The notes under the pieces were generated by a model, which was given only the letters and a program-made list of their open reading frames with translations, was not told the origin of the DNA and ran no database searches. Positions 1 through 38,047 of a stretch of 38,047 nucleotides of DNA are shown here, in pieces. Both the position numbers and the translations under genes were made by a program. This stretch comes from Magnetospirillum sp. WYHS-4 (GTDB lineage Bacteria > Pseudomonadota > Alphaproteobacteria > Rhodospirillales > GLO-3). The stretch covers positions 78,743-116,789 of the forward strand of contig JAMOBD010000007.1 of NCBI GenBank assembly GCA_039908345.1, in the 5' to 3' direction. Position 1 is the first letter of the stretch. Every line of letters starts with the position of its first letter.

Positions 1-1
1 A

Positions 2-1018
2 CAGACCTTCCTCAAGTCGGTGATGAACAGCGAATACGCCGGCTTCTTCGACATCGGCATGGTCCAGCGCAACGAGGACGACGCCATCGTCGCTCACGGC
101 ACCATGCTGCTGATCCGTCGTTCCGCCTTCGACGAAGTGGGCGGTTGGGCCACCGACACCATCACCGAGGACACCGAACTGGGCCTGCGCCTGATCGAGG
201 CCGGCTACGAATCGCTCTATACCAGCCGCCGCTACGGCTGGGGCCTGCTGCCCGACACCTACAAGGCCTTCAAGACCCAGCGCCACCGGTGGGCCTATGG
301 CGCCATGCAGATCATGCGCAAGCACGCCAAGCACATGCGCCTGAGTTCCAAGACCCTGTCCAGCGCCCAGAAGTTCCAGTTCGTTACCGGCTGGTCCTAC
401 TGGCTATCGGACGCCTTCGGCGTCGGTGCCGCTGTGCTAAACCTGTTCTGGGTACCGATGATCGTGCTGGTCGGCGTGTTGATCCCGACCCTGCCCTTCA
501 CCCTGCCCATCCTGGCCGCGTTCGCGGTCAACCTGCTGCACTGTGCGGTACTTTATGCCGAACGCGTCAAACTGCCGATCCACCATATCGGCGGCGCGGC
601 CCTGGCATCCATGAGCCTGCAGTTCACCATCGCCAACGCGCTTTTCATGGGCATCCTCAAGGACAACCTGCCCTTCCTGCGTACCGACAAGGGCGGCAAT
701 GCCAAGGCCGGCGCCACCAAGGCCGGCGAGACTTCCGGCTTCCGCCCCCTGGCCGCCGTCAAGCGCTTCCTGTTCGGGCGCAAGGAAGACCCGGCCCGCT
801 GGGAAACCCGCCTGGGCTTGGCCCTGATGGCCGGCGCCACGGCGGTGATCGCCACCAACAAGCTGGATATCGTGGAGATCAACGTCTTCGCCGCCACCCT
901 GATCGTCCAGGCCACGCCCTTCCTCACCACCACCCTGATGGTGGCGGCGGAGCGGTGGGAGATCGCTTGGCGCCAGCGTCGGGTCGCGGCCGAACCGGCC
1001 ATCGTTCCCGCGGAATGA
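2..1018 (+). CDS. Family 2 glycosyltransferase, C-terminal part (5' truncated by window edge)
   Basis: This is the 3' portion of a membrane processive glycosyltransferase of the cellulose-synthase-like GT2 type; the frame is open to the first complete codon at base 2, so the start lies outside the window. The visible part carries the catalytic-base motif TITEDTELG and, about 45 residues later, QRHRWAYG, the Q-x-x-R-W signature that binds the acceptor sugar in processive GT2 enzymes. Both are followed by at least four hydrophobic segments (around TGWSYWLSDAFGVGAAVLNL, VLVGVLIPTLPFTLPILAAF, and two near the C terminus). It probably polymerises or transfers a sugar from a nucleotide donor at the inner membrane. 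The polymer cannot be told from the sequence. The stop overlaps the start of the next gene (ATGA), suggesting translational coupling. Confidence 0.85.
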   Translation, partial: QTFLKSVMNSEYAGFFDIGMVQRNEDDAIVAHGTMLLIRRSAFDEVGGWATDTITEDTELGLRLIEAGYESLYTSRRYGWGLLPDTYKAFKTQRHRWAYGAMQIMRKHAKHMRLSSKTLSSAQKFQFVTGWSYWLSDAFGVGAAVLNLFWVPMIVLVGVLIPTLPFTLPILAAFAVNLLHCAVLYAERVKLPIHHIGGAALASMSLQFTIANALFMGILKDNLPFLRTDKGGNAKAGATKAGETSGFRPLAAVKRFLFGRKEDPARWETRLGLALMAGATAVIATNKLDIVEINVFAATLIVQATPFLTTTLMVAAERWEIAWRQRRVAAEPAIVPAE

Positions 1019-1419
1019 AAAGCATGGCGGCACCCCTCGCCCGGCTGCGCGCCGAGGCCCCCATCCTGCTCGCCCTGCTGGTGGTGGCGGCGACGGCCGC
1101 CCTGGCCTGGGTGGTACGTTACCAGTTCGTCGAGCCCGAGACCCTGGGCAATGCCTGCGAGGCGGCCAACCAGGGACTCTGGTGGTGTTCCTGGCGCACC
1201 GGGTTCATCGTCTTCACGAAGTGGCGCGGCTTCGGTATCGGCGCCGGCATCCTGGCCGTCCTGGCCGTGATGGCACCGCCGCGGCTGGCTTTCCGCTTCG
1301 TCGTCGCCGCGATGGTGGCCGGAGGCATGGGCCTGTTGCTGTACGACACCGCCTACGCGGCGACCGCGGTACTGTTCGCCGGCCTCAGGGCCGTGCGGCT
1401 TCAGGACGCCCCCAACTGA
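1015..1419 (+). CDS. Small integral membrane protein, function unknown
   Basis: A 134-residue protein whose ATG overlaps the TGA of the glycosyltransferase in an ATGA arrangement, which fixes the start. It has about three to four hydrophobic segments: residues ~15-33 (APILLALLVVAATAALAWVV), ~62-88 around a GFGIGAGILAVLAVMA stretch, and the C-terminal third. A tryptophan- and cysteine-rich loop (CEAANQGLWWCSW) lies between the first two, probably periplasmic. I do not recognise the family. The overlap implies it is made with the glycosyltransferase and may assist polymer export or assembly, but that is inference from position only. It ends 3 bp before the convergent nnrS stop. Confidence 0.75.
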   Translation: MKSMAAPLARLRAEAPILLALLVVAATAALAWVVRYQFVEPETLGNACEAANQGLWWCSWRTGFIVFTKWRGFGIGAGILAVLAVMAPPRLAFRFVVAAMVAGGMGLLLYDTAYAATAVLFAGLRAVRLQDAPN

Positions 1420-1422
1420 TCC

Positions 1423-2616
1423 TCAGCCCGGCTTGCCGTCGATCCGGGGCCGGGTGAGGATCGGCCAGTAGATGACCCCGAACAGCCCGAAGCCGGCCGA
1501 CCAGACCACCGAAGCCGCCGCCATGACCCAAACGTAGGCCGATGGCAGCAGGATCGGGCCCAGAACCCGAATCAGGGCGCCCAGGGCGACCAGGACGTAG
1601 GCCGCGGGAACGAAGCGGGGCAGCACCAGCGGCCGTCCCGAATGGCCGAGAGCGGCGCGGGACGCGATGGCGATCAGCATGACGCCGACGGCCCCCGTGG
1701 TGAAGGCGTGCAGGGCCACGGTGGACGGGAACAGATGAGTCAGGTCGCCGATGCCCTTCAGCGCGAAGGCCGCCACCAGCCAACCGTGGCCCAAGTGCAG
1801 GACCCAGACGATGGGGCTGTGGATGGTCTGCCGGGTGCCCCAGTCCCCCATGCGCAGGGCGAGCATCCCGGCGGCGGTCAGGGCGAGCAGCCCGGTGACC
1901 GGCGACGCCCCAAGAGCCAGATCGGCGACGATGGTCGCCAGGACCGCGTTGACCGCCCCGGCTTCCACGTTGGGTGCCGTTTTGATGTCGAGCAGCCGGT
2001 TCTGCATGCGGAGCGCGTTGGCGGTGAAGCTGGGTACCACCCGGCCGGTCACCACGGTCAGCATGACCAGCACCGAATAGAGCCCCAGGTAGGTTCCCTT
2101 GGCGCCGGTACCGGACGCCAGCCCCAGCAACTCCAAATGGACCAACAGGTTCCCCACCGCGTAGGCGCCCAGCAGACCGATGAAGATGTAGTTGCGCTGG
2201 TTGCGCGCCAAGACGATCTGCCGGCCGATGAAATAGGCCAGCAGCAGCAATAGCGGCAGGTCGAGCAAGGTAACGGCCACCGTCGGCAGGCCGTCGATCA
2301 GCCAGAAACCGGCGCGGCCGGCCAGCCAGAAAGCGGCCATGACGCCCAGTGGCCAGCCGTGCAGGGTATCGCCGCCCGTCCAGTTGGGCACGGCGGTGAG
2401 CAGGAAGCCCGCCACCGCCGCGGCGGCGAAGCCGAACACCATTTCGTGTCCATGCCAGAGTGCGGGATTCATCGCCTGGGGAAACGCCATCCCGTGGGCG
2501 AAGATGCCGGCCCAGGCAATGGGCGCCACCACCGCGTAGAGCACGCAGAACAGGAAAAATGGGCGGAATCCCGAGGCCAGCAGGATGGCCGGCCCCCGGT
2601 AGAGCGGATGTTTCAT
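1423..2616 (-). CDS. nnrS: NnrS family membrane protein (haem/copper, nitric-oxide stress)
   Basis: A 397-residue polytopic membrane protein with the features of NnrS, a haem- and copper-containing inner membrane protein linked in other bacteria to denitrification and nitrosative-stress tolerance. It opens with MKHPLYRGPAILLASGFRPF, where the ASGFRPFF segment is typical. The family's histidine motif WHGHEMVFGF is at about residues 54-63, followed by GFLLTAVPNWTGG. About eleven to twelve hydrophobic segments follow, with further conserved histidines (HLGHGWLVAAF and similar). The frame is open upstream into the fumarase gene, but homology begins at this ATG. It lies 71 nt downstream of fumarase on the same strand and may be read through from it. 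No denitrification genes are visible nearby. Confidence 0.88.
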   Translation of the reverse strand: MKHPLYRGPAILLASGFRPFFLFCVLYAVVAPIAWAGIFAHGMAFPQAMNPALWHGHEMVFGFAAAAVAGFLLTAVPNWTGGDTLHGWPLGVMAAFWLAGRAGFWLIDGLPTVAVTLLDLPLLLLLAYFIGRQIVLARNQRNYIFIGLLGAYAVGNLLVHLELLGLASGTGAKGTYLGLYSVLVMLTVVTGRVVPSFTANALRMQNRLLDIKTAPNVEAGAVNAVLATIVADLALGASPVTGLLALTAAGMLALRMGDWGTRQTIHSPIVWVLHLGHGWLVAAFALKGIGDLTHLFPSTVALHAFTTGAVGVMLIAIASRAALGHSGRPLVLPRFVPAAYVLVALGALIRVLGPILLPSAYVWVMAAASVVWSAGFGLFGVIYWPILTRPRIDGKPG

Positions 2617-2669
2617 GGGTCCAAGAGCCTCTTTTCGTGGTTGCCGCCCTTGGTAGGGAATGGCCGCCT

Positions 2670-2687
2670 CCCCCGCATTGATGGGGG
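2670..2687 (-). other. Short inverted repeat directly after the fumarase stop codon
   Basis: CCCCC and GGGGG arms flank an 8-nt loop, immediately next to the fumarase stop and 53 bp before the nnrS start. It could form a small RNA hairpin acting as a 3' stabiliser or weak attenuator between the two genes. There is no T-run, so it is not a classical terminator. Confidence 0.3.
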
Positions 2688-4307
2688 TCAACCCCCCTTG
2701 AACTCGGCGAAGAAGTCGTTTCCTTTGTCGTCGACCACGATGAAAGCCGGGAAATCCGCCACATCGATGCGCCATATGGCCTCCATCCCCAGTTCGGGAT
2801 ATTCGATGCATTCCACCTTCTTGATGCAGTCCTGGGCGAGCCGGGCGCCGGGACCGCCGATGGAGCCCAGATAGAATCCGCCGTGCTTCCTGCAGGCTTC
2901 CGTCACGGCCGGCGAGCGGTTGCCCTTGGCGACCATGACGAAGCTGCCGCCGGCCGCCTGGAATTCGTCGACGTAGCTGTCCATGCGCCCGGCCGTGGTC
3001 GGCCCGAAGGAGCCGGAGACATAACCTTCCGGCGTCTTGGCCGGCCCCGCGTAGTAGACCGCCATGTCCTTGAAGTACTGGGGCAGCCCTTCGCCGCGGT
3101 CCAGGCGCTCCTTCAGTTTGGCGTGAGCGATGTCGCGGGCCACGATCATCGGTCCGGTCAGGGACAGGCGGGTCTTGATCGGGTATTGGGAGAGGGTCTT
3201 GCGGATTTCCGCCATGGGGCGGTTGAGGTCGAGGCGCACCACGCCATCGGACAGGTGCTGGTCCTCGACTTCCGGCAGGAAACGGGCCGGATTGGTCTCC
3301 AACTGCTCCAGGAACACACCGTCCGCCGTGATCTTGCCCAGCACCTGGCGATCCGCGGCGCAGGACACCCCGATCCCCACCGGGCAGGAAGCGCCGTGGC
3401 GCGCCAGGCGGATGACGCGGACGTCGTGGCAGAAATACTTGCCGCCGAACTGGGCGCCGATGCCCAGACGCCGGCTCATTTCCAGGATGCGTGCCTCCCA
3501 TTCCAGGTCGCGGAAGGCCTGGCCGTATTCGTTGCCGCGGGTGGGCAGGGGGTCGAGGAAGCGGGCGGAGGCCAGCTTGACCGTCTTCAGGTTGGCTTCC
3601 GCCGACGTGCCGCCAATGACAATCGCCAGATGGTAGGGCGGACAGGCCGCCGTGCCGATGCTGCGCAGATTGGCGTCCAGGAACTTGACCAACGAATCCG
3701 GGTTCAGCAAGGCCTTGGTCTGCTGGAACAGGAAGGTCTTGTTGGCCGAGCCGCCGCCCTTGGCCATGAACAGGAAATGATATTCGTCGCCGTCGGTGGC
3801 GTAGATGTCGACCTGGGCCGGCAGGTTGGTGCCGGTGTTGACTTCCTTGAACATGTCGAGGGGCGCCACCTGGGAATAGCGCAGATTACTTTCCGCATAG
3901 GTTTTCAGCACGCCTTCGGCCAAGGCCGCCTCGTCGTCGCCGCCGGTCCAGACCGCCTGGCCCTTCTTCGCCATCACGATGGCGGTGCCGGTGTCCTGGC
4001 ACATGGGCAGCACGCCGCCGGCCGAGATGCAGGCGTTCTTGAGCAGATCGAGGGCGACGAACCTGTCGTTGGGCGAGGCCTCGCCATCATCCAGGATGGC
4101 CCGCAACTGCGCCAGATGGCCGGGCCTGAGCAGATGGGCGGAATCGCGCATGGCCTCGGCCGCCAGCCGGGTGAGCGCCGCCGGATCGACCTTGAGGATG
4201 CGGCTGCCCTCGAAGTGGCCGGTGCCCACGAAATCGGAGGTGACCAGCCGGTAGGGAGTCGCGTCCTCCCCCAAGGGAAACGTCTCGTGATGCACGAAGC
4301 GGGTCAT
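2688..4307 (-). CDS. fumA: Fumarate hydratase, class I (iron-sulfur)
   Basis: A 539-residue class I fumarase, the oxygen-sensitive [4Fe-4S] enzyme that interconverts fumarate and malate in the TCA cycle. The three cluster cysteines are in their expected contexts: MCQDTGTA (Cys103), [11 protein letters not shown] (Cys222) and [10 protein letters not shown] (Cys308), matching the spacing of the E. coli FumA ligands. Length fits the single-chain FumA/FumB type rather than the two-subunit form. I place the start at the ATG giving MTRFVHH because AAGGA sits 7 nt before it; an in-frame ATG five codons upstream has no comparable ribosome site and would place that AAGGA inside the coding region. The gene is 57 nt downstream of sspB on the same strand. 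The symbol follows the E. coli class I enzyme; FumA and FumB cannot be separated here. Confidence 0.93.
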
Positions 4308-4364
4308 GGAAAGGTCCTTCATGCCGGATGTGATGTGCGAGTCGCGGGCGACTCCCGGAAGGCC

Positions 4365-4850
4365 CTACTTCTTCTTGCCGCCGCGAAAGGCGTCCAGGGT
4401 CACCACATTGTTGCCATCTTCCGCTTCCGCATCGACCGGCACGGGCCGGTCCTCGGAGGCGGGAGGTGTCTTGTCGTCCTTATCGTCGGCCGGAGCGCTC
4501 ATGCGCAGTTGCAGGCCGAAGTTGACCGAGGGGTCGGCAAAGCCGGTCATCGCCGCCAGCGGAATGTACAGCCGTTCCGCCTTGCCGCCGAAATAGAGGA
4601 CCACCGTCAGGGCTTCGTCGTCGACCTCGAGGTTTTCGAACTGGTGCTGGAGCACGATGGTCATTTCCTCGGGATAGCGGGCCTTGAGGTGGGGCGCGAT
4701 CGACACGCCGGGCGCCGTCGTATCGAAGGTGACATAGAAATGGTGCTTGCCCGGCAGCCCTTCGAGGACCGCCACGGACAAGGCCCGCCGCACGACGCCG
4801 CGCAACGCCTCTTCGATCCATTGATCGTAGTGTATTCCCGAATCCGTCAT
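4365..4850 (-). CDS. sspB: SspB-like ClpXP adaptor (alphaproteobacterial type)
   Basis: A 161-residue protein of the SspB family, which binds ssrA-tagged proteins released from stalled ribosomes and delivers them to ClpXP. The folded core covers about residues 5-115, with the family blocks GLPGKHHFYVTFDT, LKARYPEEMTIVLQHQFENL and a strand region ending near NFGLQLRM. A low-complexity acidic and proline linker then leads to a short C-terminal segment (NVVTLDAFRGGKKK), the expected place for the ClpX-binding tail. The C-terminal VVTLDAFR pattern is typical of alphaproteobacterial SspB. The gene lies about 50 bp downstream of the tmRNA gene on the same strand, placing the adaptor next to the RNA that encodes its ligand. 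Confidence 0.88.
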   Translation of the reverse strand: MTDSGIHYDQWIEEALRGVVRRALSVAVLEGLPGKHHFYVTFDTTAPGVSIAPHLKARYPEEMTIVLQHQFENLEVDDEALTVVLYFGGKAERLYIPLAAMTGFADPSVNFGLQLRMSAPADDKDDKTPPASEDRPVPVDAEAEDGNNVVTLDAFRGGKKK

Positions 4851-4899
4851 GCTTGCAGCCTAGCCGCGCGAAGCAGGCGGTTCAAGAGGCTAAGGAGGG

Positions 4900-5192
4900 A
4901 GGGAAGTGGGAGGCTTCTGTTGCCAGGTGCCTCCCGAACCCCGTGCTACCGATTACGCGGCAGCGGCATACGCAACGTTGTCGTTGGCATATGTAAAGTA
5001 GCCCGATAACGGCGGTACCATGCCGAGCGAAAACCATGTCTTTACCACGCGCGTCGATCCTGTTTCGCCCCCGCCGAAAACCCGGGTGGACAGACTGTCC
5101 AAGCCGGGCTTCTGGTGGAGGCGCCGGGTACCGCCCCCGGGTCCGCAACGCTTATTCCACAGAGCGTTTATCGCCATAGCCGGTTTCCCGGC
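4900..5192 (-). ncRNA. ssrA: Two-piece (circularly permuted) tmRNA
   Basis: Transfer-messenger RNA in the permuted alphaproteobacterial form. Reading the minus strand, the acceptor piece comes first: a GAAA-capped hairpin, a T-arm-like stem CCGGG/CCCGG (5124-5128 with 5136-5140), then CGCCTCC, discriminator A and encoded CCA ending at 5113. About 40 nt of intervening sequence follows (5073-5112), then the coding piece begins GGGGGCG at 5072. GGGGGCG pairs with CGCCTCC over 7 bp including a G3-U70 wobble, the alanine identity element. The tag frame is at 4953-4988: ANDNVAYAAAA then TAA. Downstream lies ACCTGGCAACAGAAGCC inside a GGGAGGC/GCCTCCC hairpin (about 4908-4935). Mature ends other than the CCA and the 5072 end are approximate. 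The T-loop reads GGCGGTA rather than the usual TTCRANN. Confidence 0.93.
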
Positions 5193-5198
5193 GCCCTC

Positions 5199-5204
5199 AT
5201 TATA
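5199..5204 (-). promoter_or_regulatory. -10 element of the tmRNA promoter
   Basis: A perfect TATAAT on the minus strand lies about 7 nt before the inferred tmRNA transcription start near 5192. The -35 position (about 5222-5227) reads TTCCCT, only a weak match, with a 17-bp spacer. A consensus -10 fits the high constitutive expression expected for tmRNA. Confidence 0.65.
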
Positions 5205-5275
5205 GGCGAACGAACGCCGAAAGGGAAGCGATCCGCAAGCACGCCGCAGGATATGTAATTCTTCTAACATACGTG

Positions 5276-5294
5276 CATGGGATGCCGTCCCATG
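5276..5294. promoter_or_regulatory. Perfect inverted repeat upstream of the zeta-subunit gene
   Basis: CATGGGA, a 5-bp spacer, then TCCCATG: a 7-bp perfect inverted repeat 40 bp before the ATG of the ATPase zeta gene, just upstream of TTATAG (5295-5300), which could be its -10. Its position suggests an operator or a 5' leader hairpin. A second, weaker repeat, TATGT-N10-ACATA, is at 5252-5271. The regulator is unknown. Confidence 0.35.
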
Positions 5295-5334
5295 TTATAG
5301 GACCGCCGCATTGATTCCCGCCAGGAGGCTACCG

Positions 5335-5703
5335 ATGACCGAGGACATGCTCCAGGAGAAGGAAAAGTCCGAGGAAGCCCACTTCAAGTTGGGCGAGGAA
5401 CTGCGTTTCAAGGCGACCGCCCGACGCAACCGGATGATCGGCCTGTGGGCCGCCCGGCTGATCGGCCTGGGTCCCTCGGAAAGCGAGGCCTACGCCAAGG
5501 AAGTGGTGATCGCCGACCTGGACGAACCGGGCGATGCCGACGTGGTCCGGCGACTGATGGCCGACCTGACGGCCAAGGGGATCGATGTCACGGAAGAGGC
5601 CGTCGCCGAAGAAATGAAGCGGCTTTTCGCGGCCGCCCTGGCCGAACTGGCCAAGGACTATCCCATGCCCCTGGCCCCCGACCACGAGCGGGTTGGCGAC
5701 TGA
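5335..5703 (+). CDS. F1FO-ATPase inhibitor zeta subunit (DUF1476)
   Basis: A 122-residue soluble, highly charged helical protein of the DUF1476 family, known in alphaproteobacteria as the zeta subunit, which inserts its N terminus into F1-ATPase and blocks ATP hydrolysis. The start is the ATG preceded by AGGAGG at 6 nt. The N-terminal stretch MTEDMLQEKEKSEEAHFK is the likely inhibitory region. The rest matches the family four-helix core (RNRMIGLWAARLIGL, then EAYAKEVVIADLDEPG). The family is usually a little shorter, about 105-110 residues. It sits between the tmRNA and a convergent nucleoside transporter, away from any ATP synthase operon in this window. Confidence 0.88.
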   Translation: MTEDMLQEKEKSEEAHFKLGEELRFKATARRNRMIGLWAARLIGLGPSESEAYAKEVVIADLDEPGDADVVRRLMADLTAKGIDVTEEAVAEEMKRLFAAALAELAKDYPMPLAPDHERVGD

Positions 5704-5704
5704 G

Positions 5705-6943
5705 TCACGAAAGCAGGCCGACCACGGTCCCCGACAGACAGGTGGCGAGAGTCCCCGAAACGATCGCCTTGAAACCCAGGGAGACGATCTCGGCGCGACG
5801 TTCCGGCACCATGGTACCCATGCCGCCGATCATGATGCCCAGGCTGCCGAAGTTGGCGAAACCGCAAAGGGCGTAGGCCAGGATCAGGCGGGATTTCTCC
5901 GACAGGGCGTCGGGGGGCAGCTTGGCGAAGTCCAGGTAGGCGATGAATTCGTTCAGCACCGTTTTGGTGCCCATCAGGGAGCCGGCGGCATGGGCTTCCG
6001 CCCAAGGCACGCCCATCAGCCAGACCACCGGCGCCATGATCCAGCCCAGCAGGCGCTGCAAGGTGAGCGGGGCGCCCAGGACGTCGGGCGCCAGGCCCAG
6101 GATCTGGTTGGCGAGATGGACCAGGGCCACCAGCACGATCAGCATGGCGGTGACGTTGATAAGCAGCGAGATGCCGTCCATGGTGCCCCGCGTCACGGCT
6201 TCCATGGCGCTGCCGGCCGGATCGGTCGGCGCCAAGTCGTCGGCCGCCGTGGCCGTCCCTTGGTCGGGCACCATCAGGCGCGACACCATGAGCGCCGCCG
6301 GCACGTTGATGATCGAGGCGATCAGCAGGTGCCCCAACGCGCCCGGCAGCACCGGGGCGATGAAACTGGCATAGAGCACCATCACCGTTCCGGCGATGGT
6401 CGCCATGCCGCAGGTCATGACCATGAACATCTCGCCGCGGCCCAGGCGGGCCAGGTAGGGGCGAACGAACAGCGGCGCTTCCACCATGCCGACGAAGACG
6501 TTGGCCGCCGCGCTCACCCCCACCGCGCCGCCGACCCCCATGGACCGGCGCAGCAGCCAGGCGAACGCCTTGACCACGGCGGGCAGAACCTTCCAGTGGA
6601 ACAGCAGGGCCGATAGGGCGCTCATCACCAGGATCAGCGGCAGGGCCTGAAAGGCCAGCACGAATCCGGCGCCGGGGACCTTCTCCTCGAAGGGCAACGG
6701 ACCGCCGCCCATGTAGCCGAAGGCGAACGAGGTGCCGGCCCTGGTGGCATCCTGCAGGGCGGTCACCGCCCCGCCCAGCCAGAGGAAGACCTCGCGAAAG
6801 AAGGAAAGCTTGAGCAACAGCAGCGCCAAACCGATTTGCAGGCCGAGCCCAACCGCCACGGTGCGCCAGGAATTGCTTCGGCGGTCCTCGCCCATCGCCC
6901 AAGCCACCGCCACCAGCGCCGCCAGCCCCAGAACGCCCTGCAT
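5705..6943 (-). CDS. nupC: Concentrative nucleoside transporter (CNT/NupC family)
   Basis: A 412-residue inner membrane protein of the CNT family, which imports nucleosides with protons or sodium. Hydrophobic segments run through the whole length. The N-terminal region (QGVLGLAALVAVAWAMGEDR) is followed by the family's core blocks: GAGFVLAFQALPLILVMSAL, the NVFVGMVEAPLFVRPYL block that contributes to nucleoside binding, MTCGMATIAGTVMVLYASF, and the C-terminal NEFIAYLDFAK and ALCGFANFGSLGIMIGG. Length fits the prokaryotic CNT of about 400 residues. GGGAGG stands 6 nt before the ATG. Its stop is 1 bp from the convergent zeta stop. The exact nucleoside range is not evident. Confidence 0.9.
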   Translation of the reverse strand: MQGVLGLAALVAVAWAMGEDRRSNSWRTVAVGLGLQIGLALLLLKLSFFREVFLWLGGAVTALQDATRAGTSFAFGYMGGGPLPFEEKVPGAGFVLAFQALPLILVMSALSALLFHWKVLPAVVKAFAWLLRRSMGVGGAVGVSAAANVFVGMVEAPLFVRPYLARLGRGEMFMVMTCGMATIAGTVMVLYASFIAPVLPGALGHLLIASIINVPAALMVSRLMVPDQGTATAADDLAPTDPAGSAMEAVTRGTMDGISLLINVTAMLIVLVALVHLANQILGLAPDVLGAPLTLQRLLGWIMAPVVWLMGVPWAEAHAAGSLMGTKTVLNEFIAYLDFAKLPPDALSEKSRLILAYALCGFANFGSLGIMIGGMGTMVPERRAEIVSLGFKAIVSGTLATCLSGTVVGLLS

Positions 6944-7044
6944 CGTTCCCTCCCTGATGAATCGCGCGGATTGTAGAGCGCGGGCGGGAGACCGTCGATG
7001 GCCCAGTCACCCGAATGTGTCGATGCATCGGCCGGGGACGCTGC

Positions 7045-7050
7045 TATATT
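7045..7050 (+). promoter_or_regulatory. Putative -10 element placing transcription start at the cyclase ATG
   Basis: TATATT ends 6 nt before the cyclase ATG at 7057, so transcription would begin at or next to the start codon, giving a leaderless mRNA. The 10-nt palindrome CGATGCATCG (7021-7030) covers the -35 zone, where no good -35 hexamer is seen. The only Shine-Dalgarno-like bases (GGGGAT) touch the ATG. Confidence 0.4.
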
Positions 7051-7056
7051 GGGGAT

Positions 7057-8532
7057 ATGATCCGCGCTGACGATTTGACCCTTGCTCGCTTGGTGAGTCC
7101 GGCCGACCGTCTCCGGCTGCATGGGCTGGCCCTGGTCGCCCCCCTGTTCCTGGCGGTCTACGGCAAGCTGGTCTGCCCCTTCATCGACGGCATCGCCCCC
7201 GCCATGCTGGCTTTCGGACTGGGTGTCGTCACCGTCTTCCATCTCGCTCTCCGCGAGCTGCTGTTCCGCCGGGTCCCCTACCGGCAAGGCGAGGCGACGC
7301 CGGCCCGCTTCGGTTTCCGCTTGTCGGTGATCGCCTGGCTGGCGGCAGGGGTAGTGGCGGTTGTCGTGCACGCCCTGCTTTATCCCGACTTTCCCTGGGC
7401 CAGCCATCTGAAGCTGATTACCGGCTACGGTGCCCTGGGAGCCGGCCTGTTGGCGCAACTGGAATACGGGGCGCTGGAGCGGGCGATGCGCCGCGCCGGC
7501 ATCGCGCTGTCCCCGGTCCGGCCGGAACGGATGGCGCACCGGCTCTTGGAGAAGTTCCTGGTCTTCACCGGCGTGCCGGCCCTCACGGTCACCATGATGG
7601 TGGGCCGCTATATCGGCGAGGGCTTCATCGGCATCGGGGTGGGCATCGAGGTGGTCTTCCTGGTGGTCCTGTTCCTGCTGGCGGCGCAGGCCGTGGCCTG
7701 GAACTACGGCACGACTCTGGGGGAGGATACCCGGGGTCTCGTCGCCGGTTTGGACGGCATCGCCGCCGGCCGCTTCGACGTCCGCCTGGACGCCAGCCGC
7801 GCCGACGAACTGGGCCAGGTGGCCCAAGGCATCAACGGCATGGCGGAAGGCCTGGCGTTGCGCGAACGCATCCGCGACGCCTTCGGCCGCTTCGTCTCGC
7901 CCGAGGTGGCGGAAAGCGTGATCCGCGACAACGCGGCTTCGGGCAAGGCCATATCCCTGGGCGGCGGGCGCCGCGACCTGACCATCCTGATGGCCGATCT
8001 GCGCGACTTCACGCCGCTGAGCGAGACCCTGGCACCCGAAGCCCTCACCGACACCCTGAACCTCTTCTTCACCGAGATGGTGGCGGCCATCCAGGAACAG
8101 GGCGGCATGGTGGACAAGTTCATGGGCGATGCCGTGATGGCCGTCTTCGGCTTGGTGCCCGAACGAGGATGCCCGGCCCGGTCCGCCGTCGCCGCCGGGC
8201 TCGGCATGCTGCAGCGCCTGGACGGCCTGAACCGCCAACGGGCGGCGCGCGGCGAACCGCCCTTGCGCGTCGGCATCGGCATCCACCGGGGCGAGGTGGT
8301 GGCCGGCTACCTGGGCAGCCTGGACCGCCTGGAATTCACCGTCATCGGCCACGCCGTCAACTTGGCTCAACGCATCGAGTCGGAAGCGCGCGGCGACCGG
8401 CCGCCCCTTCTGTTCAGCGCCGAGGTGGCCGAACGCATCGAGGGGACCTTGCCACTTCGCCTCGTCGGCAAGGTCAGCCTGAAGGGCATCGAACACCCAG
8501 TCGAACTCTTCACCATCGACATCAAGACTTAG
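7057..8532 (+). CDS. Membrane class III adenylate cyclase with HAMP domain
   Basis: A 491-residue protein with about six transmembrane segments in residues 20-220, a HAMP-like linker (about 225-280, GLDGIAAGRFDVRLDA...DELGQVAQGINGMAEGL) and a C-terminal class III nucleotide cyclase domain. The catalytic features are present: metal-binding Asp in LTILMADLRDFT, the DKFMGDAVMAVFG block with the second metal Asp and the substrate Lys typical of ATP specificity, and GHAVNLAQRIE with the transition-state Asn and Arg. It should make cAMP from ATP at the inner membrane in response to an unknown membrane or periplasmic signal. The ATG at 7057 is chosen although it lacks a spaced ribosome site, because a -10 sequence lies immediately upstream. 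A CBS-domain gene follows 12 nt downstream and is probably co-transcribed. Confidence 0.9.
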   Translation: MIRADDLTLARLVSPADRLRLHGLALVAPLFLAVYGKLVCPFIDGIAPAMLAFGLGVVTVFHLALRELLFRRVPYRQGEATPARFGFRLSVIAWLAAGVVAVVVHALLYPDFPWASHLKLITGYGALGAGLLAQLEYGALERAMRRAGIALSPVRPERMAHRLLEKFLVFTGVPALTVTMMVGRYIGEGFIGIGVGIEVVFLVVLFLLAAQAVAWNYGTTLGEDTRGLVAGLDGIAAGRFDVRLDASRADELGQVAQGINGMAEGLALRERIRDAFGRFVSPEVAESVIRDNAASGKAISLGGGRRDLTILMADLRDFTPLSETLAPEALTDTLNLFFTEMVAAIQEQGGMVDKFMGDAVMAVFGLVPERGCPARSAVAAGLGMLQRLDGLNRQRAARGEPPLRVGIGIHRGEVVAGYLGSLDRLEFTVIGHAVNLAQRIESEARGDRPPLLFSAEVAERIEGTLPLRLVGKVSLKGIEHPVELFTIDIKT

Positions 8533-8544
8533 GAAGGAACCGCC

Positions 8545-8976
8545 ATGCTCGCCAAGACCCTCGTCGAAGGGCGTGATCGCGCCGTGGTCACCACCACGCC
8601 GGACACCACGGCCACCGCCGCCGCCCGGCTGCTGCACGACCGGCGCATCGGCGCTCTGGTGGTGGTGGACGGCAGCGGCGCCATCGTCGGCATCCTGTCG
8701 GAACGCGACGTGGCCCGCGGCGCCGCCCTGCACGGCGGCGGCGCCCTTGATACCCTGCCCGTTTCCGCCCTCATGAGCCCCAAGGTGACGCTCTGCAACC
8801 CGACCGACTCCGTCGAGAAGCTGATGGCGGTGATGACGGGCCTGCGCATCCGTCACCTGCCCATGGTCGAAGACGGCAAGCTGGTCGGCATGGTCTCCAT
8901 CGGCGACGTCGTCAAGGCGGCGCTGGAAGATGCCGCCGCCGAGGCCCAGCAGTTGCGCGACTACATCGCCACCTGA
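8545..8976 (+). CDS. CBS-domain pair protein
   Basis: A 143-residue stand-alone Bateman module made of two CBS domains (about residues 8-62 and 74-130), with no additional catalytic or DNA-binding region. Recognisable motifs are IGALVVVDGSGAIVGILSERD in the first and IRHLPMVEDGKLVGMVSIGDV in the second, which match the beta-alpha-beta cores that bind adenine nucleotides. AGGAAGG lies 7 nt before the ATG. Such proteins sense AMP, ATP or related ligands and act on partners. The gene follows an adenylate cyclase by 12 nt, so an adenylate-linked role is plausible but is inference. The C-terminal helix (AALEDAAAEAQQLRDYIAT) is usual for this single-copy type. Confidence 0.88.
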   Translation: MLAKTLVEGRDRAVVTTTPDTTATAAARLLHDRRIGALVVVDGSGAIVGILSERDVARGAALHGGGALDTLPVSALMSPKVTLCNPTDSVEKLMAVMTGLRIRHLPMVEDGKLVGMVSIGDVVKAALEDAAAEAQQLRDYIAT

Positions 8977-9066
8977 CGCTTGTGGTAGAGCAAGGCCCCG
9001 CTTTTCATGCGTTTCCGCTGATGATAAGGTCCGTGTCCTCAGGGGGCTTGGCAAGGAGTGGACAGC

Positions 9067-9807
9067 GTGGCCATCGACCATTCGAAGCGACCGTTCCGGG
9101 CGGAGCTCCGGCGGCAGCAGGAAGCCGGGGCGGGGGCGGCGGTTCCGGGTGGGCCGCCCCTCGACGACGCCGCGGCCAGGGCGCGCCATGACGAACTGAT
9201 GTCGGCCATTCACCAATTGCGCGCCGACCTGACGTCGCGCGACGCGGTGGCCCCGACGGTGCTGGAGGAATACAAGAAGGAGGTCTTCGAGACGGCCAGC
9301 TTGAAGCACCAGCTCCAGGAGGTTTCCGAGGCGATCCTGACCACCAAGAAGGAAATCGCCAAGCTCCACCCCTTGGACCGCAGCAACGATCGCATCGCGG
9401 CCATGACCGACGAACTCGATGCCGTGGTGGACGCCACCGAGGGGGCCACCGAGGTCATCCTGGCGGCCAGCGAAAAGATCGAGGCCCTGACCGAGAGCAT
9501 CCGGGTCCACGCCTCCAGCGATGACGAACGCAATGCGGTCGAGGACATTACGGACCAGATCCTGAAGATCTTCGAGGCTTGCAACTTCCAGGACCTTACC
9601 GGCCAGCGCATCACCCGTGTGGTGAACACGCTTCGATTCGTCGAAGAACGCATCGATACCATGATCTCCGCTCTGGGCGGAGAGAAGGAAATCGCCCAGG
9701 TGGTTCCCGAGGCCCAGGCCAAGGAAGGTGATGCGCGCCTGCTGCACGGGCCGCAGTCGGGCGAGAACCGCATCTCGCAATCGGAGATCGACTCCCTGTT
9801 CGATTGA
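9067..9807 (+). CDS. cheZ: CheZ-type protein phosphatase
   Basis: A 246-residue mostly helical protein with the CheZ catalytic motif ACNFQDLTGQRI at residues 171-182. Asp176 and Gln180 correspond to E. coli CheZ Asp143 and Gln147, which hydrolyse the aspartyl phosphate of CheY. A long helical hairpin precedes and includes it. The last residues, ISQSEIDSLFD, resemble the CheY-binding N terminus of FliM (SQxEIDALL) and act like the tethering tail of CheZ. The GTG at 9067 is chosen because AAGGAG stands 8 nt upstream; an in-frame GTG at 9058 overlaps that site. Its CheY partner is not adjacent, though stand-alone receivers occur near 32.6 kb. The N-terminal 60 residues are low complexity. Confidence 0.87.
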   Translation: MAIDHSKRPFRAELRRQQEAGAGAAVPGGPPLDDAAARARHDELMSAIHQLRADLTSRDAVAPTVLEEYKKEVFETASLKHQLQEVSEAILTTKKEIAKLHPLDRSNDRIAAMTDELDAVVDATEGATEVILAASEKIEALTESIRVHASSDDERNAVEDITDQILKIFEACNFQDLTGQRITRVVNTLRFVEERIDTMISALGGEKEIAQVVPEAQAKEGDARLLHGPQSGENRISQSEIDSLFD

Positions 9808-9864
9808 CCGACCGACCGGCCTTCGCTATGTAACCCCCAGCATCCCGGACACGGAGACGCCCCC

Positions 9865-10996
9865 ATGCGCGCCGAAGTCGAAACCATGGCTCAGGACATC
9901 AAGCAGTCGCTGGAACTGCTGAGGGGGCATCTTTGACTACGATCGCGCCCGTGACAAACTCAAGGAACTGAACGCCCGCGCCGAGAGCCCCGACCTCTGG
10001 AACGATCCCGAGGCCGCCCAGACGGTGATGCGCGAACGCACCCGCCTGGAAAACGCCATCCGGACCATCGACGGTCTGCGGCAGGGATTGGACGACAATC
10101 TGGGATTCATCGAACTGGGGGAGGCGGAGGGCGACGCCGAAGTGATCGCCGAGGCCGAAGCCGCCATCGCCAGTCTGCATGTCCAAGCCCAGAAGGCGGA
10201 GTTGCAGACATTGCTGTCCGGCGAGGCCGACAGCAACGACTGCTACCTGGAAGTCCATGCCGGAGCCGGCGGCACCGAGGCCCAGGACTGGGCCGAGATG
10301 CTGCTGCGCATGTACGTCCGCTGGTCCGAAAGGCGCGGCTACAAGGTGGAATGGATCGAGGAAAGCCCAGGCGAGGAGGCGGGACTCAAGTCGGCGACCG
10401 TTCGCATCACCGGCCCCGACGCCTATGGATGGCTGAAGACCGAAAGCGGCGTCCATCGCCTGGTGCGCATTTCGCCCTACGACGCCAGCGCCCGCCGCCA
10501 CACCAGTTTCTCGTCCACCTGGATCTACCCGGTGGTCGACGACAACATCGAGATCGATATCCAGGAAAAGGACCTGCGCATCGACACCTATCGCGCCTCG
10601 GGCGCCGGCGGCCAGCACGTAAACCGAACCGACAGCGCGGTCCGCATCACCCACATCCCGACCGGCGTGGTGGTCCAGTGCCAGAACGACCGCTCCCAGC
10701 ACAAGAACCGGGCGGCAGCCATGAAGATGCTGAAGGCCCGCCTCTACGAACGGGAACTGCAGAAGCGCGAGGCCCAGGTCCAGGCCGAACACGATTCCAA
10801 GACCGATATCGGCTGGGGTCACCAGATCCGGTCTTATGTCCTGCAGCCCTACCAGATGGTCAAGGACCTGCGGACCGGCGTGGAAACCAGCAACACCGGC
10901 GCCGTGCTCGATGGCGACATCGACGATTTCATGGCAGCGGCGCTCGCCCAGCGCGTCAAGGGCGGCGGCAAGTCCCAGGTCGCCGATATCGACTGA
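9865..10996 (+). CDS. prfB: Peptide chain release factor 2, expressed by programmed +1 frameshift
   Basis: Release factor 2, which recognises UGA and UAA and triggers peptide release. The first 23 codons run from ATG 9865 to CTT at 9931-9933, followed by an in-frame TGA; translation continues by skipping T9934 (9865-9933 joined to 9935-10996), giving 376 residues. The peptidyl hydrolysis motif GAGGQHVN is present. The stop-codon recognition tripeptide, SPF in E. coli, reads SPY here ([16 protein letters not shown]). The upstream peptide [20 protein letters not shown] matches the usual RF2 N terminus, confirming the frame join. GGAG precedes the ATG by 9 nt. The gene converges on gltD with 15 bp between stops. 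Confidence 0.96.
9921..9937 (+). promoter_or_regulatory. prfB programmed frameshift site
   Basis: An internal Shine-Dalgarno-like AGGGGG (9922-9927) precedes CTT TGA C. The ribosome slips +1 on CTT when RF2 is scarce and termination at TGA is slow, so RF2 regulates its own synthesis. The arrangement (AGGGGGcatCTTTGAC) is nearly identical to that of E. coli. Confidence 0.95.
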
Positions 10997-11011
10997 CGAC
11001 CTGGGAAGAAC

Positions 11012-12466
11012 CTATTCCGGATAGCCCGGCAGGTCCGACTTGCCCTTCATCAGGAACTGGTCCACCGAGCGGGCGCAGGCGCGGCCCTCGCGGATCGCCC
11101 AGACCACCAGGGACTGGCCACGACGCATGTCGCCGGCGACGAAGACCTTCTTGGCCGATGTCTGGTAGGCCTGGGTGTCGGCCTTGACGTTGCCGCGCCC
11201 GTCCAGTTCGACACCCAGCTGCTTCAGCATGCCCTCGTGCACCGGATGGACGAAGCCCATGCCCAGCAGCACCAAGTCGGCCTGGATCTGGAATTCGGAA
11301 CCGGCCACGTCCTGCATGGTCATGCGGCCGTCGGCGCCCTTGGTCCATTCGACGCGCACGCAGTCCAGGCGCACCAGATGGCCGTTCTCTCCCTCGAAGG
11401 CCTGGGTGGCGACCGCCCATTCGCGGCGGCAGCCTTCCTCGTGGGAGGTGGAGGTGGCGAGCTTGTGGGGCCAGTTGGGCCAAGTGACGAGCTTTTCCTC
11501 CTTCTCCGGCGGACGGGGCATGATTTCCAGTTGGGTGACCCAACGAGCGCCCTGGCGCACCGAGGTGCCGACGCAATCCGACCCTGTATCGCCGCCGCCG
11601 ATCACCACCACGCGCTTGTTGGTGGCGAGGATGGCTTCGTCTTCCGGGATGCGGTCCCCGGCCACGCGGCGATTCTGCTGGGTGAGGAAATCCATGGCGA
11701 AATGGATGCCCTTCAGCCCGCGGCCGGGCACCGCCAGGTCGCGTGGGGCTTCCGCGCCGCCGGCCAGCACCACCGCATCGTAATCGTCCAGCAACTGCTT
11801 GCCGGGAATGTCGGAACCCACGTGGACACCGGGCAGGAAGCGGACGCCCTCGGCCTGCATCTGGCCCATGCGGCGGTCGATCAGGCGCTTGTCGAGTTTG
11901 AAATCGGGAATGCCGTAGCGCAGCAGACCGCCGATACGCGACGCCTTCTCGTAGACGTCCACCTTGTGGCCGGCCCGCGCCAGTTGTTGGGCACAGGCCA
12001 AGCCGGCCGGGCCGGAACCCACCACGGCGACCACCTTGCCGGAGCGGTGGCGGGGAATCTGGGGCTTGATCCAGCCTTCCTGCCAACCGCGATCCACGAT
12101 GGCGCATTCGATGGTCTTGATGGTCACCGGCTCGTCCTGGAGGTTCAGCGTGCAGGCCGCCTCGCAAGGCGCCGGGCAAACGCGGCCGGTGAATTCCGGG
12201 AAGTTGTTGGTGGAATGGAGAACCTCGACCGCTTCCCGCCAGCGGTTGCGGAAGACCAAGTCATTCCAGTCCGGGATGATGTTGTTGATCGGACAGCCGT
12301 TATGACAGAACGGGATGCCGCAATCCATGCATCGCGCCCCCTGCCGGTTCAACTCCGGCTCGGGCAGCGGGATCATGAACTCGCGGTAGTGCTGGATGCG
12401 GTCCGAGGTCGGCTCATAGCTCCGATTGAGCCGCGCGATCTCCAGGAATCCGGTCGCCTTTCCCAT
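11012..12466 (-). CDS. gltD: Glutamate synthase (NADPH) small subunit
   Basis: A 484-residue beta subunit of NADPH-dependent glutamate synthase (GOGAT), which oxidises NADPH on FAD and passes electrons through [4Fe-4S] clusters to the large subunit. The N-terminal cluster region has the cysteines [17 protein letters not shown] and CPAPCEAAC. An FAD dinucleotide fold follows ([19 protein letters not shown]), then the NADPH fold ([20 protein letters not shown]) and the C-terminal FAD block [21 protein letters not shown]. Length fits the family. It begins 6 nt after the gltB stop, so the two are one operon. Together with glutamine synthetase the complex assimilates ammonium, producing two glutamates from glutamine and 2-oxoglutarate. 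Confidence 0.96.
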
Positions 12467-12472
12467 GGTCGC

Positions 12473-15400
12473 TCACCCTTCCTTGGGCCGTTGGCCCGAG
12501 CGTTCGGTCTTTTGATTTTCCGCGCCGCGCAAGGTCTGCAGGGCACGCCGGTAGTCGACGGGCATGACCTTGACGAACTTGGGCAGCGTGGCCTCCCAGT
12601 TGTCGAGAACCTTCTTCGCCCGGGTGCTGCCGGTATAGTGCAGGTGCTTTTCGACCAGCGCCTTCAGGCGCAGGGCGTCGAAGCCCAGCATGTCCTTGAT
12701 CGCCTCGTCGCGGGACATGCCGGAAGGCAGGGACTCTTCCTCGGAGAGATGCTCGATCTCCACCATCTGGGTGTTGCAGCGTTTGCCGAAGCTGCCGTCC
12801 TCGTCCAGCACGTAGGCGATACCGCCCGACATGCCGGCCGCGAAATTGCGGCCCGTCGGCCCCAGCACCACCACCACGCCGCCGGTCATGTATTCGCAGC
12901 CGTGATCGCCGACGCCTTCCACCACCGCCGTGGCGCCCGAGTTGCGCACGGCGAAACGTTCCCCGCCCACGCCGCGGAAGTAGCACTCGCCGGAAATGGC
13001 GCCGTAGAGCACCGTGTTGCCGACGATGATGTTGTCTTCGGGCACCACCGGGCTTTCCTTGGGCGGATAGATGACGATCCGCCCGCCCGACAGGCCCTTG
13101 CCCACGTAGTCGTTGGCGTCGCCCGCCAGTTCGATGGCGATGCCGTGCGCCAGCCAAGCGCCCAGGCTCTGGCCGGCGTTGCCGGTCACCTTGATCTGGA
13201 TGGTATCGTCGCGAAGTCCCTTGTGACCGTACTTCTTCGCCACCTCGCCGGACAGCATGGTACCGAAGGTGCGGTTCACGTTGTAGATGGGCAGGTCGAT
13301 CTGCACCGGCTTGCCGCTGTCCAGCGCCGGCCGGGCCCTTTCGATCAGGGCATGGTCCAACGCCCGGCCCAGGCCATGGTCCTGGGCCTGGCAATTGTGG
13401 ACGGCGACCCCTTTGTCCACCGCGGGGCGATGGAAGATGCGCGCGAAGTCGAGCCCCTTGGCCTTCCAGTGTTTGATGCCCGGCCGCATGTCGAGCATGT
13501 CGGAGCGGCCGATCATTTCCTGGAAGCTGCGAAAGCCCATTTCGGCCATATACTCGCGCACTTCCTCGGCCACCATGGTGAGGTAGTTCACCAGATGCTC
13601 GGGGCTGCCGGTGAACCGCTTTCTCAGGTTGGGGTCCTGGGTGGCGACGCCGACCGGGCAGGTGTTCAGGTGGCATTTGCGCATCATGATGCAGCCCTGG
13701 GTGACGAGCGCCGCGGTGCCGAAGCCGATCTCGTCGGCGCCCAGCAGCGCGGCGATCACCACGTCGCGCCCGGTGCGCATGCCGCCGTCGGCCTGCACGC
13801 AGATGCGGCGGCGCAGGTCGTTCATCACCAGGGTCTGGTGGGTTTCGGCCAAACCCACTTCCCAGGGCAGGCCGGCATGCATCACCGAGGTGATGGGGCT
13901 GGCGCCGGTGCCGCCGTCGTAGCCCGAGATCAGCACATGGTCGGCATGGGCCTTGGAGACGCCGGCGGCGATGGTGCCGACGCCGACTTCGGACACCAGC
14001 TTGACCGAGATGCGGGCCTTGGGATTGGTGTTCTTGAGGTCGTGGATAAGCTGCGCCAGATCCTCGATGGAATAGATGTCGTGGTGGGGCGGCGGCGAGA
14101 TCAGGCCGACGCCCGGCGTCGAATAGCGCACACGGGCGATGGTCCGGTTGACCTTGTGGCCGGGCAACTGGCCGCCCTCGCCGGGCTTGGCGCCCTGGGC
14201 CATCTTGATCTGGATCTCGTCGGCGTTGACCAGGTATTCGGTGGTCACGCCGAAGCGGCCGGAAGCCACCTGCTTGACCGCGGAACGCATGGAATCGCCG
14301 TTGGGCAGGGGTTGGAAGCGTTCGGCCTCCTCGCCGCCCTCGCCGGTGTTGGACTTGCCGCCCATGCGGTTCATCGCCACCGCGATGGAACTGTGCGCCT
14401 CGTAGGAAATGGAGCCGAAGGACATGGCCCCGGTGGCGAAGCGCCTGACGATCGCCGAGGCGGGCTCGACCTCGTCCAGGGGCACCGGCTTGCGGCCCTT
14501 CTTCAGCTTGAACAGGCCGCGCAGGTTCTTCAGCGACGCCGTCTGCTCGTTCATCAGGGCGGCGAACTGCTTGTACTTGCCGCGGTCGCCGCTGCGGATG
14601 GCGTGCTGGAGGAGCGAGAGGCTCTGCGGCGTCCAGGCATGTTCCTCGCCGCGGACCCGGTAGGCCAGTTCCCCGCCCACGTCGAGCGCTTCCTTGAGGA
14701 TCGCCTCGTCGCCGAAGGCCCGGCGGTGGCGGGCCGCGGTCTCCTGGGCGATTTCCTTCAGGCCGACGCCTTCCACCGGGGTCTTGGTGCCGGTGAAGTA
14801 GGCCTCGACGAATTCGGCGTTCAGGCCGATGGCGTCGAATATCTGGGCGCCGCAATAGGACTGGTAGGTCGAGATGCCCATCTTGGACATAACCTTCAGG
14901 ATGCCCTTGGAAGTGGCCTTGATGTAGTTCTGGTGGGCCTTCTCCTCGGTGGTGCCGTTGCCCAGTTCGGGCAGGATGGCCGAGATGGTCTCGAAGGCCA
15001 GGTATGGGTTGACCGCCTCGGCGCCGTAGCCGGCCAGCAGGCAGAAATCGTGCACCTGGCGAGCCTCGCCGGTCTCGACCACCAGGCCGACCTCGGTGCG
15101 CAGGCCCTTGCGGATCAGGTGATGATGCACCGCCGCAATCGCCAGCAGGGCCGGCACGGCGATGTGGTCGGCATCCATCTCGCGGTCGGACAGGATGATG
15201 ATGTTGTTGCCCTCGCGCACCACTTCCTCGGCCTCGCGGCAGATCCGCTCGATGGCCTTCTCCATGCCCGTCGCGCCCATGTCGGCCGGATAGACGATGT
15301 CCAGCGTATAGGCGTGGAAACGGTCGTTGACCTTTTCCTGGATGTGGCGGATGCGTTCCAGGTCCACGTTGGACAGGATGGGTTGCTTGACTTCCAGGCG

Positions 15401-17092
15401 TGGGTGGCTGACCCCGGTTTCCAGGTTCAGCAGGTTGGGCCGGGGCCCGATCAAGGACACCAGCGACATCACCGATTCCTCGCGGATCGGGTCGATGGGC
15501 GGGTTGGTCACCTGGGCGAAGCACTGCTTGAAGTAGTCGTAAAGCATCTTCGGCCGGTCGGACAGCACGGCCGGCGGAATGTCGCGGCCCATGGAACCCA
15601 CCGGGTCCTGGCCGTCCAGCGCCATGGGCGCCAGAAAAAACTTGATGTCTTCCTGGGTGTAGCCGAAAGCCTGCTGGCGATCCAGCAGGGTCGCCGGATC
15701 GGGCGCCATGGCGGCCACTTCGGCCGGCAGGCTCTCGACGCGGATCTGGGTCTTGTCCAGCCATTCCTGGTAGGGGAAGCGGGAAGCCAGTTCCTCCTTC
15801 ACCTCGGCGTCGTCGATGATGCGGCCCTGTTCCAGGTCGATGAGGAACATCTTGCCCGGCTGCAGGCGCCACTTCTTGACGATCCTCTCTTCCGGGATGT
15901 CGAGTACGCCGACTTCCGAGCTCATCACCACCATGTCGTCGTCGGTGATGACGTAGCGGGCGGGCCGGAGCCCGTTGCGGTCCAGGGTCGCGCCGATCTG
16001 GCGGCCGTCGGTGAAGGCCACGGCGGCGGGGCCGTCCCAGGGTTCCATCAGGGCGGCGTGGTATTCGTAGAAGGCCTTGCGCTTCTTGTTCATCAGCGGG
16101 TTGTTGTCCCAGGCCTCGGGGATCATCAGCATCATGGCATGCGCCAGCGAATAGCCGCCCGCCACCAGCAGCTCCAGGGCATTGTCGAAGGTGGCGGAAT
16201 CGGACTGCCCGTCGCCGATCAGCGGCCAGAGCTTGTCCAGATCCTCCCTGAGGATCGCCGACTTCATGTTGTGGCGGCGCGCCAGCATCCAGTTGATGTT
16301 GCCGCGCAGCGTGTTGATCTCGCCGTTGTGGCAAAGGTAGCGGAAGGGCTGCGCCAGTTCCCAGGAGGGAAAGGTGTTGGTGGAAAAGCGCTGGTGCACC
16401 AGGGCGAGCGCCGATTCGACGCGCGGGTCCATCAGGTCGGGGTAGTAGAGCGGCACGTTCTCGGCCAGCATCATGCCTTTGTAGCAGATGGTGCGGCAGG
16501 ACATGGACGGCACGTAGAAGCCTGACGAGGTGACCTTGCCCGCGTCCCAGATGCGGTGATGCGCCTGCTTGCGGATGACGTAGAGCTTGCGCTCGAAGGC
16601 GTCCTGGTCCTTGCAGTTGGCGCCGCGCTGGATGAAGACTTGGCGGATGCAGGGTTCGATGGGCTTGACGCTGTAGCCCAGAACCTTGTCGTCGCAGGGT
16701 ACGTCGCGCCAGCCCAATACCTTCTGGCCTTCCAGATCGGCCACGTCCTCGATGGCCTTCTCGCAGGCGGCGCGCGCCTTCTTGTCCTTGGGCAGGAAGA
16801 CCATGCCGACGGCATACTCGCCGACCCGGGGCAGCGCCATGCCAAGCGCCTTGGTCTCCTCGCGCAGGAAGCGGTCGGGAATCTGCATCAGGATGCCGGC
16901 GCCGTCACCGGCCAGCGGGTCCGCGCCGACCGCGCCGCGATGGGTCAGGTTGACCAGGATGTCCAGGCCCTTGCGCACGATATCGTGGCTTTTCTTGTTC
17001 TTGATGTTGGCCACGAAGCCGACGCCGCAGCTGTCGTGCTCGTTGGAGGGGTCGTAGAGACCCTGGCGCGGGGGCAAGGAACAATGGACCAT
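12473..17092 (-). CDS. gltB: Glutamate synthase (NADPH) large subunit
   Basis: A 1539-residue alpha subunit of GOGAT. The mature N-terminal nucleophile is Cys22 in HDSCGVGF, so a 21-residue propeptide must be removed. The glutamine amidotransferase domain occupies about residues 22-420. A central domain, the FMN synthase domain ([37 protein letters not shown]) and the C-terminal beta-helix follow in the usual order. The [3Fe-4S] cysteines are in [18 protein letters not shown]. Ammonia released from glutamine is channelled to 2-oxoglutarate on FMN. It is first in the gltBD operon, and AAGGA lies 9 nt before the ATG. No obvious sigma-54 or NtrC site was found in the 303-bp upstream gap. Confidence 0.97.
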
Positions 17093-17184
17093 GGTGACGT
17101 CCTTGAATTGAGTCGATCGGTTGCCGTTAGCCGAAGGGACGGTGTTCTAGCGGACTCGCGCGGCCGCGCACAAGACCGAAGTCT

Positions 17185-17209
17185 CCGGCCCCCAATTTCG
17201 GGGGGCCGG
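17185..17209 (-). terminator. Strong GC hairpin between uspA and gltB
   Basis: Perfect 9-bp stem CCGGCCCCC/GGGGGCCGG with a 7-nt loop. It lies downstream of the usp operon and upstream of gltB on the same strand, where transcription from uspA should be stopped. There is no T-tract, so it would be a non-canonical terminator or a pause or processing hairpin. Confidence 0.4.
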
Positions 17210-17371
17210 TCCTCCTGTCCTGCGCTCGGAATCGCGACGGAAAAGCCAGCGAGCCGCAACGCCGCCCGCGCCGACGGCCCGCCGACGCGGCCGTGAACTA
17301 TAACGAAGGCCCGCCCCGCGACCAAGAACAAGAATCGCCCGCCGGAAAGATTCCTTTGGCACGGTGGTTCG

Positions 17372-17392
17372 CCTGCCCAACGAATGGGCAGG
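17372..17392 (-). terminator. Hairpin immediately after the uspA stop codon
   Basis: CCTGCCC, 7-nt loop, GGGCAGG: a perfect 7-bp stem whose nearest base is 3 nt beyond the uspA stop (minus strand). No T-run follows. It probably protects the 3' end or contributes to termination of the TSUP-usp transcript. Confidence 0.4.
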
Positions 17393-17395
17393 ACG

Positions 17396-18238
17396 CTACT
17401 TCACCACCAGGATCGGACACTTGGCCAGCCCGATGACGCGCTCGGCGACGCTGCCCACCAGCACCCGTTCGAAGCCGGTACGGCCGTGGGTGCCCATGAC
17501 GATCAAGTCGGCGCCCGCCGTGTCGGCGGCTGCGGCGATGACGTCGGCGGCCTCGCCCGGCTCAACCACGCCCTCGGCATCGAAGCCTTCCTTTTTCAGG
17601 TAGTCGACGGTACGGGCGACGGCGTCGCGGCCTTCCTGCTGGCGTTGCGCACTATGGCTGGGCACCAGGGCGCCCACCACCGTCACCGGCAGCTTGCAAC
17701 AGCGGGCCACGTTGGCCGCCGCCACCGCTGCCGCGTCTCCGAAGCGCGAGCCGTCGGTGGCGAGCAGGATGCGCTTCTGCCACATGGCGGCCGCCTTGGG
17801 CACCACCAGGACGCTGCACCGGGCGGCGCCGATCACCTTCACGGTGGCGTCGCCCACCATGATGCGGGCCAGACCGCGCCGGCCGCGCCGGCCGACCACG
17901 ATGACGTCGGCGTTCACCGATCCGGCCGCGCCGACGATCACCTCGTGCGGCAGGTCGCCGTGGCGGATCAGGGGCTCGGCCTCGACACCGGCGGCCTGGG
18001 CCGCCTCCACGATGGTCTTCAGGTGGGCCATGGCATCGTTTTCCGCCTTCTCGACCAGTTGCGGCGCCAGGGCGGCATACTCCGGATTCACGTAGACCAT
18101 CATCACCGGAAAGATCTTGGCCACCGCCTTCTTGGCGAGGTCCACCCCCACCTTGCGGGCGCCGACGGTGAATTCGGAGCCGTCGGTGGCGATCACGAAG
18201 CGGGCCAAGCGGCCCATCGGCGACATCTGCTGTTCCAT
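17396..18238 (-). CDS. Universal stress protein with two UspA domains
   Basis: A 280-residue tandem UspA protein. Domain 1 (about residues 11-148) starts RFVIATDGSEF and ends with GRRGRRGLARIMVGDATVKV. Domain 2 (about 153-280) starts KRILLATDGSRF and has GTHGRTGFERVLVGSVAERVI. The second G-x2-G-x9-G-S motif is the full ATP-binding signature; the first has Gly-Asp in place of Gly-Ser/Thr and may bind less well. It is cytoplasmic. The gene is the last of a three-gene set with a TSUP exporter and a small membrane protein, 23 nt after the latter, so it is likely co-expressed with that transporter and may regulate it or respond to the same stress. Confidence 0.9.
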   Translation of the reverse strand: MEQQMSPMGRLARFVIATDGSEFTVGARKVGVDLAKKAVAKIFPVMMVYVNPEYAALAPQLVEKAENDAMAHLKTIVEAAQAAGVEAEPLIRHGDLPHEVIVGAAGSVNADVIVVGRRGRRGLARIMVGDATVKVIGAARCSVLVVPKAAAMWQKRILLATDGSRFGDAAAVAAANVARCCKLPVTVVGALVPSHSAQRQQEGRDAVARTVDYLKKEGFDAEGVVEPGEAADVIAAAADTAGADLIVMGTHGRTGFERVLVGSVAERVIGLAKCPILVVK

Positions 18239-18261
18239 GAAAGTCTCTCCCTTCCGCTCGG

Positions 18262-18687
18262 TCAGTGGCCGGCCGCCAGAATGCCGGAAGCGCCCAGCAC
18301 CAGGATCAGCACCTGCCCCACCGCGATGATGCCGTAGATCCTGTCCTTCTTGGCGAACAGCATCGGCAGTATCCTAAAATAGCACCCGATGGTCACCGCC
18401 GACAGGAAGGCGATGCCGGCGAAGTTCAGGAAATCGCCCTTGTGCAACAGGCCCACCCAAGTCCATCCCCCGTGCACGCCGGCCTTTTCCATGTATTTGC
18501 CGACCGGCAGGTTCCAGTACTCGGGCAGATGGTCCACGGGAACGTGAGCCGGAAGGATGCCGGTCACATAGAGCAGGAAGCTGACCACCAGGATGGCGAA
18601 GCCGGCCTTCATGCCCCAGTCCAGGACGGTGGCGTAGGCGAGCTGTTCCTCGGTGGCGTAGGACGTCTTCGGATCGTATTCGGCCAT
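18262..18687 (-). CDS. Small membrane protein linked to a TSUP exporter, function unknown
   Basis: A 141-residue protein with three clear hydrophobic segments: about residues 28-46 (GFAILVVSFLLYVTGILP), 87-106 (FLNFAGIAFLSAVTIGCYF) and 117-138 (YGIIAVGQVLILVLGASGIL). The N terminus (MAEYDPKTSYATEEQLAYAT) is hydrophilic and cytoplasmic. A loop of about 40 residues with HVPVDHLPEYWNLPVGKYM lies between segments 1 and 2. GGAGAAAGTC precedes the ATG. I do not recognise a named family. It sits 9 nt after the TSUP gene and 23 nt before uspA, so it is probably a partner of the exporter, either as an auxiliary subunit or a coupling protein; that role is inferred from position. Confidence 0.8.
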   Translation of the reverse strand: MAEYDPKTSYATEEQLAYATVLDWGMKAGFAILVVSFLLYVTGILPAHVPVDHLPEYWNLPVGKYMEKAGVHGGWTWVGLLHKGDFLNFAGIAFLSAVTIGCYFRILPMLFAKKDRIYGIIAVGQVLILVLGASGILAAGH

Positions 18688-18696
18688 GACTTTCTC

Positions 18697-19644
18697 CTAT
18701 ATTCCGAAGCCCTTGAGCACGGCGCGCACACCGGCCAGGAGCAGCATGCCAATGACGATCTTGCGGATCACCGCGGCCTTGGTGCGGGTCAACAGGCGAA
18801 CGCCGACCAGCGAGCCCAGCATGATGCCGACGATGGACGGCACCGCCACCACCGCCAGCACGGCGCCCTGGTTCAGGTAGACCCAGGCGGCGGCGGTATC
18901 GACGATGCCCAGCATGAACTTGCTGGTGGAAACCGACACCTTGAGCGGCGCCCCCAGCAGAAGGTTCAGCACCGGCACATTGGCCCAGCCGGCGCCCAGC
19001 CCGAACATGCCGGCCATGATGCCGATGAGCACGAACAGCAAAAGACCGTAGGCGGTGCGGTGGATATTCCAGTTCACTTCCTTGCCCAAGGTCCTTTCCA
19101 GGTAGGACCCATGGATGCCCAGCATGACCGACAGGGCGTCGGGCTTGAGCACCTCGGGGTATTCGGACTTCTTGGCCGTGGCCATCAGGGCCACGATGCC
19201 GAGGATGGTGACCCCCAAGGCGATCTGGACGTAATTGGTGGGCAGCGCCAAGCCCATCATGGCGCCGACGATGGCGGCGGCCGAGGCGATCAGGCCCATG
19301 GGTAGCGCCAACTTGAGGCTCGCCATGCCGCTGCGCAGCAGGCCAGGTCCGGCGGCCAGGGCGCCCGCCAAGGCGACCAGCAGGCCGGCACCCCGCACGA
19401 AATCGAAATGGAAGGGGAAGAAACCGCCGACGATGGGCACGAACAACACGCCGCCGCCCACGCCGCCCAGCACCGCGACGATGCCGAGGCCGAAGGACAC
19501 GACGAACAGGATCAGCGCCCAACCCCACCAGGGAATGGATGTCTCGGTGGCGGCCTGGACCGGATCGGCCGCCAGGGCGGCGTCCGACCCCGCCGCCAGG
19601 AGCAGCAAGCCCAGCAGCAAGACGAGAATTCTTTGAACAGACAC
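18697..19644 (-). CDS. TauE/SafE (TSUP) family anion exporter
   Basis: A 315-residue member of the TSUP family, which exports sulfite, organosulfonates or related anions. A signal-peptide-like N terminus (VSVQRILVLLLGLLLLAAGS, cleavage expected after DAALA) is followed by eight or so membrane segments with the two family repeats: GLGIVAVLGGVGGGVLFVPI in the first half and GIMAGMFGLGAGWANVPVL in the second. The GTG at 19644 is chosen because AAGGGG is 7 nt upstream and the upstream in-frame extension is Pro/Arg-rich and unlike a membrane protein start. It is the first gene of the TSUP - small membrane protein - usp operon. The substrate is not evident. Confidence 0.87.
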   Translation of the reverse strand: MSVQRILVLLLGLLLLAAGSDAALAADPVQAATETSIPWWGWALILFVVSFGLGIVAVLGGVGGGVLFVPIVGGFFPFHFDFVRGAGLLVALAGALAAGPGLLRSGMASLKLALPMGLIASAAAIVGAMMGLALPTNYVQIALGVTILGIVALMATAKKSEYPEVLKPDALSVMLGIHGSYLERTLGKEVNWNIHRTAYGLLLFVLIGIMAGMFGLGAGWANVPVLNLLLGAPLKVSVSTSKFMLGIVDTAAAWVYLNQGAVLAVVAVPSIVGIMLGSLVGVRLLTRTKAAVIRKIVIGMLLLAGVRAVLKGFGI

Positions 19645-19947
19645 GGCAAAGCCCCTTCGTGGTCGGATGGCTCCGGGAAAGGGTGCGCCGGGAAGACGGA
19701 AAGCCTGCCGCCAGACGAGTCTGGCGAAGGGAACATCTCCGGGACGCGACGGGCCTCTCCCAGAACCCCGCGCTCCCATCCTTGACCGGAAGGCATGATC
19801 CCGCCGGAAACCGGCCGGGAACGCAGATACTTTAGGAATTTCTGATGAAAGACTTAGTAAGAGCCAGAAAAAGGGGCGTCAACATGCTTGTTTGCTGATG
19901 TATTGCATGAGGCAACGCAGACAAAATACTTGGCGTTGCTTATTGCA
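19645..19947. other. Intergenic region with AT-richer segment, direct repeat and hairpin
   Basis: A 303-bp gap between the TSUP gene start and the hypX stop. The part at about 19828-19950 is markedly AT-richer than the flanks. It contains TATTGCATGA (19901-19910) and TATTGCATCA (19941-19950), a 9/10 direct repeat 40 bp apart. A perfect 7-bp hairpin GCAACGC/GCGTTGC (19912-19918 with 19933-19939) lies between them and could end the hypX transcript. A 17-codon frame at 19845-19898, preceded by AGGA, is the only small ORF with a ribosome site; its coding status is doubtful. Confidence 0.5.
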
Positions 19948-21573
19948 TCATACCGCCCGCCGCCGCCGATGGGAGGCGAGGAACAGGGGGGTGCGGGAAT
20001 GGGGGACCTTGTGGACGAAGTTGTATCGCGCCACGTGGTAGCTCGGATCGAAGCCGTAGAAGTTCAGCCGCATACGTTCCAACTCCCCGGCCCGGTAGGC
20101 ATCCAAAGGCTTGACGGCCTCGTCGGCGGCCCGGCGGGCCTTCTTCTCGGCGATCAAGGGGGCGACGTCCAGGTTGCGAGCCAGTTCCAGCACCTCGTCG
20201 AAATCACCGAAGGTGCCGTCGATCAGGCCCAGCCGTTCCGCCTGGGCGGCGCCCAGCGGCAGGCGCCGACCCATGATCCGTCCGATCCCGTCCTCCCCTA
20301 CCCTGCGGGGCAGCAGGTAGGTCCAGTATTCGGAGCCGTAAAGGTTGCCCATGTTCTTGTAATGAGGATTGAGTACGGCGCCGTCGCGCGCCAGCACCCG
20401 GTCGGCGGCCATGGCGAGGAAGACCCCGCCCGCTCCCGCGTTGCCCCGCATGGCGGCGATCACGTAGCGGTCGGTGGCGGACAGGATGGTCCGGCAAAGA
20501 TCGTCCATGGCTTCGATGTTGGCCATGGATTCGTCGGCCGGGCTGGCGGCGGCCTCGATGGCGTTCAGGTGGATGCCGTTGCACCAGAAGTCTTCCCCGC
20601 CGGCCAGCACGATGACCTTGGGGGCGCGGCTGCAGGCATGGCGGAAAGCCGCTTCCAGGCGCCGGCACTGGGCGGTGCTCATGGCGCCGTTATAAAGCGG
20701 GAACGTCAGGACGCCGACCCCGTCCCGTTCGCGAAAGCCGATCTCCGCCCAGGTGTCGGGCTCGAACTCGGGGGCGTCGATGTCGCCCAGGACGGCGGTG
20801 GCCGGCAGCTTCAGCTTGCCTTCGCCCGGTTCGCGGACGTGGCCGATCCAGACCGCGCCGTCCACCGTCCCCAGGCAGACCGCTCCCTTGTAGCGGGCGA
20901 TGGGCACGCCGGGGCGGCCCATCAGGGTGGTTTCCGGATGGGCGTCGAACAGATGGACCGCCCGGCCGCCGATCACGTCCAGCACACCGGGAAAGCCATC
21001 CGCGGCATGGATCTTCCGCAGAACGGTTTCGGTGTCGTCACGGTTCCAATCAATGGCCCGCATCTCCTGCTTCATGACGGGCCGCCAGGTGCCGGGCGGC
21101 GCCGGGTCGGGACGGCCGCCGGACTCGATCTTCGCCAGGGCCTCCAGCAGGGCGGCGACGGCGGCCTCGGTCACCTCGCGGCGATAGAGGCTGGCCTTGG
21201 GCGCCAAGCGCATGGGAAAGGTCCGGAAGGCCCAGACGGGACCGCCGTCCATTTCGGCGTTGGCCTGCAAGACGGTAACGCCCCAGTCCTCTTTCGCCTC
21301 ATGGATCGCCCAATCCAGGGACGACGGGCCGCGGTCGCCCGGCGGGCCCGGGTGGACCACCAGGCAGACATGGCGGCTCCAGACGCTTTGGGGGATGGCG
21401 CGGCGCAGGTAGGGGGCGATCACCAGGTCGGGACGGAAAATATCCACCGCCTCGATGGCGACCTCGTCCTTGATGTCGAATTCCACCGACAACTCGTGGC
21501 CCCGTTCCGCCAGTTCCACGTAAAGCCGCTGGGTCAGGCTGTTGAAGGCATGGGTCAGGAAGAGGATGCGCAT
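19948..21573 (-). CDS. hypX: HypX/HoxX, hydrogenase CO-ligand biosynthesis protein
   Basis: A 541-residue two-domain protein. Residues 1 to about 255 are a formyltransferase-type domain with the signature HPGPPGDRGPSSLDWAI (from His74). Residues about 265-541 are an enoyl-CoA hydratase/isomerase-type domain (VIVLAGGEDFWCNGIHLN, oxyanion region MRGNAGAGGVFLAMAADRV), with the HypX-specific tail SYHVARYNFVHKVPHSRTPL. HypX takes a formyl group from N10-formyl-tetrahydrofolate, makes formyl-CoA, and releases CO used as the active-site ligand of NiFe hydrogenases under aerobic conditions. The ATG has GGAGAGGG upstream, inside the end of the MFS gene it overlaps by 19 nt, implying translational coupling. 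No hydrogenase or other hyp gene is in the window. Confidence 0.92.
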   Translation of the reverse strand: MRILFLTHAFNSLTQRLYVELAERGHELSVEFDIKDEVAIEAVDIFRPDLVIAPYLRRAIPQSVWSRHVCLVVHPGPPGDRGPSSLDWAIHEAKEDWGVTVLQANAEMDGGPVWAFRTFPMRLAPKASLYRREVTEAAVAALLEALAKIESGGRPDPAPPGTWRPVMKQEMRAIDWNRDDTETVLRKIHAADGFPGVLDVIGGRAVHLFDAHPETTLMGRPGVPIARYKGAVCLGTVDGAVWIGHVREPGEGKLKLPATAVLGDIDAPEFEPDTWAEIGFRERDGVGVLTFPLYNGAMSTAQCRRLEAAFRHACSRAPKVIVLAGGEDFWCNGIHLNAIEAAASPADESMANIEAMDDLCRTILSATDRYVIAAMRGNAGAGGVFLAMAADRVLARDGAVLNPHYKNMGNLYGSEYWTYLLPRRVGEDGIGRIMGRRLPLGAAQAERLGLIDGTFGDFDEVLELARNLDVAPLIAEKKARRAADEAVKPLDAYRAGELERMRLNFYGFDPSYHVARYNFVHKVPHSRTPLFLASHRRRRAV

Positions 21574-22784
21574 CGATCCCTCTCCGCGGGCTTGAGGAAC
21601 AGGGCGAGCAGGGCCGCCGACAGCACCGCCGCCGCGGCCGCCCCGTAGGCCACGGCGAAACTGCCGCTAGCCTCGGCCAACAGGCCGGCCACTGCCGGCC
21701 CGGCCACTTGGCCCGCACCGAAGAACACTGTCACCAGGCCGAAGGCCTTGGCGGCGCGGGCAGGCCCCAGGGTATCGCCCACCGCCGCCGCCATGATGGT
21801 CGGGACGGCAAATGCGGTGAAGCCGAACAAGGACACCGACAGCAGCACCGCGGCCCCCGGCAGGCCGCCAGAGGCCAAGCCGTAGGCCAGCGCCTGGATC
21901 AGGAAGGCCGCGATCAGGCCGGTGCGCCGACTGGTCCTGTCCGAGAGGGTGCCGAAGACCGGCCCCGAGAAGAGGCTGAGGAACCCCACCCAGGCCCAGA
22001 AGGCGCCGGCGGTGTCTTCGGGGAATCCCTGTTCCTTGACCAGGGTGGTGACGATGAAGGTCACGTAGACGGAATAGGTCGCCCCGAACAGGAAATAGAT
22101 GGCCCCGAGGTGCAGCACCGCCTTGCGCGGCGCCGTCCCGGCCGGTCCGGCGGCGGGGGCCGGCGCTCCGGTCTCGCCGCCCAAGGGCTCCAGGTCCAGG
22201 TCGCCCGGATCGTTGCGCACCGTCGCCGCGACGGCAGCCGCCGCCAGCAAGGCGATGGCCCCCAGGACGGCCCAGCCCCAGCGCCAGCCGGCCGCGCCGC
22301 CCCAGCCGTTGATCCAGGGCACCAGTTGTCCGGCGGTCACGATGGCGAGGCCGTTGCCGACGATCATCAGGCCTGCGGCCTTACCCCTGAGGCCACGCCC
22401 GAACCAGTGCGACACCAGGCCCATGATCGGCACGTTGGCGAAGCCACTGCCCACCCCGGTCGCCGCATAGAGCAGGAGAGCGGCGGCGAATCCCCCTGCG
22501 GCGCCCATCAGGATCATGGTACCGGCGACCAGAAACAAGCCGGCCCCGACTACCGCCCGCGCGCCGAACCGCTGGGCGACATGGCCGGCCACCATGACGG
22601 CGCCCAGATAGCCGAGAAAGTTGGCCGTGCCGAGAAATCCCATCTCGGCATACGACAGGTCCAGGCCTTGGCCCATGGAGGGCAGCAGCATGCCGAGGGC
22701 GAAACGGCCCAGCCCGATGGCGGCGAAGACGGTCAGGGTCCCCGCAGCCACGATGGCCCAGCCGTAGTGAAAGGAAAGGCGCAT
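21555..22784 (-). CDS. Major facilitator superfamily transporter
   Basis: A 409-residue (from this start) MFS protein with twelve hydrophobic segments in two six-helix halves. It starts MRLSFHYGWAIVAAGTLTVF, with the loop 2-3 region AGHVAQRFGARAVVG and the second-half equivalent GTLSDRTSRRTGLIAA. A longer in-frame start at 22847 (21 more residues, MSTALTGPILTEIGGG) is possible; I prefer 22784 because homologous MFS proteins start just before the YGW segment and because the upstream stretch contains a perfect 7-bp hairpin. Neither start has a clear ribosome site. The 3' end overlaps hypX by 19 nt, so the two are made together; a substrate related to formate, folate or C1 metabolism is possible but unsupported. 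Confidence 0.85.
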   Translation of the reverse strand: MRLSFHYGWAIVAAGTLTVFAAIGLGRFALGMLLPSMGQGLDLSYAEMGFLGTANFLGYLGAVMVAGHVAQRFGARAVVGAGLFLVAGTMILMGAAGGFAAALLLYAATGVGSGFANVPIMGLVSHWFGRGLRGKAAGLMIVGNGLAIVTAGQLVPWINGWGGAAGWRWGWAVLGAIALLAAAAVAATVRNDPGDLDLEPLGGETGAPAPAAGPAGTAPRKAVLHLGAIYFLFGATYSVYVTFIVTTLVKEQGFPEDTAGAFWAWVGFLSLFSGPVFGTLSDRTSRRTGLIAAFLIQALAYGLASGGLPGAAVLLSVSLFGFTAFAVPTIMAAAVGDTLGPARAAKAFGLVTVFFGAGQVAGPAVAGLLAEASGSFAVAYGAAAAAVLSAALLALFLKPAERDRCASSS

Positions 22785-22806
22785 GCCGGGTTCATGCGCC
22801 CCGCCC

Positions 22807-22826
22807 CCGATCTCTGTCAAGATCGG
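22807..22826 (-). promoter_or_regulatory. Hairpin in the presumed leader of the MFS-hypX transcript
   Basis: CCGATCT, 6-nt loop, AGATCGG: perfect 7-bp stem 22 bp before the preferred MFS start. A minus-strand GATAAT (22862-22867) could be the -10, which would put the hairpin in the 5' leader. TTGACA occurs inside the hairpin on the minus strand, but nothing like a -10 follows at 17 bp. May be an operator or RNA regulatory hairpin. Confidence 0.35.
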
Positions 22827-22879
22827 ACCCGTCAGGGCGGTAGACATCCCGACCGGGCTGGATTATCACTGCCCCGTGT

Positions 22880-22964
22880 GGCCCCCTGGTGGAATGGCAG
22901 ACACGCGTGACTCAAAATCACGTGCCCTCCGGGCATCCGAGTTCGAGTCTCGGGGGGGCCACCA
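22880..22964 (+). tRNA. tRNA-Leu (anticodon CAA)
   Basis: An 85-nt class II tRNA with encoded CCA. The acceptor stem GGCCCCC (22880-22886) pairs with GGGGGCC, followed by A and CCA ending at 22964. The D-arm is GTGgaatggcagaCAC. The anticodon stem is CGTGA/TCACG with loop CTCAAAA, giving anticodon CAA, which reads UUG. A long variable arm (TGCCCTCCGGGCAT) is typical of leucine tRNAs. The T-arm is CCGAG-TTCGAGT-CTCGG. Confidence 0.97.
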
Positions 22965-22994
22965 TTCTTCATCTTTCCCGGCGGTGGAATTCCC

Positions 22995-23576
22995 GTGCTG
23001 CGACGCGTTTACGACTGGGTGATGGCCCTGGCCGCCCACCGCCATGCCGTCTGGTGGCTGGCGGCGATTTCGTTCATCGAAAGCTCGCTGTTTCCCATCC
23101 CGCCCGACGTCATGCTGATCCCCATGATCCTGGCGGTGCGCGAGCGTGCCTGGTGGTTCGCCTCGGTCTGTACGGTCAGTTCGGTGGTTGGCGGCTATCT
23201 GGGTTACGCCATCGGCTATTTCCTGTACGAGACGCTGGGCCTATGGGTAATCAAGGTTTACGGCCTGGCCGAGAAGTTCGAAGGCCTGCGCAAGGGCTTC
23301 GAGGACTACGGCACCTGGATCATCCTGATCAAGGGTGCCACGCCCATCCCCTACAAGCTGATTACGATCGCCGCCGGCGTGTTCCATTTCGACCTGACGG
23401 CTTTCACCTTCGCTTCCATCGGCTCGCGCGGGTTCCGCTTCTTTCTGGTGGCGATCCTGCTTTGGTATTTCGGGCCTATCATCCGCGACTTCGTCGAACG
23501 CCGCCTGATGACCGTAACCACGATCGGCGTGATCCTGCTGGTCGGCGGATTCGTGGTGGTGAAATACCTGATCTAG
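22995..23576 (+). CDS. DedA/YqaA family membrane protein
   Basis: A 193-residue inner membrane protein of the DedA superfamily (YqaA-like branch), related to proteins that move lipids such as undecaprenyl phosphate across the membrane and support membrane homeostasis. Recognisable features are FIESSLFPIPPDVMLIPMIL near residue 27, a re-entrant-loop motif; YLGYAIGYFLYETLG; and GATPIPYKLITIAAGVFHFD with the conserved basic/proline segment, then a SRGFRFFLVAILLWYFG block. About four to five membrane segments. The start is a GTG with only a weak GGTGG site upstream. It lies 30 bp after tRNA-Leu and 34 bp before dsbB. Confidence 0.87.
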   Translation: MLRRVYDWVMALAAHRHAVWWLAAISFIESSLFPIPPDVMLIPMILAVRERAWWFASVCTVSSVVGGYLGYAIGYFLYETLGLWVIKVYGLAEKFEGLRKGFEDYGTWIILIKGATPIPYKLITIAAGVFHFDLTAFTFASIGSRGFRFFLVAILLWYFGPIIRDFVERRLMTVTTIGVILLVGGFVVVKYLI

Positions 23577-23610
23577 CGGTAGCGGCCTTGTTCTTCTATA
23601 GTGCCACATC

Positions 23611-24093
23611 ATGATGCGCCTGGAAAAACTCATCCCCCTCGCCATCCTGGGAGTCTGCGTGGGCGCCCTGGCCATGGCTTTCACCGCCCAACACGTCTTC
23701 AACCTGGAGCCCTGCATCCTGTGTATCTACCAGCGTATCCCTTATGCGGCGGGGGGAGTGCTGGCCATGGTCGTCCTGGCGGCGCCCCTGCCGCCCGCCT
23801 TGCGGGCCGGGTTGGTAGCGCTCTGCGGCATCGGCTTCCTGGGCGGGGCGGCGGTGGCTTTCTACCACGTGGGGGTGGAGCAGCACTGGTGGATTTCCAG
23901 TTGTGGCGGCACGCCCCCCACCGCCATGACCCTGCAGGAGATGCTGGATCAGGCCCAGGTCAAGCCGCGACGGTCCTGCGACGACGTCAACTGGAGTTTC
24001 CTTGGCCTGTCCATGGCCACCTACAATCTCCCCTTCTCGCTGGCCATGGCGGTCTTCGCCTTCGCCGGCGCCTGGACGATGCGCCGCGCGTGA
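23611..24093 (+). CDS. dsbB: Disulfide bond formation protein DsbB
   Basis: A 160-residue four-helix inner membrane protein that re-oxidises DsbA and passes electrons to quinone. The first periplasmic redox pair is CILC (Cys35-Cys38, in LEPCILCIYQRIPY). The second pair is Cys97 (ISSCGG) and Cys122 (RRSCDDVNWSF) in the second periplasmic loop. QRIPY is the family motif with the quinone-interacting Arg. Two adjacent ATGs (23611 and 23614) are possible starts, with no strong ribosome site. It probably shares a transcript with the DedA-like gene 34 nt upstream. The DsbA partner is not in the window. Confidence 0.92.
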   Translation: MMRLEKLIPLAILGVCVGALAMAFTAQHVFNLEPCILCIYQRIPYAAGGVLAMVVLAAPLPPALRAGLVALCGIGFLGGAAVAFYHVGVEQHWWISSCGGTPPTAMTLQEMLDQAQVKPRRSCDDVNWSFLGLSMATYNLPFSLAMAVFAFAGAWTMRRA

Positions 24094-24106
24094 CCCCACC
24101 TTTGTT

Positions 24107-24138
24107 GTGGAAAAAGTTACCCCCACCCTGTGAATAGC
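24107..24138 (+). promoter_or_regulatory. Two DnaA-box-like sites upstream of nrdJ
   Basis: TGTGGAAAA (24107-24115) and TGTGAATAG (24130-24138) each match 8 of 9 positions of the DnaA box TGTGNATAA, in the same orientation, 23 bp start to start. They lie about 80-110 bp before the nrdJ -35. DnaA regulates ribonucleotide reductase genes in E. coli, so regulation here is plausible; it is unproven. Confidence 0.35.
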
Positions 24139-24218
24139 GGGGAAAGGGCGCCATCGGCGAACGCAGCCCTCGGGCAGGCAGGAATGCGCCGCTCCGGATA
24201 AATGTACCCTGTATGTTC

Positions 24219-24247
24219 TTGACCCGGAACGGGGGCCGGCCTAAAAT
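24219..24247 (+). promoter_or_regulatory. nrdJ promoter
   Basis: TTGACC (24219-24224), a 17-bp spacer, then TAAAAT (24242-24247): five of six bases at both hexamers with ideal spacing. Transcription would start near 24254, giving a leader of about 22 nt containing AAGGAG (24262-24267). This decides the downstream GTG start of nrdJ, since the longer frame would begin upstream of the promoter. Confidence 0.75.
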
Positions 24248-24275
24248 GGGGCTAGGTCGGCAAGGAGCGGATGCG

Positions 24276-26654
24276 GTGGTGCAGATTTCGTCCATATCGC
24301 AGCAGATCTGGGACATGAAATACCGGCTGAAGGGGCCGGACGGCCATCCTCTGGATCGCACGGTAGACGACACCTGGGCGCGCGTCGCCCGCGCTCTGGC
24401 CGCCGTCGAGGCGCATCCTGAGGAATGGGAGCCCCGTTTCTTCAAGGCGCTGAGCGATTTCCGCTTCCTGCCCGCCGGGCGTATCCTGTCGGGGGCCGGC
24501 GCCCGGCGCACCGTGACCCTGTTCAACTGCTTCGTCATGGGCGACATCCCCGACGACATGGCCGGCATCTTCGACGGTCTCAAGGAGGCCGCCCTGACCA
24601 TGCAGCAGGGGGGCGGCATCGGCTACGACTTCTCGACGCTGCGGCCGAAGGGCGCCCCGGTCAAGGGCGTGGGGGCGGACGCTTCCGGGCCGTTGACCTT
24701 CATGGACGTCTGGGACGCCATGTGCCGCACCATCATGAGCGCCGGATCGCGGCGGGGCGCCATGATGGCGACCATGCGCTGCGACCATCCGGACATCGAG
24801 GCCTTCATCGAGGCCAAGCGGGAACCCGGACGGCTGCGCATGTTCAACCTGTCGGTCCTGGCGACCGACGCCTTCATGCTGGCGGTGAAGGAGGACGCTC
24901 CCTGGGAGCTGTCCTTCGGCGGCACGGTCTACAAGGTCCTGCCCGCCCGCGAGTTGTGGGACAAGATCATGCGCGGCACCTACGCCTATGCCGAACCGGG
25001 CGTGATCTTCATCGACCGCATCAACCGCCTGAACAACCTGGCCTACTGCGAGACCATCCACGCCACCAATCCCTGCGGCGAACAGCCCCTGCCGCCCTAT
25101 GGGGCCTGCCTGCTGGGCTCGGTGAATCTGGCGCGCCTGGTCAACGATCCCTTCACCGACAAGGCGGGTCTGGACCTGGCGGCCCTGGCCGACTTGGTGG
25201 CGGTGGCCGTGCGCATGATGGACGACGTGATCGAGGTTTCGCGCATGCCCCTGCCCCAGCAGGAGCACGAGGCCAAGGCCAAACGCCGCATCGGCCTGGG
25301 GATCACCGGCCTGGCGGACGCCCTGATTATGTGCGGGGCGCGCTACGGCGGACGCCAGGCGGTGGAACTGACCGAAACCTGGATGGCCACCATCCGGCGT
25401 GCCGCCTACCTGACCTCGTCGAATCTGGCGGCCGAAAAGGGTGCCTTCCCTTTGTTCGACGCCGAGAAGTATCTCGCCGCGCCAGCCGTCCAGGAACTGG
25501 ATGCCGACGTGCGCGATGCCATCCGCCACCAGGGAATCCGCAACGCCCTGCTGACCTCGGTGGCCCCGACGGGGACCATATCGCTGTTCGCCGACAACGT
25601 GTCCTCGGGTCTGGAACCGGTGTTCAGCTTCAAGTACAGCCGCCATGTCCTGCAGCCCGACGGCAGCCGGCGGGAAGAGGAAGTCTCGGACTACGCCTAC
25701 CGGCTCTACCACCGCCTGTTCGGCGAGACCGCCAAGCTGCCCGAGGCCTTCGTCGACGCCCAGGCGCTCACCCCCTACGACCATCTGGTCATGCAGGCGG
25801 CGGTGCAGAAGTATATCGACAGCTCGATCTCCAAGACCATCAACGTGCCCGAGGACATCCCGTTCGAGGAGTTCAAGGACATCTACCGCCAGGCCTACGA
25901 CCTGGGTTGCAAGGGCTGCACCACATACCGGCCCAACGACGTGACCGGGGCGGTGCTGGAGGTCCGGAAGAAGGACGGCAAGGCCCTGGTTCCCGCCAAG
26001 ACCCCCAAGCAGGCGGAACTGCCGCTCCTCGCCCCCTCGGCCCGCCCGCGGCCGAAGGATGGGGGCGACGCGGGGGCGGTGGTACGCATGTTCCAGCCCC
26101 TCGACCGACCCGACGCCCTGCCCGGCGCCACCTACAAGGTGCATTGGCCGGAATCGGATCATGCCATCTACATCACGCTGAACGACATCATCGACGACCA
26201 GGCGCGGCGGCGGCCCTTCGAGATCTTCATCAATTCGAAGAACATGGAGCACTACGCCTGGACCGTCGCCCTGACGCGCATGATCTCGGCGGTATTCCGG
26301 CGCGGCGGCGACGTATCCTTTGTGGTCGACGAGTTGAAGGCGGTATTCGATCCGCGGGGCGGGCAGTGGATGGGCGGGCGTTACGTGCCGTCGCTGCTGG
26401 CGGCCATCGGCGAGGTCATCGAACGCCACCTGATCGCCATCGGCTTCCTCGGCCGCGGCGAGGCCTTCGCCCCCCGCGGGTCGGAATCCAAGGTGGTTGC
26501 CCTGGGCGGTCCGTCCTTCCCCGACCCCGAGGCACCCCAGCCCACCGGCGCCAGCCCTCTTTTCCGCCAATGCCCCAAATGCCTCCAGCCCAGCCTGATG
26601 CGCCAGGAAGGCTGCGATACCTGCACGAGCTGCGGCTATTCGAAGTGCGGGTGA
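24276..26654 (+). CDS. nrdJ: Class II (adenosylcobalamin-dependent) ribonucleotide reductase
   Basis: A 792-residue vitamin-B12-dependent ribonucleotide reductase, which makes deoxyribonucleotides without needing oxygen. Core motifs are LFNCFVMG (Cys85, first redox cysteine), QQGGGIGYDFS, GSRRGAMMATMRCDHPD, NPCGEQPLPPYGACLLGSVN with the thiyl-radical Cys267, and SVAPTGTISLFADN. The last 27 residues are a cysteine-rich tail (CPKCLQPSL...GCDTCTSCGYSKCG), typical of the class II branch and likely involved in disulfide re-reduction or zinc binding. The start GTG at 24276 lies 8 nt after AAGGAG, downstream of a good promoter; GTG 24279 is an alternative. No cobalamin riboswitch is visible; the upstream gap is too short. 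Confidence 0.94.
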   Translation: MVQISSISQQIWDMKYRLKGPDGHPLDRTVDDTWARVARALAAVEAHPEEWEPRFFKALSDFRFLPAGRILSGAGARRTVTLFNCFVMGDIPDDMAGIFDGLKEAALTMQQGGGIGYDFSTLRPKGAPVKGVGADASGPLTFMDVWDAMCRTIMSAGSRRGAMMATMRCDHPDIEAFIEAKREPGRLRMFNLSVLATDAFMLAVKEDAPWELSFGGTVYKVLPARELWDKIMRGTYAYAEPGVIFIDRINRLNNLAYCETIHATNPCGEQPLPPYGACLLGSVNLARLVNDPFTDKAGLDLAALADLVAVAVRMMDDVIEVSRMPLPQQEHEAKAKRRIGLGITGLADALIMCGARYGGRQAVELTETWMATIRRAAYLTSSNLAAEKGAFPLFDAEKYLAAPAVQELDADVRDAIRHQGIRNALLTSVAPTGTISLFADNVSSGLEPVFSFKYSRHVLQPDGSRREEEVSDYAYRLYHRLFGETAKLPEAFVDAQALTPYDHLVMQAAVQKYIDSSISKTINVPEDIPFEEFKDIYRQAYDLGCKGCTTYRPNDVTGAVLEVRKKDGKALVPAKTPKQAELPLLAPSARPRPKDGGDAGAVVRMFQPLDRPDALPGATYKVHWPESDHAIYITLNDIIDDQARRRPFEIFINSKNMEHYAWTVALTRMISAVFRRGGDVSFVVDELKAVFDPRGGQWMGGRYVPSLLAAIGEVIERHLIAIGFLGRGEAFAPRGSESKVVALGGPSFPDPEAPQPTGASPLFRQCPKCLQPSLMRQEGCDTCTSCGYSKCG

Positions 26655-26691
26655 ATCTCCATTGCCCTGCCCGCCCGCCCTGAAGCCGAGG

Positions 26692-26720
26692 TTGGAAGTA
26701 TCGTCCGGCAGGAATAATAT
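26692..26720 (+). promoter_or_regulatory. Promoter of the small-protein/CDF operon
   Basis: TTGGAA (26692-26697), 17-bp spacer, TAATAT (26715-26720). Transcription would start near 26727, about 26 nt before the ATG at 26753, with GGAG at 26743-26746 as ribosome site. Confidence 0.55.
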
Positions 26721-26752
26721 CGCTGTCCTGGAAATTGCCATCGGAGCATACC

Positions 26753-27022
26753 ATGCCGGAGAACTCTGCCCCACGCGACGCCGAGATCGACGCGGCTTTC
26801 ACGGATGAAGCCCAGGTCGCGAACCAAAGCGACCTTGAGGCGCAAGGCGGGTTTCACGAGTTCTTCGAGACGTTCCGGCACGCCCCGGAGTCCCACGTCC
26901 TGATCCTGATGCTCTGGGAACTCCAGCGCATCGCGGATTCTCTTGATCGGATCAAGGACGACATGGAACCGGGACAATCCGCCTGGAGATCGCTGAAGGA
27001 GATTCTCGCCAGGGGAACCTAG
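26753..27022 (+). CDS. Small protein upstream of a cation diffusion facilitator, function unknown
   Basis: An 89-residue acidic protein (MPENSAPRDAEIDAAFTDEA at the N terminus) with an amphipathic middle helix (SHVLILMLWELQRIADSLDRI) and a charged C-terminal helix. There is no membrane segment of full length and no cysteines. I do not recognise a family. The ATG is supported by GGAG at 6 nt and a promoter just upstream. Its stop is 4 nt before the CDF gene, so the two are co-transcribed and probably translationally coupled; a role as a CDF accessory or regulatory protein is inference. An in-frame TTG at 26735 is less likely. Confidence 0.7.
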   Translation: MPENSAPRDAEIDAAFTDEAQVANQSDLEAQGGFHEFFETFRHAPESHVLILMLWELQRIADSLDRIKDDMEPGQSAWRSLKEILARGT

Positions 27023-27026
27023 CCCC

Positions 27027-28070
27027 ATGGCTCCGACGGCACCGCCCGCCAACCTTTCCTCGGAGGAGATGGGCCGCCTCAAGAAGACGGCCACGGCGAT
27101 ATCCCTGGCGGTCGCGGGGGTCATGCTCGGGATGAAGGTCGGGGCATGGGCTGCCACCAGTTCGGTGAGCGTCTTGACGTCCTTGATGGATTCGGTCCTG
27201 GACAATTCCGTCGCGCTCCTGAACTTCCTGGCCGTCCGTCAGGCGGTGCGCCAAGCGGACCGCTTCCATCGATTCGGCTTCGGTAAAGTCGAGCCCTTGG
27301 CGTCTTTGGTCGAATCGGTATTCCTTGTCGGCGTCGCAATCATGATCGTCATCGAGGCGATCGACCGTTTCGGCCATCCCCATTCCATTGCCCGGGCCGA
27401 ATGGGGAATCGGCGCCATGGCGGGCGTGATCGTCCTGACGGGTGGCTTGGTCCTTTATCAGCGGCACGTCGTCAGGTTGACGGGGTCGCTCATCCTGCGC
27501 GCCGACTCGGTCCATTACTCGACGGATATCCTCACGCATCTGGGAATCATCCTCTCCCTCGCCTTGTCGGGCCTTGGTGGCCTGTTATGGGTCGATGCGC
27601 TCTTCGCGCTTGGCATTGCGATTTACCTGGCCTGGAATGCCCGAAGCATCTTCATCGACGCCCTTGGCGCACTTCTCGACCGCGAACTTTGCGATGAAGA
27701 AAGGCACAAAATTCGGAACCTCGCCCTTTCCCATCCCGAAGTTCACGGCGTCCACGATCTGCGCACGCGGTCCTCGGGGGATAGGCTATTCATCCAGCTT
27801 CATGTTGAAATGGCCCCCGACCTCCCGTTGCGGGATGCCCACCGCTATGCGGAAGAAACCATAGACGTCATCCTGGCGGCCTATCCCAACGCCGAGGTCC
27901 AGGTTCACGAGGAACCCGTGGGAATGCCCCGCCATCGCTCTTGGTGCAGGCAGGCCGGACTTCCCACCCCCGAGTTCGCCGGAGAGTATGGGGGAATACC
28001 CCCGGAGCCCGGAGAGCGTCGCGAGAAGCCGTTGACCGGTTCCAAAATCCATGGCGATTTGGTAGAATGA
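27027..28070 (+). CDS. Cation diffusion facilitator transporter (FieF-like)
   Basis: A 347-residue CDF transporter, exporting divalent metals such as Fe2+, Zn2+ or Mn2+ in exchange for protons. Six membrane segments span about residues 20-220. The metal site in helix 2 is Asp55-x3-Asp59 (SLMDSVLDN) and in helix 5 His163-x3-Asp167 (VHYSTDILT), the DD-HD arrangement of the FieF/MamM-like branch. HRFGFGKVEPL is the conserved loop block. The cytoplasmic C-terminal domain (about 225-300) contains HPEVHGVHDLRTR and ends with an extra proline-rich tail of about 45 residues not usual for FieF. It is second in a two-gene operon, 4 nt after the small-protein gene. Confidence 0.92.
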   Translation: MAPTAPPANLSSEEMGRLKKTATAISLAVAGVMLGMKVGAWAATSSVSVLTSLMDSVLDNSVALLNFLAVRQAVRQADRFHRFGFGKVEPLASLVESVFLVGVAIMIVIEAIDRFGHPHSIARAEWGIGAMAGVIVLTGGLVLYQRHVVRLTGSLILRADSVHYSTDILTHLGIILSLALSGLGGLLWVDALFALGIAIYLAWNARSIFIDALGALLDRELCDEERHKIRNLALSHPEVHGVHDLRTRSSGDRLFIQLHVEMAPDLPLRDAHRYAEETIDVILAAYPNAEVQVHEEPVGMPRHRSWCRQAGLPTPEFAGEYGGIPPEPGERREKPLTGSKIHGDLVE

Positions 28071-28084
28071 CGAATATGGCTTAT

Positions 28085-28098
28085 GGCGCGAATGCGCC
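28085..28098 (+). other. Small hairpin just upstream of the HTH gene
   Basis: GGCGC-GAAT-GCGCC, 7 nt before the ribosome site AAGGAG of the HTH gene and 14 nt after the CDF stop. It may modulate translation of the HTH gene or terminate weakly. Confidence 0.3.
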
Positions 28099-28119
28099 TT
28101 GAAACAAGGAGACGTTCCG

Positions 28120-28410
28120 ATGTCGTCGACCGCGTCCATGGGAAGGGCTGCCGCGACGGCCGCACGTTCCTTTGTTTCTCTCCTCTCGGACCTCGCGGAG
28201 ATTCTTTCCGGTGCCGTGCTCCTGTCCGACCTCTCCAAGAAAAAGATCGAGCCCAACGTCCTTTATTCGACGACCGAGGTCGCGAAGTTTCTCGGCACCA
28301 GCCGTATCGAGGTCATCAGGGAAATTCACGCCGGCACCCTGCACGCCAAGAAGGTGGGCGACAACTACCGCATCACGGGAAAGAGCGTCATCACCTTCGT
28401 CGCGGGGTGA
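28120..28410 (+). CDS. Excisionase-family helix-turn-helix DNA-binding protein
   Basis: A 96-residue protein whose C-terminal half (about residues 46-95) is a winged-HTH of the MerR/excisionase type: LYSTTEVAKFLGTSRIEVIR, then EIHAGTLHAKKVGDNYRI and TGKSVITF. This domain is found in phage excisionases and in small chromosomal regulators. The N-terminal 45 residues are Ala/Ser-rich with a hydrophobic helix (SFVSLLSDLAEILSGAVLL), possibly for dimerisation or membrane contact. AAGGAG lies 8 nt before the ATG. No integrase or attachment site is seen nearby, so a regulator of the flanking CDF genes is more likely than an excisionase, though this is inference. It ends 6 bp from the convergent tandem CDF gene. 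Confidence 0.78.
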   Translation: MSSTASMGRAAATAARSFVSLLSDLAEILSGAVLLSDLSKKKIEPNVLYSTTEVAKFLGTSRIEVIREIHAGTLHAKKVGDNYRITGKSVITFVAG

Positions 28411-28416
28411 TCCTCG

Positions 28417-30513
28417 TCAAACCCTCTCAAGTTCGCCGGCGGTGGCCGATGGGGGCGTTTCATCGTCCCCCCGGGCCTCGGGCTCGGCATGGACGACCAC
28501 GCGGGAAACCCCCGATATCCGCTTCCTCAAGTCATGTTCGATCTTGGCCGTGGTGTCGCGAACGGCATCCATCGGAACGTCGTTCGGGAAGGTACAGTGG
28601 ACGGCGACGTAGATCCCGTCAGGGCCGCGCAGCATGGTCACCAATTGGCCCCTGCGGACCACAGCGAAAGACCCCACCACCTTCGTGACCAGGACGCGGG
28701 CCCGTTCCAACTCGTCCGCGGCGACCAACTCGCCATTCAAGACGTGGCTCCGCCGCGGATCGATATGGATGTCGATGCTGACGTTTCCGCCCAGTTCCTG
28801 AATCAAGCGATCCTCCAGGGCGGAGGCGACGTCGTGCGCCTCCCGGATGCCCAGGCGTCCATCGACCTCCAGGTCGAAGCCGATGTGACGGTGCTCGCCC
28901 ACCGCATGGATGTCGATGTTATGGACACCGAGGTTGTGGTTGGCGGCGGCGATGCGAATCGTTTCCGCCACATCCTCGTTATCCAGGGTCAGGGGTTCGA
29001 CGACCACCAGCGGGTCGACATCGGGAAGCTCGCTGGTGATCAGGGCATGCAGATTGTTCCGGATGTCCTGGACCCGTTCCAGGGGCAACCCGCGATTGAC
29101 CTTGACCACCACCTCGACGTACACGTAGGTCCCTGCGGGACGCGCACGTACCCGCTCGATGCGGGCGACGCCGGGATAGGCGGCCACCAATTTCGCGACG
29201 TCATCGGCGACACCTTCGGGAGCCGTATCGATCAACACATCGACGGTGCGCATGGCCAGGCGGTAGCCCGCCAGGAAAACGAACCCCGCCACGCCGATGG
29301 CCGCGATGGCGTCGCCCTTCTCCCAACCGATGGCGACGAACCCGAGACCGAGCAGCACGACGGCCGAGCTCCAGACGTCGGAGGAGAAATGGAGCGCATC
29401 CGCCTCGAGGGCCTTGCTGCCCGTCTCCTTGGCGACCTTCAAGAGAGCACGCGAACGATTGACGTCGATGACGATCGAGACGACGATGACGGCCACGGCA
29501 TACCATGTCGTCTTGACCTCGACGGCGTCCGTCATCAGGCGCGCGACCGCTTCCCGCAAAATCCAGGCACAGGTGAGAAACAGCAGCCCGGTTTCGATCA
29601 GGGCCGAAATGCTTTCGATCTTTCCATGCCCAAAGGGGTGTTCCTCGTCGGGAGGCTTGTCGCCGGCGCGCACCGCGAACCACGTCAGCGACGCGGCCCC
29701 GAGGTCCATGAAGGAATGCGCGGCTTCGGACAGGATGCCGAGACTTCCCGTCATCAGCCCGACGACGAGCTTCATGGCGGCCATGAAGGCGCTGGCGAAC
29801 ACCGAGGAAAGCGCGACGCTTTCCTTCCTGTCGCTCATGCTCTCGTCGGCCCAGACGGAATCCGCATCCGCGGACGAGGCGCCCATGTCCGTAAGGCTCG
29901 TCAAGCCCCGATAGGCGGCCATCACCCCGGTCCTGAGCACGGCCAGCGAAACCAGGATCGCGGCGACGCGGTCCGCGATCGGCCAGCCGAGAAAGGCGAG
30001 CACGATGCCCAGCAACGCCACGCTCGAAACGAACGCATCCATCTTCTCGTCCAGGGACGCCGAAGAAGGCACGGAGCAGCCGTCGTGCTGGTCCACGCAT
30101 TTTTCATACCGGCGCATGAGCACGAACGTGGCGATGCCGAGGACGACTCCCAGGACCGAAAGCTCGCTCGGGACATCCAACACGCCGTCGCCGATGTCGC
30201 GCAGGCTCAGGAAGGAGACCAGGATCGCCCCCCCCGCCAAACCGGCACCGATCAAGACCGCCAGGAAATGCAGCAGCTTGGCGGTTTCAATCCGCGACTT
30301 CTTGGGAAACAGGCGGGATGCCACGTCGAGCCCCGCCCGAGAACTCCCTTTGGTCAGGAACCCGGCGGCGGCTCGCAGGCCGTAGGCACTCATCGCCGAA
30401 CTGCCGGTAAGAACGCCGAACGCTCCCATGAATACAGCCGTACCCAAGCTGACCTGCAAACCAAATCCATCCGTTTCAGGACGACATTCTTCGCAAGTCT
30501 TGGCAGTAGCCAT
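28417..30513 (-). CDS. Fused tandem CDF protein: degenerate MamB/MamM-like half, complete CDF half, three C-terminal domains
   Basis: A 698-residue protein; the ATG giving MATAKTCEECRPE is chosen because GGAG lies 6 nt upstream, and an ATG five codons earlier has a poorer site. Residues 7-10 form a CxxC (CEEC). Residues about 18-210 look like a CDF membrane domain that has lost the helix-2 metal pair (Arg and Gly at those positions) but keeps Asp155-x3-Asp159 in helix 5; the block RRYEKCV...SVALLGI...AYRGL recalls MamM. Residues about 230-430 are a complete CDF domain with His266-x3-Asp270, HPFGHGKIES and His375-x3-Asp379. Residues 431-508, 515-588 and 600-680 are three CDF C-terminal-like domains. 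It probably exports a divalent metal. Comparison with MamB/MamM is from memory. Confidence 0.82.
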   Translation of the reverse strand: MATAKTCEECRPETDGFGLQVSLGTAVFMGAFGVLTGSSAMSAYGLRAAAGFLTKGSSRAGLDVASRLFPKKSRIETAKLLHFLAVLIGAGLAGGAILVSFLSLRDIGDGVLDVPSELSVLGVVLGIATFVLMRRYEKCVDQHDGCSVPSSASLDEKMDAFVSSVALLGIVLAFLGWPIADRVAAILVSLAVLRTGVMAAYRGLTSLTDMGASSADADSVWADESMSDRKESVALSSVFASAFMAAMKLVVGLMTGSLGILSEAAHSFMDLGAASLTWFAVRAGDKPPDEEHPFGHGKIESISALIETGLLFLTCAWILREAVARLMTDAVEVKTTWYAVAVIVVSIVIDVNRSRALLKVAKETGSKALEADALHFSSDVWSSAVVLLGLGFVAIGWEKGDAIAAIGVAGFVFLAGYRLAMRTVDVLIDTAPEGVADDVAKLVAAYPGVARIERVRARPAGTYVYVEVVVKVNRGLPLERVQDIRNNLHALITSELPDVDPLVVVEPLTLDNEDVAETIRIAAANHNLGVHNIDIHAVGEHRHIGFDLEVDGRLGIREAHDVASALEDRLIQELGGNVSIDIHIDPRRSHVLNGELVAADELERARVLVTKVVGSFAVVRRGQLVTMLRGPDGIYVAVHCTFPNDVPMDAVRDTTAKIEHDLRKRISGVSRVVVHAEPEARGDDETPPSATAGELERV

Positions 30514-30755
30514 GTTATTCTCCGACATGCTCGATCGACATTTCCCCGCCTGCACGGGCCGCGCCCCGAAGAACTCGGGAAGCAAGGCACCAAGCGGCGA
30601 TCCTGGAGTTCTAGCGAAAATGCCCCGCCTTGTCAGCAAAAATGGGGCGTTCTCCCGGCCCCCACGACAAAGCCATGATACTTGTTCGGGGCCGGCATCA
30701 TGACATATCATCCGGCGCGCCATCCCAGGAACCAACGCGGAAAGCACCGGACCGC

Positions 30756-30995
30756 ATGACCCTATTGAATCAAGCATTGCATATGCTGGCCTTGGGGTTC
30801 GTGGGCTTGGTGTTCCTGCCCCTGTATTTCCTTCCGGCCATCATCGCAGCCCTTGCCGGCCATCCCCAAAAAATCCAGGTCTTTGTTTTCAATCTTCTTC
30901 TAGGATGGACCGGACTGGCATGGGTCATCGCCCTGGGTTGGGTGCTGGCGGGCCCTCGGAAGCCGCGCGATACCGACCAGGGTCGGATTTCTTGA
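30756..30995 (+). CDS. Superinfection-immunity-type small membrane protein
   Basis: A 79-residue protein with two membrane segments and the family pattern of phage superinfection immunity proteins: YFLPAIIAALAGHPQKIQVF followed by VFNLLLGWTGLAWVIALGWVLA. In T4 the equivalent blocks DNA entry by later phages, but most chromosomal copies have no known function. The ATG follows a 243-bp gap from the divergent tandem CDF gene, with no strong ribosome site. No other phage gene is nearby. Confidence 0.75.
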   Translation: MTLLNQALHMLALGFVGLVFLPLYFLPAIIAALAGHPQKIQVFVFNLLLGWTGLAWVIALGWVLAGPRKPRDTDQGRIS

Positions 30996-31083
30996 TGCCC
31001 ATGGAATCCGTTGTTATCATCGCCGGGCATGCCGACGGAGGCGTCGCGCCCGTTCGAACGTCCGGAAAAGGAAGGCGTCAACT

Positions 31084-31440
31084 TTGGTCAGGCCCTATCA
31101 CGACGTAAAGAAGCATTGGCCCCTGGACATCTTCTGGAAGCGAAAGCAGAAAGCCATTCAGGAGATCGAGCAGCGGACCGGGCATCATGGCCCGCATCAT
31201 GAATCGACGCCTCCCGAGAGCCTCCGCCTGATCGAGCAGATGGATCACATCCTCAAACTGCTCGAGAAGAAGGAACGGGCCCGCAAGCATATGTTCGCCA
31301 AGGTCCTGCTGGGTTGGCTGGTGGCCTACAGCCTGGTTTCGGGCGAGGTGCCCTGGTTCGTCGTCAAGGCTTGGCATTCGATCAATCACGCGGCGGCGGC
31401 GGTCGGCGCATCGCCGCCGCCCACGCCATCCCCGCCGTAG
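31084..31440 (+). CDS. Membrane-anchored protein of unknown function
   Basis: A 118-residue protein starting with TTG (31084), 8 nt after AGGAAGG. The N-terminal 75 residues are basic and helical with a His-rich patch (TGHHGPHHES) and a coiled-coil-like stretch (LIEQMDHILKLLEKKERARK). One membrane segment is near residues 79-100 (FAKVLLGWLVAYSLVSGEVP). The tail is Pro/Ala-rich (ASPPPTPSPP). I do not recognise a family. Its position, 68 bp before a receiver-HPt gene, suggests a link to that signalling cluster. The TTG start is less certain than the frame. Confidence 0.6.
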   Translation: MVRPYHDVKKHWPLDIFWKRKQKAIQEIEQRTGHHGPHHESTPPESLRLIEQMDHILKLLEKKERARKHMFAKVLLGWLVAYSLVSGEVPWFVVKAWHSINHAAAAVGASPPPTPSPP

Positions 31441-31467
31441 GGACGGGGGGGGTAGTCTTTCGTGGGA

Positions 31468-31485
31468 CCAGGGGCTTAGCCCTGG
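31468..31485 (+). other. Hairpin followed by a G-run before the receiver-HPt gene
   Basis: CCAGGG-GCTTAG-CCCTGG, a perfect 6-bp stem, followed by a 7-G run (31484-31490); an 8-G run precedes it at 31445-31452. It lies 23 nt before the GTG start and could influence translation of the receiver gene. Confidence 0.35.
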
Positions 31486-31508
31486 GGGGGCATTGGGGAG
31501 AGGGACTG

Positions 31509-32579
31509 GTGACCACATACGACTTGGACCGCGTGTCCGTCCTGCTGGTCGAGGACAATCGCTTCATCCGCGGCATTCTCGAAGACATGCTGCGGCATTT
31601 CCGTTTCGGGCGGATCAGCACCTGCGCCAACGGGCAAGAGGCCATCGATTATCTCAAGACCATGCGCGCGGGAATGTCTCCCGGCTCGCCGCCGCCGCTC
31701 GACATGGTGATTTCCGACCTGGTGATGTCGCCCATCAACGGCCTGTTGCTGCTGCGCTGGTTGCGCAGCGCCAAGGAATCGCCCAATCGCTTCGTCCCCT
31801 TCATCATGCTGTCGGGGGCGGCCGACCGGGATTACGTGAATGCCTGCCGCGACCTCGGGGTTACCGAATTCCTGGGAAAGCCCTTCGCCGCGGAAGCGGT
31901 GTACAAGCGCCTTCTGGAAGTCATCGACCACCCGCGCCAATTCGTGACGACCCAGCGATATTTCGGCCCGGACCGCCGCCGCCAGGATCTTCCCCCTCCC
32001 GATGGCGAGGACCGGCGCGTGACGAGTGACGCGGACGTCACCGTCGTCTATTCGGCGGACAAGGTCGTGAAGGCGACCCGGCCGACCGAGGTCTGGTATT
32101 TCCGCCTGCCCAACCGATTGAAGGAGAAGGTCGGCGGAGGTGGGGGACGATCCAGCGCCGGGGAGCTTCCCATGGACTTGCTGGAGGAAGCCGAAAACAA
32201 GTTGGAAAGGGCCGCCCTCGACTTCACCGAATGGGCCACCAGCTACCTGGCGAAGCTTTCCGACCTCTGCACCGAGGCCCTGATGAAGCCGGGGCGCCGC
32301 GACAGCTATTTCCACGAGATCAACCTCCTGGCGCACGAATTGCGCGGCCAGGGCGGGACCTTCGGCTATCCGCTGGTCAGCATGTTCGGCAAGATGCTCT
32401 ATGACGTGACCGGCGAGAACTGCCGCGAAGACGACAACGCGGTCGAGATCGTCAAGGCCCACATCGACACCATGCGCGCCGTGCTGCGCGAGAAGATCGT
32501 CGGCGACGGCGGCCAGTTGGGGCGCGAACTCCTGAAGGCCCTCAGGTTGGCGATCGACAAGTATTCCGTGGTGACGTGA
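31509..32579 (+). CDS. Response regulator with receiver domain and HPt-like C-terminal domain
   Basis: A 356-residue protein. The N-terminal receiver (about 8-140) has the acidic pair in LLVEDN, phosphoacceptor Asp70 (MVISDLVMSPING), and Lys124 (FLGKPF). A linker with YFGPDRRRQDLPPPDGEDRR follows. The C-terminal domain (about 225-350) is helical, with LLAHELRGQGGTFGYPL, in which His276 is placed like the phosphorylated histidine of HPt domains (H-x-L-[KR]-G). The protein could therefore receive phosphate at Asp70 and relay it. There is no DNA-binding domain. The start is a GTG preceded by GGGGAGAGGG. It converges with a CheY-like gene (16 bp between stops), whose kinase is the likely upstream partner. 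Confidence 0.8.
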   Translation: MTTYDLDRVSVLLVEDNRFIRGILEDMLRHFRFGRISTCANGQEAIDYLKTMRAGMSPGSPPPLDMVISDLVMSPINGLLLLRWLRSAKESPNRFVPFIMLSGAADRDYVNACRDLGVTEFLGKPFAAEAVYKRLLEVIDHPRQFVTTQRYFGPDRRRQDLPPPDGEDRRVTSDADVTVVYSADKVVKATRPTEVWYFRLPNRLKEKVGGGGGRSSAGELPMDLLEEAENKLERAALDFTEWATSYLAKLSDLCTEALMKPGRRDSYFHEINLLAHELRGQGGTFGYPLVSMFGKMLYDVTGENCREDDNAVEIVKAHIDTMRAVLREKIVGDGGQLGRELLKALRLAIDKYSVVT

Positions 32580-32595
32580 CCCCCTCGCGGGATCT

Positions 32596-32991
32596 TCAGG
32601 CGTTTTCCTCCAGGCAGGCCCGCACTTCCTTGACGAGCTTGTCCGCGGTGAAGGGCTTGAAGATATACTTGGTCACCCCCCCCGTCTTGGCATCGATGAC
32701 ATGGTCCAGCAGGCCGCTGGCCGTTATCATGATGAAGGGAACGCCGCGGCCCACCGCCGCCGAACGCACCTTGTTCAGAAGCTCGATGCCGGTCATTCCC
32801 GGCATGGTCAAATCGCTGATGACGAGATCGAAGGGCACGGCGGCGTTTTCGAACAGTTCCCACGCCTTGGCGCCATCCTCCGCGAACACGACATCCTGAA
32901 TTCCCACGCCCTTCAGCATCATCCCGACCAAGGTCCGATGGTCGCGGTTATCTTCTACGACCATGATCCGTCTGGAACTGGATATCGCCAT
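32596..32991 (-). CDS. Single-domain CheY-like response regulator
   Basis: A 131-residue stand-alone receiver. The acidic pair is in VVEDNRDH, the phosphoacceptor is Asp60 (DLVISDLTMPGMTG), Thr90 is in IMITASG, and Lys112 is in YIFKPF; all residues needed for phosphorylation-driven switching are present. There is no output domain, so it acts by protein contact or passes phosphate to another protein. The ATG is preceded by GGGGG at 9 nt. It starts 102 nt after the sensor kinase gene on the same strand and is probably its direct target; the receiver-HPt protein next door is a candidate phosphorelay partner. Confidence 0.9.
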   Translation of the reverse strand: MAISSSRRIMVVEDNRDHRTLVGMMLKGVGIQDVVFAEDGAKAWELFENAAVPFDLVISDLTMPGMTGIELLNKVRSAAVGRGVPFIMITASGLLDHVIDAKTGGVTKYIFKPFTADKLVKEVRACLEENA

Positions 32992-33093
32992 CGCTTGTCC
33001 CCCACTCGATGAACATTGATCGAGTCCATTGCCCGCCGACGAATGTAGCGAACCCGACACCGAAAAGCCAGTCCTGGCGTTCCTTCCCCCGGT

Positions 33094-35802
33094 TCAGGCG
33101 GACGGGCGATCGACCTGCGGCAAGTCGACCCAGAAGGTGCTCCCCTTCCCGACCTCGCTTTCCATGCCCAAGGTTCCGCCCATCTCCTCGACCAGACGCT
33201 TGGTGATGTACAGCCCGATGCCGATGCCCTCGATCGCGGATCTGTCGTGGGCGAGACGCGAAAAGGGCTGGAAAAGCCCGTCGCGTTGATCGGACGCAAT
33301 TCCGAGCCCGGTGTCCGACACCGAAAGGCGAAACATCCCGCCCGGCCTTTCGCCACCCCGCACGACCACCATTCCCCTGGCGGGAGTATATTTGATGGCA
33401 TTGCTCAGGAAATTGAACATGACTTGGCGAAAGCGGGTGGTATCGATCCTGACGCGGACACCGGGCATGCCGTCGACCCTGACGGCCACGCCGCACCGGT
33501 CCGCGATGGGCCCGACCATGGCGACCGTTTCCCCGACAAGGGACGAGGGATCGACATCCACGAGGGTGAGATCGATCTTTCCCGCCTCGATCCTGGAAAG
33601 GTCCAGCAGTTGCTCGATCAACGCCAGGAGATGCCGTCCCGCGCCGAGCACCTTGCCGACGCACTCCGCCTGCATATCCGAAAGGGCGCCGGCACCGCCC
33701 GCCTGAAGCAGGTCGGAAAAACCGATGACGGAGTGGAGCGGCGTCCGCATCTCATGGCTCATCGCGCTGAGGAATTCGGATTTGGCGCGGTTGGCCCGCT
33801 CCGCCTCCTCCTTGGCCACCGCCAACTGGTGCGTCCGCCATTCGACCATTTCCTCCAGGTGCTGGCGATGGAGGGCCAGTTCTTGTTCGTTCCGATGCAG
33901 CAAGACGATCCCCGCCAGGGCATCGGCCATCGTGTGCAGGAATACCGCTTCCGTTTCGTCGTAGTCGTGACCGTCGGCCACGTAGGTGTTCAGTACCCCG
34001 AGCACCGCCTCGCCGCTTTGAATGGGAACGCAATAATGCCCGTGGGGCGATATCCCGGGGTAGGAGATATCGTGGCGCTCATCGATCGTCGCCGCATGGA
34101 CGAGCTCGCGCAGGGCGGCGGCCCGCCCGCACAGGCATCGTTCCACCGGCAGTTCCGCGCAGGACGTGCGGATTTCGTCGGAAAGTCCCTGCTGCACCGC
34201 CATGACCAGCTTCCGTCCGTCATCCGCCATCAGGAAGATGCAGCCCTTGGACATGATCTTCATGCCCTTGGCCGACAGGACCATGGAAAGGGCCTTTTCC
34301 AGGGCCGCTTCCAGCGGTATGCGTTCCAGGGCGATCCTGAGGATGCCCGCGATGATGGATTGCGCGACGACCGTCGACTTCAGAAGTTCTTCCCGCGCCG
34401 CCTGTTCGGTGATGTCGTGGACGGTGCCGATCATCCGCCGGGGTGTTCCCGTCGCGTCGCGTTCCACTCTCCCCTTCTCGCGCACGACCCGGACGGCCCC
34501 ATCGGGCCGAACGATGCGGTGGTCGATATCGTAGGCATACGACGCATCCTTCAGGGCGAGATCGACCCCGGCGATGACGTGAGGCCGGTCGTCGGGGTGA
34601 ACGGACCCGAGAAACACCTCGTAGGTCGGGCCGATGCTGCCGGGTTCGAGACCGAAGATCCGGTACACTTCCTCGGTCCAGGACAGCGATCCCCCGGCGA
34701 TGTTCCATTCCCAACTGCCGAGATGCGCGATCCTTTGCGCCTCGAGCATGGTCTCCTGAGTCCAGTCCAGTTCCTCGATGTGGCCTCGCAGCGACGCTTC
34801 GCTGGCCCGAAAATCCGTCTCGATCCGATCGGCGAGACTTCCGAACCACCAGACCACGAAAGCGCCTCCCAGGACGAGAGCGATCAGCAGGAGGGAAAGC
34901 TGGCCCAGAAACGCGACGTAGCGCTCGGTCACGTCGTCGAGGACGGAGAGAATCCCCACCGTCCGGCCACCCGCGTCCATCAAGGGGACCCATCCCACGC
35001 CGAAACGGCGCCCTTCGACCGTCATGTTGAGGTGGCCTCGGCCGCCGCCCCCCGCCATCCGGTCCACGCGCCCCATCACTTCGGCCGGCATGGCGATTTG
35101 CCCGTCGCCGGCCTGCACGATATTCGCCAGAAGGTCCCAGTGCGAGGGACGGCCCAGCCTTTTCATACCCGCATCCCAGCCTTCGCGGGAGAGCCGGTCC
35201 TTGAAGATGAAGATCGCGACATCGTCGTCGAAGGCGGTCCGCAAGCCCTCGATCAGGCTGTCGATCTCCGTGCCCAATTCGATGAACCCGATAAGACGGT
35301 CCCCATCCCGCCACGGCGCGACGACCCGAAAGGTCAGAGTGCCCAGGGGACCGAGTTCCACGCCCGACGAAACCGCCCCGGTACGCGCGGCGTCCCTGGT
35401 CGATACCCGGTCGATGACGTCGCCATGCCAGCTTGGCTCATGAACGCGCAGGAAGCTGGTCCGGTCCGATCCGGTGAAATAGAAGTGGCTGATCCCGCTC
35501 TTCTCCTTGAGCCGCAGGAAGGCGGGAAGAGCCCTTTGGCGAAGCGCCTCGCGGTCCCCGGCAAGAAACGCCGTCCTCAGGGAGGCGTCCTGCACGAGAT
35601 GGGACAACGCCTCCTCCAGGATCTGGGTCTGGCTCCGGATGCCGTAGAGAAACATGGCCTCGACGTCCTTGACGAGCGCCTCGGCCCTTCCGCGCTCCCG
35701 CTCGCCGTGGAGCCAGAAGCCGCCCGCGAGGATCCCGGCGAACACGACGATCGTGAAGCCAAGCAACGGTATCAGAATTTGCTTCCTGATCGAAACCGAC
35801 AT
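33094..35802 (-). CDS. Membrane sensor histidine kinase (double-Cache, PAS, GAF, HisKA, HATPase)
   Basis: A 902-residue kinase. A membrane helix at about 8-30 and another at 299-321 enclose a periplasmic sensory region of the double-Cache type (GISHFYFTGSDRTSFLRVHE is characteristic). A cytoplasmic PAS/PAC domain is at about 350-468. A GAF domain at about 490-635 contains RCLCGRAA and HGHYCVPIQSGEAVLGVLNT. HisKA has the phosphorylated His683 in SAMSHEMRTPLHSVIGFSDL. The HATPase domain has the N box NFLSNAIKYT, G1 DTGLGI and G2 GIGIGLYITKRL. There is no receiver domain at the C terminus, so the downstream CheY-like protein is the probable acceptor. GGGAG lies before the ATG. The ligand is unknown. 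Confidence 0.93.
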   Translation of the reverse strand: MSVSIRKQILIPLLGFTIVVFAGILAGGFWLHGERERGRAEALVKDVEAMFLYGIRSQTQILEEALSHLVQDASLRTAFLAGDREALRQRALPAFLRLKEKSGISHFYFTGSDRTSFLRVHEPSWHGDVIDRVSTRDAARTGAVSSGVELGPLGTLTFRVVAPWRDGDRLIGFIELGTEIDSLIEGLRTAFDDDVAIFIFKDRLSREGWDAGMKRLGRPSHWDLLANIVQAGDGQIAMPAEVMGRVDRMAGGGGRGHLNMTVEGRRFGVGWVPLMDAGGRTVGILSVLDDVTERYVAFLGQLSLLLIALVLGGAFVVWWFGSLADRIETDFRASEASLRGHIEELDWTQETMLEAQRIAHLGSWEWNIAGGSLSWTEEVYRIFGLEPGSIGPTYEVFLGSVHPDDRPHVIAGVDLALKDASYAYDIDHRIVRPDGAVRVVREKGRVERDATGTPRRMIGTVHDITEQAAREELLKSTVVAQSIIAGILRIALERIPLEAALEKALSMVLSAKGMKIMSKGCIFLMADDGRKLVMAVQQGLSDEIRTSCAELPVERCLCGRAAALRELVHAATIDERHDISYPGISPHGHYCVPIQSGEAVLGVLNTYVADGHDYDETEAVFLHTMADALAGIVLLHRNEQELALHRQHLEEMVEWRTHQLAVAKEEAERANRAKSEFLSAMSHEMRTPLHSVIGFSDLLQAGGAGALSDMQAECVGKVLGAGRHLLALIEQLLDLSRIEAGKIDLTLVDVDPSSLVGETVAMVGPIADRCGVAVRVDGMPGVRVRIDTTRFRQVMFNFLSNAIKYTPARGMVVVRGGERPGGMFRLSVSDTGLGIASDQRDGLFQPFSRLAHDRSAIEGIGIGLYITKRLVEEMGGTLGMESEVGKGSTFWVDLPQVDRPSA

Positions 35803-35912
35803 ATCCGCTCCCGGGCAATCCTATCCTTATTCATTCCTTGAAAGATATTCTCCCAGAAAAGCGCCGCCAGGAAAACACTTGGTATCCGACGAAATGCCGC
35901 AATGATATGCTA

Positions 35913-35929
35913 ATAATTCCTAGAATTAT
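35913..35929. promoter_or_regulatory. Candidate operator palindrome
   Basis: ATAATTC-CTA-GAATTAT, perfect 7-bp arms, 111 bp upstream of the sensor kinase ATG and about 180 bp upstream of the divergent receiver's -10. It resembles a dimeric repressor site. No cognate regulator is identified. Confidence 0.4.
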
Positions 35930-36166
35930 CGTTAACACATTGAAGCTGATGTGCTTTAAACTTTACCAGGGTGGACCTCGGCCTTCCCCTGGGCAGCAGC
36001 CCCACCAAGATAAATCCGGGCACTATGAAACACCGGCGACACTAAAGCGGGATATACAGTGCCTACGTTGGGCCATGAAAAAATCACGTGAATAAGATGT
36101 CCGGGCCACCTATATTTAACGGCGCATGATGTCATCGTCGGGTGGGGAACGTTTGATGCTCAGGGG

Positions 36167-36210
36167 GCACTTGTCGCCAAGTCGTCGGCTGTCCCCCCCC
36201 CGACAGGTGC
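36167..36210 (+). promoter_or_regulatory. Leader hairpin with poly-C loop before the receiver gene
   Basis: GCACTTGTCG (36167-36176) pairs with CGACAGGTGC (36201-36210), 10 bp with one G-U, enclosing a 24-nt loop that ends in a C-run (9 Cs at 36193-36201 including the stem's first base). It lies about 11 nt before the AAGGGG ribosome site of the receiver gene, so it could control translation. Confidence 0.35.
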
Positions 36211-36230
36211 GTCGAGCGCGGTAAGGGGTC

Positions 36231-37127
36231 ATGAACAAGAACAAGATCGCCACCAATCATCTGCGAGCCTATGACCTGTCGCGTGTCAGGTTCTTGGTCG
36301 TGGACCCCAACCCCCATATGCGGAAGCTCTACAAGGAGATTTTCCGCGCCTGGGGGGTGGCTATCGTCGACGAGGCGGACAGCGCCGATTCCGGGCTTCC
36401 CCTGTTCCGGGAATTCCGGCACGACATCATCATCACCGAGAAGCTGATCTCGCCTACGGATGGGATTGCCCTGGTGAAGACGATACGGCGGCACGTCGAC
36501 GAAGCTTGCCGCGTCGTTCCGATCATCATGGCGACAAGTTGTACCGAGGAACGCTTCGTCGTCGGGGCGCGGGACAGCGGCGTGACGGAATTCCTCGCCA
36601 AACCGATCACCGTCAAGGGGATATACGACCGTATATGCGCGATCGTCGAAGACGAACGCCCGTTCCTCGTAAGCCGGGGGTATTGCGGCCCCTGCCGTCG
36701 CCGGCACAAGAAACACGATTATGCCGGCCCCTTCCTGCGCGTGGACGACTGGCTGAAGATCTGTCGCCAAGCGGTCGACGAAGCGGGCGCCATGGCCATG
36801 GAAGCCGAAGCCATCGCCTCCGAAAATTCTTCGGCGATAATCGTGGGACACGTTAAACTGTCGACACAGGCGGCCGAACAGGCAAAGGCGGCGCTCATGG
36901 CGGCGGAGTCGTCCAAGACCGTCAAGGCGGTCAAGGTGCAAATCGAGCTTGCCGAAAAAGCCCGGCAGGACGCGGCATCGGCGCGGGACGCGGCTCTCGC
37001 CGCCCAGGCGGCGCTTGAGATCGCGGCGCCGCCGCCCCCCGCGAAGACCGAGGACGAGGCCACCGCCCTTTCGCAGGAACGTGTCGCCACGATGTTGAAA
37101 AAGCAATCGGGACGGGATGGCGGCTGA
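36231..37127 (+). CDS. Receiver-domain protein with Glu at the phosphorylation site
   Basis: A 298-residue protein. The receiver domain (about 18-140) keeps one acidic residue of the pair (VVDPNP), the Ser/Thr (IMATSC) and Lys (FLAKPI), but the phosphoacceptor is Glu70 (DIIITEKLISPTDG), so it cannot be phosphorylated there and may mimic the active state. It is followed by LVSRGYCGPCRRR, equivalent to the GPDRR linker in the two neighbouring receivers, and by an Ala-rich coiled-coil region (about 175-265) with a Pro-rich end. There is no DNA-binding domain. AAGGGG is 3-4 nt before the ATG, a short spacing. A third receiver gene follows after 91 nt. Confidence 0.82.
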   Translation: MNKNKIATNHLRAYDLSRVRFLVVDPNPHMRKLYKEIFRAWGVAIVDEADSADSGLPLFREFRHDIIITEKLISPTDGIALVKTIRRHVDEACRVVPIIMATSCTEERFVVGARDSGVTEFLAKPITVKGIYDRICAIVEDERPFLVSRGYCGPCRRRHKKHDYAGPFLRVDDWLKICRQAVDEAGAMAMEAEAIASENSSAIIVGHVKLSTQAAEQAKAALMAAESSKTVKAVKVQIELAEKARQDAASARDAALAAQAALEIAAPPPPAKTEDEATALSQERVATMLKKQSGRDGG

Positions 37128-37218
37128 ATGTCCCAGGACCGCGAGTGCTTTCCCGTCGAGCCGATGCCGAAGTCCCGCCGTCCCCGTGACGGGATTGGCT
37201 GGAACCGTGGGACGAGCG

Positions 37219-38047
37219 ATGCCCGGTCTTGATCTTTCCTCCCTTAGGATACTGCTCGCCGTCGCCGACTTCCACGACCGCACGGCGCTCGAACGCATTC
37301 TCCGGTCGTTCGGCGCGAAGCAGATGAACGTGGTGAACAACTCGGCGAAAGCGACATCGGAAATCACGGCCGTTCCCTTCGACATGATTTTCTACGACTG
37401 GGAAATGGTCGGGATGGACGGCTTGGCGTTCACCCGGCTCATTCGTCAGGGCCGGCATTTCTCCACCCGACGCGACGCGATGATCGTCGGGCTTTCCGGC
37501 AAGCTGACCAACGACCACGTGATCGCGGCCCGCGATGTCGGGGTTGACGACCTGATCCCCAAGCCCCTGACGGCCGACATCGTGACCAAGAAAGTCACCC
37601 GGAATCTCGCGCATGCCAAGCCGTTCGTGATTTCCACCACCTATATCGGCCCGGATCGTCGCTTGGTGACCGCTCCCTTTGATGGCAGCGATCGCCGGCA
37701 AGTCGTCGCACCGACCTATCCCTGTCCCTGCGTCGTCAAATACGCAAAGGCCATGGCGAAGCGGGAAGCGTTGTCATCCAACACTCTTACCAAGCATAAC
37801 GGAACCGTAGTGTCGGAGATCACCTCTCCCGACGAACTGCGCAAGCAGAACATGAATGCCCGCGAGCCCGCCTGCGAGGCGGCACCCAATGCCCTGCGGC
37901 TGGAAGACCTTGAGCGGGTGGACGTCTCGGACCCATCCACTCCTTCCGGGGAAGGCCGGGCACCGGTCCATCCGGAAACGCCGCCCGCCGCTCCCGACCC
38001 GGCGCCCGCCGCGCCGCCCCCCCGGCCCCAGACGGCCGAAACGCCCG
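37219..38047 (+). CDS. Receiver-domain response regulator (3' truncated by window edge)
   Basis: The frame is open from ATG 37219 to the end of the window (276 codons) with no stop. The receiver domain (about 8-130) has phosphoacceptor Asp60 (DMIFYDWEMVGMDG), Ser93 region (GLSGKL) and Lys115 (LIPKPL). The linker YIGPDRRLVTAPFDGSDRR matches the one in the receiver-HPt protein. A cysteine pair (YPCPCV) and then a Pro/Ala-rich stretch follow; the C-terminal domain is outside the window. The start could also be GTG 37207. It is the second gene after the Glu70 receiver, in the same direction, and probably arose by duplication. Confidence 0.82.
   Translation, partial: MPGLDLSSLRILLAVADFHDRTALERILRSFGAKQMNVVNNSAKATSEITAVPFDMIFYDWEMVGMDGLAFTRLIRQGRHFSTRRDAMIVGLSGKLTNDHVIAARDVGVDDLIPKPLTADIVTKKVTRNLAHAKPFVISTTYIGPDRRLVTAPFDGSDRRQVVAPTYPCPCVVKYAKAMAKREALSSNTLTKHNGTVVSEITSPDELRKQNMNAREPACEAAPNALRLEDLERVDVSDPSTPSGEGRAPVHPETPPAAPDPAPAAPPPRPQTAETP

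What the first reader, a model, noticed from the sequence alone, without database searches (positions are those of the whole stretch)
28417..30513. Fused double CDF protein with one degenerate membrane half and three C-terminal domains
The sequence shows two CDF-like membrane units in one chain. The first has lost its helix-2 metal pair (Arg/Gly) but keeps Asp155/Asp159; the second is complete (His266/Asp270 and His375/Asp379). Three ferredoxin-like C-terminal units follow instead of one. Known CDF transporters are homo- or heterodimers of about 300 residues. MamB and MamM form a heterodimer in which one partner is poor at transport. A fused pseudo-half plus active half could be a covalent version of such a pair. 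The CxxC near the N terminus resembles MamB from memory.
Basis: partly seen in the sequence, partly recalled or inferred. Interest (0 to 1): 0.75.

Follow-up and report, generated by a model that had tools for sequence, protein, structure and literature searches.

The report
Magnetosome transporter half fused to exporter
A bacterium that carries magnetosome genes encodes one protein in which the membrane half of a magnetosome-type metal transporter, with its first metal-binding pair lost, is joined to a second transporter unit that keeps all its metal-binding residues; the first half likely serves as a non-transporting docking partner for the second, which is predicted to export metal.

Summary
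In detail: minus strand, 28417-30513, 698 aa, two CDF membrane units and three CTDs. The first unit has Arg47/Gly51 where relatives have His/Tyr and Asp, and keeps Asp155/Asp159; the second is complete (H266/D270/H375/D379). New here: the halves have different origins. Residues 226-698 belong to a widespread unfused ~460-aa CDF subfamily that already has three CTDs, so the CTD count is ordinary. Residues 1-211 group with MamV, a third magnetosome CDF; tree tests reject MamB and a copy of the second half. They lack a CTD and sit on a very long branch. The genome holds a mamAB operon, and the gene lies beside a MamR-like and a FieF gene, as MamV does in islets of related genomes. The fusion was seen in one genome only: of 20 three-CTD CDFs in 317 genomes of the order, 19 are unfused. 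Best reading: a metal exporter (inferred) that likely gained a non-transporting MamV membrane domain as anchor or partner for magnetosome CDFs. A covalent pseudo-heterodimer is not excluded. No expression data; the N half was not folded with its own alignment.

The parts
28417..30513 (-). fused CDF gene, 698 aa
   Evidence: single open frame, GGAG before ATG
29881..30513 (-). N half, residues 1-211: MamV-like membrane unit without CTD
   Evidence: MamV profile best stretch 5-220; tree inside MamV branch 99/97
30361..30375 (-). residues 47-51 RAAAG: lost helix-2 metal pair (R47, G51)
   Evidence: alignment; column check
30520..30523 (-). GGAG, likely ribosome-binding site of codon 1
29839..29880 (-). 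junction linker, residues 212-225
   Evidence: unfused relatives begin at the residue matching Met226
28417..29838 (-). C half, residues 226-698: complete three-CTD CDF
29227..29814 (-). C-half membrane domain, residues 234-429, with H266/D270/H375/D379
28993..29211 (-). CTD1, residues 435-507
   Evidence: matches MamM/MamB CTD structures
28753..28980 (-). CTD2, residues 512-587
28480..28719 (-). CTD3, residues 599-678
28099..28410 (+). MamR-like gene (103 aa), convergent neighbour
   Evidence: NF040990 78.8 bits, below cut-off 100; own operon MamR scores 91.9
27027..28070 (+). FieF-type CDF gene, 67.6% identical to the FieF of the G057 MamV islet

Best explanation
The protein is a fusion of a MamV-like membrane domain, whose helix-2 metal pair and CTD are lost, to a complete three-CTD CDF, and it likely works as a metal exporter carrying a built-in non-transporting partner domain. 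Shown by sequence: the different affinities of the two halves, the lost and kept residues, the ordinary branch of the C half against the very long branch of the N half, and the MamR-like and FieF neighbours in a genome with a mamAB operon. Inferred: the C half pairs with another C half through its CTDs and exchanges divalent metal for protons as other CDFs do; the N half no longer moves metal but keeps its helix 6, and would bind magnetosome CDFs (MamV, MamB or MamM), so placing the exporter beside the magnetosome iron machinery. Architecture and affinity I hold at about 0.9; the docking role at about 0.35.
For: Two sources: AU tests reject the N half as one clade with three-CTD CDFs (p 0.006) and with MamB (p 0.013); best place is in the MamV branch beside P0123 (groups named after the tree was seen). 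C half 47-71% identical to the best 120 relatives listed, end branch 0.25 against 0.12-0.24. N half: branch 3.86 against 0.057 for P0123; 40 of 65 conserved MamV columns kept, 4 of 12 in helix 2 and the 2-3 loop but 8 of 9 in helix 6. Aligned with P0123 over residues 2-211 without gaps, no frameshift found in the odd helix 2-3 stretch, codon-position GC bias usual from residue 76 on: speaks for coding constraint rather than decay by indels. Six helices predicted per half, which would keep both halves parallel. Own mamAB operon. MamV, CZB and MamR together in 6 of 30 MamR loci examined, convergent FieF complete in 3 of these 6 and a 43-residue piece in a fourth. [quoted passage not shown]
Against: No expression, localisation or interaction data. 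The fusion is in one genome only. By profile alone the N half scores MamB (121.0 bits) slightly above MamV (119.0). The N half was not folded with its own relatives; in the full model its blocks have pLDDT 29-67. Helix 2 of the N half is barely hydrophobic (mean 0.24), and loop charges give no clear topology. The window's MamR-like protein is only 30% identical to the islet MamR and 36% to the operon MamR, and no CZB gene was matched in the window. The gene is not inside the mamAB operon. Residues 1-75 have weak codon-position bias. The N half could be a tolerated remnant.
Confidence: 0.42

Rival explanations
1. Covalent pseudo-heterodimer: within one chain the metal-less N half would pair with the C-half membrane domain as its dimer partner, like ZnT6 with ZnT5.
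For: Two predicted six-helix units joined by a short linker; loss of the helix-2 site with helix 6 kept; ZnT6 has lost its metal motif and pairs with ZnT5 (PMC10932157, passages).
Against: The C half has its own three CTDs and full site, as in unfused relatives that do without an N half; the N half groups with MamV, not with the C half, so no co-evolved interface is expected.
Confidence: 0.25
2. Passenger: the N half is a MamV remnant joined by accident, kept in frame because the C half is needed, with little function of its own.
For: Very long branch, 25 of 65 conserved columns lost, lost CTD; G000 also has a MamV-like gene on C40 and a single match to the three-CTD CDF at E 1e-80, the fused one.
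Against: No gap against P0123 over 210 residues, no frameshift in helices 2-3, codon score 0.185 in frame and negative in the five other frames, uneven loss between helices, a ribosome site above background found before codon 1 but not before Met226.
Confidence: 0.22
3. Sequence or assembly error: two neighbouring genes read as one through a missed stop or a chimeric join.
For: Only one genome and one contig hold it in what was searched.
Against: The junction lies inside a 116,789-base contig (one search gives the place, another the length); Met226 has no ribosome site above background (-3.0 against mean -3.2), which fits a true fusion; frame and codon bias run through the junction. No independent read of the junction was available.
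Confidence: 0.06

Closest known systems
MamV (NF040994), the extra CDF downstream of mamU in AMB-1
   Same: CxxC N terminus, helix order, 37% identity of the N half, MamR and FieF neighbours in the islet form
   Different: The MamV frames found are about 300-430 aa with one CTD and a H or Y ... D pair; mamV is called of unknown function (PMC10470508, one passage)
Unfused three-CTD CDF of Rhodospirillaceae and others (P0004, P0031)
   Same: Residues 226-698, all site A residues, three CTDs; P0004 66% identical over 66% of the query
   Different: No N-terminal MamV half; just upstream of uvrA in 8 of 19 loci of the order, within the 1.5-kb flanks held
MamB-MamM
   Same: Magnetosome CDFs that pair, one depending on the other
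   Different: Two separate genes; both are present in this genome over their cut-offs
ZnT5-ZnT6, Msc2-Zrg17
   Same: One partner without metal site (ZnT6); Msc2 and ZnT5 have 12 and 15 predicted membrane helices (PMC1868760, passages)
   Different: Separate eukaryotic chains; whether the extra helices of Msc2 or ZnT5 are a second CDF unit was not tested here

Membership tests
CDF superfamily (TIGR01297, PF01545) | profile match over cut-off | tested here: met
   249.8 bits against 82.35; Pfam 177.1 against 26.6, two stretches; N half alone 40.8 bits to PF01545, over cut-off
CDF superfamily (TIGR01297, PF01545) | site A of four acidic/His ligands in helices 2 and 5 | tested here: inconclusive
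   met in the C half (H266, D270, H375, D379), not met in the N half (R47, G51)
MamV equivalog (NF040994) | curated cut-off 500 bits, length about 319 | tested here: not met
   225.4 bits for the whole protein, best stretch 5-220; groups with MamV but is not a MamV
MamB equivalog (NF033616) | curated cut-off 350 bits | tested here: not met
   273.8 bits over three stretches; AU test rejects N half with MamB, p 0.0126
MamM equivalog (NF033615) | curated cut-off 350 bits | tested here: not met
   167.5 bits
Three-CTD CDF subfamily | one membrane unit plus three ZT_dimer CTDs | tested here: met
   residues 226-698; 9 of 9 relatives scanned have one membrane unit and three CTDs; the G018 relative has two
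Metal transport by this protein | moves divalent metal | not testable with these tools
   no assay
Magnetosome protein | resides in the magnetosome membrane | not testable with these tools
   only genome content and neighbours known

The most novel reading that the evidence does not exclude
A magnetosome CDF was captured, stripped of its metal site and CTD, and turned into the built-in pseudo-subunit of a house-keeping metal exporter: the first natural covalent pseudo-heterodimeric CDF in bacteria, wiring general metal efflux to the magnetosome.
Probability: 0.25. Interest if true: 0.75.

Novelty: new variant of a known kind. Interest (0 to 1): 0.55.

Why it matters
CDF transporters work as dimers, and how an inactive partner helps an active one (MamB with MamM, ZnT6 with ZnT5) is hard to study because partners come apart. 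A natural one-chain version fixes the pairing and lets it be tested directly. It also suggests that magnetosome CDF parts can be recruited outside the mamAB operon, and that MamV, of unknown function, can be kept as a non-transporting domain.

Tried and rejected
Internal duplication of the C half: rejected (AU p 0.006; the best BLASTP piece is 51 residues). Frameshift as the cause of the odd helix 2-3 stretch: rejected, frame 0 aligns gap-free and scores 55 against 17 and 28. The N half as a MamB: rejected by tree (p 0.013), though the profile scores tie; as an islet MamV: not rejected (p 0.09). The tree warns that long rows (own FieF 5.23, N half 3.86, own MamM 2.97) are placed unsurely. A second start at Met226: no ribosome site above background. 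Other fusions: none seen among the best 120 of 1710 hits (the rest were not shown to me), in 60 genomes of the relatives search, in 317 of the order (35 with an N-half match), or in 385 of the class (2 with a match); each of these genome counts includes G000. The N half found no match at E 1e-3 in the 19 loci of unfused three-CTD CDFs. The fold comparison spans 221-511 of the model, so it says nothing about the N half. In alignment A3 the MamV rows were laid on the C half by MAFFT, so A5 without them was folded. The CTD self-comparison was weak: CTD1-CTD3 was reached by 2 of 500 shuffles, CTD1-CTD2 by 48 and CTD2-CTD3 by 50. A fused bacterial CDF was not found in the listings of searches (capped lists for the last three; most subscription journals are not in that library).

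Full report
Observation. The gene runs on the minus strand, 28417-30513, 698 aa, without a stop. Pfam gives two Cation_efflux and three ZT_dimer stretches. By alignment to E. coli FieF these four match what I recall as its site A, and Asp289, His292 and His296 what I recall as its site B.

N half. On its own it scores 121.0 bits with the MamB model and 119.0 with the MamV model, a tie. The nearest protein found is P0123 (41% identity, 95% coverage, 310 aa). A tree of 38 membrane domains puts it in the MamV branch (99/97), beside P0123 (97/94), on a very long branch of 3.86 changes per column, so its exact place is unsure. AU tests reject one clade with MamB (p 0.013) or with the C-half family (p 0.006), but not with the islet MamV (p 0.09); the groups were named after the tree was seen. 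It has lost the CTD, the helix-2 pair and the FPYGYGK loop (0 of 4 conserved columns of residues 67-78) but keeps 8 of 9 in helix 6; overall 40 of 65 (62%), while six MamV rows tested one by one keep 72-97%. It aligns with P0123 without gaps and shows no frameshift in helices 2-3. In the full model it forms helices in the CDF order, but with pLDDT 29-67 by blocks, since no N-half rows were in that alignment. A fold of the N half with its own 60-row alignment could not be had.

Genome. The genome (3.65 Mb, 172 contigs) has mamH, mamE, mamK, mamM, mamO, mamQ, mamB and mamS matches together on contig C56; H, K, M, Q and B pass their NCBIfam cut-offs, E, O and S stay below. It has a MamV-like gene on C40 (413.9 bits, cut-off 500), followed by a CZB-domain gene and then uvrA. 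Beside the fused gene lie a MamR-like gene (78.8 bits, cut-off 100; the operon's own MamR has 91.9) and a FieF gene. Of 30 MamR loci of the order that I examined, six hold MamV, CZB and MamR together; three of these six have a complete convergent FieF, 67-68% identical to the window's, and a fourth a 43-residue piece. The window's MamR-like protein itself is only 30% identical to that islet MamR and 36% to its own operon MamR. So the place upstream of uvrA, held by the three-CTD CDF in 8 loci of other genomes, is held by MamV-CZB here, while the CDF stands next to FieF and MamR as part of the fusion. I infer that a rearrangement between a MamV islet and the CDF locus made the fusion; no step of it was observed.

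Mechanism. Shown: architecture, two affinities, lost and kept residues, neighbourhood. Inferred: the C half exports divalent metal as a CTD-linked dimer. The N half, without its metal site, is likely a partner domain. Three readings remain: docking to magnetosome CDFs (my choice, since its relatives pair with one another), pairing with its own C half, or a passive remnant. The gap-free alignment, the uneven loss between helices and a ribosome site before codon 1 but not before Met226 speak against a mere remnant, but weakly; the weakly hydrophobic helix 2 and the weak codon bias of residues 1-75 speak for it.

Known and new. [quoted passage not shown] ZnT6 lacks the metal motif and pairs with ZnT5 (PMC10932157, passages). 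mamV is called of unknown function (PMC10470508, one passage). A fusion of two CDF units in one bacterial chain was not found in the listings of four paper searches. It is a new variant of a known kind, seen in one genome.

Noticed in passing
L026:14125-15515 (genome contig C40): A MamV-like gene with a Tyr...Asp helix-2 pair and a CZB-domain gene lie between rsmA and uvrA, where 8 loci of other genomes carry the three-CTD CDF beside uvrA.
   Followed up: partly
L060:2565-9638: In G057 (its contig C27 has length 611092, the longest contig listed for the P. magnetotacticum MS-1 protein P0031, so probably that species) MamV, CZB, MamR and FieF form an islet beside a gene that looks like an integrase and one that looks like a mobilisation protein (my reading of the sequences, no profile run).
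   Followed up: partly
L064 (G161, one contig of 4,967,148 bases): Its MamV lies about 3 kb from a MamB match; the size is that recalled for Magnetospirillum magneticum AMB-1.
   Followed up: no
window 19948-21573 -: One ORF with formyltransferase-like N part and enoyl-CoA-hydratase-like C part, as recalled for HypX/HoxX.
   Followed up: no
window 31314-37127: Receiver-domain genes (31314-32579, 36231-37127) and a large sensor kinase (33094-35802) upstream of the fused gene.
   Followed up: no
window 28417-30777 -: The protein database lists this gene with a later start (670 aa, P0003), which would cut off the CxxC and part of helix 1; the GGAG site favours 30513.
   Followed up: yes
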